A DNA stretch of 64,000 nucleotides from a virus. This document shows, piece after piece, positions 1 through 64,000 of the stretch (the stretch's first letter is position 1; each line of letters starts with the position of its first letter). Position numbers and translations under genes: made by a program. The notes under the pieces are model-generated. The model had not been told where the DNA came from. It did no database searches and saw only the letters and a list, made by a program, of their open reading frames with translations. The stretch covers positions 1-64,000 of IMG/VR virus record IMGVR_UViG_3300021479_000016. One strand, 5' to 3'.

Positions 1-411
1 CAGCATGATGCCCGACTTGGGGCTGATCTCGGCCTCTAGCTCTGGGGTCCATATCTCGGCAGGCAGCGCATAGTAGTGCTTCCAGATCCTGATTGGCCAC
101 TCCCGGCGCTCCTTGCTGGGTACCATCCGAGGTCCAGTACCCCATGGCATCTGTGCGCCGCTGGGATCAGGTGCGTAAGGGCCGTATTTCCACCACTTAT
201 CTTTGTGCTGGTCAGCCCTGAAGTCGCTGCGGCTGCGCTTGATCTCGATGTCGACCAGGCGCAGGTCGTTGCGCACTATCAGCAGGTCGGTCTCATACCC
301 CGTGAAGTACGAATTCGGCAGCAGCACGACGTGCTTGCGCGTAAACGCCTGCTCGAAGATAGCGCGCCCTATGCTGCGCTCGTTCCATTGCGACCCGGCG
401 ACTGCTGGCAT
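1..411 (-). CDS. PD-(D/E)XK nuclease-like protein, MmcB-like (3' end cut off)
   Basis: The frame starts with ATG at 411, directly after the stop of the upstream gene, and stays open to the window edge for 137 codons. Residues 39-58 hold a nuclease-like core: YETD at 39-42, a hydrophobic strand, then DIEIK at 54-58. A basic SRSDFRAD stretch follows at 60-67, and near residue 122 there is IRIWKHYY. This order (acidic residue, E-x-K, then a Lys/Ser-rich helix) is typical of PD-(D/E)XK folds and close to MmcB-type repair proteins found in phages and Proteobacteria. A role in phage DNA processing or repair is inferred. The C-terminus lies outside the window. Confidence 0.75.
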   Translation of the reverse strand, partial: MPAVAGSQWNERSIGRAIFEQAFTRKHVVLLPNSYFTGYETDLLIVRNDLRLVDIEIKRSRSDFRADQHKDKWWKYGPYAPDPSGAQMPWGTGPRMVPSKERREWPIRIWKHYYALPAEIWTPELEAEISPKSGIML

Positions 412-696
412 CTAGAACGTCCACAAATGCGTCGGGGGCGGCTCAGGTGCCTTCGGTGGTGGCGGGGCTACCTTTGGCGCCTCCGTCTCCAGCCCGTTGC
501 GCTTGAGCCTTGCCAGGAGGGCCTGCGCGTGCCCCTCGTCCTTGGCGTGCAGGAACGCCTCGGTAATCAACCCGGGGTTCTCTGGCATCTCCAGGATCTC
601 CATGAATACTGTCATCGCCCGTGGGGTCATGGCCTTGAACCGGGTAACGCCCTTATGCACCAGCCACTCGACGTCACGCATGCTTTGCATCGGCAT
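412..696 (-). CDS. Hypothetical protein with proline-rich tail
   Basis: A 94-residue protein with a mostly helical first 70 residues and a proline-rich C-terminus (VAPPPPKAPEPPPTH). No known domain is recognised. It overlaps the end of the upstream 51-residue gene by 23 bases, and the nuclease gene begins at the base after its stop. A second in-frame ATG at 690 is an equally possible start. The tail suggests a flexible linker or a protein-binding segment. Confidence 0.7.
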   Translation of the reverse strand: MPMQSMRDVEWLVHKGVTRFKAMTPRAMTVFMEILEMPENPGLITEAFLHAKDEGHAQALLARLKRNGLETEAPKVAPPPPKAPEPPPTHLWTF

Positions 697-829
697 CAGA
701 ATAAAATATGCGCCTTAGATTGTGCTCAAGTTCGTCTGCCAACCTCTGGTGGATCGCTCGCCAAAACTGCTCAAGTTCGCGCTGGTACCTTTCCGGGTTT
801 TCAGCGCTCACTAGCTTAATCAGCGGCAT
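674..829 (-). CDS. Small hypothetical protein (51 aa)
   Basis: A short frame with an ATG at 829 preceded by GAGGTGAAGC, a good ribosome-binding site. It overlaps the upstream gene by 14 bases and the downstream gene by 23 bases. The peptide is charged and probably helical (ENPERYQRELEQFWRAI near the N-terminus). The binding site and the tight packing with its neighbours support a real gene. The function is unknown. Confidence 0.6.
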   Translation of the reverse strand: MPLIKLVSAENPERYQRELEQFWRAIHQRLADELEHNLRRIFYSDADAKHA

Positions 830-1112
830 GCTTCACCTCGGCATCAGAAACGTAGCATGGAGATTGTGAGCCATTCTTCCCGGTGCAGCCGTTGCGCCAT
901 CCCTGCAGTTCGGCCTCCAACTCATGCACGCGAGTTTCTAGGCGATGAACCTGAAGGTTGCTAAATTCAGACTGCTCTAGTCCGGCGCAGTTGGGATGAT
1001 GAAAGATGCTGCCGTCCGGTTGAGCGGATTTCTGGCAGAAATAGCACGCCTTCAAGACTTCACCTCTCCGCTGTCCGTTGAGTCCATAAAAATGTGTTCC
1101 GTAGGCCAGCAT
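816..1112 (-). CDS. Hypothetical protein with zinc-knuckle-like motif and coiled coil
   Basis: Up to 98 residues. The pattern CYFCQK...FHHPNC near the N-terminus (Cys-x2-Cys-x11-His-x3-Cys) could bind zinc. A heptad-like LQVHRLETRVHELEAEL segment follows and should form a coiled coil. The ATG at 1112 would overlap the upstream gene by 61 bases. A TTG at 1055 sits behind GGAGAGGTGA and overlaps the upstream stop as TTGA, so it is the better start and gives a protein of about 79 residues. The function is unknown. Confidence 0.6.
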   Translation of the reverse strand: MLAYGTHFYGLNGQRRGEVLKACYFCQKSAQPDGSIFHHPNCAGLEQSEFSNLQVHRLETRVHELEAELQGWRNGCTGKNGSQSPCYVSDAEVKHAAD

Positions 1113-1288
1113 CGACCGTGGAGTGCGGAGCCTCCAAGGCGGATAATGTCGCGGGCTTCGTCCTCGGTTGCGTACCGGAGCGCTTTATTGGCGTCGGTTG
1201 TCCATCGAATGTTCACGTCCGACGCAAGCCATTTAGGCACCGGATGCCTATCGGCGTTCTCGATAAGCCACCCGGTCAGATTAGCCAT
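1052..1288 (-). CDS. Hypothetical protein (78 aa)
   Basis: The start is placed at ATG 1288, which overlaps the upstream stop (ATGGCTAA) and has GGAG nine bases before it. An in-frame ATG further upstream would need a long overlap. The protein has a helical DEARDIIR segment and no recognised domain. It is the third of a run of small overlapping genes whose products may act together or are simply co-translated. Confidence 0.6.
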   Translation of the reverse strand: MANLTGWLIENADRHPVPKWLASDVNIRWTTDANKALRYATEDEARDIIRLGGSALHGRCWPTEHIFMDSTDSGEVKS

Positions 1289-1580
1289 GTTCTGAGTCTC
1301 CATCGTTAGAATAGTACCGACGCCTCTCAATCCAGCCATCTCTTGGATGTCCCATGCCATCTGTCACCTTCAACCACGCCTGCCGGTTCCATATGCGGCC
1401 TACGATACTCTGACTGGTGCCGAACAGAACTGCCGCCTCATCCTGAGTTATTGTCCACCGGATGGAATACAGGTCCTTGATCTGCTGCTCACTAAGTATT
1501 GGTTTAGTGCGCCTCACAGGGACGCGGTCTGCCTTTATAGATAGCCCGAATCCCAGACCAACTATCGGCATATGAGCCAT
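1281..1580 (-). CDS. Helix-turn-helix protein
   Basis: A 99-residue protein. Residues about 28-72 (SEQQIKDLYSIRWTITQDEA, then AVLFGTSQSIVGRIWNR) read as a resolvase/transposase-type helix-turn-helix that tests for a following basic recognition helix. Such small HTH proteins occur in phages as DNA-binding accessories or as DNA-binding ends of homing enzymes. No catalytic domain is present. It starts with ATG directly after the stop of the SPFH gene, so the two are probably one transcript. A DNA-binding role is inferred. Confidence 0.65.
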   Translation of the reverse strand: MAHMPIVGLGFGLSIKADRVPVRRTKPILSEQQIKDLYSIRWTITQDEAAVLFGTSQSIVGRIWNRQAWLKVTDGMGHPRDGWIERRRYYSNDGDSEHG

Positions 1581-2423
1581 CTACTTCCCGATGTTGATGA
1601 ACGGCAGGGCGCCGCCATTCACATTAGGCAGCTTACCATCCCACTTGTCGACCGCCTGCCACTGCACCAGCGCCTGGCTATCGCGTAACGAATCAGACTT
1701 GAGCTTGATCGCCTTGGCTTCCGCCTCTGCCACGATCAGCTTGGACTGCGCCACGCCCTGCGCAGCGGCGATCTCCTTGTTAGCCTCTGCCGTAGACTGC
1801 GCGACCTCATTCTGGCGCTGCTCAGCCATCTGCGTGGCCTTGATCTTAGAGTTAATGGACGCAATAACGGGGTCCGGCAAAATCAGGTCGTCCACCAGGT
1901 ATACCTTCTCGACCACGATGCCGATGTCTGACACCTGCGCCTGCACGTACTGCTGCACGGCCTGCACCAGATCAGATTTACCCTTGCCGTAGATAGACTC
2001 GATAGGCAGCTTCGATGAGGTCTCGACGAACGCATCACGGACCATGTTATGGATGTAGGTGTCCGTGATCTCCTCGATGTTGCGCCGGTACTTCTGGAAG
2101 AGCACCGACACCTTGCCGGGCTGGATGTGGTACGTGATCCCGACATCGGCGGTGATAGACAGACCCTCGACTGACTGGAACTTGATCTGCTCCTTGTTGG
2201 CACCGGTCCACGTGTACGTCTGGGTGAACATCGGGAACAGGTACAGGTCCTGGTTGTAACCAACCCAGTACCGGCCGGGCGACAGCTCAGTGGCCTGCAC
2301 GCCCTTATTGGAGCCATACAGGTCGACCATGATACCAGCGTTGCCGACCGGCACTTTACTCAAGCATGCCGTCATAGACAGCGCCGCCGCGAGCACAGCA
2401 AAAGACTTCAGATAATTAATCAC
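1581..2423 (-). CDS. SPFH/Band 7 domain lipoprotein
   Basis: The 280-residue protein starts with GTG at 2423 behind AAGGAG. The first 20 residues are a signal peptide ending in LSMTAC, a fair lipobox with Cys20 as the lipidated residue. After it, PVGNAGIMVDLYG opens an SPFH (stomatin/prohibitin) domain that runs to about residue 190. An Ala/Glu/Gln-rich helix (QSTAEANKEIAAAQGVAQ, about 205-235) follows, as in prohibitin-like proteins. SPFH proteins form rings at membranes and often guard or recruit proteases. A role at the inner or outer membrane during infection is inferred. A second, shorter SPFH gene lies at 22115-22627. Confidence 0.85.
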   Translation of the reverse strand: MINYLKSFAVLAAALSMTACLSKVPVGNAGIMVDLYGSNKGVQATELSPGRYWVGYNQDLYLFPMFTQTYTWTGANKEQIKFQSVEGLSITADVGITYHIQPGKVSVLFQKYRRNIEEITDTYIHNMVRDAFVETSSKLPIESIYGKGKSDLVQAVQQYVQAQVSDIGIVVEKVYLVDDLILPDPVIASINSKIKATQMAEQRQNEVAQSTAEANKEIAAAQGVAQSKLIVAEAEAKAIKLKSDSLRDSQALVQWQAVDKWDGKLPNVNGGALPFINIGK

Positions 2424-2613
2424 GCAATGTCTCCTTCAGTTGTTTAATCAATCCACGAATCAGAAACTTCCAGCTCCACACCCCGTAGAGCACGAGCATC
2501 CCCACCCCTGCGAGCACCGCAACCGTGTCTGCCGCAGATATCAGAGCTGGCGCCAGAAACAGCAGCAGCACGATGCCGCTGATGATGTACGCCCACCACT
2601 TGAGCGCCTTCAT
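2416..2613 (-). CDS. Small membrane protein (65 aa)
   Basis: The ATG at 2613 overlaps the upstream RNA-ligase stop as ATGA. Two hydrophobic helices are visible, at about residues 5-23 (WAYIISGIVLLLFLAPALI) and 28-46, followed by a basic C-terminal segment with LIRGLIKQLKETLRD. It overlaps the SPFH gene by 8 bases, so co-translation with that membrane-associated protein is likely. It could anchor or assist the SPFH complex, but this is a guess from position only. Confidence 0.65.
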   Translation of the reverse strand: MKALKWWAYIISGIVLLLFLAPALISAADTVAVLAGVGMLVLYGVWSWKFLIRGLIKQLKETLRD

Positions 2614-3272
2614 TGCTGCACCGGCTTGGCGGCTTCTGCGGTCCACAAGCTCTTGGGCACGTCATCCCCCTCCAGCAAGATCTTGTAGTACTGCTTGCTC
2701 TGGCTGTGCCACACGACCACGCCCTCTGGGCGCATGTAACCAGGAGCTGCCCTACTGCCCATGTAGCGCAGCTCTCCCAGGTGCTTATAAATCTCGTCAG
2801 GCTGCACATATCCCAATAACGGCACTACGTGGCAGCACTCAGGGCGCTCCTGCTTGCCGTCGCCCCAGCGGTTCACATTGAACAGGCTAAAGCGCTTCTC
2901 AGGCAGACCGTACCCACGCTGAATGCCGTAACCCCACCACTCGCCGTAATGGTGCCCAGGGCCGAGGCGAGTCAGGGCACCGTAGTTATCGTACACCCAC
3001 TGCGCGAAGCCGTAATTGTCGTTCTTCGGTTTGATGTGCGACGGCGTGATAAACCTCTGCCGAGACTGCGCCAGCAAGTGATGCGGACCAATATCTGCGC
3101 CGTGCTGGTCAACCAACATCTCAGTGGCAATCACGTTCGGTTGCTCTTCGGTCATTGTGTCCGGCGTCGCAGGCACCCACACCACGGCGGCGTTCGTGCC
3201 GTCAAGCTTCTCGGTGAGCGCAACCTCCCGCCGGTAGCGCGGAATCTTTGGGAACTCCTGGAACTCTATCAC
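2610..3272 (-). CDS. RNA ligase / nucleotidyltransferase family protein
   Basis: A 220-residue protein with a GTG start that overlaps the upstream stop. It has the covalent nucleotidyltransferase motifs in order: TEKLDGTNA with Lys22 as the probable AMP-accepting lysine (motif I), GEWWGYG at about 107-113 (motif III), PEGVVVW (motif IV) and YYKILLE (motif V). Size and motif spacing fit the small RNA-ligase group seen in many phages. Such enzymes seal RNA ends by ATP-dependent adenylation. No polynucleotide kinase partner is seen in the window. Likely substrates are cleaved tRNAs or phage RNAs; this is inferred. Confidence 0.85.
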   Translation of the reverse strand: MIEFQEFPKIPRYRREVALTEKLDGTNAAVVWVPATPDTMTEEQPNVIATEMLVDQHGADIGPHHLLAQSRQRFITPSHIKPKNDNYGFAQWVYDNYGALTRLGPGHHYGEWWGYGIQRGYGLPEKRFSLFNVNRWGDGKQERPECCHVVPLLGYVQPDEIYKHLGELRYMGSRAAPGYMRPEGVVVWHSQSKQYYKILLEGDDVPKSLWTAEAAKPVQQ

Positions 3273-3475
3273 GTGTCATCCTCCTCTGAGTATTCAGCGT
3301 AGTTTGCTTGCACGATGGCGTCCCATTCGTTGTACGCCTTCTGCAGCGCCGCATGCGCATCACGCAGTTCGGCAGGCACCCCCTCCGGGTCAATCTGGGT
3401 CATCATATACTCAGTGCCCTCATAGTCCTGCTTAGCGCAAAACTCATTCCAAGTATACGGCACATACTTTGTCAT
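3269..3475 (-). CDS. Hypothetical acidic protein (68 aa)
   Basis: The ATG at 3475 forms an ATGA junction with the upstream gene, and its stop overlaps the GTG of the RNA-ligase gene. The chain is helical and ends in an acidic run (YAEYSEEDDT). No domain is recognised. Its coupling to the ligase suggests joint expression. Confidence 0.65.
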   Translation of the reverse strand: MTKYVPYTWNEFCAKQDYEGTEYMMTQIDPEGVPAELRDAHAALQKAYNEWDAIVQANYAEYSEEDDT

Positions 3476-3669
3476 GACACCCACCCAAGGATGGCGCCCA
3501 GGATGAACACCGGGATGCCAACAAGGCGCGCCACCAACATCGCTGTCACTGGACCCGACAACGAATGCACCACGGCTATGATGTTCAGCACCCAGCCAAT
3601 CACACCAGCAATGATAGCAAGCACGTACGCCGCACCGAATCCAAACCCAATACCTTGTAGAAATTTCAT
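3472..3669 (-). CDS. Small two-helix membrane protein (65 aa)
   Basis: Behind GAGGTGAAAGT the ATG at 3669 opens a strongly hydrophobic protein with two or three membrane helices, at about residues 9-32 and 40-62. Ribosome-binding site and composition make the start secure. No enzyme motif is present. It follows a promoter-like site at 3688-3698 and is the first gene of the group that leads to the RNA ligase and SPFH genes. The function is unknown. Confidence 0.7.
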   Translation of the reverse strand: MKFLQGIGFGFGAAYVLAIIAGVIGWVLNIIAVVHSLSGPVTAMLVARLVGIPVFILGAILGWVS

Positions 3670-3687
3670 ACTTTCACCTCGTCGTTG

Positions 3688-3698
3688 ATTGTATCACA
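3688..3698 (-). promoter_or_regulatory. Extended -10 promoter candidate
   Basis: Read leftward the site is TGTGATACAAT, a TGn-extended -10 with hexamer TACAAT at 3693-3688. No good -35 is seen 16-18 bases upstream. The distance to the ATG at 3669 leaves a leader of about 13-15 bases that includes the GAGGTGA binding site. It belongs to a family of similar sites in this window. Confidence 0.45.
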
Positions 3699-4092
3699 CC
3701 TTGATCTTCAGGTACGCGCACAGCTCCTTCCATGCCTCTGCGCAACCAAACGCTACCACGCACTTCCTGCCACACGCCTCAAGCCGTCGCATCACCTTCT
3801 CTTGCTCTGCGCTCACGTCGCTGCGCTTCCCGCCGTCCTTGCGGGATTTCTTCATCTCGATATGGAGCCCAGTGTGCGGAGGCATCGCGATAAAGCACTC
3901 GATGTCAGGGACACCAGCCTTGACGCCCTCCGCCTTGCGGCGAACGCCAGCAAGCATAGCGCGACGGCCACCGGTCGTGCCAGCATTCGGCACAGCGAAT
4001 AGATACTCTGATAGCGGCTCTCCAAGATGGCGTCTAAGGCTAGCCAGCCGCAGAAAAGAAACCTGTTCCGCGTGTTCAAGGTACTTACTCAC
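3694..4092 (-). CDS. VRR-NUC domain nuclease
   Basis: A 132-residue protein made up almost wholly of a VRR-NUC fold: GVPDIECFIAMPP at about 61-73 (catalytic Asp), LHIEMKK at about 76-82 (E-x-K), then a basic helix and SAEQEKVMRRLEACG with the conserved Gln, and KCVVAFG near the end. Stand-alone VRR-NUC proteins in phages are junction- or structure-specific nucleases. It lies in the replication arm, so a role in recombination or branch resolution is likely. Confidence 0.85.
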   Translation of the reverse strand: MSKYLEHAEQVSFLRLASLRRHLGEPLSEYLFAVPNAGTTGGRRAMLAGVRRKAEGVKAGVPDIECFIAMPPHTGLHIEMKKSRKDGGKRSDVSAEQEKVMRRLEACGRKCVVAFGCAEAWKELCAYLKIKV

Positions 4093-4381
4093 CCTTCTTC
4101 GCCACGCCTAACTTGTGACCGGCCTTGCCGAACAACGGGTGCGCATCGAAGCGCGCGGATGCATCCGGTGTCACCCCGTGGAACTTTACTCCCTCGCTCC
4201 ACATAGACGCCAGCACGGTATCGACCTCAGCCTGCGCCGGGGGCGGATCTATGTCACCGATCTCTTCCTTTAGCCACGGCTTGATTTCTGCCCCATCAGG
4301 GAGGATGCCGCACTCATTGAGAGCCGCAGTCGTGAACACGTAAATCTTAGTCAGCCGCTTTTGGCTCTGTATCCACGACAT
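4085..4381 (-). CDS. Hypothetical protein (98 aa)
   Basis: The ATG at 4381 lies 35 bases inside the end of the Ref-like gene in another frame, and the stop overlaps the VRR-NUC gene by 8 bases. The protein has a helical N-terminus and a basic end (FGKAGHKLGVAKKGE). No domain is recognised. Position between two nucleases suggests a recombination accessory, without direct evidence. Confidence 0.6.
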   Translation of the reverse strand: MSWIQSQKRLTKIYVFTTAALNECGILPDGAEIKPWLKEEIGDIDPPPAQAEVDTVLASMWSEGVKFHGVTPDASARFDAHPLFGKAGHKLGVAKKGE

Positions 4382-4718
4382 CTCGTTTGATCCTTGGTAC
4401 GCCTAACCACTTGTCTGTCTCGTCGAGCAGGTGCTCTTCACTGCCGAATGCGCCCTCGAACTCTGCCCGGCTGTTGGCGAAACTCGGGCCGTAGATCCTG
4501 GTCATCTCTGGGGTGGTGATGCTTCCGGCGCAGATGCCTCGGTGATGCCACGCGCAAAGGGGAATGGTGTGACGGTGACCAAGACGCCGCCCTCCTGCGG
4601 TGAGATGCTGGATTTCAGCATCCACGTAGGCGCCGTGCTGTATTCGACATACCACACACCCTGATCGGGCGAGGCGGTCCATGCGGTCCTTCTCTGCGGG
4701 GGTTGGAGATTTAGCCAT
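4347..4718 (-). CDS. ref: Ref-family recombination nuclease
   Basis: A 123-residue protein matching the phage P1 Ref family: SGCVVCRIQHG (zinc-type Cys-x2-Cys), EIQHLTAGGRRLGHRHTIPL (HNH-like core), then CAWHHRG and a C-terminal FEGAFGSEEHLLDET. P1 Ref is a RecA-dependent HNH endonuclease that cuts DNA within RecA filaments. It is separate from the other nucleases of this arm and may start recombination. There is no Shine-Dalgarno sequence before the ATG; instead a -10-like element ends seven bases upstream, which suggests a leaderless mRNA. Confidence 0.85.
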   Translation of the reverse strand: MAKSPTPAEKDRMDRLARSGCVVCRIQHGAYVDAEIQHLTAGGRRLGHRHTIPLCAWHHRGICAGSITTPEMTRIYGPSFANSRAEFEGAFGSEEHLLDETDKWLGVPRIKRDVVDTEPKAAD

Positions 4719-4725
4719 GACATCT

Positions 4726-4736
4726 ATGATACCACA
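4726..4736 (-). promoter_or_regulatory. Extended -10 promoter with leaderless start (ref)
   Basis: Read leftward: TGTGGTATCAT, with hexamer TATCAT at 4731-4726. Exactly seven bases separate it from the ATG at 4718, where transcription would normally begin. No ribosome-binding site fits in that space. The same 11-base string also occurs at 11198-11208 (plus) and 52075-52085 (minus). Confidence 0.45.
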
Positions 4737-5846
4737 CTAGATTTCCCAGGGCGCCGAGGTGCTGGTCTCCCGGTCCACGGTGAACGCATTCCGGTTGAGT
4801 ATGTGCTCTGGGATGTCCTCTGTCAGCCCACTGGCCGGGTAATGCTCGGCCAGCATGTAAAACGTCGGCTGCTGCGCGTATGCGTCCAGGTGGAACTGGT
4901 TGTGGTGCCGGTAGAAGCAGCCCGTGATCTCGCCCACCAGGCCACGCGTGCGTTGCTTGAGGATATGCAGCTGCATCTGCGTGATACTATGGTCCTGTCC
5001 GGCGACCGGCGGCCCACGACGAATGAAGAGCACGTTGAATGCAAGGTTCACCAGCTTCGAGCTGCCGCTGACGTTGTGCACGGTCGGTGGCGCCTCAGCA
5101 TCCATGGGCTTCTTCGGATGCGCGACGAGTATGATGTGCACCCCGGTGGTGATCGCGGAGGCTGTGAGCAGGCCAGCGAACTTGCGCTGCTCGTCGATGT
5201 CGTCCTCCTCGATGTCGAGCATCATCAGGCTGTCTAGAACAGCGTAATCCAGGCCGCCCTCTTGCTTTGCGAGGTCACGTACGGTCGCCAGGATCTTGCG
5301 GTGATCCGCAACTCCCACGATGCCCCAGAGCTTGATCTGCTCGCCAAAGGCCGCGAGAAACGCCGCGAGCTGGGTCTCTGACACCATTTCGACACCGGCA
5401 GCGGTCGACGCCAGCTCCACGAGGTAATCCTCGGGATCCGCTTCGAGAGTAGCCACGAATACTGACTTGCCTGCCTTGAGAAGGTGGCAGACCATCTGAC
5501 GAAGAAACGTCGTCTTGCCGGTCCCTGTATATCCCGAGAAAATCGTCCACTGCCCCTTGTAGAGACGTACAACATTGCCCTCCACGTCCAGTGGCACAGT
5601 GTCGTAATGCGCCCGTCTAGCTGAATAAGCATCGATCATCTCCTTCGGTGTTTGCTTGCCTGCGTCGAACAAGATCTTCTCGGGGCTGTCGTTCGCCCCG
5701 GCGGCCTGCGTGGTAACGAATATCTTGCCGTGCCGACGTGCCGCCGCGACCGCATCTATGGCGCGCTGCGATGCCTCGATCTCTGCCAGGTGCTTCTTCG
5801 CCGGTCCGCCAACGCTGATGCCAGCCATCTTCAGCTGGTCGGTCAT
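4737..5846 (-). CDS. Replicative DNA helicase, DnaB/KaiC-like
   Basis: The start is the ATG at 5846, which makes an ATGA junction with the primase-zinc-finger gene; a longer frame to 5987 would overlap that gene. The 369-residue protein has Walker A SGYTGTGKTTFL (104-115, Lys111), Walker B YAVLDSLMMLD (Asp205) and HIILVAHPKKP (about 237-247), as in DnaB, Twinkle and gp4-type RecA-fold helicases. The N-terminal 95 residues have no TOPRIM or zinc motif. It would unwind DNA 5'-3' at the fork. Order with the upstream gene suggests a split primase-helicase. Confidence 0.88.
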   Translation of the reverse strand: MTDQLKMAGISVGGPAKKHLAEIEASQRAIDAVAAARRHGKIFVTTQAAGANDSPEKILFDAGKQTPKEMIDAYSARRAHYDTVPLDVEGNVVRLYKGQWTIFSGYTGTGKTTFLRQMVCHLLKAGKSVFVATLEADPEDYLVELASTAAGVEMVSETQLAAFLAAFGEQIKLWGIVGVADHRKILATVRDLAKQEGGLDYAVLDSLMMLDIEEDDIDEQRKFAGLLTASAITTGVHIILVAHPKKPMDAEAPPTVHNVSGSSKLVNLAFNVLFIRRGPPVAGQDHSITQMQLHILKQRTRGLVGEITGCFYRHHNQFHLDAYAQQPTFYMLAEHYPASGLTEDIPEHILNRNAFTVDRETSTSAPWEI

Positions 5847-6280
5847 GTGTTCTCCACGTAGTCCAGGGCGGTCGCTATTCGCTCGCAGGCGACGTACAGC
5901 CTCTCTGTGAGGTCTGGGCCCAGCACCCTGCCTTCGGCCATGTCGGCGGCGACAACCGCCAGTAAGCTGCCCTCGCTCGACAGGCAACGCAACGCATCGA
6001 TTGCCGAGAACTTCACGGTCCCGAACTTGATCGGCTTGTCACCCGACCATTCCCGCTTGTCGGTCGGCGGGAACAGGTCCATCAGGCTGATACCTATGGC
6101 GCCGCAGACATCGTCGACGCTGCACCCCGCGAAGCAGTGCAGCAATACCACGCCGTCGTCGCCCTCCTTGATGGCTAAGGAGGGGCTGCGGTCCTCGTGC
6201 GCCGGGCAGCGGGCAATCCACTTGTTAGGCCCCGACTTTTTGATCTTATCGAAGCGCGTCAGTAGCTCGTCAATTTGCAT
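5843..6280 (-). CDS. Primase-type CHC2 zinc-finger protein
   Basis: A 145-residue protein that opens with a CHC2-type finger: Cys25-x2-His28 in ARCPAHEDRSPSL and Cys49-x3-Cys53 in HCFAGCS. In full primases this domain recognises the priming site and is followed by a TOPRIM catalytic core. Here the rest (54-145) is helical and has no TOPRIM motif. The gene is coupled to the helicase by ATGA. It may recruit a primase or deliver sequence recognition to the helicase. Ribosome-binding site GAGGG lies six bases before the ATG. Confidence 0.8.
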   Translation of the reverse strand: MQIDELLTRFDKIKKSGPNKWIARCPAHEDRSPSLAIKEGDDGVVLLHCFAGCSVDDVCGAIGISLMDLFPPTDKREWSGDKPIKFGTVKFSAIDALRCLSSEGSLLAVVAADMAEGRVLGPDLTERLYVACERIATALDYVENT

Positions 6281-6338
6281 ATGCAGCCCTCAGGTATGCC
6301 AAGGCACGCTCCAACCCCTCAATGCTACTCACAGCCAT
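6270..6338 (-). CDS. Possible 22-residue peptide between loader-like and primase genes
   Basis: An ATG at 6338 overlaps the stop of the upstream gene (ATGGCTGTGA) and lies behind AAGCAAGG. The frame ends 11 bases inside the primase-finger gene. The peptide is helical (VSSIEGLERALAYLRAAYA). It may exist only to keep ribosomes moving into the next gene. Evidence is limited to spacing and binding site. Confidence 0.35.
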   Translation of the reverse strand: MAVSSIEGLERALAYLRAAYAN

Positions 6339-6550
6339 CCTTGCTTCAGAGCCGCCCAGAACGTGGCAGGCGTCGGGGGCCACTTGGAGTACCTCTCCAC
6401 GTGCACCAGCGCCCTGTCGAAGTCTGCCCTGCTCATGCCCTGCAGGCCAGCCCACATGCCGTTGAATACGTCTGTGCCGTACTTAGCCCGGTGCACAGCC
6501 CAGATGCGCCGCAGCGCCTCGCCGACGTGTTGCTTGTCACTCTCATCCAT
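6329..6550 (-). CDS. Helicase-loader-like protein (putative)
   Basis: A 73-residue protein from ATG 6550; an ATG at 6589 would add 13 residues. Residues run HVGEALRRIWAVHRAKYG, then a helical centre and YSKWPPTPATFWAALKQGWL. The Pro-rich W/YPPxPxxFxxAL end resembles the C-terminal segment of phage helicase-loading and P-type replication proteins. It is the first gene of the leftward replication group, directly before the primase finger and helicase, which supports such a role. The start at 6550 has a -10-like TATCCT seven bases upstream and no Shine-Dalgarno. Confidence 0.55.
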   Translation of the reverse strand: MDESDKQHVGEALRRIWAVHRAKYGTDVFNGMWAGLQGMSRADFDRALVHVERYSKWPPTPATFWAALKQGWL

Positions 6551-6557
6551 GCCGCAA

Positions 6558-6568
6558 AGGATATCACA
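6558..6568 (-). promoter_or_regulatory. Extended -10 element before loader-like gene
   Basis: Leftward TGTGATATCCT, with hexamer TATCCT at 6563-6558 and a TGn extension. It stands seven bases before ATG 6550, the same spacing as at the ref gene. It would give a leaderless message. The hexamer is weaker than at the other sites. Confidence 0.3.
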
Positions 6569-6591
6569 CCCATCTACAGCAATTACCATTT

Positions 6592-6612
6592 CTTGTGAAA
6601 TTTAACACGATT
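6592..6612. repeat. 21-bp direct repeat, copy 1
   Basis: Perfect copy of the element at 6747-6767, in the same direction; it begins CTTGTGAAATT and ends AACACGATT. It is AT-rich against a GC-rich background and lies just upstream of the leftward start at 6589. A phage or host regulator could bind both copies and link the two divergent promoters. Confidence 0.7.
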
Positions 6613-6689
6613 TCGCACAAAATTTGACAGGGAAGGCAGTAAAGGCAAAAGACACAGGGGTATCCCCCTTTGGGAAGCAGACTAAGACT

Positions 6690-6713
6690 ATGACCCCCAC
6701 CCCCCACCCAAAA
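6690..6713 (-). other. G-rich 5' end of the leftward transcript
   Basis: Directly after the -10 of the leftward promoter the minus strand carries T5 followed by GGGTGGGGGGTGGGGG. Transcription should start in or next to this run, so the mRNA would begin with G tracts that could fold into a G-quadruplex or slow promoter escape. A short GGGGATACCCC hairpin follows at about 6657-6667. Confidence 0.4.
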
Positions 6714-6742
6714 AGTATAGCCGCCAAATTTTAATCTGTCAA
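6714..6742 (-). promoter_or_regulatory. Leftward sigma-70 promoter of the replication arm
   Basis: Read leftward it has a perfect -35 TTGACA (6742-6737), a 17-base spacer and -10 TATACT (6719-6714). It points into the loader-like, primase-finger and helicase genes, leaving a leader of about 120 bases to the ATG at 6589. It is the best host-type promoter seen in the window and marks the divergent early control region. Confidence 0.75.
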
Positions 6743-6746
6743 ATAG

Positions 6747-6767
6747 CTTGTGAAATTTAACACGATT
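6747..6767. repeat. 21-bp direct repeat, copy 2
   Basis: Second perfect copy of the element at 6592-6612. It lies between the leftward -35 (6737-6742) and the rightward -35 (6775-6780). A protein bound here would cover both promoters, which makes an operator role attractive. Confidence 0.7.
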
Positions 6768-6774
6768 ATATTTG

Positions 6775-6803
6775 TTGACAGCACTGAAAAAACGTGAAAC
6801 TAT
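6775..6803 (+). promoter_or_regulatory. Rightward promoter of the nucleotide-metabolism arm
   Basis: A perfect -35 TTGACA at 6775-6780 is followed after 17 bases by AACTAT (6798-6803), which keeps the key A2, A5 and T6 positions of a -10. It points at the gene starting at 6835 and would leave a leader of about 25 bases with GGAGAG. The -10 is imperfect, so an activator may be needed. Confidence 0.5.
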
Positions 6804-6834
6804 AGCGCCCGTCGAACAACCAACGGAGAGTGAT

Positions 6835-7017
6835 ATGAGTGAGACAAAGGTAACAACCAACCATGTGATCCGCATCAACGGCACATGGCGAACGGTCGAG
6901 CTGACCATCAACCCCCTGCAGCTTGCCGCCAGCCTGGGGCCCAAGGCAGCAGCCAACAAGAGCCAGCGGGCGATGGTGCGCTTCGGCGCGGTCAAGGCCA
7001 AGGTGCTGCCGCTATGA
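6835..7017 (+). CDS. Hypothetical early protein (60 aa)
   Basis: The ATG at 6835 stands behind GGAGAGTGAT and is the first start after the rightward promoter. The small basic protein has VIRINGTWRTVELTINPLQL, a likely beta hairpin, and a basic Ala/Lys-rich second half. No domain is recognised. Its stop overlaps the next gene as ATGA. Confidence 0.7.
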   Translation: MSETKVTTNHVIRINGTWRTVELTINPLQLAASLGPKAAANKSQRAMVRFGAVKAKVLPL

Positions 7018-7241
7018 GCGAAGCCATGATAACCCGGCGCGGCCTGATCGATATGCAGGTGTGCGTCCCCAGCGAATGGACCGACGCCCAGGCCGAGGAC
7101 TTCGCCAACCGCGCCAACCCGACCGGCATCAGGTCGCCGTGGAGGCTGCGCGCCGCCGATGACCCGGCGCAGGCCGGTGCCCAGATCCGCGTTACGTGCG
7201 CCGAGTGCGCCGACAACGTGCACATCATGATGAGCTGCTAG
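7014..7241 (+). CDS. Hypothetical protein (75 aa)
   Basis: The ATG at 7014 overlaps the previous stop. Central residues ADDPAQAGAQIRVTCAECADN include a Cys-x2-Cys pair near the C-terminus. SEWTDAQAEDFANRANP reads as a helix. One zinc-binding pair alone is not enough to assign a fold. It is probably co-translated with the 60-residue protein before it. Confidence 0.65.
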   Translation: MSEAMITRRGLIDMQVCVPSEWTDAQAEDFANRANPTGIRSPWRLRAADDPAQAGAQIRVTCAECADNVHIMMSC

Positions 7242-7250
7242 GAGATATCT

Positions 7251-7889
7251 ATGAAACTGACCCCATGGCGAGAGATGGCGAACTACGAGGGCACCAACTA
7301 CAGCGACTACCTCATCGCCGCGCAGCGCTTCTTCCGGTGTAGCAAGCTGGAGCAGGCCGCGTTCGCGTACATCCGTGAGCACATGCATGACCTGGGCGAC
7401 TACGAGTACATGGTCGCGCCGTTCGCGCCAGTGCTCGATGTCACCTTCCAGGACGACTGCTTGGTGTACCGGTACATGGTGCTCGTGCACAAGGATTTCG
7501 CGAAGGGCGTGCGCATGGCGCAGATGTTCGCCGACCGGCTGGATGTGAAGGGTTACGTCGACCCGGATAGCGCCGCCGTCGAGAACGACGACGAGTTCGA
7601 GGAGTACGAGAAACTGCCATCGCCGATGGTGTTTGGTGCCGCTGACCCCACGGGACGGTATGTCGCTATCAAGGGCTTCGGTGGGGTGCTGACCACGTAC
7701 ACCACGGAGGAGCGCAGCTGGGCCAAGGAGAGGGAGCGGGCGAAGCGCGAGGAACTGGCGCGCGACATGGAACTGCAATACGGCACCATCAGCCTGACGG
7801 CACGCAGCATCGATGGCATCCGGCGCAGATGGAACGCGGTGGGTGCATTCCAGAATGATGACCACCAAACAGACCCACTGGAGAGCTAG
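7251..7889 (+). CDS. Hypothetical protein (212 aa)
   Basis: TAGGAGATATCT precedes the ATG at 7251, a good binding site. The protein is soluble, aromatic-rich in its first half (MANYEGTNYSDYLIAAQRFF) and charged in its second (EERSWAKERERAKREELARD, a probable long helix). No known family is recognised. It is the longest gene of the first part of the rightward arm. An antisense frame covers it on the other strand but has no binding site. Confidence 0.7.
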   Translation: MKLTPWREMANYEGTNYSDYLIAAQRFFRCSKLEQAAFAYIREHMHDLGDYEYMVAPFAPVLDVTFQDDCLVYRYMVLVHKDFAKGVRMAQMFADRLDVKGYVDPDSAAVENDDEFEEYEKLPSPMVFGAADPTGRYVAIKGFGGVLTTYTTEERSWAKERERAKREELARDMELQYGTISLTARSIDGIRRRWNAVGAFQNDDHQTDPLES

Positions 7890-7890
7890 C

Positions 7891-8094
7891 ATGAACTGTC
7901 ACCTACAAGTGTTCTTGTTCCTGATTGGCGGAATGTCGCTAGTCACTGCATTTGCCGTGTTACTGGTATGCATCGTACTTCAGGCGGAGAAGCGATTCGG
8001 TGCGCCTGGCGTCATCGTCACCATGATTATTGCCATGGTGTCCTTGATAACAGCAGTCGCCTGGATCGTGCCATGTCACGAGAGTGTGCTATAA
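7891..8094 (+). CDS. Small membrane protein (67 aa)
   Basis: GGAGAGCTAGC precedes ATG 7891. Two membrane helices are clear, at about residues 5-28 (FLFLIGGMSLVTAFAVLLV) and 42-62. No enzymatic motif is present. It could be an early inner-membrane protein that alters the host envelope, but this is only inferred from its timing and shape. Confidence 0.7.
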   Translation: MNCHLQVFLFLIGGMSLVTAFAVLLVCIVLQAEKRFGAPGVIVTMIIAMVSLITAVAWIVPCHESVL

Positions 8095-8095
8095 T
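8085..8095 (+). promoter_or_regulatory. Extended -10 promoter candidate before SSB-like gene
   Basis: TGTGCTATAAT with a perfect TATAAT at 8090-8095 and TGn extension. It overlaps the stop of the membrane-protein gene and the ATG at 8094, so a transcript would start near 8102 and serve the SSB-like gene at 8243. No -35 is seen. Confidence 0.5.
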
Positions 8096-8243
8096 GGAGC
8101 CGCAGGATACGGACGACTGGGATCTGGATACCGCCTGGGCTCAACAGGAATTGTTGGAGCAGCAGATGCTGGACGAAGATCCCGGGTACGCCGAGTTCCT
8201 GGTAACTGCAGCTACTAATCAACTCAACTCAAGGATAATTTAA
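8094..8243 (+). CDS. Small acidic protein (49 aa)
   Basis: The start at 8094 overlaps the previous stop (TAATG), with GAGAG nine bases upstream. The peptide is acidic and helical (DDWDLDTAWAQQELLEQQML). Its stop overlaps the start of the SSB-like gene. An alternative in-frame ATG at 8073 would add seven residues. Acidic partners of SSB-like proteins are known in phages, but no homology is claimed here. Confidence 0.55.
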   Translation: MEPQDTDDWDLDTAWAQQELLEQQMLDEDPGYAEFLVTAATNQLNSRII

Positions 8244-8902
8244 TGGCGTTCACAAGTATCAAGGCATCAGCGAAGGGCGGGAAGGATTTCGAGCAGGTCC
8301 CAGCTGGTGTGCATATGGCGATTTGCACGGAGATCGTGCATCTCGGGGTTCAGCCGTCCGGCAACCCGAAGTACCCTGACAAGGACCAGATCTACATCAG
8401 GTTCGAAATCCCGGGTGTGAAAGTGAAGTGGGAGAAGAATGGTCAGACCCATGAGGGGTCCTCAACCATCGGCACGTTCTTCACGCTCTCGATCAGCGAG
8501 AAGAGCAACTTCCGTCCCTTCCTCGAAGGCTGGCGCGGTCGTCCGTTCACCAAGGAAGAGGAAGAGGCATTCGAGGTCACCTCCATCCTGGGTAAGCTGT
8601 GTCAGCTCTCCATCGTCCACGAAGAGGGACGCGACGGCAAGGTGCGGGCGAAGATCCAGGGCGCGTTCGGGCTCATCCAGGAGCAGAAGGACAAGATAAC
8701 CGCCAACCCAGCACTGGGCAAGCCGACAGGTCCCAATGGCTTGGTTGCGTACAGCCCGGACAGTCACGACCAGGCGGCATGGGAGAAGCTCCCGGAGTGG
8801 CTGCAGAAGAAGGTCGAGGTCCGCATCAAGAAGGTCGACGCGCAGAAGGCTGCGGAGAACGTCAACCAGGCGCAGGACTTTGATGACGATATCCCCTTCT
8901 AA
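8243..8902 (+). CDS. ssb: Single-stranded DNA-binding-like protein
   Basis: A 219-residue protein with TAATG coupling and AAGGAT before the start. The N-terminal 150 residues are beta-rich with YIRFEIPGVKVKWEKNG and FFTLSISEKSNFRPFLEGW, as expected for an OB-fold. The C-terminus is DFDDDIPF, the acidic tip that SSB proteins use to bind replication partners. The segment before the tip is Lys/Ala-rich. It should coat single-stranded DNA at the phage fork and recruit the exonuclease or helicase. It is much longer than T7 gp2.5 variants without such a tip. Confidence 0.85.
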   Translation: MAFTSIKASAKGGKDFEQVPAGVHMAICTEIVHLGVQPSGNPKYPDKDQIYIRFEIPGVKVKWEKNGQTHEGSSTIGTFFTLSISEKSNFRPFLEGWRGRPFTKEEEEAFEVTSILGKLCQLSIVHEEGRDGKVRAKIQGAFGLIQEQKDKITANPALGKPTGPNGLVAYSPDSHDQAAWEKLPEWLQKKVEVRIKKVDAQKAAENVNQAQDFDDDIPF

Positions 8903-8913
8903 ATCAGTGACTT

Positions 8914-9243
8914 ATGAGCTACTACATGGACAACCAGGTGGAGCAACGCGAGAAGTCTCGCGCTAGAGCCAATCGGCACAACGCCTTCAACCGCAAGTTG
9001 CGGGCGTTGATTCTTTCCGCTAGTCCGTGTGTTGATTGTGGTGAGCCTCCTGATCCTGATACGCCATTTGAGTTCGACCACCGTGAGGGTATTGGCGCAG
9101 AGAGCCAACACAGAATGTCGGATCTGATTTCCAAAGGTTGTCATCCAAGGCGGATGATGGCTGAGATTCCAAAGTGTGATATAGTCTGCCCGACTTGTCA
9201 CAAGAGACGAACGTACGATAGAGCGCAGTGGAAACGCTGCTAA
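8914..9243 (+). CDS. HNH endonuclease-like protein
   Basis: A 109-residue protein with SPCVDCGEPP (Cys-x2-Cys), FEFDHREGIG (Asp-His metal/catalytic pair) and IVCPTCHKRRT (Cys-x2-Cys-His). The order C..C / DH / C..CH is that of small zinc-bound HNH nucleases. The ATG at 8914 lacks a clear binding site; MDNQ at 8926 is an alternative. It could be a homing nuclease or a recombination nuclease. It sits between the SSB-like gene and a conserved hypothetical gene. Confidence 0.8.
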   Translation: MSYYMDNQVEQREKSRARANRHNAFNRKLRALILSASPCVDCGEPPDPDTPFEFDHREGIGAESQHRMSDLISKGCHPRRMMAEIPKCDIVCPTCHKRRTYDRAQWKRC

Positions 9244-9265
9244 ACTGACACAGGAGATTTTTGAG

Positions 9266-9763
9266 ATGACAATGCAGACAATCAACCTCACACCAGTTGC
9301 GGTTATCCCGCAACGCGGACGTGGCCGCCCCCGTATAGAGGACAGCAGGCTTTTCGTAGAGCTGACGCGCGAAGAGCAGATCGAGCGCTGGGAGCGTGTG
9401 CGGCACGTGCTGCGCAACCTTAGTAAGCACCAGATCGAGAAGCACTTCGACATGTCTGACTGGTTGCGCAAGACGCCCTGCGGGACCATTGGATGCGCGG
9501 CCGGGCAGTGCGCACTGGATCCATGGTTCAATCGCCGTGGATTTAGGGCAATCTGGAGCAGGTCTGAGGTACCTGATTTCACCATCGAGCCTGATGATTT
9601 CTTCGGCCAGGACGGGTACAGACTTGTGTTTGTGGACCGCAACAGCATGAAGTACTTCGATGCAGTAGAATGTGAGTGGGTAGAGCGTAAGCCCAGCGCT
9701 CAGCACCGGATAACGCTGCGCAACGTCAACCAGTACCTGAAGTCCCTGAAGGCGCAGGCGTGA
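9266..9763 (+). CDS. Conserved phage hypothetical protein (165 aa)
   Basis: AGGAGATTTTTGAG precedes ATG 9266. An early basic stretch IPQRGRGRPRIED looks like an AT-hook-type GRP motif. The centre HFDMSDWLRKTPCGTIGCAA and GQCALDPWFNRRGF contains three close Cys residues and resembles a family of phage proteins of unknown function. The GRGRPR stretch suggests contact with DNA. The stop overlaps the next gene as GTGA. Confidence 0.65.
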   Translation: MTMQTINLTPVAVIPQRGRGRPRIEDSRLFVELTREEQIERWERVRHVLRNLSKHQIEKHFDMSDWLRKTPCGTIGCAAGQCALDPWFNRRGFRAIWSRSEVPDFTIEPDDFFGQDGYRLVFVDRNSMKYFDAVECEWVERKPSAQHRITLRNVNQYLKSLKAQA

Positions 9764-10389
9764 GTATCTTCTTCGACTGCGAGACTAGGCGCACCAGTGA
9801 CCCTGCGGTGATCGCGCGGCTGAAGGCGTCCGTGCAGCCCCCTGGCAACATCTCCAAGGCTGAGACACTGGCTGCCTGGTGGAAGGAGAAGGCCCCGGCG
9901 GCGCAGCTCGCCGCTGTTGAGCAGACGTCATTAGACGGGACGTATGGCCGACTGGCGAGCTTTGCGTGGGCCGTTGGCACCAATTCGGTGAAGTGTGTGT
10001 ACGGCGACGACGAGCTTGGGATGCTGCACGCCGTGGCGCTGGCGTTCACAGACCAAGGCAGGGGGCAACTGGTGGCCTTTAACGGCGAGTTCGATCTGCG
10101 CTTCCTGATGCAGCGAATGGTCATTAACCGGGTTCCTGTTCCGACCGCTATCAGGGCGGCGCTGAGCCAGCGTGACGGGTACTTCGACCCGATGAAGGAG
10201 TGGATGGGGTACCGTGGGTACATCAAGCAGGTCGAGCTGGAGCGCGTACTCGGCATCCCACGTGAGGACGACATCACCGGGGCTGACGTCGGTACGGCTA
10301 TTGACGCCGGGGACTGGGAGTCCGTCGAGCGGCACAATATCGCCGACGTAGAGAACCTTCGGTCGATCTACCACAGGATGATGAAATGA
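9760..10389 (+). CDS. DnaQ-like 3'-5' exonuclease
   Basis: A 209-residue protein with GTG start in a GTGA overlap. It shows exonuclease motifs of the RNase H-like fold: FFDCET at 4-9 (Asp6, Glu8), LVAFNGEFDLRFL at about 106-118 and ERHNIADVENL at about 193-203. It appears to be a stand-alone proofreading or RNA-trimming exonuclease of the DEDD class. No polymerase domain is fused. It precedes the PRPP/NAD gene pair in one tightly coupled string. Confidence 0.8.
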   Translation: MSIFFDCETRRTSDPAVIARLKASVQPPGNISKAETLAAWWKEKAPAAQLAAVEQTSLDGTYGRLASFAWAVGTNSVKCVYGDDELGMLHAVALAFTDQGRGQLVAFNGEFDLRFLMQRMVINRVPVPTAIRAALSQRDGYFDPMKEWMGYRGYIKQVELERVLGIPREDDITGADVGTAIDAGDWESVERHNIADVENLRSIYHRMMK

Positions 10390-11255
10390 AGGTCATCGAC
10401 AGCGACAACTACGCAGCCAGCGGCATTGAGACTTTTTTCTTTCCGGGAGGCGAGCCGCACGCACGCATCCCAGAGAACTTCGGGGATGCTCTGCTGTTTC
10501 TCAAGCCGCGCACCTGGAACGACGTCGGCCTGGCTATGTGCGTACTGAATGCGCTGTACTACCAGGGTCACACGAAGAACCGCAAGGTGTGGTTGTTCTG
10601 CCCGTACTTCCCCGGGGCCCGTCAGGACCGCACCGACTACCGTACACCGGTCACGCGAGAGATGATCGGGCGCATGCTCGGGCAATACGTGAACAACTTA
10701 TACACCTTCGACTTACATTCATCGGTGCACTTCGCCGGGCTGCGTATCAAGCGCAACTTCATGCCTCGCGATCTGGTGATTGATCCATCACCAGCGCCAG
10801 GCGACGCGTACATCATCGCACCCGACCATGGGGCTATCGGACGGGCGCAGGATACGGCCGATGCCGCACAGATCCGTAACCCGGTGATCGTGTGCGAGAA
10901 GACACGAGACTTCGCCACCGGTAAGTTCACCGGCTTTAAGATGCCACCATTACCGGGACCTGGATCGTATGTGGTCATAGATGACATCTGCGACGGCGGC
11001 GGCACATTCAACCTGCTGGCTGAGGAGTTCGTGAAGGATCCATACGCTAAGGACAGCGAGCTGGCTCTGTGGGTATCGCACGGCATCTTCTCGAAGGGCC
11101 TGAATGCGATACACCCCAAGTATGAGCTAATCATGACCACCGACAGCTGGCAGCGTAATGATATCACCGGCACCGTGCATGACCCCAATAGACTGTATGT
11201 GGTATCATTGCAGCCCGTGATCGATAAGATACTGAAGGATGCTGAAAATGTTTGA
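10386..11255 (+). CDS. prs: PRPP-synthetase-family protein (ribose-phosphate or ADP-ribose pyrophosphokinase)
   Basis: The 289-residue product keeps the phosphoribosyltransferase-fold hallmarks of PRPP synthetase: FPGGEPHARI (19-28), PYFPGARQDR at 73-82 (ATP site), DLHS at 109-112 and the PRPP loop VVIDDICDGGGTF at 196-208. It is shorter than cellular enzymes (about 310-320 residues). It overlaps the NAMPT-like gene by 8 bases. Two readings are possible: it makes PRPP for NMN synthesis, or it is an Adps-type enzyme that makes ADP-ribose pyrophosphate, as in the phage NARP1 pathway. The sequence alone does not decide. Confidence 0.85.
   Translation: MKVIDSDNYAASGIETFFFPGGEPHARIPENFGDALLFLKPRTWNDVGLAMCVLNALYYQGHTKNRKVWLFCPYFPGARQDRTDYRTPVTREMIGRMLGQYVNNLYTFDLHSSVHFAGLRIKRNFMPRDLVIDPSPAPGDAYIIAPDHGAIGRAQDTADAAQIRNPVIVCEKTRDFATGKFTGFKMPPLPGPGSYVVIDDICDGGGTFNLLAEEFVKDPYAKDSELALWVSHGIFSKGLNAIHPKYELIMTTDSWQRNDITGTVHDPNRLYVVSLQPVIDKILKDAENV
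11198..11208 (+). promoter_or_regulatory. Extended -10 candidate before nadV-like gene
   Basis: TGTGGTATCAT inside the 3' end of the PRPP-synthetase-like gene, identical to the site before ref. A transcript starting near 11215 would give the NAMPT-like gene a leader of about 33 bases with AAGGA. It could boost that gene separately. It also encodes protein, so coincidence is possible. Confidence 0.35.
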
Positions 11256-12732
11256 CCTTATTTCGCTGTTCGACTTTTACAAGGCTGACCATCGTCGTCA
11301 GTACCCCCAAGGAACAGAGTATGTCTACTCCAACTTCACCCCTAGGGCGAGCCGAGTACCAGGCGTTAATGAGGTTGTGTTCTTCGGGCTGCAATATTTT
11401 CTCGCAGCCTATTTCCAAGAGCTGGCTAACGAGACTTTCTTCGGAAAGCAGCGAGGGGCCGTTTGTAAGCGATACCAGCGTATGCTCGACTCCGGTCTCG
11501 GGCCAAACAATATCGGCACCCAGCACATCGCAGATCTCCATGACCTGGGATATATCCCACTGCGATTTAAGGCTCTCCCAGAAGGAACTCGCGTCCCTCT
11601 CCGGGTGCCTATGTTCACAGTGGAGAACACAATTCCTGAGTTCTTCTGGGTTACCAACTACTTCGAGACCATCCTCTCCAACGTCCTCTGGAAAGCCTGC
11701 ACAAGCGCAACAACAGCTCACGCTTTCCGCAAGACCCTTGAGTTATATGCTCAGCGAACTGGAGGCGATCCTGGCTTCATCAATTGGCAGGGCCACGACT
11801 TCAGCTTTCGGGGCATGTCTGGCCCAGAGGATGCGGCTCTCAGTGGAGCAGGACATCTGCTCAGCTTCACCGGCACCGACACCGTACCAGCAATACAGCT
11901 ACTTGAGCGGTATTACTATGGGCAACCTGGTCTCGGTGGTAGCGTAGCCGCTACCGAGCACAGCGTTATGTGCGCGGGTGGTCAGGATGGAGAGCTAGCT
12001 ACTTTCGAGCGGCTGCTCGACGTGTACCCGTCAGGAATCCTGAGCGTGGTCAGCGACACCTGGGACCTGTGGAAGGTGCTGGCGTACATCCTGCCGCAGC
12101 TCAAGTATCGTATTCTGGCGCGCAATGGTAAGCTTGTGATAAGGCCGGACAGCGGAGACCCGGTCGACATCCTGTGCGGCACCGAGAAGCCGGAGATCAT
12201 GACAGCCGACTTTCGGCCGGAGCGCGACGCCCGGTACGCGGGGGTTGTCGAGACCCTGTGGAACATCTTCGGCGGCACCGTTAATGAGGCTGGGTACAAA
12301 GTCCTGGATCAGCACATCGGCGCGATTTACGGGGACAGCATTAACCGCGACCGGGCGGCGCAGATCTGCGAGCGGCTAAAGGCCAAGGGATTCGCGTCCA
12401 CGAACGTGGTATTCGGTGTGGGTAGCTACAACTACCAGTACGTCACCCGGGATACCTTTGGGTTCGCGATGAAGGCTACCTGGGCGCAGGTAAACGGCGT
12501 AGAGCACGAGCTATTCAAGGACCCGGTGACAGATGACGGGGTCAAGCGCAGCGCCCGTGGACGGCTTGCTGTGGCCGAGTTCGTCGACGCCCCTGGGAAG
12601 CTGCACCTGATCGATGGCCTGCGCAAAGATTCAGACCAGATGACCGGCAACCTCCTGGAGGAGGTCTGGTGCAACGGCAAGTTCAAGAAGAAGCACACGC
12701 TGGCAGACATCCGTGGAAGGCTGCGGCGGTGA
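11248..12732 (+). CDS. nadV: Nicotinamide phosphoribosyltransferase-like (NAMPT or Namat)
   Basis: A 494-residue protein, close to the usual NAMPT length. Active-site blocks of the family are present: FTGTDTVPAIQ (substrate Asp), VAATEHSVMC (catalytic His), SVVSDTWDLWKV, LVIRPDSGDPVDI (Arg and Asp for phosphates) and VVFGVGSYNYQYVTRD near the C-terminus. The ATG at 11248 is preferred because AAGGA lies eight bases upstream; ATG 11239 is also in frame. NAMPT joins nicotinamide to PRPP to give NMN. In NARP1 phages a relative joins nicotinamide to ADP-ribose pyrophosphate to give NAD(+) directly. The gene overlaps prs, so both are made together. Confidence 0.9.
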   Translation: MFDLISLFDFYKADHRRQYPQGTEYVYSNFTPRASRVPGVNEVVFFGLQYFLAAYFQELANETFFGKQRGAVCKRYQRMLDSGLGPNNIGTQHIADLHDLGYIPLRFKALPEGTRVPLRVPMFTVENTIPEFFWVTNYFETILSNVLWKACTSATTAHAFRKTLELYAQRTGGDPGFINWQGHDFSFRGMSGPEDAALSGAGHLLSFTGTDTVPAIQLLERYYYGQPGLGGSVAATEHSVMCAGGQDGELATFERLLDVYPSGILSVVSDTWDLWKVLAYILPQLKYRILARNGKLVIRPDSGDPVDILCGTEKPEIMTADFRPERDARYAGVVETLWNIFGGTVNEAGYKVLDQHIGAIYGDSINRDRAAQICERLKAKGFASTNVVFGVGSYNYQYVTRDTFGFAMKATWAQVNGVEHELFKDPVTDDGVKRSARGRLAVAEFVDAPGKLHLIDGLRKDSDQMTGNLLEEVWCNGKFKKKHTLADIRGRLRR

Positions 12733-12995
12733 GCGAACTCCCGCGTATCATACGCAATAGCGCTAAGTGCGTACACTGCGGCACAGAGATAGAGAGTCGC
12801 CACCGGCACGATTTCCAGGTGCACTACTGCGCCGTCAAGCCAGCGCAGCGCCGCAGGTGGGTGGATGATAAGCTGGTGGATGTGCCTGGTGAGACCACAT
12901 GGTCATTCGCTGTAGACGGCGGAACGGCGTACATCAGGCGATGCGGTGATGGTTTCATAGACACCAGTGAGTGCACGGAGCAGGAGTCAAAGTGA
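12729..12995 (+). CDS. Conserved phage zinc-binding-type hypothetical protein (88 aa)
   Basis: A GTG at 12729 overlaps the NAMPT-like stop. IIRNSAKCVHCGTEIESRHR holds a Cys-x2-Cys pair, followed by HDFQVHYC and, later, FAVDGGTAYIRRC. This pattern is a small phage family of unknown function that follows many NAD-salvage and nucleotide genes. Four Cys/His positions could bind one zinc ion. Confidence 0.7.
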   Translation: MSELPRIIRNSAKCVHCGTEIESRHRHDFQVHYCAVKPAQRRRWVDDKLVDVPGETTWSFAVDGGTAYIRRCGDGFIDTSECTEQESK

Positions 12996-12996
12996 A

Positions 12997-13191
12997 GTGA
13001 GTAGCTATACAGATTGTCAAGAGTGCGGCAGCGGCAACAGGTTCGCATGCCGGTGCGTGAAAGCGCGCCGCAAGAACCTTATTTCGTCGCTGTATAGCAC
13101 AGCCGAGCGATTGCGCGGGACCGAGCACGAGCAGATACGTGGCCTGCTGATGGATGCAGCAGACGAAATTAGCAAGGTTAAAGGTTTTTAA
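12997..13191 (+). CDS. Hypothetical protein with Cys-rich N-terminus (64 aa)
   Basis: The GTG at 12997 follows AGGAGTCAAAGTGAA. DCQECGSGNRFACRC gives four cysteines in fifteen residues, a compact zinc-knuckle pattern. The rest is a helix with LYSTAERLRGTEHEQIRGLL. Longer versions would overlap the previous gene. The function is unknown. Confidence 0.6.
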   Translation: MSSYTDCQECGSGNRFACRCVKARRKNLISSLYSTAERLRGTEHEQIRGLLMDAADEISKVKGF

Positions 13192-13193
13192 CC

Positions 13194-13616
13194 ATGAGCG
13201 ACCACTACTTTGTGCGCACGATTGGTGGCCTAGCTCCGGTCGATGACGCATCCAAGGAGGCCCTCAACTTCTACGGCACCGGAGAGGTTCTGAGGGTTAA
13301 GATGCACCGCGACCGCAACCCGCGCCATCATCGGCTATTCTTCGGTTTGCTAAACCTGGTGTTCCAGAACCAGCAACGCTACCTATCCCAGGAAGCGCTG
13401 AGGTTCGCGATCACTATCCAGGCAGGGTACGTGGACGAGATTCGGCTGAGCGGAGACCGTGTTGCGCTGAAGCCTAAGTCGATCAGCTGGGGCAAGATGG
13501 ACCAGCACGAGTTCTCACTTTTTTATCAGGCGGCTCTCAAAGCGATCCCGGAGCTGCTGCCCGAGCTGGGTACTGTCGACTGGGAGCGCGAGTTACTGAC
13601 ATCAGGAGTGGTGTGA
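13194..13616 (+). CDS. DUF1367-like protein
   Basis: AAGGTTTTTAACC precedes ATG 13194. The 140-residue protein shows VLRVKMHRDRNPRHHRLFFG followed by LLNLVFQNQQ, the signature of DUF1367-type phage proteins, which often sit in nin-like recombination regions. The second half has KSISWGKMDQHEFSLFYQAA. Biochemical function is not established. Its stop is next to the MazG-like start. Confidence 0.7.
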   Translation: MSDHYFVRTIGGLAPVDDASKEALNFYGTGEVLRVKMHRDRNPRHHRLFFGLLNLVFQNQQRYLSQEALRFAITIQAGYVDEIRLSGDRVALKPKSISWGKMDQHEFSLFYQAALKAIPELLPELGTVDWERELLTSGVV

Positions 13617-13969
13617 TGACATTGAATGAGTTTGCGAAATGGGTAGAGGCTGGCTGGACGCGTAAGGTAGGCAGCGAGCAGGATGCGGTCAGGGAGCTGG
13701 CTGTGATGACGCTGGGGCTGTCTGGCGAGGTAGACGAGGTGATCGCAGAGATCCGCAAGGGCACAGGCGCAATCACGGAGCGCGTCAAGAAGGAGATCCG
13801 TGGGGATGGGCCACTGGATCGGAACAAGCTGCTGCTGGAGCTGGGAGATGTGCTACACTACACTTGCCGCATTGCATCGCACTACGGACTAGAGATGGAT
13901 TCCGTGATGGAAGCCAATGTTGAAAAGATCGAAGCACGGCGCGGTAAGCGCGCATGGGAGACGAAATGA
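13616..13969 (+). CDS. mazG: MazG-like nucleotide pyrophosphohydrolase
   Basis: A 117-residue all-helical protein. LGLSGEVDEVIAEIRKGTGA (Glu-x3-Glu metal site) and LLELGDVLHYTCRIASHYG (Glu-x2-Asp) make the two metal-binding helices of the MazG/dUTPase-like fold. The ATG at 13616 (TGATG) is seven bases from AGGAG; a GTG at 13613 is less well spaced. MazG-like phage enzymes hydrolyse (d)NTPs and may also lower ppGpp. It belongs to a set of nucleotide genes at 13.6-14.9 kb. Confidence 0.85.
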   Translation: MTLNEFAKWVEAGWTRKVGSEQDAVRELAVMTLGLSGEVDEVIAEIRKGTGAITERVKKEIRGDGPLDRNKLLLELGDVLHYTCRIASHYGLEMDSVMEANVEKIEARRGKRAWETK

Positions 13970-14400
13970 CAACTTACTATTTGGCTGGGCCGATGTCCGG
14001 CATTCCGCAGTTCAATTTTCCGGCGTTCTTCGCCGCCGCCAAGGATCTGCGTGATCGCGGGTTCGATATCGTCAGCCCGGCCGAGTTGGACGATGAAGAG
14101 GATAAGGGCGCCGCCCTCAAGTCTGCCGACGGCGCACCCGGTACCGGCACCAGCGGCGGCCAGAAGACGTGGGCCGACTTCCTGGCGCGCGACGTAAAGC
14201 TGATTGCTGACCAGGTGCAGGGCATCATCTACCTGCAACCCGATTGGTACAAGTCGCGCGGCGCACGCCTGGAGTCGTTCGTAGGTCTCCTGCAGAGCCA
14301 AGACTTCGAGTTCCTTGAGTACAATGGACCCTACGAGCCGGTGACCGACATCGACCGCGAGGACGTTCTCAGCATCATCTACACGGAGATGATAGGGTGA
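13966..14400 (+). CDS. DUF4406 / nucleoside 2-deoxyribosyltransferase-like protein
   Basis: The start at 13966 makes an ATGA junction with mazG. The 144-residue protein begins YYLAGPMSGIPQFNFPAFFA, a hallmark of the nucleoside 2-deoxyribosyltransferase-like fold, and continues with FLARDVKLIADQVQGIIYLQ and PDWYKSRGARLE. Family members cleave or exchange glycosidic bonds of nucleotides; some act on dNMPs. An insert at 50-70 (Ala/Gly/Ser-rich) is unusual. The exact substrate is unknown; nucleotide or NAD-related metabolism fits its neighbours. Confidence 0.75.
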   Translation: MTTYYLAGPMSGIPQFNFPAFFAAAKDLRDRGFDIVSPAELDDEEDKGAALKSADGAPGTGTSGGQKTWADFLARDVKLIADQVQGIIYLQPDWYKSRGARLESFVGLLQSQDFEFLEYNGPYEPVTDIDREDVLSIIYTEMIG

Positions 14401-14873
14401 CGCTTACTCGTGAGCGGGAACTTATGAATGATCGTGTGCTTGTCACTAAGGACACCAACCCCAAGGACGCCATCGGGATCACGAAGCTGCCGCTGCACCT
14501 CGTCAGCCCCATCGTAAAGGCGTACCAGGCGATTGCGCACTTCCTTGGCAACGTCAAGTACGGCGCCTGGAACTGGCGCGGGGGCGGCGCACGTGCCAGC
14601 GTGTACGTATCTGCGCTGGCCAGGCACATCGACCGGTACTGGGAGGGTGAGTGGTACGACAGCGACGGCACACCGCACCTGGCGAACGCTCAGGCGTGCA
14701 TCAACATCCTTATCGAGACGCACCACCTGAAGAACATCGTCGACGACCGCCCCGCCAACGGCATCGACCTGAACCCGGTGTACGCCGAGATGGAGGCCAT
14801 CATGGTCAAGATTAAGGACAAGTACGGGCACCTAACACCGAAGCAGCACACCCGGGATAGTGTGGTACAATGA
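14397..14873 (+). CDS. dATP/dGTP diphosphohydrolase N-terminal-like protein
   Basis: A GTG at 14397 lies eight bases behind GGAG; ATG 14424 is an in-frame alternative. TNPKDAIGITKLPLHLVSP, then AIAHFLGNVKYGAWNWR and YVSALARHIDRYWEGEW match the N-terminal domain of phage dATP/dGTP diphosphohydrolase-type proteins, also seen as a stand-alone gene. With mazG and the DUF4406 protein it forms a nucleotide-editing trio. The catalytic role of the isolated domain is not proven. Confidence 0.7.
   Translation: MTLTRERELMNDRVLVTKDTNPKDAIGITKLPLHLVSPIVKAYQAIAHFLGNVKYGAWNWRGGGARASVYVSALARHIDRYWEGEWYDSDGTPHLANAQACINILIETHHLKNIVDDRPANGIDLNPVYAEMEAIMVKIKDKYGHLTPKQHTRDSVVQ
14861..14871 (+). promoter_or_regulatory. 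Extended -10 candidate at 14.87 kb
   Basis: TGTGGTACAAT, with hexamer TACAAT at 14866-14871 overlapping the ATG at 14870. The same overlap of -10 and start codon is seen at 8094. Transcription would begin near 14878 and serve the zinc-ribbon gene at 14991. Confidence 0.4.
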
Positions 14874-15094
14874 AATTGTTGGCTCTGGCGCTACTGCTCG
14901 TAATCGCATGGGATGTGGATCTCATTGCGAGGACGGTGGTGCAGCAGGCGCATAAGCAGGTTGAGGACGACTTCAATGGAGGAGACGAGCATGACAGAAT
15001 ACTCGAAGCTGTTCGCGGTGCACACAGGACCAGAACTGGTGTCACTAAGCCAGTGGAACTTGCAACGCAAGCAGTACTGGGATGCTGTCCGTGA
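14870..15094 (+). CDS. Small signal-anchored protein (putative)
   Basis: The ATG at 14870 forms an ATGA junction with the previous gene. The first 15 residues (MKLLALALLLVIAWDVDLI) are a membrane anchor, followed by a charged helix. The second half overlaps the well-supported gene at 14991 in another frame for about 100 bases, which is unusual here; the coding evidence is good only for the first 40 residues. Confidence 0.5.
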   Translation: MKLLALALLLVIAWDVDLIARTVVQQAHKQVEDDFNGGDEHDRILEAVRGAHRTRTGVTKPVELATQAVLGCCP

Positions 15095-15251
15095 TCGCGT
15101 GGCAAATCCAGAGCAATTCCTGAATGGGCTTAAGTGCCCCCAATGTAGCCACGGAAACCTGTATGACACCGGGGTCTATACATCAGGCCATCCAGCGATG
15201 GCGCGAGTCAAGTGTGCTACCTGTAATTTCAAAGGAGAACGGCATGAGTGA
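14991..15251 (+). CDS. Zinc-ribbon protein (86 aa)
   Basis: GGAGGAGACGAGC precedes ATG 14991, one of the strongest binding sites of the window. NGLKCPQCSHGNLYDTGVYT and ARVKCATCNFKGERHE give a four-Cys zinc ribbon at residues about 46-80. The first half is helical. Such small ribbons in phages may bind nucleic acids or host RNA polymerase. The stop lies inside the next small gene. Confidence 0.75.
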   Translation: MTEYSKLFAVHTGPELVSLSQWNLQRKQYWDAVRDRVANPEQFLNGLKCPQCSHGNLYDTGVYTSGHPAMARVKCATCNFKGERHE

Positions 15252-15342
15252 GTCACACAACGAGAAGCTTCGCGCAGCCCTGGAGTGGCTTGGTGCGCGG
15301 TACCTGTGCGCGGTCCCGCAGAAGCGCCGGGTGCGCAAGTGA
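15244..15342 (+). CDS. Small basic peptide (32 aa)
   Basis: AAAGGAGAACGGC precedes ATG 15244 and the stop overlaps the next GTG. The peptide has a helical first half (HNEKLRAALEWLGARY) and a basic end (VPQKRRVRK). The strong binding site and both overlaps support a real gene too short for standard gene callers. Confidence 0.6.
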   Translation: MSESHNEKLRAALEWLGARYLCAVPQKRRVRK

Positions 15343-15527
15343 AGCCGCGTGATGCGATCAGGATATACGACGCCATCGAGAAGGAGGGATTCGAGTCTGC
15401 CTTCGTCGACTATTCTGACTTCAGTGAAATCGCTGACCGTGACTTCCACGACAAGCGAGAGGCGTATCTGGCGAATCGCAAGGCGTTGATCGAGTACCTC
15501 GGCCTAGAAGACAAGGTGTCCATATGA
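15339..15527 (+). CDS. Hypothetical acidic protein (62 aa)
   Basis: A GTG at 15339 in a GTGA overlap. The chain is acidic and helical (RDAIRIYDAIEKEGFESAFV, then DYSDFSEIADRDF). No family is recognised. It is coupled to the genes on both sides. Confidence 0.6.
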   Translation: MKPRDAIRIYDAIEKEGFESAFVDYSDFSEIADRDFHDKREAYLANRKALIEYLGLEDKVSI

Positions 15528-15838
15528 CCCGCAGCAGCCCTGATCGCGTTGCCCGGCGCATCGACGTGCCATCGCGCAAGGTATGGCCCGGCATGGAGCA
15601 GATGATATCCGACTACGAGAGCCTGGAGAAGTCAATCCGTGACATGCGCAACGTGCTCGCCGTGATCGCGTACCAGCAGGAGGATCACATCCTATCAGTG
15701 CCGGTATCAGCGCTGCAGGCGTTGCCCGCCGGGTGCGAGCTGGAGGTGTCGTTCGACCGTGCGCACGACAACTACAATTTCAAATGCATTGTTCCCCAAC
15801 CAAAAGGAGACGAAGTTGACGACCCCAAGACTGACTAA
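15524..15838 (+). CDS. Hypothetical protein (104 aa)
   Basis: ATGA coupling at 15524. The first 60 residues are helical with a possible coiled coil (QMISDYESLEKSIRDMRNVL); the rest is beta-like (LSVPVSALQALPAGCELEVS). The C-terminus is acidic (PKGDEVDDPKTD) and overlaps the next gene by 23 bases. The function is unknown. Confidence 0.6.
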   Translation: MTRSSPDRVARRIDVPSRKVWPGMEQMISDYESLEKSIRDMRNVLAVIAYQQEDHILSVPVSALQALPAGCELEVSFDRAHDNYNFKCIVPQPKGDEVDDPKTD

Positions 15839-16004
15839 GCAGGAAGCCGTGAAGGCGCTTGTCGAGAAGATCGAAGCCATTGGCGCTGCGGTGAAGGAAG
15901 CCGAAGAGTTCGCTGACGACTACAGCTTGCCGTTCTCGTTGAATGGCATAGACCTGTACACCGAGGATGAGGCACGCGAAAACTGGGACGGCAGCAGCTG
16001 CTAA
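15816..16004 (+). CDS. Hypothetical acidic helical protein (62 aa), TTG start
   Basis: A TTG at 15816 lies seven bases behind AAAGGAG and is preferred to a longer frame that would run deep into the previous gene. The product is a helical, acidic peptide (KQEAVKALVEKIEAIGAAVK, then EAEEFADDY). Its stop is directly followed by the next ATG (TAAATG). Confidence 0.55.
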   Translation: MTTPRLTKQEAVKALVEKIEAIGAAVKEAEEFADDYSLPFSLNGIDLYTEDEARENWDGSSC

Positions 16005-16919
16005 ATGGTAGTCATCGGCAGCCAAGCCTTGCGGACGTACACGGAGCTGGACAGGATCCCGAGGGACCTGGATCTTGTCGGCTCGTACAAGGAGATGCTT
16101 AAGCTGGTAGAACCAGGATCTCCGTGCTACCCCACTGACGGTGGCAAGAAGTACGTCCTCAAGAACAAGGTGCGCGTTGTCGAGTTTGAGATCACGTGGC
16201 CTGGTTCGACTGCTGAGATGATCGTTAACCTGTGCGGTGACAGCACCGTGGCGCCAATCGAGCTGTTGCTGGCGCTGAAGATGTCTCATCGCTTCAAGAA
16301 GAACAGCAAGCACTTCCTGAAGACCATGGACGACATCCGGCTGATGCGCAGCATGGGCGTTACCGTACCAGACAAGTACCTGACGCTCCTAGAGGCGCGC
16401 ACAGCAGAGGCGCTGGATTACGCGCACCCCAAGCTGAGTGTGTCGAAGGCTGAGTTCTTCAGTCCGGTCGTCAAGTACGTGTACGATCACGACAGCATTC
16501 ACATGGTTATGAAGCACCAGGATCGGCCCGCATATGAGTACTTCAAGCCGCCAGGGTCAGAGGTGCTTACCAGCCGTCTGATGTTTGAGCAGCTGCCGAT
16601 AGGTCTGCAGCTGAATGCGGTGCTGGAGGAGGCGTACGTCCTCGCGCTGGAGCGCAGCCAGATCCCGTACCGTAACAAGATCTACCCACGCGCAAGCTTC
16701 CTGATTGCGCTGGAGAAGGTCTGCACCAGCATCACCAGTGGATGGTTCCGTGAGTTCGCCTGGGAGCATTACTACGACGTTCTTAAGCTGTACCACGATA
16801 CGTACGTGAGCCGCTTCTGGGCGCACGTGGGTAGCGGCAAGGTGATGCTACACCACGCCGCCAGCGCTGAAAGCTCCAGCTTCACCGCGCACGACCCGGT
16901 CACGGGCCTCCTCCGGTGA
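16005..16919 (+). CDS. Nucleotidyltransferase-like protein
   Basis: A 304-residue protein opening with VVIGSQALRTY and RIPRDLDLVG: the GS motif followed by Asp-x-Asp as in minimal nucleotidyltransferases of the Pol-beta superfamily. A third acidic position may be VVEFEITWPG. The C-terminal 150 residues are helical and contain YDHDSIHMVMKHQDRPAY. Similar phage proteins are annotated only as conserved domains of unknown function. NMP or tRNA-end transfer is possible. It ends inside the convergent giant gene with a 72-base overlap. Confidence 0.7.
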   Translation: MVVIGSQALRTYTELDRIPRDLDLVGSYKEMLKLVEPGSPCYPTDGGKKYVLKNKVRVVEFEITWPGSTAEMIVNLCGDSTVAPIELLLALKMSHRFKKNSKHFLKTMDDIRLMRSMGVTVPDKYLTLLEARTAEALDYAHPKLSVSKAEFFSPVVKYVYDHDSIHMVMKHQDRPAYEYFKPPGSEVLTSRLMFEQLPIGLQLNAVLEEAYVLALERSQIPYRNKIYPRASFLIALEKVCTSITSGWFREFAWEHYYDVLKLYHDTYVSRFWAHVGSGKVMLHHAASAESSSFTAHDPVTGLLR

Positions 16920-19900
16920 TATTCCTAAGCGATCTGCCAGCTTACCTATTTGTGTGGATAGGATCTCTAGCTTTGGTGCTCCTATCGCAGATTTTACCCC
17001 GGTTTGTGGAGAGAACGCGCCCCACGCCAGAGCCTGAGCAGGAACACTTTCAAGACCAGCAGGACCCGCCACTCGATCACGCCACCATGGCGCAAGAGTT
17101 TGCATCTCTGGAGTGCTCACGGAGGAACCTGGAACTATTTCCTGCCCCTTTAGTGTGCGCATGTTCCTGGTGTCAGCAAGCCCTACTGCACGGGCCCAGT
17201 GAGCGTCCCCAACCGGAGTCGACGTCTGAAAGCCAGTTTCTGGAACGCCGCTGGCTGCGATGTACATAGGCACCTTAGGTGACTTCATCTGCATCTCACC
17301 GCTCTCCAGGTACTGCTGCATGGGAAGCGCTTGACTCCTATGATAGACATGACCTGGAAGGTCCGCCATGTCGGCAGGCCGACCGGATGAACCTGAATCC
17401 TCCACCCCACCCCCGTAGCGTACGAAGTCATTGAAGCGCCCCTGCGTGTGCAGCGCATTCGCAGTTGACCCACGAGCGATCTCTGAACCGACGTCAGATC
17501 CTGGTGATGCCATTCCGCTCAGTGTATTAAACTGCTTGTATCGTGCGATCGCCTCATCGGGGCCGAACTCCTTAACGAAGTGCTGAAACAGAGGATCCAT
17601 TGCGTACCAACCCGTCATCCCCTGATACAGACCAGGTGCCTTGCGAGCTTCGCCGAGAACGTCAATTAGGCGTTGCTCGTTCTGCGGAGTCATTACGTCG
17701 CGAGCTGATGCTGCTCCTTGTGGATTCTGCTTTTCCCCTGGCAGAACCCCAAGTTCATTTCCCTGCCTGGACAGAGACAAGTCTGAGAGATCGGCACGTG
17801 ATACTCCAAACAATCGCTGCATTAGAGGATCTTCAGGACCAACTTTCGCTGCCGCGTCTGCGATCACCTGGCGTGGATCTCCGTACACTCCAGGGAACGC
17901 ATTCCGTTTCGGGTTCACCACTGTCTGCTGACCTGCAGTCCACGGAGTACTGGGGCGAGCGCTGTAGTCAGCCTCGCTGGCCATAGGGTGCTTCGAGCTT
18001 AAGCCAGACTGAAGGTACTTGTCTATTAGCTCCGAAGGCTCCATGCTCTCTGGGTCTTGCGGCATCTCGGGCGCGTGAGTGCCAGTGCGTATGAAGTGAT
18101 TACCATTGTCGTCGCTGGTGATGTGCAGCACAGCCTGCGGATCTTCACCTAGCACATGCTGGTTCTGCATCATGAAGTCGTGGATCTCATCTGGGTCTGG
18201 TGCGTGGTCAAGCGCAACGGTAGACTCGGGGTCTGATGTCACGCTACCAGAGCGATGCAGGGCCCCTGTGGACGGGCTGTAGGTGGCCCCGCCATACTGA
18301 GCGACGTGCTCCGCGAGAGGCGCGGCCTCAGCAGCCGTAGCCGTCAAAGGCAGATGTGATACCTGCTGTATGGCGTCACCGATCAAACCAGCTCCCTCAA
18401 CCCCGCCGCCATCCGCGTAGCTGCGCACTTCACCACCGGCTGCGTGATTGATGTCCTGCGTACCGGGATCGAACTCGCCCGTGTTGCCGACAGCGGACTT
18501 CACCTGAGACGGGTCGAATGCGACGTATGAGTCGGCCGGGTTGTCGCCAGCTGAGTGCATGAAACGGCGGTATGCTTCGTCTGCCAAGTGATATTGCCCA
18601 GCAAGTGCCTGGTACTGCGCATGCTGCTCTGGAAATTGAGCCGCCGCCGCATCCATATCTCCCGCGCCGCGAGATGCGGTATTGGCGCCAGTAACTGTAT
18701 CCCAGTACGGCTTGTTGGCTGGGTCTTGCAAGAACGCCTGCCGCTTCTGCTCCGCATCCTGCCGCGCCAGCTGGATCGCAGGCGGCATGTCGGGTTCGCC
18801 ATTGTTAGCGTACACGATGCCGTCGTAGCCGTGATCCTGCAGCACCTTGCGCAGCTGGTGGTTGTTCTGTGTGGCTGCGACGGCCTTTGGGTCTATACCA
18901 GCAGCCTCTGCTGGGTACATGGCATTTTCATCTGCGCCGTGCTCTCCCTCTCCTAGCAGGTACTGCTTCAGCTGGTCGTGGCCCCACTCCCCAAGATCTG
19001 GGGTGCGCAACGGGTTCTGGATGCTAAGGTACGCGGGTATAGTGCGCTGACCAGATACCTGATTCTTGGGCACCGGATTAAGGTCTCCGGTAGTGCGCGA
19101 TGATTCCTCGACAGCGGGCGGCACGCGCCCCTGTACAGCGGCGCCGCGCATGTTGGCCTGCCCCTTGGTACCAAAGTGGCTGCCGATGTCGCCACGGTAC
19201 GGCCTGAAGGCAGAGAAGTCGTTCAACGCGTCGGTGTTGTGGTACACCGGTATAGGCTCGCCATTAGTGTAAGAGACGGCAGTATTTTTGGCCCAGTCGT
19301 GGAAGTTCTGGATAGCCTGCGGATTGTCTGCGTATTTCGCCTTCAACGCAGCCGGTGTCGGCAGCCGGGCGGCGGTTGCGAGCGCATCCCCTAGCACTCC
19401 CACCTCTCCGCCCTCGGCGAATGCCTGGCTGCCTATGTAGGACGCATTAGGAGGCGGCAGTGGGCCGTTCAGGTCGAGGATTGGTTCTGGTGGCGGCCTA
19501 TCGGCTGCGTCGCGTCTGGCGGCCTCTCCTTCGCGCTCCAGGGCCTCCGGGAGCGAGTTTAGGTGCACTCTACCGGGATCTGTTGCCGTGAACCTGAGGG
19601 GACTTACAGCAGCCAGCGGGTTATCATCCTGGGGCGCACCCTGAGTATCAGTCGTGGGGTCGTAGTGCGGGTTAGGGATCTCTTGCTTGCCGCCCAAATC
19701 GAATATCGCCTTCTGGTTGGCGCCCTTTGCCTTCTCCATGGCGCTATCCAGGTTGGGGTCGACGTGCGACACATCCAGGTAGTGCATCCCGGAGTCGTCC
19801 TTGTCATGCCAGGTACCGAGGTGCGCGCCAGGATCCTTGTCGAATGCGTCCTGATTGGCCTGCACGTAGTCGCTCAGGTTGCGGCCCGTTGGCGGGGTGC

Positions 19901-21263
19901 CCATCACTGTGGCGCGGCCGGGATGTAGACTGACGGAGTACCCGGTATCAGGTATGTTGCTCGTGCCAGGGTGATAGGTAGACCCGCCGTTATCTGCGTG
20001 GTACTGCGCCAGGATGTCATACGGACTTGGCGGTGCCTGACTGAACTCATCAGGCAATAACCCAATCTTCTGTGGGGCGTACACCGTATCTGCGCCGCTA
20101 GTAGTTCGGTTGGCCTCACCATGTGGACCGAAGTTCACCCAGCTATTCTGGCCACGGGTTTCGGTGGTCATAGCTGGCCGGGCTGCAGGGGAGTACATCG
20201 CTGCGTGATTGGCCCACGCGGTCTCTTCGCCGTTCGCCCTGAAGGTGTTGCCCTCCTTAGCGTGCCCGAAGTAGTCGTGCACCGCACGGAATATGTCGTT
20301 GTTCGTCGCAGGTACGCCGTTGAAACTCTCACCAGACTGCTGCAGCAACGGGTTGCCGCCAAGGTCGCCGCTGCCGAAGCCGCTCTCCGTCGGGAACACA
20401 AACATGTGATTATTCTGCTGGATGTCGTGCAGCGTGTCGCTGATCTTCGGGTACGGGTTCTGACCCTGTGGCATGAACTCAGCCCGGAAGCCAGATGCCT
20501 TCATGGCCTGGTACTGCGCCATCGTCTCCTTAATCATCGCATCATACGACGCCGCCACCTTGGGGTCATTGGGGGCGTGAGGCATCGCGTCGAATGCTTG
20601 CGCGATGGCGCTGGCACGATTAGGATCTACCTTCAGTGGAGCGCCCGGCGGCACGTGCGGCAGACCGGCGCTCTTCATGTAATCAGCGGCGACCTGGCGT
20701 ATGCGGTCACTCGGCCCCAGGGTGCGCGCAACATCAGCGGCGGCTCCAGCGGCGGCCCTCTCTTCTCCCAGCCCGGGAATAGCCGCCTGCGGGGCGGTCT
20801 CGAAGGCAGCATGCGCGGCAGCTGCTGCCGGGATACCGGCGTACTTTTGGATCAGCGGCTCTGCGGCGCCTTGCATCGCATTGTACTTACTGCTCAGCGA
20901 GTGCGCGAGGTCGCTTATTCCTGTCGCCTTCCCGACGGACCCCAGGTTATCCATGAGGCGCTGCACGGATGACTGCCCCTCGGGGCTGATGGACTTTGGC
21001 CCCAGTAGGGCTGCGGTCTCGTCCACGTGCTCATTGGATCCCAACGGGCTGCCCATGGCCTCGTAACCGGCTGCGCTCTTTGCGAGAAGTGCGTGCCCCA
21101 CCGACTTTGCTGCATCAAGATCTCCGCCCATCCGCCCAAGTTCGACCTTAGCCAGCGTGCGCGGGTCCCCGCCCTGCGGCGTGTACAGCACATGCCCGAG
21201 GCGCGACAACGCACCGCTGATATCTACCGGCTTGTCTTCTGTGTTATACGGGTTCTGATCCAT
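16848..21263 (-). CDS. Large polyvalent virion protein with ADP-ribosyltransferase-like domain
   Basis: The 1471-residue protein is the last of the virion module. Residues about 190-405 hold a conserved phage domain with NNDIFRAVHDYFGHAKEG and ETRGQNSWVNFGPHGEANRT. Residues about 425-530 and 985-1080 are two related copies (GGxTYxP..., DFMxxNxxxLxxDPxA...). Residues about 672-930 look like an ADP-ribosyltransferase: PVYHNTDALNDFSAF, GSHFGTKGQAN, HGYDGIVYANNGE, DSYVAFDPSQVKSA. A further conserved block lies at about 1190-1450. AxGG motifs (FAEGGEV, YADGGGV) occur at domain borders. Such proteins are packed in the capsid and injected; toxin or anti-host functions are inferred. Confidence 0.8.
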   Translation of the reverse strand: MDQNPYNTEDKPVDISGALSRLGHVLYTPQGGDPRTLAKVELGRMGGDLDAAKSVGHALLAKSAAGYEAMGSPLGSNEHVDETAALLGPKSISPEGQSSVQRLMDNLGSVGKATGISDLAHSLSSKYNAMQGAAEPLIQKYAGIPAAAAAHAAFETAPQAAIPGLGEERAAAGAAADVARTLGPSDRIRQVAADYMKSAGLPHVPPGAPLKVDPNRASAIAQAFDAMPHAPNDPKVAASYDAMIKETMAQYQAMKASGFRAEFMPQGQNPYPKISDTLHDIQQNNHMFVFPTESGFGSGDLGGNPLLQQSGESFNGVPATNNDIFRAVHDYFGHAKEGNTFRANGEETAWANHAAMYSPAARPAMTTETRGQNSWVNFGPHGEANRTTSGADTVYAPQKIGLLPDEFSQAPPSPYDILAQYHADNGGSTYHPGTSNIPDTGYSVSLHPGRATVMGTPPTGRNLSDYVQANQDAFDKDPGAHLGTWHDKDDSGMHYLDVSHVDPNLDSAMEKAKGANQKAIFDLGGKQEIPNPHYDPTTDTQGAPQDDNPLAAVSPLRFTATDPGRVHLNSLPEALEREGEAARRDAADRPPPEPILDLNGPLPPPNASYIGSQAFAEGGEVGVLGDALATAARLPTPAALKAKYADNPQAIQNFHDWAKNTAVSYTNGEPIPVYHNTDALNDFSAFRPYRGDIGSHFGTKGQANMRGAAVQGRVPPAVEESSRTTGDLNPVPKNQVSGQRTIPAYLSIQNPLRTPDLGEWGHDQLKQYLLGEGEHGADENAMYPAEAAGIDPKAVAATQNNHQLRKVLQDHGYDGIVYANNGEPDMPPAIQLARQDAEQKRQAFLQDPANKPYWDTVTGANTASRGAGDMDAAAAQFPEQHAQYQALAGQYHLADEAYRRFMHSAGDNPADSYVAFDPSQVKSAVGNTGEFDPGTQDINHAAGGEVRSYADGGGVEGAGLIGDAIQQVSHLPLTATAAEAAPLAEHVAQYGGATYSPSTGALHRSGSVTSDPESTVALDHAPDPDEIHDFMMQNQHVLGEDPQAVLHITSDDNGNHFIRTGTHAPEMPQDPESMEPSELIDKYLQSGLSSKHPMASEADYSARPSTPWTAGQQTVVNPKRNAFPGVYGDPRQVIADAAAKVGPEDPLMQRLFGVSRADLSDLSLSRQGNELGVLPGEKQNPQGAASARDVMTPQNEQRLIDVLGEARKAPGLYQGMTGWYAMDPLFQHFVKEFGPDEAIARYKQFNTLSGMASPGSDVGSEIARGSTANALHTQGRFNDFVRYGGGVEDSGSSGRPADMADLPGHVYHRSQALPMQQYLESGEMQMKSPKVPMYIAASGVPETGFQTSTPVGDAHWARAVGLADTRNMRTLKGQEIVPGSSVSTPEMQTLAPWWRDRVAGPAGLESVPAQALAWGAFSPQTGVKSAIGAPKLEILSTQIGKLADRLGISPEEARDRVVRGEAGAFSAGGVV

Positions 21264-22073
21264 TTACGATTTGTCGCCGATGTTCGTCAGCAACGCCTTG
21301 CGTTTATTGATGGCTAGCAGCATGTTCTTGCCACGACTCCACTTGCCGCAGTCCTGGCACTGGTACCGGTTGTATAGCCCCTGCTGCAGGCGCTGCTTGC
21401 CGCGCGACTGCAGGTTGGGGGATGCGCAGTTCGTGCACGTATGCTCAATGATGTCCGAGTATACGCCCATGTTCGGGTGATTGGCGATCCACGGACGGAT
21501 GCGGATGTAGTACTCCTCGGTCGCCGTGACGTCGCGGATGTTGTACTTCTTCATCACGCGCCAAGCCTTGGGATTACCGGCTAAGCATTCCTTCCACAGC
21601 TCGAAGCCAGGGAACTCTTTGTGCGCTAGCTTCTTCTGCGAGGTGAGCCACTCGGATGCCCACTCCAGCTTATTGCTGGTGAATGAAAAGTACTTCTTGG
21701 CTGCCTCCAGTGTGTCGACGATGCGGATCGGTGAGTACGGCTTAAGGCCCGCCATCACCATGCGCGCGTTGATCTTCTTGACGTCGAACCGGCGCCCGTT
21801 CTGCGCGACAACTATGTCGGCCTCGTCGAGCAACGCGTGCAGCTTAATAAGCAGCTTCTTGTCGTCACGGAATTTACCGATGCCGTTTTTGCTGGTGTCC
21901 TCGTAGATCACCTTCGGCTTACCGAGCCATTTAGCCGCGAAGCTCAGTATGCTCCATTCGACCTTAATCTGATTGAGACCGACGTTCTGATCCCAGAGCG
22001 CCCAGCAATAAGCCTCAATGGGACTGGTCTCGATATCGAGCACAAGGATCTTAGCGTCGTGTAACTGGCTCAA
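21264..22073 (-). CDS. DEDDy exonuclease with zinc ribbon (DnaQ/PolB-exo-like)
   Basis: A 269-residue protein from a TTG start at 22073. Motifs are LVLDIETSPI (Exo I, about 10-19), VVAQNGRRFDVKKINARM (Exo II) and KKYNIRDVTATEEYY (Exo III, Tyr-x3-Asp). The last 60 residues carry HTCTNCASPNLQSRG and YQCQDCGKW, a four-Cys ribbon. The enzyme should trim DNA or RNA 3' ends. It lies between virion genes, not with replication, and follows an extended -10 site at 22103. Confidence 0.8.
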   Translation of the reverse strand: MSQLHDAKILVLDIETSPIEAYCWALWDQNVGLNQIKVEWSILSFAAKWLGKPKVIYEDTSKNGIGKFRDDKKLLIKLHALLDEADIVVAQNGRRFDVKKINARMVMAGLKPYSPIRIVDTLEAAKKYFSFTSNKLEWASEWLTSQKKLAHKEFPGFELWKECLAGNPKAWRVMKKYNIRDVTATEEYYIRIRPWIANHPNMGVYSDIIEHTCTNCASPNLQSRGKQRLQQGLYNRYQCQDCGKWSRGKNMLLAINKRKALLTNIGDKS

Positions 22074-22102
22074 TGATTTCTACCTGTGGTGGTGGTCACT
22101 GG

Positions 22103-22113
22103 AGTATACCACA
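22103..22113 (-). promoter_or_regulatory. Extended -10 promoter candidate before exonuclease
   Basis: Leftward TGTGGTATACT, with hexamer TATACT at 22108-22103. A transcript would start near 22096 and give a leader of about 23 bases. The 13-base string TGTGGTATACTCC recurs exactly at 47236-47224. Confidence 0.45.
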
Positions 22114-22114
22114 A

Positions 22115-22627
22115 TTACTTGAGTATCCGCAGGTTCTTGATGAGCGCAAGCGTGCCGAACTGCACGCTGATGATCTCTAGCCCGAACTTAAAGCCGCGCT
22201 GCCTGCACGCCTTTAAAACACGGTCGCTCCAGTCATCCGTGCTAACAATAGCATCCCAGGTGTACTGCATGATAGTGTGAGCTATCTGACCTGAGCAGCT
22301 ATCAGCTATGGCGTGATCGGCGTTCTCGACTTCGAGCAGTGCCACTTTGATGTCGCGCACCTTGTACGTGATAACAGCCTCGAAGCCCACCTGCTTACCG
22401 TCCTTGAGTGTTACGCTTTGCGCCGTAAGGGCATGTGTGCGCGGCACAACGTGCTCGTGCTCGTACTGATCTATCCCGAATGGGATCATCCAGTTCCAGC
22501 CCGGATCCAGTACCCTAACGAATTTCCCTAGCCGAAGCTTGACACCTGACTCGTACGGGGCCATAATGACCCAGAAGCGAAATAGATCCACACATCCGAC
22601 AAGTAGATCTACGAGTTTGTCGAACAT
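22115..22627 (-). CDS. SPFH/Band 7 (stomatin-like) protein
   Basis: A 170-residue protein. An N-terminal hydrophobic segment (LVDLLVGCVDLFRFWVIMAP) leads into ESGVKLRLGKFVRVLDPGWNW, the classical start of a stomatin domain. VTLKDGKQVGFEAVITYKVR is the next conserved strand pair. The coiled-coil tail found in most stomatins is missing. It is the second SPFH gene of the window and lies within the virion module, downstream of a small plus-strand frame. Membrane scaffold or protease control is inferred from the family. Confidence 0.82.
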   Translation of the reverse strand: MFDKLVDLLVGCVDLFRFWVIMAPYESGVKLRLGKFVRVLDPGWNWMIPFGIDQYEHEHVVPRTHALTAQSVTLKDGKQVGFEAVITYKVRDIKVALLEVENADHAIADSCSGQIAHTIMQYTWDAIVSTDDWSDRVLKACRQRGFKFGLEIISVQFGTLALIKNLRILK

Positions 22628-22650
22628 GGTTCACACCTGAGGAGATTGAG

Positions 22651-22749
22651 ATGGTAATGCAGATCGCAGAAGGCATCCTGGTGGCAGCTGGCGCGTTATT
22701 CGTCATCTGCTTCGTGTGCACCGGATTGTATCACGGAGCGCACAGCTAA
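22651..22749 (+). CDS. Small membrane peptide on the opposite strand (32 aa)
   Basis: In the gap between two leftward genes the plus strand has GAGGAGATTGAG before ATG 22651 and a frame of 32 codons that ends at 22749. The peptide has one clear membrane helix (ILVAAGALFVICFVCTGLY). The start signal is excellent, but the gene runs against all neighbours for more than 20 kb and needs its own promoter, which I cannot see. Confidence 0.4.
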   Translation: MVMQIAEGILVAAGALFVICFVCTGLYHGAHS

Positions 22750-24989
22750 GACTGGGCGTCAACGCTCTGCTGCACCCTGCGGTCAAAATCTGAGCCAACC
22801 GTGCCAGATGCCTGCGTGCCCGGCTCTTGTGGCGGATTAGGCGCTGGCTGTGAGCTGTCCCCGGTAAGCTCCTTCCAGCCCTGCTTTAAGAGGTCCCAGG
22901 TGCTTGACTTCTCGTACTTTGGCTGGCCACCGTCGGCGTAGCCGTCATCGGTTGGCGCCTGCAACTGACTGGATGCTGTTCCGCCGACGACCGGCGATGA
23001 CGTGATCCCGCTCGGCAGGTACTTGCTCATCAGCGACTCCTTGGGGGCCAGCAGTGCGCTCATCTCGCGCGGGTTAAGCGCGGCCTTGCCAAGTAGGCCC
23101 TGCGCGCCGTTCCTCTGGAAGCTACCGAGAACGCCAAGTGGGAGCAGCGCGGGGTGATGCAGGGCGGCGTACACAACTGCGCCTCGCGCCCCCTCCGGTG
23201 TCAGCGCTTGCTCCAGGTTGCCAATAGAATTCATATCCTTGGCGTTCCCCAGGTTCTGCCCGGTGTTCGATCCGATGGCCTTACCGGCGTTCTGCGCGTA
23301 GCTCTGACGCCCCAACTGGGATGCGGCTGCGTTTAGTGCGTCGATGTCCTGTGGGTGCAGGGTGTTCTCCAGTGTCGCACCACCGAATCCAGTTGCGCTG
23401 GCTGCGGTCTGGTCACCATTGCGAAGTGCGTTCACGAATGTAGCTGGGTTGCGCGATACGCTACCCTGGTCACCGAGGCCGGGGCTGTACTTCTGGCGCA
23501 GCGCCTCGCCTAGCTCCATGCGGTTTACCGGGCGGCTTGCGCTCTGGAAGTTAGCGCGGGCTTGCGCGTAAGCTGGGCTGAGGTCGTCCATGACTCCCAG
23601 TAACTCATGTTTGGTGTCGAGCAGCGCCCGGTAGTCGTTCGTCTTACCGGCTGCCATCGACGCACCTATCTGGTCATCGAGGTGCATCTTCGCATAATGC
23701 ATCTGCTGGATCAGATTGCGGTCATCCAGTGGTTTACCGAAGTTCGCGGCAATGCGCGACGCATTCATCATGGCGTCCTGCATCGCAGGGCGTTGCAGCA
23801 GCGTCTGCAGCCGCGTGCCTATGTCGCTCAGGCCGGTGACCGTATCACCAGCCATAGGGGCGGCGGGCGCGTTGTCGCCGGGCGTGCGTGTGCCACCCTG
23901 CGCGGTGTCCATGGCCTCGCCGAAGCTGGCGTCAGAGGGCTTCGGAGGCTGCACGAAGTGCTCAGGGTTGTTCAAGGCGTCGTCGTACATCGTGCGCGCC
24001 TGGTAGTCGCGCGCCGCACCCGCCCGTAAACGGTCAGCTGGGGTACCGGAGATGCCCGTTAGTATATTGTCGATGGCATTCCGGTTGGCGTCGTCATTGT
24101 CACCGAATGCGGTCGTGAATCGCCCGTTGTTGCGCAGTGTGCGGTCCATCTGGGCAAGGCCCGGGTTGTTCGCGACCTGGGCAGTAGTGGGGTTGATGCC
24201 GTACTTGCCTGCCAGCGCACCACTCTTCCCGGCCTGCTCGATAGCGAGCCGCGCGGCGTCTGCTTGCTGCGGACCACCGGCAAACTGCGTAGCAAGACGG
24301 GAGGCAGCTCGTTGCTGCCCGCCCGGGAGCATATCCCCAACAAAGTTCATCACCGGCTTCACGCCAGGTATCTTCGTAATGGCCTGCCCGGCAGCCGGGA
24401 GGACGTGCGCTAATGGCCCGGCGGCTGCAGCTATCCCCGTATTGGCGGCCTGCTCGCCGAGGCTCTCTGAGGGCTGCATAGCGCCCAGGGCAGCCCCACC
24501 AAGGGTAGCGCCAGCGATCCCTTGCATCCCAGGTATCATTGCGGCAGGCGCCATGATGGCGGCATTGCCTGCGATGTTACCCATGCGCCCGTTCGGATCC
24601 TGCATCAACTCTTTGTCGGTGGCGCGTGTGTCGTGCACGTCCTGCGAGCTGGTCAGCCCAAGCTTCTGCCCGATACCTTGGCCGACGTCGTGGAACGCAG
24701 ACCCGATACCGGAGAGCTGGTCGGCGGTCGACGCCGGTAACGGGATGTGCGTGTCGAAGGGGCCGAATTGCAGTGTATCCTTGCCACTAGATAGGTTACT
24801 GGCGTGCCCCTCGAAGGTCTTCTGCGGGCTACCAGATGTGTTGCCGCCACCGGGCGGCAGAATCTTGGGCACAGGGCTGGGGTCGTACTCGCCGTTGTGG
24901 ATCATCATGGCGATGTCCTGCGCAGCCGCACGATCACCTGCATTGTGCGCAAGATCGAGCGCGTGCAGCAGGTCTTCCTGTGTCGCCAT
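22746..24989 (-). CDS. Internal virion protein, Ala/Gly-rich (747 aa)
   Basis: The protein is rich in Ala and Gly and has hydrophobic stretches at about 140-215 (AGNAAIMAPAAMIPGMQGIA; GATLGGAALGAM) that could insert into a membrane. The middle holds helical, Asp/Asn-rich segments, and the C-terminus carries YADGGQPKYEK. Size, composition and place between the giant polyvalent protein and two other core proteins fit the podoviral internal proteins that are ejected to form a channel through the cell envelope. The start overlaps the stop of the next protein by one base. No peptidoglycan hydrolase motif is seen. Confidence 0.65.
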   Translation of the reverse strand: MATQEDLLHALDLAHNAGDRAAAQDIAMMIHNGEYDPSPVPKILPPGGGNTSGSPQKTFEGHASNLSSGKDTLQFGPFDTHIPLPASTADQLSGIGSAFHDVGQGIGQKLGLTSSQDVHDTRATDKELMQDPNGRMGNIAGNAAIMAPAAMIPGMQGIAGATLGGAALGAMQPSESLGEQAANTGIAAAAGPLAHVLPAAGQAITKIPGVKPVMNFVGDMLPGGQQRAASRLATQFAGGPQQADAARLAIEQAGKSGALAGKYGINPTTAQVANNPGLAQMDRTLRNNGRFTTAFGDNDDANRNAIDNILTGISGTPADRLRAGAARDYQARTMYDDALNNPEHFVQPPKPSDASFGEAMDTAQGGTRTPGDNAPAAPMAGDTVTGLSDIGTRLQTLLQRPAMQDAMMNASRIAANFGKPLDDRNLIQQMHYAKMHLDDQIGASMAAGKTNDYRALLDTKHELLGVMDDLSPAYAQARANFQSASRPVNRMELGEALRQKYSPGLGDQGSVSRNPATFVNALRNGDQTAASATGFGGATLENTLHPQDIDALNAAASQLGRQSYAQNAGKAIGSNTGQNLGNAKDMNSIGNLEQALTPEGARGAVVYAALHHPALLPLGVLGSFQRNGAQGLLGKAALNPREMSALLAPKESLMSKYLPSGITSSPVVGGTASSQLQAPTDDGYADGGQPKYEKSSTWDLLKQGWKELTGDSSQPAPNPPQEPGTQASGTVGSDFDRRVQQSVDAQS

Positions 24990-26479
24990 TACGGGGTGCC
25001 CGGTGCTTTGTAGAGGTCACCACCGGGTAGGTAGCGCGCAGCTAGCCCGCTAGGCGGCTTCTGCCCGGGACGAGCCGGGGGTGTCGCAGCTGGGTTGCGT
25101 CCCAGCACTGCCCTGGTACGCGGCATCAGGAACTTAGTATCGAAGTCCCCGAACCTATTCATGGTGCCATTGTCCCACTGGAACTTAGTTGCCTCGGTCT
25201 TACCGGCAAGCAGACTCTGCCACTTGTCAACGATGTCCTTGAGTGCGTCGTTACTGTTCGCAGATGCAGCGGACTTGGCTAGCGCCATACGCTCTGCTTC
25301 TCCGCCGCCGTTCGGCAGCACGGCTTTGCTTATTTCTCCGGTCACGAAGTCTCGTATGCCGTTGAAGTTGGTGGGTGCCGGTGACCCCATAACCTGCTGG
25401 TTCCATGTGTTCTTGATCGTGTTCAGGAACGGCACGGGTCCGTTTTGTAGCGCCGCTATGGCGGGTCGCAGGACATCTATGTGCTGAATGGAGGTATTGA
25501 GCTTGTTGAGGTCCTTGGAGGTTGCTCCGCTCTCGAAGTCCTTAAGCACTCCCTGGCTGGCTGCGACCATACCCTGGTTGGCGATGATGTTTGATGCGCT
25601 CTCGCCAGGGAACTTGTCGAGCATGGCCTTATAGATAACGCTGGTCACGGGGTTAACCTGACCATTGGTCATGCGCGCCTGATATCCTGGAGGCATCGTG
25701 CCCTTGTCATGCAGCCACTGCGCAGCGAAGTCGATCTGCTGCGGGTCCATCTTGCCAGCCGACAGCTGCGCGGCAGCAAACTTAGCGGCCTGCGCATCCT
25801 GCGCGTTCTTCGCCTTCTGCGCCTCCTGCGCCTGCGCGATCTCTGGGTGAAAGTCCCACGCACCTGTGGCCGGATTGTATACCTCACCAGTAGCACCAAC
25901 GGTCTTTGGAGCCTGGTTTACGACCTTGTTCGCCTGCCCGCTTGCGTTGTTAACGTCGGACTGCGCGAGGCGCATGCGCTGCAGCAGGCTGCTGCCCATT
26001 GCACCGTACTGCCCGATCTGCGCCTGAGCGCCCTGGATGCCATACGATGCAGCGAGCTGCTGCTTAGCTAGCTCTGCCTCGCGAGTAGCGGCTAAGTTGT
26101 TCGCGTTCGCTGTGCTCACATCACCAGGATTGAACCCAGGGGTTTGCGTGAACGCAGCCGCACGCCGGTACGCCTGCTCCTGCTCACTCGGCCCCATCGG
26201 TGTGGCGAGAAGCTTGTCACGTGCGTCCTGCAGCGCCTTAGCCTGCTGCGCGTAGGCGCCCTCAAGGCCCTTCTGCACGGCACCATACTGACCCTGCAGG
26301 TTCTCTAGCCCCTGGCGGGACTTGCTGGCGCGCGACTGCGTGTCAGCCTTGCTGCCGATAGTGAGAGCACCCGACTGAGCCTGCTCACCAAGCAATGGGT
26401 CTGGTGCGTTATCGTTAGCGCTCGGGTCAGCGGTCTCGTCGTCTACAACGACGCCATTGTTGTCTGTATCTGCTGCCAT
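24989..26479 (-). CDS. Internal virion protein, coiled-coil rich (496 aa)
   Basis: After an acidic N-terminus (VVVDDETADPSANDN) the protein is mainly long Gln/Ala-rich helices (QGLENLQGQYGAVQKGLEGA; QAKALQDARDKLL) and ends Pro/Gly-rich. The first half resembles a coiled-coil ejection protein, and the second contains LDKFPGESASNIIANQGMVA. It shares single-base junctions with both neighbours. A role in the core or ejection channel is inferred from the module. Confidence 0.65.
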   Translation of the reverse strand: MAADTDNNGVVVDDETADPSANDNAPDPLLGEQAQSGALTIGSKADTQSRASKSRQGLENLQGQYGAVQKGLEGAYAQQAKALQDARDKLLATPMGPSEQEQAYRRAAAFTQTPGFNPGDVSTANANNLAATREAELAKQQLAASYGIQGAQAQIGQYGAMGSSLLQRMRLAQSDVNNASGQANKVVNQAPKTVGATGEVYNPATGAWDFHPEIAQAQEAQKAKNAQDAQAAKFAAAQLSAGKMDPQQIDFAAQWLHDKGTMPPGYQARMTNGQVNPVTSVIYKAMLDKFPGESASNIIANQGMVAASQGVLKDFESGATSKDLNKLNTSIQHIDVLRPAIAALQNGPVPFLNTIKNTWNQQVMGSPAPTNFNGIRDFVTGEISKAVLPNGGGEAERMALAKSAASANSNDALKDIVDKWQSLLAGKTEATKFQWDNGTMNRFGDFDTKFLMPRTRAVLGRNPAATPPARPGQKPPSGLAARYLPGGDLYKAPGTP

Positions 26480-27579
26480 TACGATAACGCTCCTCGCTTC
26501 CTCTTAACATGCCCGCCGCGTTTACTCCCGAAAGCAGCACCCAGCCCAGTGAGCGCACCCGTTACGCTCTGCAGCGGAGAGTTCTGGATCTGCGGATTGG
26601 TGCCGGTGCTCGCCCCATAATTAGTGGTCGTGCTTGGTACCTGCAGCCCAGATAGCGCGCTCTGCTCAGCTCCGGCGGCCACCAGCGGGAACTGATTCTG
26701 TGCGGTGAAGTTCGCCTTGGCTGCGTCGTAATTGGCCTGCGTGTTGGCCTGCTGCTGATTACCGAAGGCGTTCATGTTCTGCTCAGATGCGATCTGTTGC
26801 TGCACATTGGATGCACCAATATTCGCAGATGTCGCACCAGCGTTGATGACATCCGTGCCAGCGTTCTGCTGCGCGGTCTGCTCCTGCGTGCCAAGGTTTC
26901 CTGCGGTGCCAGCGAGACCGGCCTGGATCTGCGCCTCCTGACCAGCGGCCCCAAGTGAGCCAGCGTACCCTTGCTGTAATGCGCCAGACTGAGCCTGGCT
27001 GACGGCCTGCTGCTCATTGAGAGCAGCGTTCTGTATGAGGTTGGCACCCTCAGTGGAGTTGCCGGTGATATTGCCCGCCCCGATGATGCTAGACTGCAAG
27101 GCTGGCATGATGTTGTTCTGGAAGTTCTGCTGACCGGCCTGAGCGATGGCGTTGGTAACGTTCGCATTGTACGGGTTCATATAGCTCTGAACCGTGCTCG
27201 ATGTTGGCACCGCAGCGCTGTTGAGGTACGGTGATGCAGCCGACAGGCCGCCCTGCCCTGGGGCCACGGATGCCTTTACCTGATTTACCCCCTGTCCAAC
27301 TAAGTTCTGCGCTGCCTGCGTGGTGCTGTTGGCTGAGGCGCCGTTCAAGGCTGATGCATTGGCTGCGCCCGTGCTCAGTCCGCTCTGCGCAGCAACTTGA
27401 GGTCCCTGATAAGCCTGGTACCCAGAGTTCGCCCACTGGGCGACGCTGTTCAGGTACTGCTGCGTATAATCTGTGTACCAGCTCGGAAGCGACGAACTGC
27501 TCTCGCTCTCCTGCTGCGACTGTCCAGGAGTCTGAGAATTGCTTAGAAAACCGAGAGCCCCTTGGCTGGTGGCGCCCAT
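26479..27579 (-). CDS. Virion protein, Gln/Asn/Ala-rich helical (366 aa)
   Basis: The N-terminal LPSWYTDYTQQYLNSVAQWA and YQGPQVAAQSGLS is a signature shared with proteins in many podovirus tail regions. The rest is Gln/Asn/Ala-rich (NEQQAVSQAQSGALQQGYAG; SLGAAGQEAQIQAGLAG), consistent with a long helical bundle. The C-terminus is basic with GSKRGGHVKRKRG. Its place after the tail hub suggests an ejection protein or tail needle. Exact function is unknown. Confidence 0.65.
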   Translation of the reverse strand: MGATSQGALGFLSNSQTPGQSQQESESSSSLPSWYTDYTQQYLNSVAQWANSGYQAYQGPQVAAQSGLSTGAANASALNGASANSTTQAAQNLVGQGVNQVKASVAPGQGGLSAASPYLNSAAVPTSSTVQSYMNPYNANVTNAIAQAGQQNFQNNIMPALQSSIIGAGNITGNSTEGANLIQNAALNEQQAVSQAQSGALQQGYAGSLGAAGQEAQIQAGLAGTAGNLGTQEQTAQQNAGTDVINAGATSANIGASNVQQQIASEQNMNAFGNQQQANTQANYDAAKANFTAQNQFPLVAAGAEQSALSGLQVPSTTTNYGASTGTNPQIQNSPLQSVTGALTGLGAAFGSKRGGHVKRKRGALS

Positions 27580-28700
27580 TATCGTCCGCCCTTCATATAG
27601 TGATGTATCGGCTTAGCATCAGCTGGCAGCCTGCCCCTGGATGCGTTCACAGCTTTGTGCGTGCGCAGATTCTTGACAAATCCGTCAAGTACTTTTGCGC
27701 CGCTACTGTTATCCCCATTCCCCAGACCACTCACCACGTCAGCTGAGAGCACGTACTCGCCATTCGCGAGGCGCGCCGGGATGTCGTCGCTGGTGCCATC
27801 ACCAGGACCTTGCACGTATCGAGACCCCTGCTCGGGGGCTGACAGCGCCCCGGTGCGATCTGGAGCCCCACCGGCTGCGAATGGTCGCGCACCGGGGCGC
27901 ATACCATGCTGCGGTCCCATCATCGGGGCCCCTGTCACCGGGGCCCCCATTTGCGGCGCTCCCATCATTGGGGCGCCCATCACCGGCCCACGGGGCATAG
28001 GCGGACGTCCCCCAGCCGCTGGCATCACGGGCCGCTGCATCATCGGTCCGCCCATGGCGAACTTCTTCACCCGGCCGCCGCGCTTGTGCGTGACGGGCGC
28101 GATCTGGCCGCCGTTCGGATTGACCTGCTGGAAGAACTGCTGCTCGGGGCCCTGGCCGTAGGTGTAGTACGAGGACAGCGGAGCCGCCGGGGCCTGCACG
28201 CGGGGCGCATACCCGGTGCCTGGGGTGGCACCCGTGATCCCCTTGTAGTTCTGCCAGTTGTAGCCCCCAGGAGGGCCGTAGCCCGTCGATCCACCCTGAC
28301 CAGGTAGTGCGGCAAGAGGTCCGCCCATTCCAGGCATCGTGGGTAGCGTGGCGTTGGCCTTGGCTGTGTTCATGTGTCCGGCTGCGCCCAGAATTGCGGT
28401 GAGCGCTGACAGCACCGCAGATCCCTGCTTACCGCCTAGTGACGATAAAGCGCCCGCAAGAGCGCTCGGAGCGGGACTACTGGCGGCATCAGTGGCGTTA
28501 ATGTTATGCTGCGCCTCCAGCTGGTTGGTTTTGCTCTGATTGAGCGCAGCAGATGTGCTGATGGGTGACAGTGGGTCGGTTGGATCGCTAGGTGCGGGCG
28601 CAGCTGGCGTGGACGCGTACTGGGATGACCAGGATGACGTCGGGTCGTAGCCGCTGGAGTCGCCGCCGCTGAAGTCCATGTAACTTGGGTCTACTGACAT
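27579..28700 (-). CDS. Virion protein with MGAP repeats and shared YGQGPEQQFFQ motif
   Basis: A 373-residue, Pro/Gly/Ala/Met-rich protein. YTYGQGPEQQFFQQV lies at about 181-195 and the same core recurs in the next protein. After a basic KRGGRVKKFAMGG stretch comes a run of MGAP repeats (about 236-262). Then DDIPARLANGEYVLSADVVS and KVLDGFVKNLRTHK, a conserved phage module that occurs in tail/ejection proteins. It starts at ATG 28700, nine bases after the previous stop. Structural role is inferred. Confidence 0.65.
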   Translation of the reverse strand: MSVDPSYMDFSGGDSSGYDPTSSWSSQYASTPAAPAPSDPTDPLSPISTSAALNQSKTNQLEAQHNINATDAASSPAPSALAGALSSLGGKQGSAVLSALTAILGAAGHMNTAKANATLPTMPGMGGPLAALPGQGGSTGYGPPGGYNWQNYKGITGATPGTGYAPRVQAPAAPLSSYYTYGQGPEQQFFQQVNPNGGQIAPVTHKRGGRVKKFAMGGPMMQRPVMPAAGGRPPMPRGPVMGAPMMGAPQMGAPVTGAPMMGPQHGMRPGARPFAAGGAPDRTGALSAPEQGSRYVQGPGDGTSDDIPARLANGEYVLSADVVSGLGNGDNSSGAKVLDGFVKNLRTHKAVNASRGRLPADAKPIHHYMKGGR

Positions 28701-28709
28701 GATGTGTAC

Positions 28710-30017
28710 CTAAACGCTGTTCTGAGGTGTAATACCGGCCTGCTGCGTGGTGCGCATCGCGGGCGGAGGGGTCTGGGGCTGTCCGACGGGCTGGAAGAAC
28801 TGCTGCTCAGGGCCCTGCCCGTAGGTTGCCCAGTTGGTGCCAGCCATATTGGCTTCTTGTCGTGGCTGGTACCCGTAGCCGCTATACGAGCCAATGTTGG
28901 TTGATCCCATGTCACCGGGAGCCGCGATTGGCGGTGGCCCAGACTGTCCGGGAAGTGAAGGCAATGCGGTTGACGCTGGGGTCGCTACCTGACCAGGTAG
29001 GGTGGGCGATGAAGCTGTCTTGGACGGCTGCAGGAACGGCTGAGCAGCTCTTTGACCTATTATACCACCAGCGATATTCCCTGCCGTAAGCGCAAGCGGG
29101 CTAGTGCCCTGGTTGTTTGCTTGCTGCATAGCCCCGGTAATAGCACCGGATGCCGCCCCACCCAGACCGCCGGTCAGAGCGCCATTCGCTGCACCGCCGC
29201 CAAACAGCGTGCCACTAAGAGCGCCGCCCCCGGCACCGGCTGCGCCCTGCACTAATGAATTGGCGGCTATCTGAGGGACGCCGTACACGTCTGTCAGGTA
29301 CGCCTCGCCGGTCGGTATGATGCCGCTAGCGCCAATCCCGGCGCCGATTGCTGCGCCTCCCAGTGTCTTGCCGACCGATCCCCATGTAGTTGGCTTGCCC
29401 TCGATAGCGTTACCGGCTATCGTGGTCCCGGCGCCAGCTAGAGCAGCCATCGCAGCTGGTGCGCCTAATCCACCGGTTAATGCGGTAGCGGCGGCGGCGA
29501 CTATTGGCACACCCCATTTATCAAGAAATGAAGTGGGTGGCCTTTGGCCAGCAAAACGGGAGATATCTGGGGCTGCGCCAGATTGCGCAATGTTCGCCGC
29601 CGCGTCCGTCCCGTTGTTGACGGCGGCTCCGCTACCCCAGTCGCCGTACGGGTTCTTACCTAGGCTCTGCCCGCTGGTGCCGTTGAATGTGCTGTTCTGT
29701 CCAACAGCTTTGTAGTAGTTCTGGATATCCTGCGGGGTCCATTTGTACGATGGATCCAGCGCCTGCAATCCGCCACCACCACCCTCAAGCTGCTGCAGCA
29801 ATGGATCTGACGTGATGGAGTTGTAGTTAGTATTATACGATTTCCCGCTGTCGATACCGGCCTGTAGAGCCCCGGCGTAATTTCCGCTATTAATGTCATT
29901 TACAGCGGTGGTTGTGTACTGCTTGAGCAGGGCTGCTTGCTGGGCAGCAGCCGCCGCAGCAGCCTGCTGTTGGGCTGCAGCGTTGACAGGCGGACCCATC
30001 TCTCGTGGAGCTGGCAT
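28710..30017 (-). CDS. Virion protein with glycine-zipper segments (435 aa)
   Basis: The start is ATG 30017 in a TAATG overlap; a longer frame would overlap the neighbour. Residues 10-30 are a run of Gln/Ala (QQQAAAAAAAQQAALL). The centre holds glycine-zipper stretches (AAATALTGGLGAPAAMAALA; AGAAGGGALSGTLFGGGAAN) that could span a membrane. The end is Pro-rich with the shared YGQGPEQQFFQPV motif. It fits a channel-forming internal protein. Confidence 0.65.
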   Translation of the reverse strand: MPAPREMGPPVNAAAQQQAAAAAAAQQAALLKQYTTTAVNDINSGNYAGALQAGIDSGKSYNTNYNSITSDPLLQQLEGGGGGLQALDPSYKWTPQDIQNYYKAVGQNSTFNGTSGQSLGKNPYGDWGSGAAVNNGTDAAANIAQSGAAPDISRFAGQRPPTSFLDKWGVPIVAAAATALTGGLGAPAAMAALAGAGTTIAGNAIEGKPTTWGSVGKTLGGAAIGAGIGASGIIPTGEAYLTDVYGVPQIAANSLVQGAAGAGGGALSGTLFGGGAANGALTGGLGGAASGAITGAMQQANNQGTSPLALTAGNIAGGIIGQRAAQPFLQPSKTASSPTLPGQVATPASTALPSLPGQSGPPPIAAPGDMGSTNIGSYSGYGYQPRQEANMAGTNWATYGQGPEQQFFQPVGQPQTPPPAMRTTQQAGITPQNSV

Positions 30018-30277
30018 TACGGCACCAGCTTCGATTGAGAGCCGCGCGCATTCGATAACGACTCGCCCAGGCGTGCGCCCCACTCGCGCCAGTCATCGAA
30101 TTGGTACGGATTAGGGGGGTTAAGCGCATCCAGCACGGGGTTGTTGAAGAACATCATCCCCCAGCCGCGCCAGTCATCACCCGACAGATTGGATATCGTC
30201 GAGTACTGCGCCAGCGCCAAGGAGACGCCATTCGCCCAGGTATGAAGGTCCATGCCATTCGGATCTGGGGTCTGCAT
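30017..30277 (-). CDS. Hypothetical tail-region protein (86 aa)
   Basis: An 86-residue soluble protein with many Trp (DDWRGWGMMFF, DDWREWGARLG). The two W/DDW-x-x-W-G blocks may be an internal repeat. It is sandwiched between the tail hub and an internal protein with overlapping start and stop. A small assembly chaperone or tail component is possible. Confidence 0.6.
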   Translation of the reverse strand: MQTPDPNGMDLHTWANGVSLALAQYSTISNLSGDDWRGWGMMFFNNPVLDALNPPNPYQFDDWREWGARLGESLSNARGSQSKLVP

Positions 30278-31911
30278 CAGGTATCCCGGCCGTCGTCGGA
30301 GTTGACGTCGATCACGGACGCACCAGCCTGGAAGCTGCCGCCGATGGTGTTGCTCTGGATGTTTACGCGAAGGATCTTTGCGGTGTCCTTCAGGGGCACG
30401 ATCTGGTTCAGCGGGCTAGCAGGCGTGGCCTGTATTGTGACCTGACTGCCGGTGACAACTGGTGCGCGTGCATTGTTCTGCTTGAGCACGGTGACCTGCA
30501 TGTCCCCGGTCTGGATGAAGTCGGGCTGCAGCATCTCCATTGCCATCGCGGTGTCGACCGGCTGCTGAATGGTGAGCCCGGTGATCGGTGCCGTGGTGTA
30601 GAACGACTGCACAGCATTTAAGCTGGTGCCGTTCACCGAGTCGACGCCGTTCTCGTGCTGCCACATGTTGTAGTACGTCTTGTTGCCGCCAGTGATCTGC
30701 GACTGGTAACCAGTTGTGTCGCACATGATGTTGCCAACCAGGTTGTCGCCGTGAAGCCCAGCGCTGCGCAGGAAGGTAGGCAGCGGCGTGTCGTACCAGT
30801 ACTTCTCCCGGTAATTATAGATCACCGCATGGCTGCACTCCGTGTTAGCGCCGCGCGGGTAGCACCACCATATCTCTCCCCAGCGCGGGATCTTGAAGGC
30901 GAAGCTCTTGCCTGCGTTAGCGATGTTGATGTTGTCGTAGAACCAGTTGAGGTTCATCGAGTTAGGGATCTCCTGGATCACGCCGTTGTACATCAGGAAA
31001 CGGTCAGTGCCAGCCCAGTAGAAGGTGCCGTCGTTCTCGATCACGCACCGGTCGCTGAGGATAGAGCTTTGCGTGGTCAGCTGGTCGAACTGCCATGTGC
31101 CGTTCGTGATCCCGATGAAGGTCGCACGTATTACGCTGTCGATGCTCCAGAACAGGCCAGCAGGGCTGAATCCGCCGCCGCCGCGCAAGGGGATGCCTTT
31201 GATGATCTTCTGGTTGGTGATCTCGGTGGCGCCAACAAACAAGCTGCCCTGGGAGATGCCGGTGAAGTCCGTCGGATCACCTGGCGCCGACCAGGCGAAG
31301 AAGCCATTGTTGCCGTACACGATCATGTACGGCGCAAGGCTAACGATGCCACCGCTGATCCCGTTAGGGAATAGAGCCTGCTGCGTGCCGCCGTGACCGT
31401 CGCTGCCCGTGCCGAAGCCAGCCACCTGCACGAACGGCGCACCCTGCGTGTACACGTTGCGCGCGTACAGCGGGAAGTTGGCCGCATTCGTGGGGTCGAG
31501 TATGTTCTGCCCGCAGAACGCGAATAGCAGCATGTTGCCGGACGCGTTGTCGAACTGGGTCTCGAATTGCCAGCTGTTAAGCGGGCTCTGGCTGACGCCA
31601 GCCGTGGTCGGATTGGTTGTCGCCGGGAAGTTCGGGTTCTGCACGGCCGATGTGACCCCGAATTGGTCCATCGTAAACTCATCGATGCCGGTCTGGTTGC
31701 CGACATCTATGTACCGGTAACCAGTCTGTGCCTGCGAATTGATCGCGCGCCCGATGCCGGTCAGGAACGGCTGGATGACCTTGTAGCCGCCCATCTTGCG
31801 CGGCAGGCCACGCTGGAACCGGCACCATAGCCCGTCCGTGTACGCCTTCGAGGCCAGCACTGTGCCGTCCCGCTGAATCCCTGGGGCGGACTGCAGCGGT
31901 ATGATCGGCAT
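30277..31911 (-). CDS. Tail hub / DNA-stabilisation protein, P22 gp10-like
   Basis: A 544-residue beta-rich protein. The opening IIPLQSAPGIQRDGTVLASK and GLWCRFQRGLPRKMGGYK and the central FFAWSAPGDPTDFTGISQG are typical of podoviral packaged-DNA stabilisation proteins of the gp10 type, which cap the portal-adaptor tube and hold fibres. The C-terminal domain is a beta-sandwich. Position between the adaptor (33128-33805) and internal proteins is as expected. The symbol is left empty as naming varies. Confidence 0.8.
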   Translation of the reverse strand: MPIIPLQSAPGIQRDGTVLASKAYTDGLWCRFQRGLPRKMGGYKVIQPFLTGIGRAINSQAQTGYRYIDVGNQTGIDEFTMDQFGVTSAVQNPNFPATTNPTTAGVSQSPLNSWQFETQFDNASGNMLLFAFCGQNILDPTNAANFPLYARNVYTQGAPFVQVAGFGTGSDGHGGTQQALFPNGISGGIVSLAPYMIVYGNNGFFAWSAPGDPTDFTGISQGSLFVGATEITNQKIIKGIPLRGGGGFSPAGLFWSIDSVIRATFIGITNGTWQFDQLTTQSSILSDRCVIENDGTFYWAGTDRFLMYNGVIQEIPNSMNLNWFYDNINIANAGKSFAFKIPRWGEIWWCYPRGANTECSHAVIYNYREKYWYDTPLPTFLRSAGLHGDNLVGNIMCDTTGYQSQITGGNKTYYNMWQHENGVDSVNGTSLNAVQSFYTTAPITGLTIQQPVDTAMAMEMLQPDFIQTGDMQVTVLKQNNARAPVVTGSQVTIQATPASPLNQIVPLKDTAKILRVNIQSNTIGGSFQAGASVIDVNSDDGRDT

Positions 31912-33128
31912 TAGTTAATCATCCCAAAGATGTACGCATCCGCGACCGAAGACGCACCAATAGCTGCCTGCGCGCCAGCGTTGTTCACAGCGGTAAACAC
32001 CGCGATACCATCAGAGGTACCGCCGAGGTTGACGAGCGCACCACCAGCCGTGGTGGCCCCGGTGCCGCCCTGCGATATAAGCACGGGCACGGCGGTGATC
32101 GCGCTAGCAGGCGTGGCGATGGAGACGTTCGCTCCGTCGCTGTAGAAGATCGCGTTCGAATTCTGCGCGAGCAGCGGCGGTGAAACCTGAGCCGCTGTGC
32201 CGATGCCGAACGTAAAGGCACCCGTGGTCTGGTTGTTGACCCAGTATTCCTGCTTCGTGTTGGGTACGATCACGGTGACGTTGCCGGTCGGCACACCCGT
32301 GAACCGGTACCCTATCTGGTTCAGCTGGGTGCCGGTGAGCACGTAGTTGCCGCTAACACCTGTCAGGCTGATGGTGACGTAGTTGAAGCCGCCCGTGATA
32401 TTCGGGCCAAGCCCGATGGTGTACCATGTCGATCCGTCGGTGACGATGAACGCGCTGTCGCCAGGGTTCATGCTCAGCGGCGTGGCGCCGTTGATGACGT
32501 CAGAGCCAGAGTTAGCTATCGACAGCACCCCGGTGCCTGAGTTGCGCACCTGGATGTACCAGTTAGCGCCAACAGTGGCAGCCAGCGGCAACGTGAACGT
32601 GCCAGATCCGCCGTTCCAGTTGAGCAGCTGCGTCTGGTTGTTGTTGCCTATGGCGAAGTTGCTGTTCAGCGTGACGACGACGATGTCCTGACCAAGCGTC
32701 GACCCCACAGCCCGCAATCCAGGACCAGCAAGCGCTGCCACGCTCGGGTTGGAGACCGCTGCGCCGTACTGGAACGCGAACCATGTACCGGCTACGGTGG
32801 TGTTATTCTGCAGGTAGAAGAAGAACACAGAACCAGCCGCCAGTGTCGCCAGAGCTACCCCGGTGTTGCCGAACACGGTCTGCGTGAAAGCGGACAGATT
32901 GTTGACGATCACGAACGTGCCAACGCCCACCTGGTTAGCTGGAGGTAGTGTCAGGCTTGCGGCTACGCTACCCAGGGCAATGTCGATGAGCGGCGTCGCC
33001 AGGTTGCTATTGGGCGCGGTCTCAAGCGGCCACACCAGGGTGAGCGGCGCGGTGAGAGTGATGTTGTTGTACGCAGCCAGAGCTGGCGCAACCAGTGCCC
33101 CGGTGAAGATGTTCGTGAATGAGGTCAT
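31911..33128 (-). CDS. Tail fibre / virion beta protein (405 aa)
   Basis: A low-Cys, Thr/Val/Asn-rich protein of repeating beta strands (NITLTAPLTLVWPLETAPNS; FVIVNNLSAFTQTVFGN). The middle has TQLLNWNGGSGTFTLPLAAT. The last 60 residues (GGTGATTAGGALVNLGGTS) resemble an attachment/trimerisation segment of fibres. It lies between adaptor and hub genes with single-base junctions. A fibre or hub-decorating role is inferred. Confidence 0.65.
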   Translation of the reverse strand: MTSFTNIFTGALVAPALAAYNNITLTAPLTLVWPLETAPNSNLATPLIDIALGSVAASLTLPPANQVGVGTFVIVNNLSAFTQTVFGNTGVALATLAAGSVFFFYLQNNTTVAGTWFAFQYGAAVSNPSVAALAGPGLRAVGSTLGQDIVVVTLNSNFAIGNNNQTQLLNWNGGSGTFTLPLAATVGANWYIQVRNSGTGVLSIANSGSDVINGATPLSMNPGDSAFIVTDGSTWYTIGLGPNITGGFNYVTISLTGVSGNYVLTGTQLNQIGYRFTGVPTGNVTVIVPNTKQEYWVNNQTTGAFTFGIGTAAQVSPPLLAQNSNAIFYSDGANVSIATPASAITAVPVLISQGGTGATTAGGALVNLGGTSDGIAVFTAVNNAGAQAAIGASSVADAYIFGMIN

Positions 33129-33805
33129 TAGGTTTCGGTCCTGGGTTGCGCGTTACGGTCCATGATGCCGTCCTTCGACTCTGAGTCGAGCACAGCTGCG
33201 GCGCGGTCGTACATACCCTGCCACGTGGCCGTGCGCGCGTCCTGCTTGATGAATGGCATGCACTCCAGTAGTGACGAGTACAGCAGCAGGTTGGGGGCGT
33301 ACTGGGTAATCCAGTTAGTGTTGTTGGTGGCGTCGAGTAGCGCGGGCTCCTCGTAGTACACGATCTCCGCCGGGTACGCTGCATCAGGGGTCGGGGCAAC
33401 AATGATGTTCTGGTAGTTGTACTCGGCGTAAAACTTGGGGGGCGCGGCGACACCGAACACCGTGGTGTTGGTCTGCGTGTCATCAGGCCAGTACTGCCGG
33501 ATATATTCGTAGCTGCGCGGGAACACCTGGGAGCGCACGCTGTTGCCGGTAGCAGCCTGACCCACATTGAGAGACAGCAGCTTGCGCCATCGGTCTGGCT
33601 TGGGGTAAACAGCTAGGTTTGGCTGCAAAGTGAATGTGGCGGCGACGACGAATCCAAGCACCTTCAGCTCGCGGCTGATGCGGCGCTCTGCAAAATTGAT
33701 AAGCTCGGGCAGCTGCGCAAATACTATGGGATCGAGCACTGTTCCACGCTCGATGTAGTTTTGCACATCTTGCTGCAGAGATTGGAACGTCATCGATACC
33801 GGCAT
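33128..33805 (-). CDS. Head-tail adaptor protein
   Basis: A 225-residue protein, mainly helical, with FQSLQQDVQNYIERGTVLDP and ELINFAERRISRELKVLGF near the start, then a beta region and APNLLLYSSLLECMPFIKQD. This layout matches phage adaptor proteins that bind under the portal (P22 gp4-type role). It lies just before the lysis genes. A second adaptor-like protein occurs at 38352-39365. Confidence 0.75.
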   Translation of the reverse strand: MPVSMTFQSLQQDVQNYIERGTVLDPIVFAQLPELINFAERRISRELKVLGFVVAATFTLQPNLAVYPKPDRWRKLLSLNVGQAATGNSVRSQVFPRSYEYIRQYWPDDTQTNTTVFGVAAPPKFYAEYNYQNIIVAPTPDAAYPAEIVYYEEPALLDATNNTNWITQYAPNLLLYSSLLECMPFIKQDARTATWQGMYDRAAAVLDSESKDGIMDRNAQPRTET

Positions 33806-33961
33806 TTACTTACCCTTGCGACTGGTCCATAGTGCCCTCAGAGCCGCAGCTATTGAGAGCACCACGGCAATGAATTGCAGGTACGGCATAGAAAGATCGA
33901 TGAAGCTTGTGGCGCATGTCCCGATGCTGGTGCACACCCACACAGATGGTCTGTTTATCAT
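33806..33961 (-). CDS. Small lysis-cassette membrane protein (51 aa)
   Basis: The ATG at 33961 forms an ATGA overlap with the holin. One membrane helix is present at about residues 25-43 (LQFIAVVLSIAAALRALW), followed by a short basic end. It directly follows the holin and precedes the adaptor. It could be an antiholin or spanin-like partner; no lipobox is present. Confidence 0.6.
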   Translation of the reverse strand: MINRPSVWVCTSIGTCATSFIDLSMPYLQFIAVVLSIAAALRALWTSRKGK

Positions 33962-34317
33962 TTTTGTGTTTGCTCGTACACGTGCATGCCGCCGAGTCCC
34001 AGCATACCGGCGGTGAGGGTAGCCAGCGGGGCGAAGTCCAGTACCGGCACATGGGCGCCAAACGCCGTAGCCCATGGCACCAGGATGAAGTTATTGAGGT
34101 ACGCTAGCACGCACACCCAACCAAGTCCGCCACGCCAGTGCTGCAGCGGGTCGCTTGACGCCGCCTCAGTGTTGTCGATGTTGGTCTGGTTCTGGATGAG
34201 CGCGAAGGCAGCCGCCATCTTCTGCGTTTCTATGGCGGTCTTGTCTGGGAATATCATCCCCAGTACCTTCTCGGCGGCGGTTGCTATGGCTCCAACGCCT
34301 GCTACGTCGACACTCAT
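33958..34317 (-). CDS. Holin, three-helix type
   Basis: A 119-residue protein with an amphipathic N-terminus, then hydrophobic helices at about 68-88 (LGWVCVLAYLNNFILVPWA) and 93-112 (APLATLTAGMLGLGGMHVY). The end GLGGMHVYEQTQK is typical of 3TM phage holins. It follows the endolysin gene by a 4-base overlap. It should form the inner-membrane lesion that releases the muramidase. Confidence 0.75.
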   Translation of the reverse strand: MSVDVAGVGAIATAAEKVLGMIFPDKTAIETQKMAAAFALIQNQTNIDNTEAASSDPLQHWRGGLGWVCVLAYLNNFILVPWATAFGAHVPVLDFAPLATLTAGMLGLGGMHVYEQTQK

Positions 34318-34862
34318 GGCTTCATGCTCCCAAGTTCCTGCGCGGTTAGTTGCGCCTCGACAGCGGTCTTGATGACGCGCGACAGCCAGCCCTTACCGTA
34401 CTTACTGAAATTGCTCATCTGCGTGTACTCGTATGCGCACTCGGTAAGGAAGTTGCAGAGCACTTCCTTCGGTGGGCTGGAGGTCGCAATGCCCGTGGTC
34501 AGCTGCCCTATATTCCCATCAGCGGTGACCTTCAGGCTGCGCTGGAACGCCTTAGCGGCACCAGTGACCCCGAGGTTTACGCCCTCCTTGAAGAGGGCCC
34601 CAGCTATTGCATCAGGCAGCGTGTCGCAGCGCAATTTTCCCCAGAAGTCTTCCCGGTATATTTGCTTGACCTGTGGTAACCCGAGGCCAGCGATGTCCAG
34701 TGTCGGGTACGCGGCGGCACTGACGCCGTACATCGTGCCCTTCAGCTCACCCTTGCCGACTGCGCCGCCGGTCCAGTTGCCAGGGTCGTGCTCGTCGTTG
34801 GTGAACTTGCCCTCAAGACCGATGACGTCGTTGAAGGCTTTATTGAAGGCGTCGTAGCTCAC
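34314..34862 (-). CDS. Endolysin, GH108-type muramidase
   Basis: A 182-residue protein from a GTG start. VIGLEGKFTNDEHDPGNWTG at 13-32 matches the GH108 signature with Glu17 as the likely catalytic acid; MYGVSAAAYPTLDIAGLGL follows, and the C-terminal half has FKEGVNLGVTGAAKAFQRSL, the peptidoglycan-binding part. No signal peptide is present, so export depends on the holin. It cleaves the glycan strands of peptidoglycan. Confidence 0.88.
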   Translation of the reverse strand: MSYDAFNKAFNDVIGLEGKFTNDEHDPGNWTGGAVGKGELKGTMYGVSAAAYPTLDIAGLGLPQVKQIYREDFWGKLRCDTLPDAIAGALFKEGVNLGVTGAAKAFQRSLKVTADGNIGQLTTGIATSSPPKEVLCNFLTECAYEYTQMSNFSKYGKGWLSRVIKTAVEAQLTAQELGSMKP

Positions 34863-35098
34863 GCTATTACGCGCTCTTGCTCGACAGGCGCAACCGGCAC
34901 TGCGGGCACTGCGGCCTTGTGGGGCGCCAGGTGCTCCTCGACCATTGCTACGTAGCGCTTGACGTCGCTCTTGACAAGTGACAACTGCGACTCGATGTCG
35001 TTCAGCAGCTCATGCGATAACTTCGCGGGAAGCTCGGCGAGACCCGCGACGACGCGCTTGATACCCTCTTCAGTGAAAATCACGATAGAATTAGCCAT
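34859..35098 (-). CDS. Hypothetical protein before endolysin (79 aa)
   Basis: AAGGAAAGACA precedes ATG 35098. The protein is helical (IKRVVAGLAELPAKLSHELL; SQLSLVKSDVKRYVAMVEEH) with a Pro/Val/Ala-rich end. Its stop overlaps the endolysin GTG. A lysis-timing or chaperone role is possible from position only. Confidence 0.6.
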   Translation of the reverse strand: MANSIVIFTEEGIKRVVAGLAELPAKLSHELLNDIESQLSLVKSDVKRYVAMVEEHLAPHKAAVPAVPVAPVEQERVIA

Positions 35099-35116
35099 TG
35101 TCTTTCCTTGTGTGAA

Positions 35117-35737
35117 TCATGTGTAAGTAAATCGCACTTGCGCCTGTGCGCCGTTGCCGCCACCCGACGTGCCTCCGGCTCCGCCGCCGCCAGGGGAGAC
35201 GCCCGCTCCGCCGGGAGCAGTGCCTCCGGCTCCGCCGTTGGCGCCAGCTCCGCCGGTGCCAGTGGGACTGTTAGACCCCGTTGCGCCGGTGGTGTTGGTG
35301 GTGCTGCCTCCGCTCGCGGCGCCGCCTGCCCCGGCCAGCAGCGTGGCACCGCCGAATCCTCCTGCTGTGGACGGCACCACTGCGCTCAATGCGCCGTTGC
35401 CTGTCACATTGGATGCAATGCCTGTCTGACCTGACGTTCCAACCGAGGTGGCCCCGGTGCCACTGTTCGCGCCGCCATTATTGCTTATCTGATACGTCAA
35501 AGTCTGGCCGCCGGAGACAGCGATTCCTGCGCTTGACGAATACCCGCCGCCGCCGCCGCCTGCACCGTTGACGGATCCGGTGTCCCACCCGCCGCCGCCT
35601 CCGCCTCCCCAGCACTCCACTGTCATAAAACTGGCGCCTGCTGGGACAGTCTCCGTGGATCCAGCGGTAACCGTGTTGTATGTGTGCACCACAGGGACAA
35701 AGCCAGCGTCGCCGAACAGTAACTGCTGCATGCCCAC
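35117..35737 (-). CDS. Glycine-rich tail-tip adhesin-like protein
   Basis: A 206-residue protein from GTG 35737 (AGGA eight bases upstream); ATG 35731 is in frame. The C-terminal 150 residues are about half glycine in runs (WGGGGGGGWD; GGGGGGYSSS; GGAGANGGAGG). Gly-rich domains of this type sit at fibre tips and bind surface receptors in T-even gp38-like adhesins. It follows the fibre gene and its stop is near the lysis genes. Host-range function is inferred. Confidence 0.7.
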   Translation of the reverse strand: MGMQQLLFGDAGFVPVVHTYNTVTAGSTETVPAGASFMTVECWGGGGGGGWDTGSVNGAGGGGGGYSSSAGIAVSGGQTLTYQISNNGGANSGTGATSVGTSGQTGIASNVTGNGALSAVVPSTAGGFGGATLLAGAGGAASGGSTTNTTGATGSNSPTGTGGAGANGGAGGTAPGGAGVSPGGGGAGGTSGGGNGAQAQVRFTYT

Positions 35738-37638
35738 TAGGTTATTCCTACCCCGGTCAGGTGCCACCGGGTTGCTGTGACTTTGAGTGCTGTGGCTTGC
35801 CCGCCAGCGGCAATAGAGCGTGAACCGGCCGTACCACTGGGCAACCACACTAATGTATCCGTCGTAATAGCTAGCGTAATGACCCCGGCGCTTGTGTCGT
35901 TGTCGAACGTGACAGCGGTGCCTATCGGGAACGGAACGCTGGCGTTAGCCGGGATTGTCCAGGTGCGAGCGGTGGTGTCTGCACTCGGATGGTAGATGTG
36001 CTTACCGGAGTCAGAAAGCACGAGAGTGTATGCTGTGCTCTGGCTGTTCTGCGGGATTTCCAGGAAGCCAGCATTGAACTTGTTGGTAGCTGAATCTGCT
36101 ATCTGTGTGCTATGGGTACCAGAGATGCCGTTAACGGTAAGCGCCACGCCGCTTGATGGCGCCGGTATGATAACGCCATTGGCGGCAAAGCTTAGAGTAA
36201 CGGCGCCAGTAGACGCACTGGCTGCGATCTGGTTGGCGGTTCCGGTTATAGATGACACACCGCCAGCACCGGTACCAGCGGTGACCGCGACGCCGTTGAT
36301 GAACAGGCCCTGCGCATTGAGTGTGCCAGCTGTTTGCAGGCCGCCGGTTGGGGAGCCGAACGTGGCGGCTGCGCTATCATTAAGCTGCATTAAGTTAGCT
36401 GAGTACGCGCTATTTAGTATCTGAAATATACCACTCAATACTCGAAGCGTTTTGGTTGGTGTGGTGGCGCCATTACCTGTTATCTGAAAATTTGCTCCAT
36501 TGGTGTTGTTGACGTCACTTATTACCACAAGACCAGTGGTGCCTGATCCAGTGAACCCACCAGATATTTGAAGGCCATTAGATCCAGCAGCATTACCGCC
36601 ATTGATCTGCAATGCCGTGGCAGCGCCTGCGAATCCGGTGACCGTTACCGCGACGCCAGAGCTGGGCGCTAGGTGGGTAACGTTGCCCGTACTACTGATT
36701 GTCATACGCCGGTTGGCGCCGCCAGTTGATAACCCGATGGCATTGGCGGAGCGCAGCGTTATATCGTTCAGCGTGCCGCTATCTAGAGCAGCAGAGTTAC
36801 CAAGGAACCCCTGCTGGGTGCCGCTTTGCGTGATCGTTATGAAGCCGCCAGTGGCGTTTGTGCTGTCGAACGTCGCTATCGCATTCGATCCGGCAGCAGC
36901 CACCACTAGTGCGTTCGTGGTGCCATCACCGTTTGCGCGAATTGCCGCAGAGCCAGTGAATGCAGCTACAGTCAGCGCAACCCCTGCTGATGATGGGGCA
37001 TTGACAGTAACAGAACCGTTAGCTGCCACCTGTACGCGCGTTCCGCCACCGGCCACCAGGTTGACGGTACCTGTAGCCTGGAAGCTACCCAGATTGAGCG
37101 CAGTGCTCGCGGTCAGTCCCTGGATGAACTGGTTGCCGTTGACGTCGAAACCAATAGCCAGAGTACCATTGGTGGTGTTACCAGTTGACCCAACCTGAAT
37201 ACCGGTACCAATGCCTTGAGCAACAACCGAAAGGGCAACGCCACTAGTCGGGGCGGCAACGGTGACATTGCCTGCAGCTGCAAGCAGGATTCTTGTGCTA
37301 CCTCCTGCTGCAGTGCCAATGCGCACAGCTTGTGAGGCAGAGACCACGCATAGGTCTCCATTAGCTGAGTCGCTGAGCAGTGTATTTGACCCATCTACAC
37401 CAACTCTTGCTAGTGCAACGCTTGCTTGCTGTAATGTTATTACACTTCTGTTGGTTGATGCGGCAGAATTCAATACGACCTGAGCGATGTCTGTACCAAC
37501 AAAAGTTGTCACAACGGTGCTGGCAGCACCCAGTACAACTAGTCCGGAGCCATTGGCCACCACCTGGGGTGTCGCACCGGCAGCAGTTATATTCAACTGC
37601 CCGTAGTAGTTCTGGATGGCATTCCCGAACTTACGCAT
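35737..37638 (-). CDS. Tail fibre with repeated beta-strand units (633 aa)
   Basis: A Thr/Val/Ala/Gly-rich fibre. Four similar units of about 16 residues occur at about 123-138, 208-224, 318-333 and 487-503 with core VTxxAPSSGVALTV. The N-terminus (RKFGNAIQNYYGQLNI) may attach to the virion. The final 110 residues (AYTLVLSDSGKHIYHPSADT; VWLPSGTAGSRSIAAGGQAT) are a common C-terminal fibre domain. A single gene copy of a long beta-helical fibre, probably trimeric, is inferred. Confidence 0.75.
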   Translation of the reverse strand: MRKFGNAIQNYYGQLNITAAGATPQVVANGSGLVVLGAASTVVTTFVGTDIAQVVLNSAASTNRSVITLQQASVALARVGVDGSNTLLSDSANGDLCVVSASQAVRIGTAAGGSTRILLAAAGNVTVAAPTSGVALSVVAQGIGTGIQVGSTGNTTNGTLAIGFDVNGNQFIQGLTASTALNLGSFQATGTVNLVAGGGTRVQVAANGSVTVNAPSSAGVALTVAAFTGSAAIRANGDGTTNALVVAAAGSNAIATFDSTNATGGFITITQSGTQQGFLGNSAALDSGTLNDITLRSANAIGLSTGGANRRMTISSTGNVTHLAPSSGVAVTVTGFAGAATALQINGGNAAGSNGLQISGGFTGSGTTGLVVISDVNNTNGANFQITGNGATTPTKTLRVLSGIFQILNSAYSANLMQLNDSAAATFGSPTGGLQTAGTLNAQGLFINGVAVTAGTGAGGVSSITGTANQIAASASTGAVTLSFAANGVIIPAPSSGVALTVNGISGTHSTQIADSATNKFNAGFLEIPQNSQSTAYTLVLSDSGKHIYHPSADTTARTWTIPANASVPFPIGTAVTFDNDTSAGVITLAITTDTLVWLPSGTAGSRSIAAGGQATALKVTATRWHLTGVGIT

Positions 37639-37639
37639 C

Positions 37640-37972
37640 TTAGGTGAACTCGCTCACGAACATCGCCGCATCGACACTGGCTGCCACCGATGACTTCACG
37701 CGTATACTCCATCCAGCCACCAGGTTGAATTTGAACCAGTCAGCCCCTAGCAGGATGCTGTCGCCGACCGCGCATGGTGTGGCGAACACGAGATTGGTGT
37801 CATTCGTGCCATCAAACACAGTGATCGTGACGTTCACCGCACCAGCTGAGGTATTGGCTACACTCAGGCCGCTCACTATGGCGCTGGATGCCGGGCTGTA
37901 CCCGCCGACCTGCGTGAGGCTGGTGCCGATTGCGCGTGATACCTTGGGGCTGACGATTGTAACGCTTTGCAT
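37640..37972 (-). CDS. Virion surface protein (110 aa)
   Basis: A 110-residue beta protein (VNVTITVFDGTNDTNLVF; LLGADWFKFNLVAGWSIRVK) with SSVAASVDAAMFVSEFT at the end. Such small all-beta proteins in this position are usually neck or fibre-base components. There is no known catalytic motif. It begins two bases after the fibre start in the transcription order. Confidence 0.6.
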   Translation of the reverse strand: MQSVTIVSPKVSRAIGTSLTQVGGYSPASSAIVSGLSVANTSAGAVNVTITVFDGTNDTNLVFATPCAVGDSILLGADWFKFNLVAGWSIRVKSSVAASVDAAMFVSEFT

Positions 37973-37980
37973 GTAGAATC

Positions 37981-38355
37981 CTAGTTCGTGTTACCGGCGG
38001 GTGGTTGCTGGACAGCACCCTGTCCGCCAAGGAAAGTGTTCGTGGGCCAATTGGGGTCACCAGGGGCCACGGTGACGTAGCCTGGAAGCGGGAACTTGGT
38101 GTCGGGGCGCGGCATATCGAGTGTGATGTCCTCGGTCTCGTGCGGCGGCAGACGGTACGGGTCAATGGCGTCTGAGCAGCCACTGCCGCCGCTCCATAAG
38201 CCTTTGCCGTTGACGGTGCCAGGGTTCCCGCACACCAGCAGGCCGGGATAGTTGATGTCTGGGCTCAAGTCGTCGAGCGCGAACTTCAGCGAGCAGCGCC
38301 CGCATATACCGATGGCGATGCGGGTACGCCCATTGGTGCTGATGTACTCGCTCAT
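37981..38355 (-). CDS. Virion protein with zinc-type cysteines (124 aa)
   Basis: The ATG at 38355 overlaps the previous stop as ATGA. AIGICGRCSLKFALDDLSP carries Cys-x2-Cys and LLVCGNPGTV another Cys; SGCSDAID a fourth, giving a possible zinc site. The C-terminus is Pro/Gly-rich. It is tightly linked to the adaptor-like gene and is probably a neck or connector part. Confidence 0.6.
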   Translation of the reverse strand: MSEYISTNGRTRIAIGICGRCSLKFALDDLSPDINYPGLLVCGNPGTVNGKGLWSGGSGCSDAIDPYRLPPHETEDITLDMPRPDTKFPLPGYVTVAPGDPNWPTNTFLGGQGAVQQPPAGNTN

Positions 38356-39365
38356 CGCGTATACACCCCAATGCCGACCTGCATCTTGAAGGGGCTGCGA
38401 TCGCGCTCCGAGGTCCACAGCGTCTTAAGCATGCCAGGCAGGCGTGCCTGCACCATGGCGATGCGGGCTGGGTCTGCGTCAGGGGTGCACATGGCGAGCG
38501 CGTCGGCAAGCACCATGATTATTGTCCAGAACCAGCGCGTCGGGATCTCCAGCTGCTGCTGCAGACTGCCGATGTCCATTATCATGCGCTCACGCCAGAT
38601 ATAGAATACCACATTGCTGACCGTGTTCTGGTCGGGTTGTGGCCACATATGCAGCTCGGTTTGCAGCGTCCGGTTGACCCAGTACTGCAGCGGACGACCC
38701 AGGAATGACTTGTTGGTCATGTTCCAGTAGTCGTCTTTATTCATCCTGTACATCTCGATGTCATTCGGGGTGTTGAACAGGGAGGCGGCGCTGATGCTTA
38801 GCGTGTTAGGTGGCACGACCACGGTCGGGATCACACGCCAGTACCGCTGAGCGGCCTGGATGCCCATGTCGTAGTACTGCGTGCCCCCCGTGCCTAGTGT
38901 GAAGTTGTTCGTGAGGTGCACCAGGTTCCAGGTGATCTGGTCCTCGCTGGCCTGGAAGGTGAGCGGCACCGGGGTGCCTGACCACGTGATCGACCACATC
39001 GATACGGCGGTGTCATTGCCCGCACCGAAGTCAAAGGTGTACGCAGCGCTCGTGTTAGTGAACGTCGCCGGGGTGATGTTGAAGGAGCTGCGATAGAACG
39101 CACGATTGATGTCGTTCGTGCCGACCGGCATCGGGTAGATGCGCTGCCCGAGGACAGGGGTCACAAGGATGCGATCCAGGCACCACAACGGGTTCGCTGT
39201 GTTTACCATATCGGCAAGAGTGATGCCAAGCAGGTCCTGGGCAATGGATATCTTCTCACCAACAATCTGATTCGGCAAAAGGCCAAGGGCACCGTACGCC
39301 CGGTCGATTACCGTGCGGGTGTCCCATGCCGTAGTGTTTACTGTTCCAGTCGTGCTGAGAGCCAT
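38352..39365 (-). CDS. Head-to-tail connector / stopper-like protein (337 aa)
   Basis: AAGGAACCTCA precedes ATG 39365. WDTRTVIDRAYGALGLLPNQ opens a helical domain, LWCLDRILVTPVLGQRIYPM and a beta sandwich follow, then PTRWFWTIIMVLADALAMCT and WTSERDRSPFKMQVG near the end. This is a conserved podovirus connector family near the tail genes. The inserted beta domain (about 120-190) is unusual. Exact ring level is not known. Confidence 0.65.
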   Translation of the reverse strand: MALSTTGTVNTTAWDTRTVIDRAYGALGLLPNQIVGEKISIAQDLLGITLADMVNTANPLWCLDRILVTPVLGQRIYPMPVGTNDINRAFYRSSFNITPATFTNTSAAYTFDFGAGNDTAVSMWSITWSGTPVPLTFQASEDQITWNLVHLTNNFTLGTGGTQYYDMGIQAAQRYWRVIPTVVVPPNTLSISAASLFNTPNDIEMYRMNKDDYWNMTNKSFLGRPLQYWVNRTLQTELHMWPQPDQNTVSNVVFYIWRERMIMDIGSLQQQLEIPTRWFWTIIMVLADALAMCTPDADPARIAMVQARLPGMLKTLWTSERDRSPFKMQVGIGVYTR

Positions 39366-39418
39366 TGAGGTTCCTTTGCGCGGCTGGCCCTAAAGGCTGG
39401 CCTTAGGCGCCTGCGCGC
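39366..39418 (-). terminator. Two tandem hairpins between basic protein and connector genes
   Basis: Read leftward the gap has AGGCGCGCAGGCGCCT (six-pair stem, four-base loop) followed by AAGGCCAGCCTTT (five-pair stem). A GGCCAGCC string is repeated. There is no long U run, so this is more likely an attenuator or RNA-processing site than a strong terminator. Confidence 0.4.
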
Positions 39419-40714
39419 CTAGTGCTGTACGTGATGATGGATTACGTGAATTGCTCCGCCATCAGCGTGCGGCATACCGCCTGGCATTCCGCCGCCCATC
39501 GGCATCCCACCACCCATCGGGGGAGGTCCGCCCATCGGCCTGGGGCCCATAGGAGGAGCGCCAGGAGGCGGCCCGCCCATCGGGGGTGCACCGGGAGGGG
39601 GCCCGCCCATCGGCGGCGCAGAGGGCTGTGGCTGGCTTAGGGCACCGGCTAGGGCACCCATGGCACCCATCGCCTTGTGATCTGACTTGGCGTGGATGGC
39701 TGCGTTCTTCTTGTGGCTGTTGCCGCGAGCGAATCCGCCCATGGCAGCCGCCGATCCACTCTCGATCTCGTGGTAGTCGCCGCGCGGCTCCGCACTGCCA
39801 GGCGTCCCGGCCTCGTGCTCGTAGTGCTCGTTACGACCCTGGGGGCTGGAGTTGACCACCTTGCCGGTCTTCGCGGCGGTGCCGCTCTTGATCTCGGTGC
39901 GCGTCGCCTTCACGGATCCGCCCTTCTTGGCGTGAGCGTACTCGCGCAAGTTCTTCAGCCTGGGGTGCACGGTGCCGCCCTCGGAGAAGTCTGACCATCC
40001 GCTCATGCGCTCGACGTTGCCTGATTGCTCAGTAGCTGGTGCCGTGTCACGGCCCTCGGCGTCGAACTTCGAGTTAGCGGCCTGCTTATTAGTGGTCTTA
40101 GCGCCAGGCGGGGTGCGCTTGAAGCTGCCCGGGGAGGTGGCGTCGTCCTTGTTCCATGACGTCTTCTGCCCCATCTTCACAGGAGCCGCAGCTGTTTTGA
40201 TGCTGCCGCCTTCTTTCTTGGCCATTCCACCGGAGCAGTAGTTGCACTTGCAGCCACTCTCGTGAAGCGTGGACCCGCCTTCCTTATAGCGCTGCGGCGT
40301 GGTCGCATGACCGCCCTTCTTGAAGCGCTGCGGGGTCGTGGCGTGTCCGCCGCTCTTGAAGGCAGGCTTCTGGACACCGCTGGACTTCTCGGAACGCGTA
40401 GCGGACGGAGATCGTTTGTCACTGATTTTCTGGAAGTGCTCGGCCGTCTTGCCGATGCCCTTGTTCTCGTTCCCACCCTTGCCGACAGCCGGAACTCGCG
40501 CCAGGCCGCCCTTGGCGAACTTAGGCACCGAGCCTGAGTGGAACTTGCCGCCGCCTTTGCCACTGGAGTGCCCGGTGACAACAGAGGGACCAGCCTTGGG
40601 CGTGTGATAGGCCCCCATCCCTTTAGCAACCCCCTTGCCAGAGGACTGAGAGCTGGGCTTGTGAAAGCCAAACTCCGACGGGAAACTGAAATCTGATACG
40701 TACTTGACGGCCAC
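39419..40714 (-). CDS. Very basic low-complexity virion protein (431 aa)
   Basis: Starting with GTG at 40714, the product is rich in Lys, Gly, Ser and His and appears disordered. Repeats include HATTPQRFKKGG / HATTPQRYKEGG (about 124-148), a CKCNYC knuckle, several KxGG or ExGG steps, and a C-terminal run of PPPGAPPMGG and MGGGMP units before HADGGAIHVIHHHVQH. Composition suits DNA or RNA condensation inside the capsid. It lies between capsid and connector genes. No catalytic motif is seen. Confidence 0.7.
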   Translation of the reverse strand: MAVKYVSDFSFPSEFGFHKPSSQSSGKGVAKGMGAYHTPKAGPSVVTGHSSGKGGGKFHSGSVPKFAKGGLARVPAVGKGGNENKGIGKTAEHFQKISDKRSPSATRSEKSSGVQKPAFKSGGHATTPQRFKKGGHATTPQRYKEGGSTLHESGCKCNYCSGGMAKKEGGSIKTAAAPVKMGQKTSWNKDDATSPGSFKRTPPGAKTTNKQAANSKFDAEGRDTAPATEQSGNVERMSGWSDFSEGGTVHPRLKNLREYAHAKKGGSVKATRTEIKSGTAAKTGKVVNSSPQGRNEHYEHEAGTPGSAEPRGDYHEIESGSAAAMGGFARGNSHKKNAAIHAKSDHKAMGAMGALAGALSQPQPSAPPMGGPPPGAPPMGGPPPGAPPMGPRPMGGPPPMGGGMPMGGGMPGGMPHADGGAIHVIHHHVQH

Positions 40715-40716
40715 TG

Positions 40717-41058
40717 TTAGGCTCCCTGTGTGCTGTCGCTTTGGAAGACCGGACCCAGCGTTACCGTGGCCGGGCCAGTGGTAACGTTCAAGCGGATCGC
40801 GGTAGCCCCAAGGCCGGTGAGATTGTAAGGCTTAGAGCCAGTGGTCGGTGCGCCTGGATCGGCGGTCCACATCGGATCAGTAGCCGGGTTGTAGCCAGCC
40901 GCGAACACATCAGAGGTCGTGTACTGAATAGCGTACGTTGACACCCCGCCGTCTATGACCGAGCCCCAGACATTGACCGGATTTGATCGCGTGTCAACCG
41001 GGATAGGAGGCGAAGCAGCCACCCCGGTGACGACGATGTTGTTAGAGCTGAGCTTCAT
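40717..41058 (-). CDS. Virion decoration-like protein (113 aa)
   Basis: A beta-rich small protein (VNVWGSVIDGGVSTYAIQYT; AIRLNVTTGPATVTLG) with Pro/Thr loops. Position three bases after the end of the next gene upstream and close to capsid genes suggests a decoration or fibre-base protein. No motif decides. Confidence 0.6.
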   Translation of the reverse strand: MKLSSNNIVVTGVAASPPIPVDTRSNPVNVWGSVIDGGVSTYAIQYTTSDVFAAGYNPATDPMWTADPGAPTTGSKPYNLTGLGATAIRLNVTTGPATVTLGPVFQSDSTQGA

Positions 41059-41064
41059 GCTGGC

Positions 41065-42327
41065 TTACGCCTGCACAACGCCGATAAGCCCACGGAAGTC
41101 GATATTGGTGGAGACCTTGGCCTGGTGGATGGGAGCCTGGTGGAAGATCACAGTGCGCGCGGTGCCGTTCAGCGTGCCAGGGATGTACGTGCCGCGCACG
41201 TCGCCCGTGGAGCTGGTGGCAGTCGGCGTCTGGTCGGCGGTCACGAGATTGGCGGGGAGCGATCCAGCGGAGCCCACGATTTGCACGTTGTTCACGAAGA
41301 TCGCAAGGTTCTCGAACAAGTCAACGCGCACCGGAATGCCGATAGCGGTACCCGTTCCCACAGAGACGTTGCCAGTGGTCACGCCACCAGCCTGAACCTG
41401 CACGGAGCTGACGTACGCGAACGCCTTCTTGCCGCTGTTCGTGGTCGCCGTGGTCGGGATCGGGATGACCTCGGACATCGGCTGCTCGTAGATGTCGAAC
41501 CCGCGCACGATGGCGTTACCGGATGCGGTCGTAGAGCCAGCGGTGAGGGTGACATTGCGGGCAACCATTTGCGCCGGGTCGTACACGCGGATGGCGCCAG
41601 CCTTCACAACCGGCTTAACGGCGACGCCGTACTCCTGGTCAGAGGTGCCAATGCCGACGTTGGTGGCAACCGCGAGGGCGGGGTTCGCCATGAGCACAGT
41701 GCCAGTGGCCGCGAGCACCTGCCCGGGGGCGGCGTAGCGGTCGGTGGCGAGCACAACAGTGGAAAGCGGGAGAGTGCCAGCCACGTTACCGGCGCCGGGC
41801 ACCAGAATACGTTGCCCGGGGTAGAAGAAGCGGGAGGCATACGTCGCCGTGCCCGTGTAACCACCGGGCGTCGGCCCCGTCAGGGTTAGCACGTTGGCGG
41901 TCGCTGCAGCGGTCGTGGTCGTGCCAATCGCGAAACCGAAGTCGAGCGCGATGACGTTCACAAGGCCCTGCGCACCGGGCTGAATCGCCTGGCCGAAGGG
42001 AATCAGCGGAATGTTGACCGCGATGCCGGTGGCGTTCGCGGACGCGAGGGTGAAGAAGGCAAGCGCCGCCGGGGCCTGAGCCGCTGCGAGCACTGTGTTA
42101 GAGGCAGCCTGCGGGATAGCGCTGAGCACCTCAGCCTCCACCGGGTTATGCCACGCGAGAATGCCAGCCTGGGCGCCCTCGCCAGCGGCGGTTACCTGGG
42201 AGACGTAACGGGAATCGAGAAGAGCGTTCGACTGGTAGTCGACGTTCGGGCCAGAATCAGTATCAGCAATCTGTTGCGGGTTGTCATTTCCAAACAGGAC
42301 AACGGGACCATTGAGAGAAGTACGCAT
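41065..42327 (-). CDS. Abundant structural protein near capsid gene (420 aa)
   Basis: CCAGGAGCAAATGTAA precedes ATG 42327. A Thr/Ala/Val-rich, mainly beta protein of 420 residues (VLFGNDNPQQIADTDSG; FFYPGQRILVPGAGNVAGT; AIFVNNVQIVGSAGSL). It is the first gene after the capsid gene and its tandem hairpins. It may be a head spike or decoration protein. A second capsid protein is less likely since the HK97 motifs are in the neighbour. Confidence 0.6.
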   Translation of the reverse strand: MRTSLNGPVVLFGNDNPQQIADTDSGPNVDYQSNALLDSRYVSQVTAAGEGAQAGILAWHNPVEAEVLSAIPQAASNTVLAAAQAPAALAFFTLASANATGIAVNIPLIPFGQAIQPGAQGLVNVIALDFGFAIGTTTTAAATANVLTLTGPTPGGYTGTATYASRFFYPGQRILVPGAGNVAGTLPLSTVVLATDRYAAPGQVLAATGTVLMANPALAVATNVGIGTSDQEYGVAVKPVVKAGAIRVYDPAQMVARNVTLTAGSTTASGNAIVRGFDIYEQPMSEVIPIPTTATTNSGKKAFAYVSSVQVQAGGVTTGNVSVGTGTAIGIPVRVDLFENLAIFVNNVQIVGSAGSLPANLVTADQTPTATSSTGDVRGTYIPGTLNGTARTVIFHQAPIHQAKVSTNIDFRGLIGVVQA

Positions 42328-42405
42328 TTACATTTGCTCCTGGTGTCGTGCTGTCACTGCGCCTTCCGGGGTCGACGACTGCTCACCTGAGTTGATCGAA
42401 TTAAA

Positions 42406-42453
42406 ACAAGCTATAGCCTGTAATCCTGCGTAGAATTACAAGCTATAGCCTGT
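42406..42453 (-). terminator. Twin hairpin element after capsid gene
   Basis: Two exact copies of ACAAGCTATAGCCTGT (42406-42421 and 42438-42453, period 32) are each near-palindromic. Leftward each gives ACAGGC-TATA-GCTTGT, a six-pair stem with one G-U pair. The second is followed by TTTTAATT, like a weak intrinsic terminator. A TGTAAT/ATTACA stem joins them. It probably trims capsid message or lowers read-through into later genes. Confidence 0.5.
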
Positions 42454-42463
42454 CGAGTTGGGG

Positions 42464-43381
42464 TTAGAGCCCCGGGGTTCCGAAGAGACAGCGCGGGTCG
42501 GTTGCGCCTACAGCGTAACGTTCCGTGGCTTTATAGCGCATGGAATCCGTCTCGAAGTCTCCTTCCATGGACTTTTGTAAAGCCCTACGCTGCACCAATT
42601 TTAGACCTTCCGGGGCATCCGTCTGGACGAACCAGGCGGTATTCGACGTGAGGCGGCTCAGGTTGGCTTGGCCACCCGAGAGCAAGCCCATGGACTTGAT
42701 CGGGTTGATGTCGTTGTTCGTGGTGCCGGTGCGGAGCACGCTCTTGAGGAGCACCTCGGACTGGAACACGTTCGACGGGTTGACGACGAGCTTCTTGGGC
42801 TCAAGCCGGATGCGCTTGCCGTTGTTGTCAACCGCGTTGCGAATCTGGATGAGGATCTGTTCGAGCGACGTCTGCGAGAGCGCAGCCGCTGTGGCCAGGA
42901 TGTTGCTGAACGAGCCAGCGTTCTGGATCGGGTGAGCCGCATTGATGAGGGAGACACCGTCACCGAACACAAACGAGCTGTTGAAGGCCCGGTTGATGAT
43001 GTTAGCGCACAGCGTTTCCTTGGTCTCGATCAGCGACTGCGCCAGATGGCGGGAGTACGTCTGACCGATGCGGATATGGTCACCGTCTTCAACGAGGACC
43101 TTGGTCAGCGCGAAGGCGAGACCATACACCTGGTAGAAGTACCGGTAGACGAACAGTTGTCCGCCAGCCTGGTAGGTGACGGGCTGGCCGTCGGGGAGCA
43201 GCGGGGCTGCAGAGAAGCCGTACAGAACGGGCTCTTCGTGGAAGCTGCGCGGGATACCAGTAACCTGCTTGAACACCTGGTTCCATTCGTCGGCGCGCTG
43301 CTCATAGACTCCATCAAACTCCTCGTTGAGGATAGGCTCAACGATGTTGCGGAAGTCAGTACTTCGCATTGGGACTGCCAT
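42464..43381 (-). CDS. Major capsid protein, HK97-fold type
   Basis: A 305-residue protein behind AAGGAGTCATGTAA. Features of a phage major head protein are RSTDFRNIVEPILNEEFDGV near the start, FALTKVLVEDGDHIRIGQTY, NIINRAFNSSFVFGDGVSLI, NAAHPIQNAGSFSNIL and LEPKKLVVNPSNVFQSE. It is preceded by a head decoration-type gene and the scaffold, as expected. No protease domain is fused. Copy number in the particle should be the highest. Confidence 0.85.
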   Translation of the reverse strand: MAVPMRSTDFRNIVEPILNEEFDGVYEQRADEWNQVFKQVTGIPRSFHEEPVLYGFSAAPLLPDGQPVTYQAGGQLFVYRYFYQVYGLAFALTKVLVEDGDHIRIGQTYSRHLAQSLIETKETLCANIINRAFNSSFVFGDGVSLINAAHPIQNAGSFSNILATAAALSQTSLEQILIQIRNAVDNNGKRIRLEPKKLVVNPSNVFQSEVLLKSVLRTGTTNNDINPIKSMGLLSGGQANLSRLTSNTAWFVQTDAPEGLKLVQRRALQKSMEGDFETDSMRYKATERYAVGATDPRCLFGTPGL

Positions 43382-43393
43382 TTACATGACTCC

Positions 43394-44050
43394 TTAGATC
43401 GAGACGAACGGAGCCGCAGTCTGGGGACGCGCGATGCGAACCTGGAGCTGCAGGAACGTGTCGCCTGCGGTTTGGTTGAGAACGGTCGGGTCGACCTTGG
43501 TGATCTGCAGCTGACCCTGGACGGTCGTAGCTACAAGGCCGGATGCGCCGAACGTGCACTGAGACAGACCAGTCGTGGTGCTGCCAGAGGCGAAGTTCGT
43601 GATCGGGCCCTCGCGGCCATCGAAGCGCGGGAAGCCGTCTCCGAGGGTCGTGGTCACACCAAACGAGGTGCCATCAGTCTGGATGGTGTACTCGATGGCG
43701 GGGTCTTGCCATACCAGGGCAGTGACAACCGTATTGGGGAAGCACACCTGACTGGCGGGCCAGAAGTTAGACTCCTGGAAAAAGCCAGTGGCGTCCTGGT
43801 ACTCGCAGCCCGCGAACACACCGTAAACGGGGTCGGCTGCAGCGGTTACGGGAGCCAGGTAGACCTGGCCAGCGGGAATCGTGACACCATTGACGGTGGC
43901 ACCGGTTCCGATGAGCAACTTAACGGCCTGACCTTTGAGGATCGCGACGTTAGTTCCCGGCTGGAGGACGCCGGGGTGGAGGATGCTGCGAATCTGACCC
44001 GACGGGTGATACGCTGGCACCAATCCAGAGGGAAGGGCGGTGAGGGACAT
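43394..44050 (-). CDS. Head decoration-type structural protein (218 aa)
   Basis: AAGGAACCCTCA precedes ATG 44050. The protein is beta-rich and opens with GLVPAYHPSGQIRSILHPGV and LQPGTNVAILKGQAVKLLIG, resembling phage decoration or cement proteins (gpD-like) that precede the capsid gene. It ends TFLQLQVRIARPQTAAP. A head-stabilising role is inferred. Confidence 0.65.
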   Translation of the reverse strand: MSLTALPSGLVPAYHPSGQIRSILHPGVLQPGTNVAILKGQAVKLLIGTGATVNGVTIPAGQVYLAPVTAAADPVYGVFAGCEYQDATGFFQESNFWPASQVCFPNTVVTALVWQDPAIEYTIQTDGTSFGVTTTLGDGFPRFDGREGPITNFASGSTTTGLSQCTFGASGLVATTVQGQLQITKVDPTVLNQTAGDTFLQLQVRIARPQTAAPFVSI

Positions 44051-44106
44051 TGAGGGTTCCTTACAGGGTTATGAGAGTCCCTGTGAGTCCCCAGGTCTCG
44101 ACGAGG

Positions 44107-44649
44107 CTAGAATTCCTCGGAGAAGTCGGGGACTGGCACAGAGTCCAGTTGTCGGAGCGCTTCGACTCCATCCCCTTCGTCCACGTTGGCACCGCTACGC
44201 TGCGCTTGCTGGCGGAGATTCGTGACCGTATCGGTCAGTTTGGTCTCTTCCATTGCTGGCTTGTGGTGGTGATTGTCCTGCATGTACAGGTTGTAGAGAG
44301 ACATCGGGAGCTTGTACGCAACCATCTCGTTGACGCGAATCAGGCCATCGGTTGCGCCACCCTTGTCGGCGACGAACTCAAAGCCCTTCACATCCTCGTT
44401 GGTAATGGGTACGTAGCCCATCCGGTGCCGCATCTGCAGCGAGTCACGCGGGTTGTTTGACGCTAGCCAAACAACATGGAATCCGGGTATAGGCGGAATG
44501 TCTGGCAGCGCCGACTGTGCGTGGGCCGCCCGGAATAGTTCCAGCCGATCTGCGTCCGTCATCTCTCGGTCCTCTGTAACCTGCCGTGTCTGGCTGGCTC
44601 GTGATTTGCGCGTGTTGACGGTCTGCTTACTTAAACGTTGGTCTTGCAT
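44107..44649 (-). CDS. Hypothetical structural/assembly protein (180 aa)
   Basis: AAGGAGCACACC precedes ATG 44649. The first 40 residues are basic and Ser/Thr-rich (QRLSKQTVNTRKSRASQT). FHVVWLASNNPRDSLQMRHR and MGYVPITNEDVKGFEFV form a conserved core, and the end is acidic (VPVPDFSEEF). It lies between scaffold and decoration genes, as with head-assembly factors in related phages. Confidence 0.65.
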   Translation of the reverse strand: MQDQRLSKQTVNTRKSRASQTRQVTEDREMTDADRLELFRAAHAQSALPDIPPIPGFHVVWLASNNPRDSLQMRHRMGYVPITNEDVKGFEFVADKGGATDGLIRVNEMVAYKLPMSLYNLYMQDNHHHKPAMEETKLTDTVTNLRQQAQRSGANVDEGDGVEALRQLDSVPVPDFSEEF

Positions 44650-44659
44650 GGTGTGCTCC

Positions 44660-45658
44660 TTAGGCTCGCCGTTGCGGGTTGTTTCTGTCGTACTCCGAGT
44701 ACTTCTTGGCCATACGCTGGCGCACCTTGGGATCATCCCAGAGGCCCGCGTCTTTCATGGCTTGTACTCGCTCAGGGCTGAGCCTGATCTGCTGCTGCCC
44801 GCCGCTTGCTGCGGAGTTGCTGCGGCTGCTGCCGCTCACAGGGGGGCTGCGCCGTCTCACTACTGGTTCGTCCACGTCGTCCTCATCAGAGTCGTCGTTG
44901 CGGGATTGCTGGCGCTCCTGCCCGAATCGGGCGTCGACGCGCTTCTGCAGCTCTCTCCAGTAGGCGGGGTCAGTGGGCTTGTACTTCTGCGCCACTGCAT
45001 TGTCGATGGCCTTGACGATCAAGGAATCCTCATCGACACCTTTAGGATCATACCACTCATTGGCATCCAGGAACTCCTGCATCAGACCCTGGAACGGGAC
45101 CTCTTGCCGGACTGGCACCTGCTGCACCTGCCTAGCCTGCTCGGTTACCTGCTGCTTCTCCCAGATGGCCTGGTTGGCCTTGTCCCGTGCCGCATTCAGG
45201 AAGTTGTCTGCGGCAACGGCATCAGCTCCCTCGTGCTTCGAGATCGCCATCGCCTTGACCTTCTCCCACTGAGATACCTCAGCCTGGGCCGATGCAAGAC
45301 GATTATCCAATTCTGTTAACCGCGTCACAACTTGACCCTGGGTAAGCTCGTGCACGGTGCGCTGCAGCCGGTCTAGCTCCCGCTTCTGGAAGTCAAGCTC
45401 ACGCTTGTCGCGTATCTTGGCCTCCTTGGCGCGCTGACGGCGCTCGGCGGCTGTCTCGCGGCGGCGTGATTGCTGGGGCTCGTCGTCGTCTGACTGCGCG
45501 ATGCGCTGGTCGCCCTGGGGTTCGTCACCCTCCTCAAGCACCTCGATCTCTGGTTCAGCTCGCGCCTGGGGCTCTTGCTCCAGCTCTACGTGCTCTTCAT
45601 TGGTCTGTACCTGGTCGTCGGCGTCTTCGTCGCCGTCGTTCTCTACGATGCGTGGCAT
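44660..45658 (-). CDS. Scaffolding protein
   Basis: AAGGACAATC precedes ATG 45658. The 332-residue protein is highly charged and helical: acidic N-terminus (ENDGDEDADDQ), a long RRRETAAERRQRAKEAKIR helix, QELDFQKRELDRLQRTVHE-type coiled coil, a middle helical domain and a basic C-terminus (RQRMAKKYSEYDRNNPQRR). Such acidic-helical-basic proteins directly before capsid genes act as internal scaffolds. Lack of hydrophobic core fits. Confidence 0.78.
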   Translation of the reverse strand: MPRIVENDGDEDADDQVQTNEEHVELEQEPQARAEPEIEVLEEGDEPQGDQRIAQSDDDEPQQSRRRETAAERRQRAKEAKIRDKRELDFQKRELDRLQRTVHELTQGQVVTRLTELDNRLASAQAEVSQWEKVKAMAISKHEGADAVAADNFLNAARDKANQAIWEKQQVTEQARQVQQVPVRQEVPFQGLMQEFLDANEWYDPKGVDEDSLIVKAIDNAVAQKYKPTDPAYWRELQKRVDARFGQERQQSRNDDSDEDDVDEPVVRRRSPPVSGSSRSNSAASGGQQQIRLSPERVQAMKDAGLWDDPKVRQRMAKKYSEYDRNNPQRRA

Positions 45659-45790
45659 GATTGTCCTTGTGGTTGCGATAGCTCACCCGGATGGGTGGCA
45701 GTGCGCCCGAACGGGCGGCATGAAAGGTGTACAGGGCCTCTCACCCTATTCGCGGATACACACCGTGTGTCGTGACACTTAAGTCCGAAG
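45659..45790. other. Structured leader between tRNA genes and scaffold gene
   Basis: No gene is seen. Leftward it holds ACACACGGTGTGT, GCCCGTTCGGGC and CACCCATCCGGGTG hairpins before the scaffold binding site. Together with the tRNAs it may be an RNA-processing and expression-control region. Confidence 0.45.
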
Positions 45791-45865
45791 TGGAAGCGAA
45801 CGGTGAGAGTTGCACTCACGACCTTGTGGGTATGAACCACCTGCTCTGCTGCTGAGCTACGTCGC
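45791..45865 (-). tRNA. tRNA-Met(CAT), irregular acceptor stem
   Basis: Leftward 75 nt with TA GCTC...GAGC D stem, anticodon loop TTCATAC (CAT), T loop TGCAACT with stem GTGAG/CTCAC, and encoded CCA. The acceptor pairs GCGACG with CGTTCGC by leaving one T unpaired, as if one base had been lost from the 5' strand. The D loop (AGCAGCA) lacks the usual GG. CAT could be elongator Met or, if modified, Ile. Confidence 0.65.
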
Positions 45866-45873
45866 AATAGAAG

Positions 45874-45944
45874 TGGCAGGCCGCGATGGAATCGAACCAC
45901 CCGTCATGCGCTTTGGAGGCGCTGTACCGCCCAGCTGGCGGCCT
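45874..45944 (-). tRNA. tRNA-Trp(CCA), short D arm
   Basis: Leftward 71 nt. The acceptor AGGCCGC/GCGGCCT is perfect, discriminator G, CCA encoded. Anticodon loop is CTCCAAA (CCA) and the T arm GGTGG-TTCGATT-CCATC is good. Only 12 bases lie between position 9 and the anticodon stem, against 17 in normal tRNAs, so the D arm is truncated or shares bases with the anticodon stem. Confidence 0.7.
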
Positions 45945-46007
45945 GTCGTGGCCGTTTAGACGCGTGCCGAGGCGTACTGTGGACCTATCCTAAGATCGGC
46001 CCAGGGT

Positions 46008-46580
46008 TCAAACGAATCGTGCATCCTGGACGGCCCAGGTTGTGCCCTTGGTGCCGCTCTTGTCCTGCACCAGGATCTTGTAGAGGTCGATGTTCTGGCT
46101 CTTAACGGCTGTCAACGGTACGGTGTATGTTACCACATCGCTCGCCATCACGAATTCTGTCTGATACGCATCCAGCGTGTCCAGGCTGCCCACGGTGACA
46201 TCAGTGGCACTGCCCGTGCTCGTATACGTAACCAGCCCGAAGTGCGCGCCTGGCACAGCAGGGCGAAGCGTAAGCACCAGCTTGGTGAACTGCGAGGTCT
46301 GCAGGTGCAGGATGTATGGCAGCCAGTACCCGTACGCGTTCACATTAAGGATGGAGGCCACCGTTTTGCCGGGCAGCAGCGTGGTGTTAGCGTAATCGAT
46401 GTTCACCCCATTGCCAGACCAGTCTCCTGGCCACCTCAGCTGACCATCATAGATGATGGAGTTGGGCACGGTCGTGGGGGGCGGCGTCACAACGACGGCG
46501 GGCGGTGTAACGGTGTACCCGGCCTGCACGAGAAGCGCGGCCAGGGTTGATTGATCGACGGGGACGTTGATATTGCTCAA
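46008..46580 (-). CDS. Putative carbohydrate-binding-type virion protein (190 aa)
   Basis: After a helical 25-residue start and a Pro/Thr/Val-rich linker (VVVTPPPTTVP), the protein is a single beta-sandwich-like domain (SIIYDGQLRWPGDWSGNGVN; YILHLQTSQFTKLVLTLRPA; NIDLYKILVQDKSGTKG). This layout resembles carbohydrate-binding modules. It lies upstream of the tRNAs and is followed in the other direction by a membrane protein. Surface adhesion is a guess. Confidence 0.55.
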   Translation of the reverse strand: MSNINVPVDQSTLAALLVQAGYTVTPPAVVVTPPPTTVPNSIIYDGQLRWPGDWSGNGVNIDYANTTLLPGKTVASILNVNAYGYWLPYILHLQTSQFTKLVLTLRPAVPGAHFGLVTYTSTGSATDVTVGSLDTLDAYQTEFVMASDVVTYTVPLTAVKSQNIDLYKILVQDKSGTKGTTWAVQDARFV

Positions 46581-46883
46581 TTAGGTTCCAGTGTACGTGA
46601 ATAGCAGCGCGAGTAGCGTGCCGAATGTGTAGCTGCCCCAGTCGGTGACGCCCTGCGGCCAGGCGCTGTGATTGGGCTCGTTCTTATGGTCCCAGTAGAA
46701 CTCCTTCCACGCGGTGAGCAGCGTAAAGCCTGCGGCGAACGGAAGGAGTCCCCTGGGGAATGCCTTGCCGAGGTGGTACACCAGCGTGCAAGTGATCCAG
46801 CAATGGACCTGAAAGCTTACGAAATACGGGCTACCGTTGAGATAGTTGATCCACTTCGAGAAGAAGGCGTTGACTGTTGCCAT
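46581..46883 (-). CDS. Membrane protein (100 aa)
   Basis: AAGGAAAC precedes ATG 46883. Two or three membrane helices: about 25-40, 46-60 and 82-97 (YTFGTLLALLFTYTG). EFYWDHKNEPNHSAW lies between them. It begins 67 bases inside the end of the next gene in another frame. No family is recognised. Confidence 0.65.
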   Translation of the reverse strand: MATVNAFFSKWINYLNGSPYFVSFQVHCWITCTLVYHLGKAFPRGLLPFAAGFTLLTAWKEFYWDHKNEPNHSAWPQGVTDWGSYTFGTLLALLFTYTGT

Positions 46884-47062
46884 GTTTCCTTGAGGAGTTG
46901 CAGCGGTGACTTGAGGGCATCGGCTCGGGCCCGCAGCCGCTTAGCCTTCTGCCTGTCCCGAAAGATCTGCGAGTACCTACGCCTGGTGTCCTTACACTCA
47001 GCGCACCGGCACCCGCGTACGTTGTACGAGCTAATCAGCCCGTGCACTATGTCGGTCTTCAT
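46817..47062 (-). CDS. Cys-rich HG-x-GY-type phage protein (81 aa)
   Basis: MKTDIVHGLISSYNVRGCRC continues AECKDTRRRYSQ. The pattern HG-x-x-S-x-Y-x-x-x-GCRCxxC is a small phage/actinobacterial-type family with a metal-binding Cys set and a basic helix (RDRQKAKRLRARADALK). GAGGAGTGAC precedes ATG 47062. The 67-base overlap with the downstream gene is unusual. DNA binding is inferred. Confidence 0.6.
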   Translation of the reverse strand: MKTDIVHGLISSYNVRGCRCAECKDTRRRYSQIFRDRQKAKRLRARADALKSPLQLLKETWQQSTPSSRSGSTISTVARIS

Positions 47063-47240
47063 GTCACTCCTCTGGAGCTTCCGTTATAGCACGACGGCGC
47101 AAGCGAGCCCGGTTCCTTCCCCCGGGAGCGGTTCGTCACCGCGTAATCAACTGGGATCTTTGGTCCCTGGATGCATAACTACCTCCGCTGGCTGTACGTA
47201 GGCTATGTTTCGTCATTGCCAGGGGAGTATACCACAGCCC
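47063..47240 (-). other. Gap with promoter-like site, hairpins and two possible mini frames
   Basis: No secure gene. Leftward TGTGGTATACT lies at 47236-47226. Two 26-codon frames (47216-47136, ATG; 47139-47059, GTG) are joined to each other and to the next gene by GTGA and ATGA overlaps, but their composition is not convincing. Hairpins GCGGT...ACCGC and CCCGG...CCGGG follow. CGTGCTATAAC at 47091-47081 may be another -10. Confidence 0.35.
47226..47236 (-). promoter_or_regulatory. Extended -10 promoter candidate at 47.2 kb
   Basis: Leftward TGTGGTATACT, hexamer TATACT at 47231-47226, followed by CC as at 22103. It points to the Cys-rich small protein and the membrane protein, with nine bases before an ATG at 47216. 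Confidence 0.45.
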
Positions 47241-47690
47241 CTAAAAGAATGCTTGGGTCGCCAGCGGATCCTGGACTAGGCCGCGCACGTGCAGCTCATC
47301 CATGTAACCCAGGACTACGCGCTCCTCGATGCCGATGCCTCGCGTGCCCGCCATAGGCACGGTCCACGTGGTCGCGTTGTGCTGGCTCATGCGCACGTAG
47401 TCGCCAACCTGGAACCACTTGCCCTCGGGCCAGTCCTGGCCGGTCTCGCGGCTCTTGAAGCACAGCGGTCCAAGAGCTAGCACCTTGGCCACCTTCGTGT
47501 TGTCGTACTCGGTCTGCTGGCTGCCCTCGCCAAGCAGGATGCCGCCCTTCGTCTTGAACGGGGGGCGCTTGATCTGGATCAGCACCAGACTGCCGAACGG
47601 CACCTCGCCCGGGTCTACCGCCGGGAATGCGTCATCCAGCGTCTGGTCGAGGATCTTCTCGGGTAGCTTCATCTTGGCAAGTGACGTCAT
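47241..47690 (-). CDS. GroES-like co-chaperonin
   Basis: The start at 47690 makes an ATGA overlap; longer frames enter the upstream gene. In the 149-residue protein EVPFGSLVLIQIKRPPFKTK opens a GroES-type beta barrel, KGGILLGEGSQQTEYDNTKV is the mobile-loop region with a terminal strand, and AKVLALGPLCFKSRETGQDW and GKWFQVGDYVRMSQHNATTW complete it. Phage co-chaperonins redirect host GroEL for capsid folding. The C-terminal 30 residues extend beyond host GroES. Confidence 0.8.
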   Translation of the reverse strand: MTSLAKMKLPEKILDQTLDDAFPAVDPGEVPFGSLVLIQIKRPPFKTKGGILLGEGSQQTEYDNTKVAKVLALGPLCFKSRETGQDWPEGKWFQVGDYVRMSQHNATTWTVPMAGTRGIGIEERVVLGYMDELHVRGLVQDPLATQAFF

Positions 47691-47887
47691 TTGGCGGTTT
47701 TCTCGCTGGTTGTTGAAACTGTGCGTTTGGTCACACGACAGCCCCGGGAGAACCCGGGCGTCTTGTCGAATCCTTTGACATTGGTGCGCTTTCCGGTAGC
47801 CCACTGGCTACCCGGGCTGGATGCGACCTTCTTCGGGGGCATTACTGGCTCGGCCCCTACGGCCCCAACATTCTCGTTCTCGCTCAT
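47687..47887 (-). CDS. Small basic Pro/Ser-rich protein (66 aa)
   Basis: ATGA-type overlaps on both sides. The protein is disordered and basic (PPKKVASSPGSQWATGKRTN; GFSRGCRVTKRTVSTTSEKT). No domain. The coupling to the GroES-like gene suggests equal expression. Confidence 0.6.
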   Translation of the reverse strand: MSENENVGAVGAEPVMPPKKVASSPGSQWATGKRTNVKGFDKTPGFSRGCRVTKRTVSTTSEKTAK

Positions 47888-48075
47888 AGTACCTTCGTCA
47901 CCTTGTTGTCGTGGACCTCTACCTGGATCACTGTCTCATCTGGCTGCTCCGCGTACCGCATGTGCTGTGTCGGCGCGGTGCCGTGCTTCCTATGAACCAC
48001 GCGTAGTTGGTCACCGTTACTAATAGCTAGGTGCAGCGCCTCGAAGATATCCATCCCCAGGTACTGCTCCTTCAT
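47884..48075 (-). CDS. Hypothetical protein (63 aa)
   Basis: The ATG at 48075 overlaps the stop of a 14-codon frame. The protein has a helical first half (QYLGMDIFEALHLAISNGD) and beta strands after it (ETVIQVEVHDNKVTKVL). The function is unknown. Confidence 0.6.
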   Translation of the reverse strand: MKEQYLGMDIFEALHLAISNGDQLRVVHRKHGTAPTQHMRYAEQPDETVIQVEVHDNKVTKVL

Positions 48076-48116
48076 GTACCCAGCCCAGCCAGATGCTTAT
48101 CGATCAGTCGTTTCAC
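48072..48116 (-). CDS. 14-residue coupling peptide (putative)
   Basis: GTG at 48116 overlaps the previous stop (GTGA), and the stop overlaps the next ATG (ATGA). AAGGACCT lies just before it. The peptide is MKRLIDKHLAGLGT. It may serve to carry ribosomes across the gap; a peptide function is unproven. Confidence 0.4.
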   Translation of the reverse strand: MKRLIDKHLAGLGT

Positions 48117-48304
48117 AGGTCCTTGTCCTTGTCTTCGTCGCGCGAGTTGAGGTCGATGATAGCCTGCCTGGCCCGCTGGATACCCTGCACTAGACCTATG
48201 CGGCGTCCGGCCTCGTACTGGATCTTGCTACTGATAGGCTGAGCGCACTCTGTCAGGGCGCGCTGAGAGAGCTTATCCAGCTCCTTGAGGATATCGGCGA
48301 TCAC
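48113..48304 (-). CDS. Hypothetical helical protein (63 aa)
   Basis: A GTG at 48304 overlaps the stop of a 13-codon frame. The chain is helical with ADILKELDKLSQRALTECAQ, then EAGRRIGLVQGIQRARQAII and an acidic end. It resembles small helical proteins next to phage portals. A longer start at ATG 48355 is possible but would skip the coupled frame. Confidence 0.6.
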   Translation of the reverse strand: MIADILKELDKLSQRALTECAQPISSKIQYEAGRRIGLVQGIQRARQAIIDLNSRDEDKDKDL

Positions 48305-48342
48305 AAGCCTTCGTATTCGTCGTAGGTAGTCTTCTCGTTCAT
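48301..48342 (-). CDS. 13-residue coupling peptide (putative)
   Basis: The ATG at 48342 overlaps the previous stop as TGATG and the stop overlaps the next GTG. The peptide is MNEKTTYDEYEGL. A -10-like TACAAT lies only six bases before the ATG, which would also permit leaderless translation. Confidence 0.4.
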   Translation of the reverse strand: MNEKTTYDEYEGL

Positions 48343-48488
48343 CACGCCATTGTAGCATACTGCGCGGCTTCGAGCACGCGCAGGTCGTTGGCGGCATCTG
48401 ACACACCGTGCCAGTCGCTCTCCTGGACCTTAACCAGCAAGTACTGGATCAGCGTCGCACGCTTCTCAGCATAGGAACGCTCTACCAT
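48342..48488 (-). CDS. Small helical phage protein (48 aa)
   Basis: ATG 48488 overlaps the previous stop. The peptide reads VERSYAEKRATLIQYLLVKV then QESDWHGVSDAANDLRVLEA, and is wholly helical. DWHGVSDAANDLRVLEA is a conserved short pattern in phage genomes. Too short for standard callers, but both junctions and the motif support it. Function unknown. Confidence 0.65.
   Translation of the reverse strand: MVERSYAEKRATLIQYLLVKVQESDWHGVSDAANDLRVLEAAQYATMA
48349..48359 (-). promoter_or_regulatory. Extended -10 candidate before 13-codon frame
   Basis: Leftward TATGCTACAAT, hexamer TACAAT at 48354-48349, six bases before ATG 48342. It lies inside the 48-residue gene. Confidence 0.3.
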
Positions 48489-48667
48489 GGATGTGGTGTG
48501 CTGCATTTGCCGCCCTTTGCTTTGTGTTCGTACTTGCCGACCTTCTTGTCAGCTGCCTCGAAGTCCTTGGCGACGCTCACCGGGATCTTGGCTGCGGCAC
48601 CCGTCGGCTGCCAGCCGTGCGCTATGGCGCGCATCGTCTTCGCCTGCTGCTTACTGCTACTTGGCAC
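48482..48667 (-). CDS. Conserved small phage protein (61 aa)
   Basis: A GTG at 48667. SSSKQQAKTMRAIAHGWQPT and PVSVAKDFEAADKKVGKYEH match a conserved group of small phage proteins near portals. The C-terminus is basic then Cys/Pro-rich. Function unknown. Confidence 0.65.
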   Translation of the reverse strand: MPSSSKQQAKTMRAIAHGWQPTGAAAKIPVSVAKDFEAADKKVGKYEHKAKGGKCSTPHPW

Positions 48668-48929
48668 TGCCGATTACCCCTTGGTGGCTCATCTCAGCGG
48701 AGCCGCACAGCGCCTGCGCCTGCTGACTGCCGCACGTTACCGTGTACGGCGAGCACGCTGGCGGCAGCGGGTAGTTATGTCCCCAGCTGCTCTGCGGGCA
48801 GGTCTGCACGTGAGGCGCGTGAGCGCTGCCACACTTCGGGCAGCTCCATCCCTGGTTGACTGGCGTGAGGCGCGTGAGCGCTGCCGCTGCGCTAACGGCT
48901 CCGCAGCCGCCGGTCGTGTACTCCAGCAT
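48657..48929 (-). CDS. Small protein with zinc-ribbon half (90 aa)
   Basis: The ATG at 48929 follows the previous stop by one base. WSCPKCGSAHAPHVQTCPQS gives Cys-x2-Cys and a later Cys with His; the first part is Ala-rich. A longer start (48968) would overlap. Function unknown. Confidence 0.55.
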   Translation of the reverse strand: MLEYTTGGCGAVSAAAALTRLTPVNQGWSCPKCGSAHAPHVQTCPQSSWGHNYPLPPACSPYTVTCGSQQAQALCGSAEMSHQGVIGSAK

Positions 48930-48930
48930 A

Positions 48931-49110
48931 TCAGTACCGGTACGGTGTGCTGGGCTTGCCTTCGCCACCCTTGCCGGTCGCGAACGCGTCAGCGGCGTCT
49001 GGTGCGCGCCCGGTGCGACGGTACTCTTGACGGGGCCCGATCAGTTTGCTGTCGGTGGTCTCTGACTTGCCCTTGTTGGGGTTATTCTCTCGGTCTGCTA
49101 CGTTGGACAC
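48931..49110 (-). CDS. Small basic protein before portal end (59 aa)
   Basis: A GTG at 49110 behind GGAGACCACA. The protein is Lys/Gly/Asn-rich and disordered (DRENNPNKGKSETTDSKLIG; YRRTGRAPDAADAFATGKGG). It follows the portal gene and is too short for standard callers. A portal accessory or unknown small protein is possible. Confidence 0.55.
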   Translation of the reverse strand: MSNVADRENNPNKGKSETTDSKLIGPRQEYRRTGRAPDAADAFATGKGGEGKPSTPYRY

Positions 49111-49125
49111 TGTGGTCTCCTGTGA

Positions 49126-51783
49126 TTACGAAATACGGGGCTTGCCGCCGATGCCCTTGCCATCGGTGACATTGCTCTTCTTGCCAGCCTCGATCTCGGC
49201 AGCCGCAATTTCCATTGCGGTGTTATTATCTTCGGTCGTGGTCTGGATCTTGGTCTGGTCGCTGCCAGATGCTACCTGCAGCTTGGTCTGATTGGTGCCA
49301 TCCGCCAGTGTGGCGTTCTGCGCTAGCTCAGCCTGCTTGAGGGCAAGCGTCTGCGCATCGACCTGGGCCTTCTGCTGCAGCGCCTGCGCAGCGGTCTGGT
49401 TCTTGGCCTGGTTGTTCTGGCTGTCGGCCTGAACCTTCTGCTGGGCAACCACGCTCGGATCCATGGGCGTCGGCGGCGTGAACTGCTTGAGCATGGCCTG
49501 CGCCTTGGAGATGACAGCTGGCACGCCAGAGAAGTCCTTCTGCATCTGCGGGTGCGTGTGCTGACTGGCTGCCGCCAGCAGCTGGTCGAATGCGCTCTTG
49601 ACCGCCGGGTCATTAATCGCACGCAGCTCATTGAGGTCACCCTTCTTGAGCGCACCCTGGGCTGTCGCGAATATCTGCATCCCGTAGTAGAACAGCATGT
49701 GCTCCTTCACGTTCTGCAGGATAGCGGGTATGGCCTGGGGCGCCATCAGCGGGTTGGCGCCGAACATCGGGTCCTCGATGAACGCAAGATGGCACTGGAT
49801 GTGCGCCAGATGGTCCTGGTCTGGGAATGCAGTTATCGGCTGACCAAGCGCGGCGGCGATGTTCTCGTTGATCGCATGCTCGGCCTTGGGCGCTGGCTCT
49901 GGCTTGAGGTACTGCTCGGGATCCTTAACCTTCATCATCTTGAGGATGCCCTGCTCGACCTTGTGAGAGTCGTACAGGTCTGGGCGCAGCGTGGCCCGCT
50001 GGGCGATTGCTTGCATCTGGCTGATGCGCTGCAGCTCGCTGAAGATCTCTGGGTCACTTACCGGGATGACGTCGTTCGGGCTGTCGAAGTCATCCTTGAA
50101 GCACATCTGCTCCCCGGTCTCCTCCAGCACCTGCTTGTCGTCCAGGTAGGTAGCGAGCAGACGGTGCAGCACCTTGAGCCACTTGCCCATTGCGTTGTGC
50201 AACCGGCTGTGTATCGCGCTGAATACAACCATGCCCTGCTCGATGCGGGCCATGGTCGTGCCAACCGGTACGTTGGCGTTGTCGTTCGCCTCGTCCATGG
50301 TGGTCTTGACAAGCTCGTGCCCGGCGTCGACCAGGAAGCCAAGCAGCTCGAACAGAGTCGGTGACGTGGGGTTGACAGGCGTAGGCATGAAAGCCTTACG
50401 GATGTCGTCCTGCATCACCCCGCCCTCTATCTCATTCGTCTGACCAGCTGCGATGCGAACAGACTGACCCCCCACAGGGCCACTCTTAAGGTGCATGCCA
50501 CCAGGAAAATTATTAATATGGGCACTGTCAAGCAGAGCACGAAGGGCACCAGTAGCCGCAGCGGCGATTCCACCAAGGATCTGAGGGGTACCAAGAGGCA
50601 TCGCACCGCGCCACGGAAGGAACGGCCAAGCGATTGTATGCACCAGTGCGTCACGGTTAACGTCACTCTCATCCCAGTTCCGGTATATCGAGAGAACCTT
50701 CTTGCTGCTCTCGTCAATAGTGATGAGGTAAGGAGACGGGCCTTCTTCAGTGTCATCGACATCGGTTATCCCTCGCTCGTCATCCGGCAGCAGGTACTGT
50801 ACATCGACCTCGTATATGGTGCGCAGCCCGTCCTCGTTGTAGCTGGACTGTTCCTTGCCCTCGATCTTGTCGTTAGCCTGCTCGGCCAGTGTCTTGTCTG
50901 GCGTGGTGACGATCTTAGTTGCGCTGATGTCGCGGTACATGCCGCTGCGCACACGGTCATTGAACGTGAACTCGTTGATCTTGAGGACGTGCGTCTTACG
51001 GTCGGACTTGTAGTAGTCCGTGGCGCCGTACGGCAGAATGATCTCGTCCATCCACACGGGCTCGTGCACCGGGGTCTTGCGGCGCTGGTCCTGCCACCAC
51101 TTGGAGTACGCCACGCCAAACGGCACCTGGGTCAGGATCTGCTCCAGCTCGTACCTGACGCTGGGTAACTTCTCGGTGAGCATCCAGTTCATGTACTGGA
51201 CCTTGCGCTTGGCCTTAGACTCCTTCTTGGATGTCACCTGGCCAACGATCTTGTCCTTCACCGGGCCCTCGGCTGGCCACAGCTCCTTGATGCTGCGGGC
51301 CGCGAAGTCGATGTGGACCTCCAGGAGTAGCGGGTGCACTACCTTGGATGCGCCCTCGAAGGTTGCGCCGCCGGGGGCGTCATTACCCAGACCGGTGCGC
51401 TTCAGGCCCTCCTCGTACTGCTGGTCGCGCTGCTTACGGGCCTCGATGTCCTTATCGATCAGGTCGTCGAGGTCGGTGGCGATCTTGTTGAGCATGGACT
51501 CGTCCATGTCCTCAGCAAGGTTGTCGTAGAACTCCAGCGACTTCTTGGTGTCCTTGGCATCCGACAGCGTGATGATCGCTCCACCGTCAGGCATCTCCTT
51601 GGTGCTGGCGTCATCAGGGGTGATGCCGACGCTCTCCTCGCGCGCATCCTCGGCAACATCCGGCGCCTCTGGTGCGTCAGGGTTGTCCGGGTTCATGGCA
51701 CTCAGGTCACGAGACTCGTACCCATTGGGCGCAGCACCGCGATTAGCCTTACGACGCTTCTTGATTGTTTTCTTGGATGCCAT
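49126..51783 (-). CDS. Portal protein, P22 gp1-like
   Basis: An 885-residue protein after the terminase with TAAATG spacing. The N-terminus is basic and disordered, then acidic. Conserved portal blocks are EVHIDFAARSIKELWPAEGP, YELEQILTQVPFGVAYSKWW, DEIILPYGATDYYKSDRKTH and GTPQILGGIAAAATGALRAL. The C-terminal 150 residues are Gln/Ala-rich helix (QQKVQADSQNNQAKNQTAAQ), the barrel that extends into the capsid in P22. It should form the dodecamer for DNA entry. Confidence 0.85.
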   Translation of the reverse strand: MASKKTIKKRRKANRGAAPNGYESRDLSAMNPDNPDAPEAPDVAEDAREESVGITPDDASTKEMPDGGAIITLSDAKDTKKSLEFYDNLAEDMDESMLNKIATDLDDLIDKDIEARKQRDQQYEEGLKRTGLGNDAPGGATFEGASKVVHPLLLEVHIDFAARSIKELWPAEGPVKDKIVGQVTSKKESKAKRKVQYMNWMLTEKLPSVRYELEQILTQVPFGVAYSKWWQDQRRKTPVHEPVWMDEIILPYGATDYYKSDRKTHVLKINEFTFNDRVRSGMYRDISATKIVTTPDKTLAEQANDKIEGKEQSSYNEDGLRTIYEVDVQYLLPDDERGITDVDDTEEGPSPYLITIDESSKKVLSIYRNWDESDVNRDALVHTIAWPFLPWRGAMPLGTPQILGGIAAAATGALRALLDSAHINNFPGGMHLKSGPVGGQSVRIAAGQTNEIEGGVMQDDIRKAFMPTPVNPTSPTLFELLGFLVDAGHELVKTTMDEANDNANVPVGTTMARIEQGMVVFSAIHSRLHNAMGKWLKVLHRLLATYLDDKQVLEETGEQMCFKDDFDSPNDVIPVSDPEIFSELQRISQMQAIAQRATLRPDLYDSHKVEQGILKMMKVKDPEQYLKPEPAPKAEHAINENIAAALGQPITAFPDQDHLAHIQCHLAFIEDPMFGANPLMAPQAIPAILQNVKEHMLFYYGMQIFATAQGALKKGDLNELRAINDPAVKSAFDQLLAAASQHTHPQMQKDFSGVPAVISKAQAMLKQFTPPTPMDPSVVAQQKVQADSQNNQAKNQTAAQALQQKAQVDAQTLALKQAELAQNATLADGTNQTKLQVASGSDQTKIQTTTEDNNTAMEIAAAEIEAGKKSNVTDGKGIGGKPRIS

Positions 51784-53349
51784 TTAAACGCCGTAGGGGT
51801 TCGTGGGAGCGGTTCGTGGGATGCGACCGGTGTCGTCCTCGCCAGAGTGCTGGGCGAGGCGCTGCTTGGCCAGGCGGGCCTCTGCCTCGCGTAGCCACTG
51901 GTCCTCGATGACGCGCCATGCCTGCGTGGTTGTATCCAGCAGGTCATCGTGCAGCGTCGTGCCCTCACCCGAGTAGCTGCATAGCTGCTCAAGCAATGGC
52001 TCGGCCCAGGTGGTGAACTGCCCCGGGTTCTGGACAGACTCGGGTATCCAGATAGTTCCACGGGCAGGCAAGTATGATACCACATGCAGCCTGGTGAGCT
52101 TACTAGCCTTACCTGGGTTGTAGGGCCATGTCAGTATCTTCTCCTTTGCCAGCTGCTGGATCAACGACTTACCGCTGGCCTTCTCCTCGATCACGATGAG
52201 ATCGATCTTCTTGCCCTGCCGGGTTGGCGTCTGCCGCCTGCCGTTTATCATCGGCATCTTCACCAGTGGTGCGTCGATCTTACCGTACTTGATCGCCTTC
52301 TCCTTGATGACGGTGTCCACTAGGTCTGGGAAGCCAAGCTTCTCTGCCCAGCAGTCGAGCAGCATGATGCCCGGCTTGCCCTGGTGGATAAACCCACCCC
52401 AGACGCTGCACGCGCTCGGGTCGGTCTCCTTGGTCTTCTCGTCATAGCTCTCCTCACTGAAGGCAGTGTCTAAGCTCATGACGATGTAGTGTAACTCTGG
52501 GAACGGCTTATCGGACGGCCACTTGCGCAGTTGACTGCGCTGCACAATCCCGCCCTCCTCGCTATCTATCAGCTCGGCATGGATCTCCTGTCGGCCGATC
52601 TTGGTACCCTCGTACTTGAGGATACGCTTAGCGAACTCGCCGGAGAGGTTGCTAAGGTTGACGTACGTTGACGCAGTGGTGACCACCGTAGATTTATCAT
52701 TGAGTAGGGACTTGATGTGTGGTAGAGGGCGAGGAGTAGTCGTCGCCAGGATGCGTGTGTCATCACCGAGCCGGACAGACAGCGCCATGGTATCCCATGC
52801 GTCCTGCGGATCTCGCCCGTTATCACCCCAAGCCGCAAGCTCATCGCACCATGCTTTGTGCCACTGGGGTCCTCTGAATCTTGTTGATTTCTCTGCACTT
52901 ATACCTCCCAAGATGCTGCCGTTATGCAGCGTGATCTTGTGCTGGCTGATGTTGTAGTCCTTAACCAGCGACGTCGGTATGATGCTGATTAGGCCGGATT
53001 CGCCCTCGAAGCAGGTGTTCCGTAGGTCGTTCGATGTAGGAGCAGCCACAAGGCCACGGAAGTGCTTGCCATTCCTGTCCTTGCCCGTTGTGGCGGCGCC
53101 CATACCGATCCACTCGGCACCAACACGAGTCTTTCCCGCACCTCTTCCACCAAGAATGAGCCACACGGACCAGGGCGTCCCATCCACGTCCGCTGGAACG
53201 ACCTGGTGCTCGTGCCTGGTCTCTGCCCATCGGCACGCCCAGGCGAGCCTGGTGACCTGGCTGTCGTCAAGGGATCTAAGGGCTGCGGCTGCTTGGTCAC
53301 GGGTAAACCCTTGGCGTAGCGCTATCTCTAGGACGTCTGATGCTTGCAC
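51784..53349 (-). CDS. terL: Terminase large subunit
   Basis: A 521-residue protein from GTG 53349, overlapping the upstream gene by 22 bases. The ATPase has LILGGRGAGKTRVGAEW (Walker A 67-74) and HKAWCDELAAWG (Walker B). The nuclease half has YIVMSLDTAFSE, LIVIEEKASGKSLIQQL and TTLHDDLLDTTTQAW for metal-binding acids. The last 40 residues are basic. It packages DNA through the portal. Confidence 0.92.
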   Translation of the reverse strand: MQASDVLEIALRQGFTRDQAAAALRSLDDSQVTRLAWACRWAETRHEHQVVPADVDGTPWSVWLILGGRGAGKTRVGAEWIGMGAATTGKDRNGKHFRGLVAAPTSNDLRNTCFEGESGLISIIPTSLVKDYNISQHKITLHNGSILGGISAEKSTRFRGPQWHKAWCDELAAWGDNGRDPQDAWDTMALSVRLGDDTRILATTTPRPLPHIKSLLNDKSTVVTTASTYVNLSNLSGEFAKRILKYEGTKIGRQEIHAELIDSEEGGIVQRSQLRKWPSDKPFPELHYIVMSLDTAFSEESYDEKTKETDPSACSVWGGFIHQGKPGIMLLDCWAEKLGFPDLVDTVIKEKAIKYGKIDAPLVKMPMINGRRQTPTRQGKKIDLIVIEEKASGKSLIQQLAKEKILTWPYNPGKASKLTRLHVVSYLPARGTIWIPESVQNPGQFTTWAEPLLEQLCSYSGEGTTLHDDLLDTTTQAWRVIEDQWLREAEARLAKQRLAQHSGEDDTGRIPRTAPTNPYGV

Positions 53350-53615
53350 TCATCATCGTCACCGCGTCGCTCAGTCTGTTTCACGTGGAACCCGTCATCT
53401 CCCATCCAGTACACGTCACCGTCGTACGGGCCGCCCTTCTTGTATGGTGACTGCAGCATGCCGTGCGCCAGCCGCAACGGGTACCGATCCTTATGGATCT
53501 CGTCCAGCCACTCACGGGCCGCCAGCGGGCTAAGGGGCTGCATGTACTGCACATGCCACTTCAGCTCGGCTATCACGCCATCCAGTATCTGGGTATCCGT
53601 TAATCCCTCGCTCAT
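53328..53615 (-). CDS. Hypothetical protein before terminase (95 aa)
   Basis: ATGA overlap with the phosphatase-like gene. SEGLTDTQILDGVIAELKWH and LAAREWLDEIHKDRYPLRLA are helical; the end is charged with DDDECKHQTS. Overlap with terL suggests co-translation. It is not like known small terminases, which lie further upstream. Confidence 0.65.
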   Translation of the reverse strand: MSEGLTDTQILDGVIAELKWHVQYMQPLSPLAAREWLDEIHKDRYPLRLAHGMLQSPYKKGGPYDGDVYWMGDDGFHVKQTERRGDDDECKHQTS

Positions 53616-54031
53616 TGCGCCTCTCTCGCAATCATCTCGGGCTCAGCATGCTGGTACTCCTGGTACTGCTTCTCGATGAGCGCCACCAGCTTGGGCGCAC
53701 GCCGCTGATAGATGTCAGGGATGTCCAGCACAACCACTGGTGTGCCACTCAGGTCGATCTCGTGTTCCTTGCAATATGCAAGTAACCTCTCGTGGATCTG
53801 TGAGCTAACGCACACTATCTCGTCGGCCCAGCATATCAGGTACTCGTCCACGCCCACCAGTGCGAACTCGTGACTCGTACCAGCTGCGCGCGTGTTGTAG
53901 TCGTACGGCGCATTACCTAGCACCCAGGCCACAGTAGGGCTGCGTAATAGGCCAGCTGAGCACAGGCACAGCACTCGCTTCTCAGGGCCCTGGTTGGGGT
54001 TCTTGGTGTTGTATAACTTGTTGAAGCTCAT
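53612..54031 (-). CDS. Protein-tyrosine-phosphatase-like protein (COG4551-like)
   Basis: A 139-residue protein. VLCLCSAGLLRSPTVAWVLG holds the Cys24-x5-Arg30 signature of low-molecular-weight tyrosine phosphatases; YNTRAAGTSHEFALVGVDEY, ICWADEIVCVSSQIHERL and VVVLDIPDIYQRRAPKLVAL match the predicted-PTP family COG4551. Catalysis by Cys24 is inferred. It lies next to terL, an odd place for a signalling enzyme. A second Cys22 is also present. Confidence 0.75.
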   Translation of the reverse strand: MSFNKLYNTKNPNQGPEKRVLCLCSAGLLRSPTVAWVLGNAPYDYNTRAAGTSHEFALVGVDEYLICWADEIVCVSSQIHERLLAYCKEHEIDLSGTPVVVLDIPDIYQRRAPKLVALIEKQYQEYQHAEPEMIAREAQ

Positions 54032-54285
54032 GATATTACCTTGCCGTCCTCGAACACCACGTGATCCTTTGAGTCAAGCACCGGTAGGCTATACTGGTAC
54101 GCGTTACGGCGTGCCTTCTCGTAGTCCTCGACGTCGAACTCCTGCCCCAGGTTGTCCCAGTGGGGCTCCAATATTGTCATCTTGCCAGCGCACCAGAAGC
54201 TTTCGTTCACCTTCCAGCCCTGCACCTGCAGCTGGGGCCTACACAGCCTGAAATTGTAGTACTCACGAACTCGCGTCCTCATCAT
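54028..54285 (-). CDS. Hypothetical protein (85 aa)
   Basis: ATGA junctions on both sides (a second ATG at 54282). Mixed sequence with RVREYYNFRLCRPQLQVQGW and EPHWDNLGQEFDVEDYEKAR. No recognised domain. Confidence 0.6.
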   Translation of the reverse strand: MMRTRVREYYNFRLCRPQLQVQGWKVNESFWCAGKMTILEPHWDNLGQEFDVEDYEKARRNAYQYSLPVLDSKDHVVFEDGKVIS

Positions 54286-54722
54286 GCCACCTCTGGTCCT
54301 GGTTTAAGTACTGGAAACACAACAGCTTTCGCCTCTGGTCTAAGCTCTATCAGCGCCGTGTGTGGTCTGCTGTACGCGAGTCGCGGAAACGGCGGTAACC
54401 ACTTGTCATCCCTTAGTCTACCATAGTCGTCGCACTGCTCGATGTACACACGGGTGACCAGCTGCCCCCTGTAGGCGTAGTCGTCGACCTTGGTCGTGAA
54501 CCGCCAGTGCAGCACTGGTCGCCCGGTGACCTGGAACTTCATGCGCTCGGCTATCTCTGACATCGCGTTGATGAGCACAGCACCACGGGTACCGTCCTTA
54601 CCATTTGCTACCAGGGTCACGTACCGGTGCAAGCCCTCCTGGTCAATGCTGCCAGCCGGGTAGCCTTGGCGGCAGTTAAAGCGCTGCCCGATGTAGTAGA
54701 TCGCGTCCTGGGGGGTTAGCAT
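54282..54722 (-). CDS. Hypothetical protein (146 aa)
   Basis: The ATG at 54722 is eight bases behind AAGG and overlaps the previous stop; a GTG at 54728 is in frame. DAIYYIGQRFNCRQGYPAGS and MKFQVTGRPVLHWRFTTKVD suggest an alpha/beta fold. No family is recognised. Confidence 0.6.
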   Translation of the reverse strand: MLTPQDAIYYIGQRFNCRQGYPAGSIDQEGLHRYVTLVANGKDGTRGAVLINAMSEIAERMKFQVTGRPVLHWRFTTKVDDYAYRGQLVTRVYIEQCDDYGRLRDDKWLPPFPRLAYSRPHTALIELRPEAKAVVFPVLKPGPEVA

Positions 54723-55027
54723 CCGCACGCCTTCGCGTATGCACTGTCCAACGTTAGATTATTAACATCATCATCCATAGACTCGACGTGCTGCTTCAGG
54801 TGCTCGATCTCGATGCTCTTGTTGTGGCTCTCCATTGCCAGGGCAACGTTCGCTGATCTCAGCTCCTTGATTGTTCCTATATACGCCGTTAGCAGCTTCT
54901 CAAGCTCTGCGACGTCCTTGGCTTTACACCACTCTTCCTTATGGTGACGGGTAATGAACTCTGCATCGTCCTCATCAGACTGGTACGGCGAATCATCAAT
55001 GAAGAACCATCGCTGTATAGCTGTCAC
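54716..55027 (-). CDS. Coiled-coil hypothetical protein (103 aa)
   Basis: A mostly helical protein with AELEKLLTAYIGTIKELRSA and SIEIEHLKQHVESMDDDVNN as coiled coil and an Asp-rich N-terminal segment (DDSPYQSDEDDAEF). Junctions overlap. Function unknown. Confidence 0.6.
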   Translation of the reverse strand: MTAIQRWFFIDDSPYQSDEDDAEFITRHHKEEWCKAKDVAELEKLLTAYIGTIKELRSANVALAMESHNKSIEIEHLKQHVESMDDDVNNLTLDSAYAKACGC

Positions 55028-55209
55028 TGCTCGCTCTCCGTCGAGTATATCTCGTAGTGCCCTGTCTCACCGAACAGGGTGTGCCTGGCCGCATCCCTGG
55101 CTTCGTCGTAGGTGTTGAACACCATAACAGGCTCGCTCACGCCATCCGTGATCGCGAACCGCGCCCCATTACTAGGGTTGTAAACAAACACGAACCATCC
55201 ATTCCTCAT
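55024..55209 (-). CDS. Hypothetical protein (61 aa)
   Basis: The ATG at 55209 has GAGGAG nine bases upstream and overlaps the previous stop; a TTG at 55218 is too close to the binding site. A small alpha/beta protein (RNGWFVFVYNPSNGARFAIT; YDEARDAARHTLFGE). Confidence 0.6.
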   Translation of the reverse strand: MRNGWFVFVYNPSNGARFAITDGVSEPVMVFNTYDEARDAARHTLFGETGHYEIYSTESEQ

Positions 55210-55298
55210 CTCAGGCAACTCCTCAGTAACGTAACCAGGAACCAGCCTACCACAGCCAGCAGCGCGCTGTCGACTATGACCGGCCAGATGCGCCTCAT
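55206..55298 (-). CDS. Small membrane peptide (30 aa)
   Basis: Between two genes, ATG 55298 overlaps the previous stop and the end overlaps the next ATG. The peptide is one membrane helix (VIVDSALLAVVGWFLVTLL) with Arg at both ends. Overlaps on both sides support it; too short for standard callers. Confidence 0.5.
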   Translation of the reverse strand: MRRIWPVIVDSALLAVVGWFLVTLLRSCLR

Positions 55299-55582
55299 AC
55301 GCCCATCACCCCTCGTTGAATGTCGACGGCGTGCAGGATCACGCCCACACGGCTCTCCTGGATCCCGATGTCGGCAAGATGCGTCACCAGACCGTTGATG
55401 CAGCCCTCGTACACCGCCTCCCGCAGGTGGTCGGCTATCATGCCATGGTTCGCCAATGCGGTCTGCGTACCCCTGAGCACATGGTATATGCGCTCAAGCG
55501 TGGCCCGGTAGTCGGGCGGAGGTGGGGGCATGTACTCCACATTGAAGCCAGCGTCCCTGCTGGCCTGTACGTCGATGCTCAT
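55295..55582 (-). CDS. Hypothetical protein (95 aa)
   Basis: NVEYMPPPPPDYRATLERIY near the start, then helices (TQTALANHGMIADHLREAVY; LVTHLADIGIQESR). Start and stop overlap its neighbours. No known domain. Confidence 0.6.
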   Translation of the reverse strand: MSIDVQASRDAGFNVEYMPPPPPDYRATLERIYHVLRGTQTALANHGMIADHLREAVYEGCINGLVTHLADIGIQESRVGVILHAVDIQRGVMGV

Positions 55583-55884
55583 CAGCCGCCGATCCTGTCG
55601 CCAGCATCCGCCAGGATGGCAGACAGGCCGAGCACAGTTGCCCCGAACACCTGCATGTCTGGCTTTACGCCGCTCGCGTCCAGGACCTCCAGCAGCCCCT
55701 GGATCACGGACTGCAGCAGCTCGACACGCTCCCCATCAGTGGGGGCCTGCTGGTGCACGGTCTTGACCGCCAGCAGGATGGCGAACACCTTAGGCAGGCT
55801 GGTCTTGGGCTGCGCCACCTCGAAGCTGCCGTTCTCGTCTGTCGGGTACGGCTGCTTGCCGCCGTCGATGTTCTCTGTGCTCAT
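55582..55884 (-). CDS. Hypothetical helical protein (100 aa)
   Basis: After a disordered 25 residues, helices follow (LPKVFAILLAVKTVHQQAPT; VELLQSVIQGLLEVLDASGV). The start overlaps the previous stop by four bases. No family recognised. Confidence 0.6.
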   Translation of the reverse strand: MSTENIDGGKQPYPTDENGSFEVAQPKTSLPKVFAILLAVKTVHQQAPTDGERVELLQSVIQGLLEVLDASGVKPDMQVFGATVLGLSAILADAGDRIGG

Positions 55885-56213
55885 TGAATGCTCCTCTTCG
55901 CAATTGTGTGTATCGCTGTCAGTACGGCCTCGACCTCTGCCGCCCTGAGAGCGCCACGGTGCTTTCGAGGAATCTCTTTCATGACCTCAGCTGGCTTCAA
56001 TAGCGCAGCGTCACGGTAAGGGTTTATTGTAGCACACTTCAGCTGCTGCCGCAGGTCGACCAGCTCCTTACCCAGCTTGTTGACGACATCCAGCTTGGAT
56101 CCGTTGATCCGGGCCTGGTTCACCCCCGCGCTCACGGTGCGATGGGTCCCATCATCCAGCACTTCGAGCATGGGCTCGCCATCGAACAGCACCGTGAGCA
56201 GGGGCTCGCTCAT
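55881..56213 (-). CDS. Hypothetical protein (110 aa)
   Basis: A beta start (LLTVLFDGEPMLEVLDDGTH), then helices (SKLDVVNKLGKELVDLRQQL) and a Lys/Arg-rich end. It contains a TGTGCTACAAT string inside the coding region (56037-56027). Function unknown. Confidence 0.6.
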   Translation of the reverse strand: MSEPLLTVLFDGEPMLEVLDDGTHRTVSAGVNQARINGSKLDVVNKLGKELVDLRQQLKCATINPYRDAALLKPAEVMKEIPRKHRGALRAAEVEAVLTAIHTIAKRSIQ

Positions 56214-56641
56214 GCCTTGTGCGTGTCCACGAACTGCTGCAGCAACCCGAGCACGTACTCGCTGTCATCGCGAGTAGTCTCCTCCAGCTGCATCGCGGTC
56301 TCGCACAGATCAACCGCATCCTTAACCGCACGCTCCAGCCGCGCACGGTCGTGGTACAGCTCGTTCAGCAGTCGCTTGCGGTCACTACTGTCCTCAGCTA
56401 CCTGTGCAGCTTGTGCTACCTCTCTGGCACCATCCTGTTTCCCAAAACCATAACCACGCTTGAACTCCGTCTCAAGCTGGTCTACAGAAGCAAATGCCGC
56501 ACTCTTATGCGACTTGCTGATCTCAGCTTGCGCGTCCTTGTACAGCACCCAGTGCCCGTGATTCTCTTCCTCTGGAATGAGACGCATTAGCCCGGCTTCG
56601 ATGCCGTCACCAGTACCTAAAGCCGTATGGTATCTGTTCAT
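56210..56641 (-). CDS. Hypothetical protein with long helices (143 aa)
   Basis: The ATG at 56641 lies behind AAGGAGATCAGAT and overlaps the terminase-small-like stop. EEENHGHWVLYKDAQAEISK is followed by charged helices (RKRLLNELYHDRARLERAVK). A longer frame would overlap the neighbour. Function unknown. Confidence 0.62.
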   Translation of the reverse strand: MNRYHTALGTGDGIEAGLMRLIPEEENHGHWVLYKDAQAEISKSHKSAAFASVDQLETEFKRGYGFGKQDGAREVAQAAQVAEDSSDRKRLLNELYHDRARLERAVKDAVDLCETAMQLEETTRDDSEYVLGLLQQFVDTHKA

Positions 56642-57267
56642 ATCTGATCTCCTTTTGGTTTGCGAACTGTCCCAGTATTGTACCCGATCTGCTTCTTGGT
56701 CGCCACCTTGGATGCCGCAGGGGGCCTGGGCTCTGCCTTCTTGAACTTGGTGGTATCTACGCTCAGACCGGCGGTGATGCCCGCAATGAATGCCTCGTTC
56801 TGACTGAGGCGCTGCAGCTCCTCCTCGTGAGGGGGCGCGTCCTCGATGTTCTTCTGGCTGTGCTTGGTGCCCCACTCTTCCTGGGGCTGGTTCTTGAGGT
56901 ACCCGATCTGTGCGCTGGTATCCCCAAGCTGGATGGCGTTCACGCTCAGGCCACGGACCACGGAGGTCGTGCGCAGCTGCCTGCCGTTGGTCAGCTCCCA
57001 GTCGAATAGGCGCTGGCACTTCTGTAGGCTGATGTTGAAGAACTTGGCCACGCCCTCGTTGCTGCAGCCAGACGCCTTGAGGTCGATCACCAGCTCCCGG
57101 TGAGCATCCGTGACCACGTCGCTCTCGACAAGCGGGGCCTCACGGATGGGCTTCATGATGTCGTTCAGCGTCAGCCCGGCCACGCCCAGGAAGTCGGCTA
57201 TGCGCTGCTCACGGGACCGGCGGCTGTTGTCGCTTATGCCTGCTGCGTTTTCGTCTTCATCACTCAT
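56638..57267 (-). CDS. Terminase small subunit-like HTH protein
   Basis: A 209-residue protein. HRELVIDLKASGCSNEGVAK and FFNISLQKCQRLFDWELTNG form a helix-turn-helix as in small terminases; IGYLKNQPQEEWGTKHS follows, matching the family's conserved YLK-x-x-x-x-W pattern. The C-terminus is basic. It should recognise the packaging site and bring in terL, which lies 3 kb downstream. The HTH could also belong to a regulator. Confidence 0.65.
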   Translation of the reverse strand: MSDEDENAAGISDNSRRSREQRIADFLGVAGLTLNDIMKPIREAPLVESDVVTDAHRELVIDLKASGCSNEGVAKFFNISLQKCQRLFDWELTNGRQLRTTSVVRGLSVNAIQLGDTSAQIGYLKNQPQEEWGTKHSQKNIEDAPPHEEELQRLSQNEAFIAGITAGLSVDTTKFKKAEPRPPAASKVATKKQIGYNTGTVRKPKGDQI

Positions 57268-57430
57268 CTAGATCCTGCCCATGCTGCCCGAACCATGACG
57301 AATCATCTAGCGCTTGCCTGACGCGCTCTGCCCGGCGCAGATTGGTGTCGCACTCCTGGCACACACTGAAACCCTCGAAGCGGGCGGTGCCGTCCTCGCC
57401 GCAGTACTCGCACTCAGGTTGTTCACTCAT
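57260..57430 (-). CDS. Small zinc-ribbon protein (56 aa)
   Basis: The ATG at 57430 overlaps the previous gene by 8 bases. PECEYCGEDGTARFEGFSVC and QECDTNLRRAERVRQALD give Cys-x2-Cys...Cys-x2-Cys and a basic helix. Nucleic-acid or protein contact is inferred. Confidence 0.65.
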   Translation of the reverse strand: MSEQPECEYCGEDGTARFEGFSVCQECDTNLRRAERVRQALDDSSWFGQHGQDLDE

Positions 57431-57671
57431 TGCCAACCGGCTCCCCGCTGCACACGTAGCAGTGACCGCCACGGCGCTTCGCAAGATCCCACCATGGCTG
57501 CAGCTCAGCCTTGTGCCCAGTGTAAGTCAGCTCGTGCGCGATCACATCACCTGCGCGCTCTAATGCCTCGCAGTGCTTCAGTAGCTTCTCGTACTCGTCG
57601 GCGAGCACACACCGCTTCATGTCTCGGGTAATCCATGGGCCGTGTGTCCAGAAGAACATGGGGTCGCTCAT
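57423..57671 (-). CDS. Hypothetical protein (82 aa)
   Basis: ATG 57671 overlaps the previous stop as ATGA. The N-terminus is aromatic (DPMFFWTHGPWITRDMKR) and a helix with EYEKLLKHCEALERAGDVIA follows; the C-terminus has GHCYVCSGE. No family. Confidence 0.6.
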   Translation of the reverse strand: MSDPMFFWTHGPWITRDMKRCVLADEYEKLLKHCEALERAGDVIAHELTYTGHKAELQPWWDLAKRRGGHCYVCSGEPVGNE

Positions 57672-57880
57672 GTGCATCCGTACCCGCAGAAGTACAAGCC
57701 CTCTACCGGATTCTCATGCCAGTCCTCTTTGCCGCACTTGCGGCACACCGCGCTGAATGGACGGGGCGGATTGCATTCCGGGCAACCAGCGATTCCGCGC
57801 GGCCCATGCTGGTGATGGCTAACGCAGTCACAGCCCTTGAACGGACCTTGAATGATGCCGCTACCCTCATCGTAGCTCAC
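57668..57880 (-). CDS. Cys/His-rich small protein (70 aa)
   Basis: A GTG start in a GTGA overlap. GCDCVSHHQHGPRGIAGCPE, then CNPP and VCRKCGKEDWHENPVEGLYF give six or more Cys, enough for two zinc sites. Function unknown. Confidence 0.62.
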   Translation of the reverse strand: MSYDEGSGIIQGPFKGCDCVSHHQHGPRGIAGCPECNPPRPFSAVCRKCGKEDWHENPVEGLYFCGYGCT

Positions 57881-57969
57881 AGGTGGTTACCCACGAACGT
57901 CTTGACGACTATTATCAGCACAAGCAGCAGCACGATCACGCGCGTTGAGGTAGAGAACGGTGGTTCCAT
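57877..57969 (-). CDS. Small membrane peptide (30 aa)
   Basis: ATG 57969 behind CAGGG; the stop overlaps the next GTG. The peptide is one strong membrane helix (RVIVLLLVLIIVVKTFV). Too short for standard callers; overlap and hydrophobic pattern support it. Confidence 0.5.
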   Translation of the reverse strand: MEPPFSTSTRVIVLLLVLIIVVKTFVGNHL

Positions 57970-57985
57970 CGGGTATGCCCTGAGG

Positions 57986-58102
57986 CTAACTGGGATCACC
58001 AGTATAGCACATTAGATCCGCAGGCTGGAAACCTTCACCGCAGACCGCCCATGGTATCTGCTCCAGTTGCCAGCCCGCTTCCGGGTGCGGCGCTGCAGTC
58101 AC
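57986..58102 (-). CDS. Small protein (38 aa) in former gap
   Basis: A GTG at 58102 overlaps the previous stop (GTGA). The frame is TAAPHPEAGWQLEQIPWAVC with GEGFQPADLMCYTGDPS. It covers a stretch that otherwise looks empty. A promoter-like TGTGCTATACT at 58011-58001 lies inside its 3' end. Evidence is position and junction only. Confidence 0.45.
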   Translation of the reverse strand: MTAAPHPEAGWQLEQIPWAVCGEGFQPADLMCYTGDPS

Positions 58103-58374
58103 CCACCCAGCTTGCTATGCTTGACCCTATACTGCCAGTGCGCATCGCCACGCCACTGTCGGATATCTGCATCGAACCGCCATTGCTCGTTAAGCTCGGC
58201 CTGCGGCACCCAGCGGCGCTCTATCCACTCAAAGCACCGGCAGTCACCCTTGGCCACCTGGCGTGGCCATATTGGATAGAAGTCGTGCCACTGCCCAATG
58301 GCCCACTTGCGCAGCGCAGCGGAGTGCGCACGCTTGTCGATCTCGGCCTGCGTGGGCCCGCACTTGATCTTCAT
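58099..58374 (-). CDS. Trp-rich hypothetical protein (91 aa)
   Basis: QAEIDKRAHSAALRKWAIGQ and WHDFYPIWPRQVAKGDCRCF, then EWIERRWVPQAELNEQWRF. Basic and Trp-rich, with a Cys-x-Cys. ATGA overlap with the upstream gene. No family. Confidence 0.6.
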   Translation of the reverse strand: MKIKCGPTQAEIDKRAHSAALRKWAIGQWHDFYPIWPRQVAKGDCRCFEWIERRWVPQAELNEQWRFDADIRQWRGDAHWQYRVKHSKLGG

Positions 58375-58628
58375 TTCTGCTCCTTGACGCCTTGCTTGTA
58401 ACCGTCCCAGTACCCACGCGTGTACTCCTCGTGCTGGTACGCGAAGTCTTGCTCGTAAGCGTTGGAGGAGTCACGGCCCTCCCTTAGGCCCCTGGCGTGC
58501 CCCAGGTCGTAGTTGCTGAGTGACACACCGAACATCTGGTTCAGCCTCAGTCGGCGCTCGTTGGCGTCCTTAGCGGCTGCGTCGTGCCGGGCCTGCCAGT
58601 CGGCGGCCTCTTGCTTCATTGGGGTCAT
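58371..58628 (-). CDS. Hypothetical charged protein (85 aa)
   Basis: ATG 58628 overlaps the previous stop. Charged helices (EAADWQARHDAAAKDANERR) and a GHARGLREGRDSSNAYEQDF region rich in Gly/Arg/Asp. Function unknown. Confidence 0.6.
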   Translation of the reverse strand: MTPMKQEAADWQARHDAAAKDANERRLRLNQMFGVSLSNYDLGHARGLREGRDSSNAYEQDFAYQHEEYTRGYWDGYKQGVKEQK

Positions 58629-58822
58629 ATCGCCACCTCGTCAGCTGCCTCGGACAGGGCTTCCCCTGTGCGATGCCAAATTGCCGCATTAGGGCTACCA
58701 TTGGCATAAAACCACTCATGCCTGTGCGCGCAGTGCGCGGCCAGGATGTTCAGCACCTCGGACATACCGATCTCCTGCACCAGGTTGACCAGCGCCTTGG
58801 AGTGCTTCTCGTTGGCGATCAT
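58625..58822 (-). CDS. Hypothetical helical protein (65 aa)
   Basis: ATGA overlap with the 22-codon gene. Helical (SKALVNLVQEIGMSEVLNIL) with His-rich centre (AAHCAHRHEW). Function unknown. Confidence 0.6.
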   Translation of the reverse strand: MIANEKHSKALVNLVQEIGMSEVLNILAAHCAHRHEWFYANGSPNAAIWHRTGEALSEAADEVAI

Positions 58823-58887
58823 GACAGCACCCGGTCAAGCCAGGACTCGGCGGCGTTGACCCAGCGGTTCAGTTCGCGGAGGTTCAT
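58819..58887 (-). CDS. Small helical peptide (22 aa)
   Basis: GTGGAGCAGTC precedes ATG 58887; ATGA overlaps on both sides. The sequence NLRELNRWVNAAESWLDRVL is an amphipathic helix. Similar short frames occur in related phages by my recollection; coding status rests on the junctions. Confidence 0.5.
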   Translation of the reverse strand: MNLRELNRWVNAAESWLDRVLS

Positions 58888-59123
58888 GACTGCTCCACCA
58901 CTTCGAGCACCATGCCAACGGCGCCGTACGCGCGCATCATGTCCGGGCGCTCCTTCAACCATCGGTACGGGCCAGAGGGTGTCTTCCAGGTCTTGAGGTT
59001 GCTCACCCCTACGCCGGTCACTGAGTTACCAGGGGCCTCGAAGCTGACACCAGCTGACCGGGACTCTGTCAGAAACATCACCCGGCCAGTGGCGGGCGAC
59101 TTGCGAACGATTACGTAGCTCAT
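58884..59123 (-). CDS. Hypothetical protein (79 aa)
   Basis: GGAGAGATGAG precedes ATG 59123. An alpha/beta protein (SYVIVRKSPATGRVMFLTES; WKTPSGPYRWLKERPDMMRA). It follows a consensus promoter at 59153-59180. No family. Confidence 0.65.
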   Translation of the reverse strand: MSYVIVRKSPATGRVMFLTESRSAGVSFEAPGNSVTGVGVSNLKTWKTPSGPYRWLKERPDMMRAYGAVGMVLEVVEQS

Positions 59124-59136
59124 CTCATCTCTCCTG

Positions 59137-59562
59137 TTACTGCCTGGCGCCCATCATAGGCGCTTCAGTGGAGCTGTCAACAACTTTCGCATGCTGCCTC
59201 GCAGCAATGGCCGCCTTCCGCTTGTGCACCGCCCTCCTGGTGACACCGATCATGTCCGCCAGCTGCTGCGCTGTGCGGTCCCGTAAGCGCATCCAGCGCT
59301 CGATCTCGGTAACCTGCCACGTCGTCATGGCCTTGCGTGTTCTGCCCGTCCTGGGGGCTGTGCGTGCGCCTGTCGTGTACGCCGGGTTCGCCTTGCCCCT
59401 CATCGCATTCCCCCGGCAGATCCCGCCGCAGTACTTGCTCCTGCGATGATACAGGCGCCCGCCTGCCCCACGCCACGTTGCGGGCTTCGTTACGCCGCAT
59501 TGCTCGCACCTCCACACGTCCTGGGAACGGTGCCCCGCCCCAAGAGATACGACGGGAATCAT
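59137..59562 (-). CDS. Zinc-finger and HTH protein (141 aa)
   Basis: ATG 59562 in an ATGA overlap; longer frames overlap the neighbour. WRCEQCGVTKPATW and KYCGGICRGNAMRGKANPAY give Cys pairs and an HNH-like look. The end RTAQQLADMIGVTRRAVHKR is a helix-turn-helix. It probably binds DNA; a degenerate homing nuclease is an alternative. Confidence 0.65.
   Translation of the reverse strand: MIPVVSLGAGHRSQDVWRCEQCGVTKPATWRGAGGRLYHRRSKYCGGICRGNAMRGKANPAYTTGARTAPRTGRTRKAMTTWQVTEIERWMRLRDRTAQQLADMIGVTRRAVHKRKAAIAARQHAKVVDSSTEAPMMGARQ
59153..59180 (-). promoter_or_regulatory. Sigma-70 promoter inside zinc/HTH gene
   Basis: Leftward TTGACA (59180-59175), 16-base spacer, TATGAT (59158-59153). It points to the gene at 59123 with GGAGAGATGAG. 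The only consensus pair of the right arm seen. Confidence 0.6.
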
Positions 59563-60032
59563 GACGCACGATAGCAGTCGCAGCCCATGGGGATGAATGG
59601 GTGCCCACTCCACACGCTGTGTGACTCGGGTGGGTCACCACAGCCGCAACAGTCTGGGTCGATCTCTTGCCCGCATCCGTCGCACAGCGGCCTTGGTGGG
59701 ATCATAACTGGCACCGATTCAGGGACCTGCCACTCAGGCACTGTAGGTATCTTCAGCGGCATCCCATGCCCTCCCGCCAGCATGTACTCCTCCCAGCTCA
59801 TAGATGCCTTGGTAGGCGTCTTATACGGCGCCAGCTTGCCGTCCTTGAAGGTATAGTTAACCGGCAGGTCTGCCAAAATCCCAGCCTGCATGGTAGACTC
59901 GCGCGTCGCAGCTACCACCCGGCTGGGAATCAGACCTTTGTGTCGCGAGTAGGCCATAGCTTCGTCTCGCGTAGCGAACACCAGCCCCTCGTCAAACCAG
60001 TGACCCTGGAAGTGCTCGACCTTGAAGCTCAT
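59559..60032 (-). CDS. Hypothetical protein with Cys-rich end (157 aa)
   Basis: N-terminal FKVEHFQGHWFDEGLVFATR then EEYMLAGGHGMPLKIPTVPE; the C-terminus PLCDGCGQEIDPDCCGCGDP and GCDCY is Cys-rich, enough for one or two zinc sites. Junction overlaps on both sides. Function unknown. Confidence 0.65.
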   Translation of the reverse strand: MSFKVEHFQGHWFDEGLVFATRDEAMAYSRHKGLIPSRVVAATRESTMQAGILADLPVNYTFKDGKLAPYKTPTKASMSWEEYMLAGGHGMPLKIPTVPEWQVPESVPVMIPPRPLCDGCGQEIDPDCCGCGDPPESHSVWSGHPFIPMGCDCYRAS

Positions 60033-60370
60033 CGAACCTTCTCCGGTGCTTCCCAGTCTACGCGGTTACCGCACTGCAGATCCTTACGCTCCATCAGCTT
60101 GTGCCAGCGCTCCTCGACCTGCTTGTACCGTGCATCGATGATAGCATACCTGCCCTCCAGGGACTTGCGCTCATCCTGCTCGATGCGCAGCTGCCCTTCT
60201 AGAAACTCGACACGCTTTTGTGCTCTCAATAGATCCGCAAGCGCATTAGCGTGCTCTTGAGGATGCAGCTGACGCTCCAGCAGCTCGATGTAGTCAGCAG
60301 CCTGCTTGCAAAGACGGTACACACCGCCTTGCCCGGTGCTGGCTCTGCGCAGCCTCTCGACTGGCGACAT
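60029..60370 (-). CDS. Coiled-coil protein (113 aa)
   Basis: ATG 60370 overlaps the previous stop as TGATG. Helical throughout with QKRVEFLEGQLRIEQDERKS and DARYKQVEERWHKLMERKD. A longer start would overlap. Function unknown. Confidence 0.62.
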   Translation of the reverse strand: MSPVERLRRASTGQGGVYRLCKQAADYIELLERQLHPQEHANALADLLRAQKRVEFLEGQLRIEQDERKSLEGRYAIIDARYKQVEERWHKLMERKDLQCGNRVDWEAPEKVR

Positions 60371-60909
60371 CACTTCGCTCGCTCCTTGATCTGCTTCAGA
60401 CGATTGTCGATCCACTCCAGCTCCTTGCGCAATGAGTTACGCTTGTTGCGCCAGTAGTGCACCGACCATGCGTAGTCCTCTCGCTTGTGCATCAGGTGCT
60501 GGTACTCACGATCCTTCTGCCGCGCATCCCGCTCGACGTTCAGTTGCTTGCAGTGGTCGTTGCACTCCATGAAGCCTGCGAACAGATCCTTGGCGTTCGT
60601 CTGCGTGTAGCTGCTGTCATCAGGCGATGACTCCGAGTACCACGGGTCAGTGTCGTACATGCCCCAGCGTCTCGGGGTGAAGCTGACCGGGATGTAGTCG
60701 CTCTCCTGGCGTGTCACGTACCCGCGCGGCGGGGTCAGGATATCGCCATCGCATCCCTTGCATGGGAGCTGGAACTGCTCACCATTACCCTGCACAACGG
60801 TCACGAACTTGTCGCCGTTGCACTCTGGGCACACCTCGCGCACGTCGCGGTAGTGCAGCGTGGCCTTCCACACTTGCACGTTCAACTCGAAAGGCAATTC
60901 AATCTTCAT
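60370..60909 (-). CDS. Hypothetical protein with DnaJ-like Cys motifs (179 aa)
   Basis: REVCPECNGDKFVTVVQGN and LPCKGCDGDILTPP form two CxxC-x-G-like knuckles as in DnaJ zinc centres. The second half is a basic coiled coil (QKDREYQHLMHKREDYAWSV; NKRNSLRKELEWIDNRL). ATGA overlap upstream. A zinc-dependent adaptor is possible. Confidence 0.65.
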   Translation of the reverse strand: MKIELPFELNVQVWKATLHYRDVREVCPECNGDKFVTVVQGNGEQFQLPCKGCDGDILTPPRGYVTRQESDYIPVSFTPRRWGMYDTDPWYSESSPDDSSYTQTNAKDLFAGFMECNDHCKQLNVERDARQKDREYQHLMHKREDYAWSVHYWRNKRNSLRKELEWIDNRLKQIKERAK

Positions 60910-61094
60910 CGCTTCCTCCTCAGCTCTCCACCTTGCCGCTCCAGCTCACGGGGGTCATGCTGCCAGCAGTACCAGCTCATCGCCATCGGCCTCTTGCGGC
61001 ACTGATGCCAGTCCTCCACCAAGTGCGGGCGCACAGAGTACCGGCACCGCCCTGGTAGCGGATGGTGCCCGTACAACGGCAGACCCTCAGTCAC
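60906..61094 (-). CDS. Hypothetical basic protein (62 aa)
   Basis: A GTG in a GTGA overlap. Rich in His, Arg, Trp (RCRYSVRPHLVEDWHQCRKR; SWYCWQHDPRELERQ). Three Cys and several His could bind metal. Function unknown. Confidence 0.58.
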   Translation of the reverse strand: MTEGLPLYGHHPLPGRCRYSVRPHLVEDWHQCRKRPMAMSWYCWQHDPRELERQGGELRRKR

Positions 61095-61291
61095 ACCTCT
61101 ACCTCCGCAACCAGCTCAGACAATGGCTGTGTGCGATGCGATTCAATGAACAACTGAGCTGCCCCTACCGATGCGAACCCACCCAGGTATCCCCTGGCAG
61201 TGCCCTCCTTAAACTTATCAGCGTCGTATACGTTGTACATCGACATCCTGGGGTCGAACTGATTGCGCTCTCTGCGGATCTGAAACTTCAT
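61091..61291 (-). CDS. Hypothetical protein (66 aa)
   Basis: GAGGAGAGTGAT precedes ATG 61291. An alpha/beta protein (KFQIRRERNQFDPRMSMYNV; GGFASVGAAQLFIESHRTQP) with an acidic end. Longer frames overlap a small gene. Function unknown. Confidence 0.62.
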   Translation of the reverse strand: MKFQIRRERNQFDPRMSMYNVYDADKFKEGTARGYLGGFASVGAAQLFIESHRTQPLSELVAEVEV

Positions 61292-61292
61292 A

Positions 61293-61376
61293 TCACTCTC
61301 CTCTGATGGAAACGTAGCATACCACGACAGCTGCGAACGCCGCAACCAGGTACCCGAAAATTGTCAGCGCGCTCAC
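61293..61376 (-). CDS. Small membrane peptide (27 aa)
   Basis: GGAGGATGAT precedes GTG 61376. One membrane helix (LTIFGYLVAAFAAVVVCYV) and a charged end. The strong binding site supports it; too short for standard callers. A TGGTATGCT string lies inside. Confidence 0.5.
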   Translation of the reverse strand: MSALTIFGYLVAAFAAVVVCYVSIRGE

Positions 61377-61385
61377 ATCATCCTC

Positions 61386-61721
61386 CTAGTTGCTGGGATC
61401 CAGCTCCATCGCCAACTTGGCCGGGCCATTGAGCCATCCCCGGCTCTGGGCGTATTCGACCGTGTACTTGCCGGGCGGCTCCTGGATGTCGTCGTCGACA
61501 ATTGCCGGGGCCTTAGGCAGCCCCAGGAGATTCAGGTGCTGTAGCAAGGCTGCCCGATTGCGGTTCATGCCCTTGGGGACGAACTGCTCAGCCAGGCCAT
61601 GGTCCTGCGCCGCACGGGCCTGCGCAATAGCCTGGTCGATCTCGCCCTCGAAGATCACGCCCATGTACGCGGGGTTATTGGAAAGGGGCCGTACGTCGCC
61701 GTTGAATTTAGCCATTATCAT
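61386..61721 (-). CDS. Hypothetical protein (111 aa)
   Basis: GAGGAG seven bases before ATG 61721; ATG 61715 is in frame. FEGEIDQAIAQARAAQDHGL and QHLNLLGLPKAPAIVDDD, then EPPGKYTVEYAQSRGWLNGP. Soluble, mixed. Function unknown. Confidence 0.62.
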   Translation of the reverse strand: MIMAKFNGDVRPLSNNPAYMGVIFEGEIDQAIAQARAAQDHGLAEQFVPKGMNRNRAALLQHLNLLGLPKAPAIVDDDIQEPPGKYTVEYAQSRGWLNGPAKLAMELDPSN

Positions 61722-61756
61722 TCTCCTCAGTCGTTGGTTTAATCGATGGGTGAAGC

Positions 61757-62017
61757 TTACGCCCTATCAGGCATCCTTGCAAGCCCCCAGATACTTTTTA
61801 TTTTGACCCACTTGTGGCCCATATCCTGGTTGCACGCGAAGCACGATGCCACGATGTTGCGCTGCTCTGGAGGGGACGGCTGCCCCCTAAGGTTACTACC
61901 CCTGGGCCATCTATGGTCCGACGTCACATCCCGCCACGCAAGCTCACAATCGCACCAATAACACTTCTTGTTCTGCCGCAACCATGCTGTACGTCTTCTC
62001 TTTTGGTGGCTAGTCAT
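61757..62017 (-). CDS. HNH endonuclease (86 aa)
   Basis: ATG 62017 overlaps the helicase stop as TGATG. KKCYWCDCELAWRDVTSDHR with WPRGSN and IVASCFACNQDMGHKWV is a complete Cys-x2-Cys / DH / Cys-x2-Cys-N HNH core. Small HNH proteins in phages may be homing or packaging nucleases. Here it is coupled to a UvrD-like helicase. Confidence 0.82.
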   Translation of the reverse strand: MTSHQKRRRTAWLRQNKKCYWCDCELAWRDVTSDHRWPRGSNLRGQPSPPEQRNIVASCFACNQDMGHKWVKIKSIWGLARMPDRA

Positions 62018-63477
62018 CACGCTTCCTCCTCGATAAGCACAAGCTTTTCTTGTGCCCTGGTGGTCGCCACGTAGCACAAATTTCTCTCCTGCTCCCTCTG
62101 CCACTGCTGCTTCGCCCACTGCGCCGGGCACTTGGAGCTATTCAGCCAGTACACGGTCTTAGCCTCGGATCCCTTCGCCTTATGGATTGTGCTGAGAACG
62201 GTGACGTTCTTTTTGTCCGCAAACAAGCCGTCGATGACCTCTACCAGAGCGGGCACGGTGCGCTCGGTCTCAGGCAGGGTGTCGATCAGAAACAATATGC
62301 AATCCGCTTTGTCGCGCACCTGCTCCATCTTGGCGTCGTCCTTCTTAGCTCGGGCCTTCTCGACCTCGCGGGCGCGCCATGACTGGATCTTGGCCTCCAG
62401 CGCCGGGATGCCCTTGGCGTTCATGCGCTTGATGAGGGACTTCAGGCCATCGCCTATGTCCTTGCCCAGAATCTGCACAGGGATGCGGGCCTTCAGCATC
62501 TTGTACGCCACACCTATCAAGGGGGCCGTGGTGCGGCAGATAACCAGGTCGTTGGCTACGAACTGCTTAACGCTCCAGGCGTCCCCCAGGGACTCCACGG
62601 AGCCCTCAATCGCACCCGGGGCTGCCTCGATGTGCTGCACCCACTGGTGCGCGTGCTTCACGACCGCAGTCGGGCACCGGTAGGTCACGGTCAGCGGCAG
62701 CTGGATGGCGCCGAACTCGGTCACGGCCTTATCCATGCTCTCGGACTCAGCGCCACGGAACCCGAAGATGGCCTGCGCCCGGTCGCCAACCAGCAGCAGC
62801 CTGGTCTTGGCGTGCATGATCTTGCGCAGGATCGCTACCTGGATGCTGTTCGTGTCCTGGTACTCGTCGACGACGATGAAGTCGTACTTCTGCAGACTGA
62901 TGCCGTCCTTCACCGCGAGGTACAGCAGGTCGTCGAAGTCGACCGCCGGGGCCGCATTGGAGGCCGTCAGCAGCTCCGAGGCGTACCGGATCGCGGTGTG
63001 GAAGTCAGCGTCCTCGTGATCCAGCTCCAGGTTGTGGTGGTCAGCAAGGTCGACCCAGCTCTGCTCGATGTCCGGCAGCAGGCAGCCGATGCCCGCGTTC
63101 TTGCCTAGCCCGATCAGCTTCAGCAGGAAGGGGCCGTACATGCGGGCCTCCTTATCCCCGAAGCGGGCGTCGATCATGTCCCGGGTCTTGCTGGCGGTGA
63201 CCTCGCGCAGCTTCTTGGCGCGCAGCACCGGGTTGAAGCACAGGCTGTGGAAGGTGCGTGCGTTCACGCCCTTCGCCTTCAGGTCGTCCGCATTCCGCTT
63301 GCCGAACGCCAGGAACAGGGTGGACATCCCGGGGAACTTCGCGATTACCTGCCGGATGGCCTCGACGACCGTGGTTGATTTGCCAGCGCCAGCCACAGCC
63401 TCGATCACCGCGTTACCGGTGCCGCTGGTGGCGAAGTCGAATATCGCGCTCTGCTGAACGGACCAGACGCGGCTCAC
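62017..63477 (-). CDS. UvrD/Rep-like superfamily 1 DNA helicase
   Basis: A 486-residue helicase with all SF1 motifs: Q motif SVQQSAIFDF, Walker A AVAGAGKSTT (27-36), Ia, Walker B FIVVDEYQDTN, III VGDRAQAIFGFRGA, IV LTVTYRCPTAVV, V VLSTIHKAKGSEAKTVYWL and VI RNLCYVATTRAQEKLV. It would unwind 3'-5' and could remove proteins from DNA or act in recombination. It is shorter than UvrD (about 720), lacking some 2B-domain parts. Confidence 0.9.
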   Translation of the reverse strand: MSRVWSVQQSAIFDFATSGTGNAVIEAVAGAGKSTTVVEAIRQVIAKFPGMSTLFLAFGKRNADDLKAKGVNARTFHSLCFNPVLRAKKLREVTASKTRDMIDARFGDKEARMYGPFLLKLIGLGKNAGIGCLLPDIEQSWVDLADHHNLELDHEDADFHTAIRYASELLTASNAAPAVDFDDLLYLAVKDGISLQKYDFIVVDEYQDTNSIQVAILRKIMHAKTRLLLVGDRAQAIFGFRGAESESMDKAVTEFGAIQLPLTVTYRCPTAVVKHAHQWVQHIEAAPGAIEGSVESLGDAWSVKQFVANDLVICRTTAPLIGVAYKMLKARIPVQILGKDIGDGLKSLIKRMNAKGIPALEAKIQSWRAREVEKARAKKDDAKMEQVRDKADCILFLIDTLPETERTVPALVEVIDGLFADKKNVTVLSTIHKAKGSEAKTVYWLNSSKCPAQWAKQQWQREQERNLCYVATTRAQEKLVLIEEEA

Positions 63478-63665
63478 AGCACCACCTCCATGCGAACCTG
63501 GCCTACCACGTAGCCCAGGGACTTGATGTCCTCGATCTGCTGCTTGCTGAAGGTCTTGACGTCCAGCAGCTTGGCGAACAGCTTCGCAACGTTGTTCACG
63601 GGGTACAGCAAGCCCTTGCCGTACACGTTGCGGATCTCCACCTCAAGTATCTCGTTCTGGTTCAT
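63474..63665 (-). CDS. Hypothetical protein (63 aa)
   Basis: GGAGATGAG precedes ATG 63665, and the stop overlaps the helicase start. Alpha/beta (NEILEVEIRNVYGKGLLYPV; AKLFAKLLDVKTFSKQQIED). Function unknown; possibly a helicase partner from the overlap. Confidence 0.65.
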   Translation of the reverse strand: MNQNEILEVEIRNVYGKGLLYPVNNVAKLFAKLLDVKTFSKQQIEDIKSLGYVVGQVRMEVVL

Positions 63666-63747
63666 CTCTCATCTCCTGGTTGCTGCCTGAGATGAACTCT
63701 ACGCGCCTCCAATGGATGATGCAAGCATTATTTTGTGCTGCAATGCG
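63666..63747 (-). promoter_or_regulatory. Gap with weak promoter-like pair
   Basis: No gene. Leftward TTGCAT, 17 bases, TAGAGT (about 63728-63700). A similar TTGCAA-17-TAAGCT occurs before the gene at 61721. Both keep a GCG before the -10. Low-strength promoters are possible. Confidence 0.3.
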
Positions 63748-63942
63748 TCAAGGGCACCTGGGATCCTTCGTGGCCTTCATGATTAGACCCACTGCATTCC
63801 CCAGTTCTGCTCGCAACGCTGGATCAATCTTAGCCCCCTTGGCGATCTCCAGCATCAGACCGTTAACCATCCTCGCCAGGCAGCTTAGGACTGCCGGTGC
63901 ATGGCGCTCAATCGACTCCTGATAGAACACTGGTTCGGTCAC
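63748..63942 (-). CDS. Hypothetical helical protein (64 aa)
   Basis: A GTG in a GTGA overlap. Helical (HAPAVLSCLARMVNGLMLEI; DPALRAELGNAVGLIMKATK). No family. First complete gene from the right edge. Confidence 0.6.
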   Translation of the reverse strand: MTEPVFYQESIERHAPAVLSCLARMVNGLMLEIAKGAKIDPALRAELGNAVGLIMKATKDPRCP

Positions 63943-64000
63943 GATCTCCTCACAGCGGCCACGGCATTGGCGTATTGACGGGCACGCTTAAGTAGCTCAG
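63939..64000 (-). CDS. Partial gene at right edge
   Basis: The frame ends ELLKRARQYANAVAAVRRS and overlaps the next GTG. Only 20 codons are in the window. The coding pattern and overlap support a real gene; function unknown. Confidence 0.5.
   Translation of the reverse strand, partial: ELLKRARQYANAVAAVRRS

Follow-up and report, generated by a model that had tools for sequence, protein, structure and literature searches.

The overlapping pair of genes at positions 10386-12732 very probably constitutes a NARP1 module, carried by an uncultivated phage that was analysed over a window of 64,000 bases, the first part of the 67,937-base IMG/VR virus record IMGVR_UViG_3300021479_000016. What had been put forward as a live option in an earlier note on this DNA is now clearly the best answer. 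This reading is built on features that can be observed, namely the genes, their predicted folds, their active-site and clamp residues, their pairing and their family placement. Analogy with characterised relatives is the basis for proposing the two reactions and a role in counter-defence. A host defence of the NADase type would split NAD+ into ADP-ribose and nicotinamide, the Adps enzyme would move pyrophosphate from ATP onto ADP-ribose to give ADP-ribose pyrophosphate (ADPR-PP), and the Namat enzyme would couple ADPR-PP with nicotinamide to form NAD+ directly, without an NMN adenylyltransferase. It can be hypothesised that the NAD+ pool would be restored in this way and that infection could proceed.

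The first gene (10386..11255, + strand) encodes an Adps-like protein of 289 aa (ADP-ribose pyrophosphate synthetase, Prs fold), assigned from phrog_619, the tree and the AlphaFold2 fold, and the second (11248..12732, + strand) a Namat-like protein of 494 aa (nicotinamide ADP-ribose transferase, NAMPT fold), assigned from SPbetaL1 Namat as best PDB match, the contact residues and the tree. Both open reading frames are intact, and they overlap by 8 bases from the ATG at 11248, in agreement with the earlier description of overlapping PRPP-synthetase-like and NAMPT-like genes with intact active-site motifs; if translation started instead at the ATG at 11239, the Namat-like protein would have 497 aa and the overlap 17 bases. 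A PolB-type exonuclease gene upstream (9760-10389, +) overlaps the Adps-like gene by 4 bases, and a small DUF7695 gene downstream (+), with a possible start at GTG 12729, would overlap the Namat-like gene by 4 bases as well, so that the pair sits among closely packed genes of one strand. Further downstream lies a nucleotide cassette (13613-14873, +) that encodes MazG, a DUF4406 protein resembling nucleoside 2-deoxyribosyltransferases according to PHROGs, and the N-terminal domain of a dATP/dGTP diphosphohydrolase; the latter (14397-14873) prompted the idea of a Z-genome, which was set aside as no match to the adenylosuccinate synthetase family was found. The terminase, portal-like protein and head protease/head protein genes identify a tailed phage. 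Its terminase (51784-53349, -) is nearest to those of Caulobacter phages GB2A, RLK and RW (44% identity), its helicase (62017-63477, -) is nearest to those of Pseudomonas and Xanthomonas phages (58-59% identity), and a single tRNA-Trp is present (45874-45944, -); the phage is a mosaic, and its host is probably one of the Pseudomonadota. It also encodes two SPFH/Band 7 proteins (1581-2423 and 22115-22627, both -), the first of which has weak relatives near NARP1 genes in contigs L015 and L031. As expected of PADLOC, a library of defence and not anti-defence systems (2023), none of six window proteins, the pair among them, had a match.

The likeness of the two proteins to the PRPP-synthetase and NAMPT families, pointed out earlier, lies far beyond chance. 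In profile searches, the Namat-like protein matches NCBIfam NF006629 (E 7e-167) and phrog_448 (E 1.8e-191), and the Adps-like protein matches phrog_619 (PHROGs, ribose-phosphate pyrophosphokinase; E 4e-48). When PDB sequences are ranked against the Namat-like protein, the two SPbetaL1 Namat structures (E 1.8e-162) precede HdNadV (9ke8, 1.9e-131) and mammalian NAMPT (~1e-72), and its AlphaFold2 model (pLDDT 90.8) has SPbetaL1 Namat as top solved structure (TM 0.93, 50% identity). The NAMPT-type catalytic core is whole in the alignment (F185, R188, D211, R299, D301 and the catalytic H238), and columns invariant among divergent relatives are also kept in both window proteins. The NAD+-contact residues of SPbetaL1 Namat have been listed, together with an adenine "selectivity clamp" formed by R40 in a loop and by the helix motif GSX-phi-X-phi-X-phi-TRD, whose third and seventh positions are aromatic; in NARP1 Namat, the stacking position of the clamp loop is taken by Arg, or by Lys or Tyr along with the residue that follows (PMC12774641). 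Alignment with the window protein shows identity at 18 of the 20 contact positions and conservative replacement at the other two (A362 -> S364, F392 -> Y394), and the predicted adenine clamp is complete (R36, Y394, Y398 and D402). R36 (codon 11353..11355, +), which aligns with R40 of SPbetaL1, is predicted to stack on the adenine from the clamp loop, and the clamp helix, located by alignment and tallies, reads GSYNYQYVTRD (residues 392-402, codons 12424..12456, +), which fits the published motif (PMC12774641) including both aromatics. By comparison, the positions of R40, F392 and Y396 are K/G/K in human, K/G/Q in KVP40 and P/A/Q in ACP17 Nampt, and the helix position is of the GGGLLQ or GGALLQ type in human, KVP40, RB43 and ACP17, as against GSYNYQ in the window. 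The pocket, whose comparison had been suggested earlier, matches characterised Namat and not classical NAMPT.

The Adps-like protein had no match in a Pfam search and scored 75.1 bits with the curated Prs model TIGR01251, under the cut-off of 113 bits. Its AlphaFold2 model (pLDDT 89.5) adopts the Prs fold, with TM values of 0.74-0.81 and 16-20% identity when compared with Prs of human, E. coli and others. In Prs, a loop that reads DDMIDTGGTL in E. coli holds the 5'-phosphate of ribose-5-phosphate. The counterpart of this loop in the window protein, found by alignment and tallies, is DDICDGGGTF (residues 199-208, codons 10980..11009, +); the classical type DxxDTGGT is absent, and the alignment with E. 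coli Prs also shows PDHGA against PDIGG and DLHS against DLHA. Among Adps-like proteins encoded near Namat genes, DD[IL]CDGGxTF is present in 77/89 viral and 59/59 bacterial sequences and DTGGT in none, the Prs side of the comparison being a few cellular sequences, with E. coli and Thermoplasma in alignment and tree. CDGG is typical of Adps and not obligatory, since the SPbetaL1 Adps, which served in published NAD+ assays, reads DDLSSFGGTF. The residues behind the specificity of Adps for ADP-ribose are unpublished and have been termed obscure (PMC12774641); DDICDGGGTF, PD.GA and D.HS are common to the window Adps and that of L-cluster mycobacteriophages. The short length of the protein, which the earlier note had taken as a pointer to NARP1, does not discriminate: the Adps proteins compared measure 250-302 aa and overlap with archaeal Prs chains of 284-287 aa.

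The family placement is corroborated by two trees. A single branch (support 100/100) splits 55 proteins into 46 Namat-like and 9 Nampt, and among 46 Adps and Prs proteins the two cellular Prs are split from every phage and bacterial Adps (support 100/99). The Namat-like protein lies on the Namat side and the Adps-like protein, in the comparison with both families proposed earlier, with Adps and not Prs, beside IMG/VR contigs L083 and L084 in each case. The Adps of the window phage and those of its closest relatives (L003, L004, L015, L031, L075, L083 and L084) make up a separate subclade, well supported and with a long branch, at ~27-34% identity to the characterised Adps proteins used for comparison. 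The subclade enzyme could conceivably act on a different ADP-ribose compound (e.g. cyclic or modified, from a particular defence), which would make the module a NARP1 variant with an altered input, a proposition that we regard as very unlikely. With respect to the substrate of the second enzyme, HdNadV (PDB 9KE8, 9KEO), which is 43-44% identical to the window Namat-like protein with TM ~0.90, is instructive: it belongs to the Namat side of the tree, yet its motif GAQTYQRNTRD has neither of the clamp aromatics (positions 3 and 7) that the window motif has, and its structure was determined with NMN. Placement in the clade is thus not enough to establish the substrate, and it is the clamp residues that bear the argument. 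HdNadV, on which no publication was found in a literature search, suggests that substrate preference is able to change within the Namat clade, and it calls for caution over NARP1, as does the best identity to a tested Adps, 34%.

The known systems nearest to the window pair include two phage NARP1 modules. That of the Bacillus phage SPbetaL1 (Namat structures 9W5X and 9W5W; PMC12774641) has the same gene order, adjacency, Namat fold and full clamp; the Namat proteins are 51% identical, whereas the Adps proteins share merely 27% identity over 178 residues and differ in the loop. In E. coli, NARP1 of SPbetaL1 gave rescue from the Kongming defence and NARP1 of Paenibacillus foliorum gave rescue from SPARSA (PMC12774641). 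Purified gp77 (Adps) and gp79 (Namat) of the Mycobacterium phage DyoEdafos produced NAD+ from ADP-ribose in vitro (PMC13232231); they are 34% (Adps) and 52% (Namat) identical to the window proteins, with the same DDICDGGGTF loop and the same type of clamp motif. In DyoEdafos, the RyDEP gp78, which cleaves cyclic ADP-ribose signals, is located between gp77 and gp79, whereas none was found in the window contig: a direct search with gp78 was negative, a better test than the RyR profile, which had no match in the contig and also matched none of the control genomes. Relatives of gp78 are encoded immediately 3' of the Namat gene, or at its end, in two related viral contigs (L010:5534-5803 and L013:5358-5804). 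The nearest pair overall occurs in the uncultivated phage contigs L083 and L084, where the genes stand in the same order and identity is 58-59% for Adps and 62-63% for Namat, although the gene content around it shares little with the window in the stretches compared. The Nampt of the Acidovorax phage ACP17 (NadV-NadM type), in contrast, has the NAMPT fold and is ~32% identical to the window Namat-like protein, but has no clamp (P, A, Q) and no Adps nearby, and is adjoined by an NMN adenylyltransferase-Nudix gene.

The same opposition is observed across viral loci, where the pairing counts give a clean contrast between clamp-type Namat and clamp-less Nampt. With the two window proteins as queries, 82 IMG/VR loci were retrieved, all with the clamp signature, and 76 of them have an Adps gene within ~4 kb, upstream of Namat and on the same strand in 72 of these 76. 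The search with ACP17 Nampt yielded 35 loci, 33 of the clamp-less GG type and two untypable, and 0/35 have a nearby Adps gene. These sets were drawn from few queries, with an Adps profile derived from phage sequences, that of the window among them, and constitute a contrast and not a census.

The profiles CTP_transf_like (NMN adenylyltransferase superfamily) and NUDIX, both positive in all 14 control genomes, found nothing in the whole 67,937-base, possibly incomplete contig. The absence of an NMN adenylyltransferase or Nudix partner, noted earlier for the window, is consequently true of the entire contig, including the NMN adenylyltransferase gene elsewhere in the phage that had been named as evidence against NARP1. 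A DUF7275/DUF7277 protein (16005-16919, +) has relatives in some Acinetobacter phages annotated "putative nucleotidyltransferase"; it gave no hit with the profile of the NMN adenylyltransferase superfamily. The macro domain was likewise not detected in the whole contig (profile search, controls positive), and the proposal of a DyoEdafos-like RyDEP or macrodomain feeding the pathway was set aside, neither being found in the contig. The ADP-ribosyltransferase-like domain reported earlier is present, as an ART-PolyVal domain (PF18760, E 3e-11, residues 667-931) in a polyvalent protein of 1471 aa (16848-21263, -), and has little weight as an argument for NARP1.

The main alternative to NARP1 is classical salvage, in which a phage PRPP synthetase and a phage NAMPT would provide NMN and the NMN adenylyltransferase of the host would finish NAD+. 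Both proteins do show Prs and NAMPT folds, many annotators name such genes accordingly, and SPbetaL1 Namat also accepts PRPP in vitro (PMC12774641), so that some NMN synthesis by the window enzyme is possible by analogy. We nevertheless consider this route very unlikely, as the window protein has the Namat-typical clamp residues that are missing in Nampt, the ribose-5-phosphate loop is altered with a score under the Prs cut-off, both trees separate the pair from Prs and Nampt, and 35/35 clamp-less Nampt loci are without an Adps-like neighbour; a classical Prs with a NAMPT was rejected on the clamp, the loop, the cut-off and the tree. Salvage of the NadV-NadM or NARP2-like type was also rejected, no partner gene being found in the contig (possibly incomplete) and the clamp residues not being of the GGGLLQ type.

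It can also be asked whether NARP1 chemistry would chiefly recycle the NAD+ used by the phage's own ADP-ribosyltransferase instead of countering a defence. The ART-PolyVal domain encoded by the same phage speaks for this use, but protein ADP-ribosylation frees nicotinamide while ADP-ribose stays on the target, so that a hydrolase would be needed, and the contig has no detected macrodomain. Given also that published NARP1 modules guard against NADase defences (PMC12774641), recycling as the chief role appears very unlikely. That the two genes have decayed, or are carried along without activity, seems extremely improbable, the frames being intact and overlapping, with R299, D301, D211, H238 and the invariant columns kept. 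A NARP1 module directed against NAD+-depleting defences is the reading that we retain.

NARP1 was described recently and has already been reported from several phage groups, and the window pair is very probably a further example of it; the pair adds a lineage distant from the characterised modules, in a phage whose terminase is nearest to those of Caulobacter phages. NARP1 is also present in some bacteria (PMC12774641). Clamp-type Namat genes, 56-61% identical to that of the window, are carried chromosomally by Flavobacterium, Pedobacter, Tenacibaculum and others (loci L137-L216, mostly Bacteroidota), and an Adps gene lies within 5 kb of Namat in 59/80 of these loci. An NrtR-type regulator gene (Nudix + winged-helix) accompanies 47 of the 59 Adps-bearing loci, and a gene for an ADP-ribose-releasing enzyme, ADP-ribosylglycohydrolase or NADAR, accompanies 29 of them, often along with a metallophosphoesterase (example loci L144:2580-6440, L160:142-6449 and L138:2190-6455). 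These NrtR-Adps-Namat clusters look like a cellular route turning ADP-ribose back into NAD+, for which our literature search found no publication in Bacteroidota. Public records mostly name the NARP1 enzymes PRPP synthetase and nicotinate or nicotinamide phosphoribosyltransferase, and the Namat clamp and the DDICDGGGTF-type loop of Adps offer two residue tests that help to decide, for a phage contig, between NARP1 and classical salvage. These residues mark the chromosomal clusters of Bacteroidota and so bear on the source from which phages acquired the pathway.
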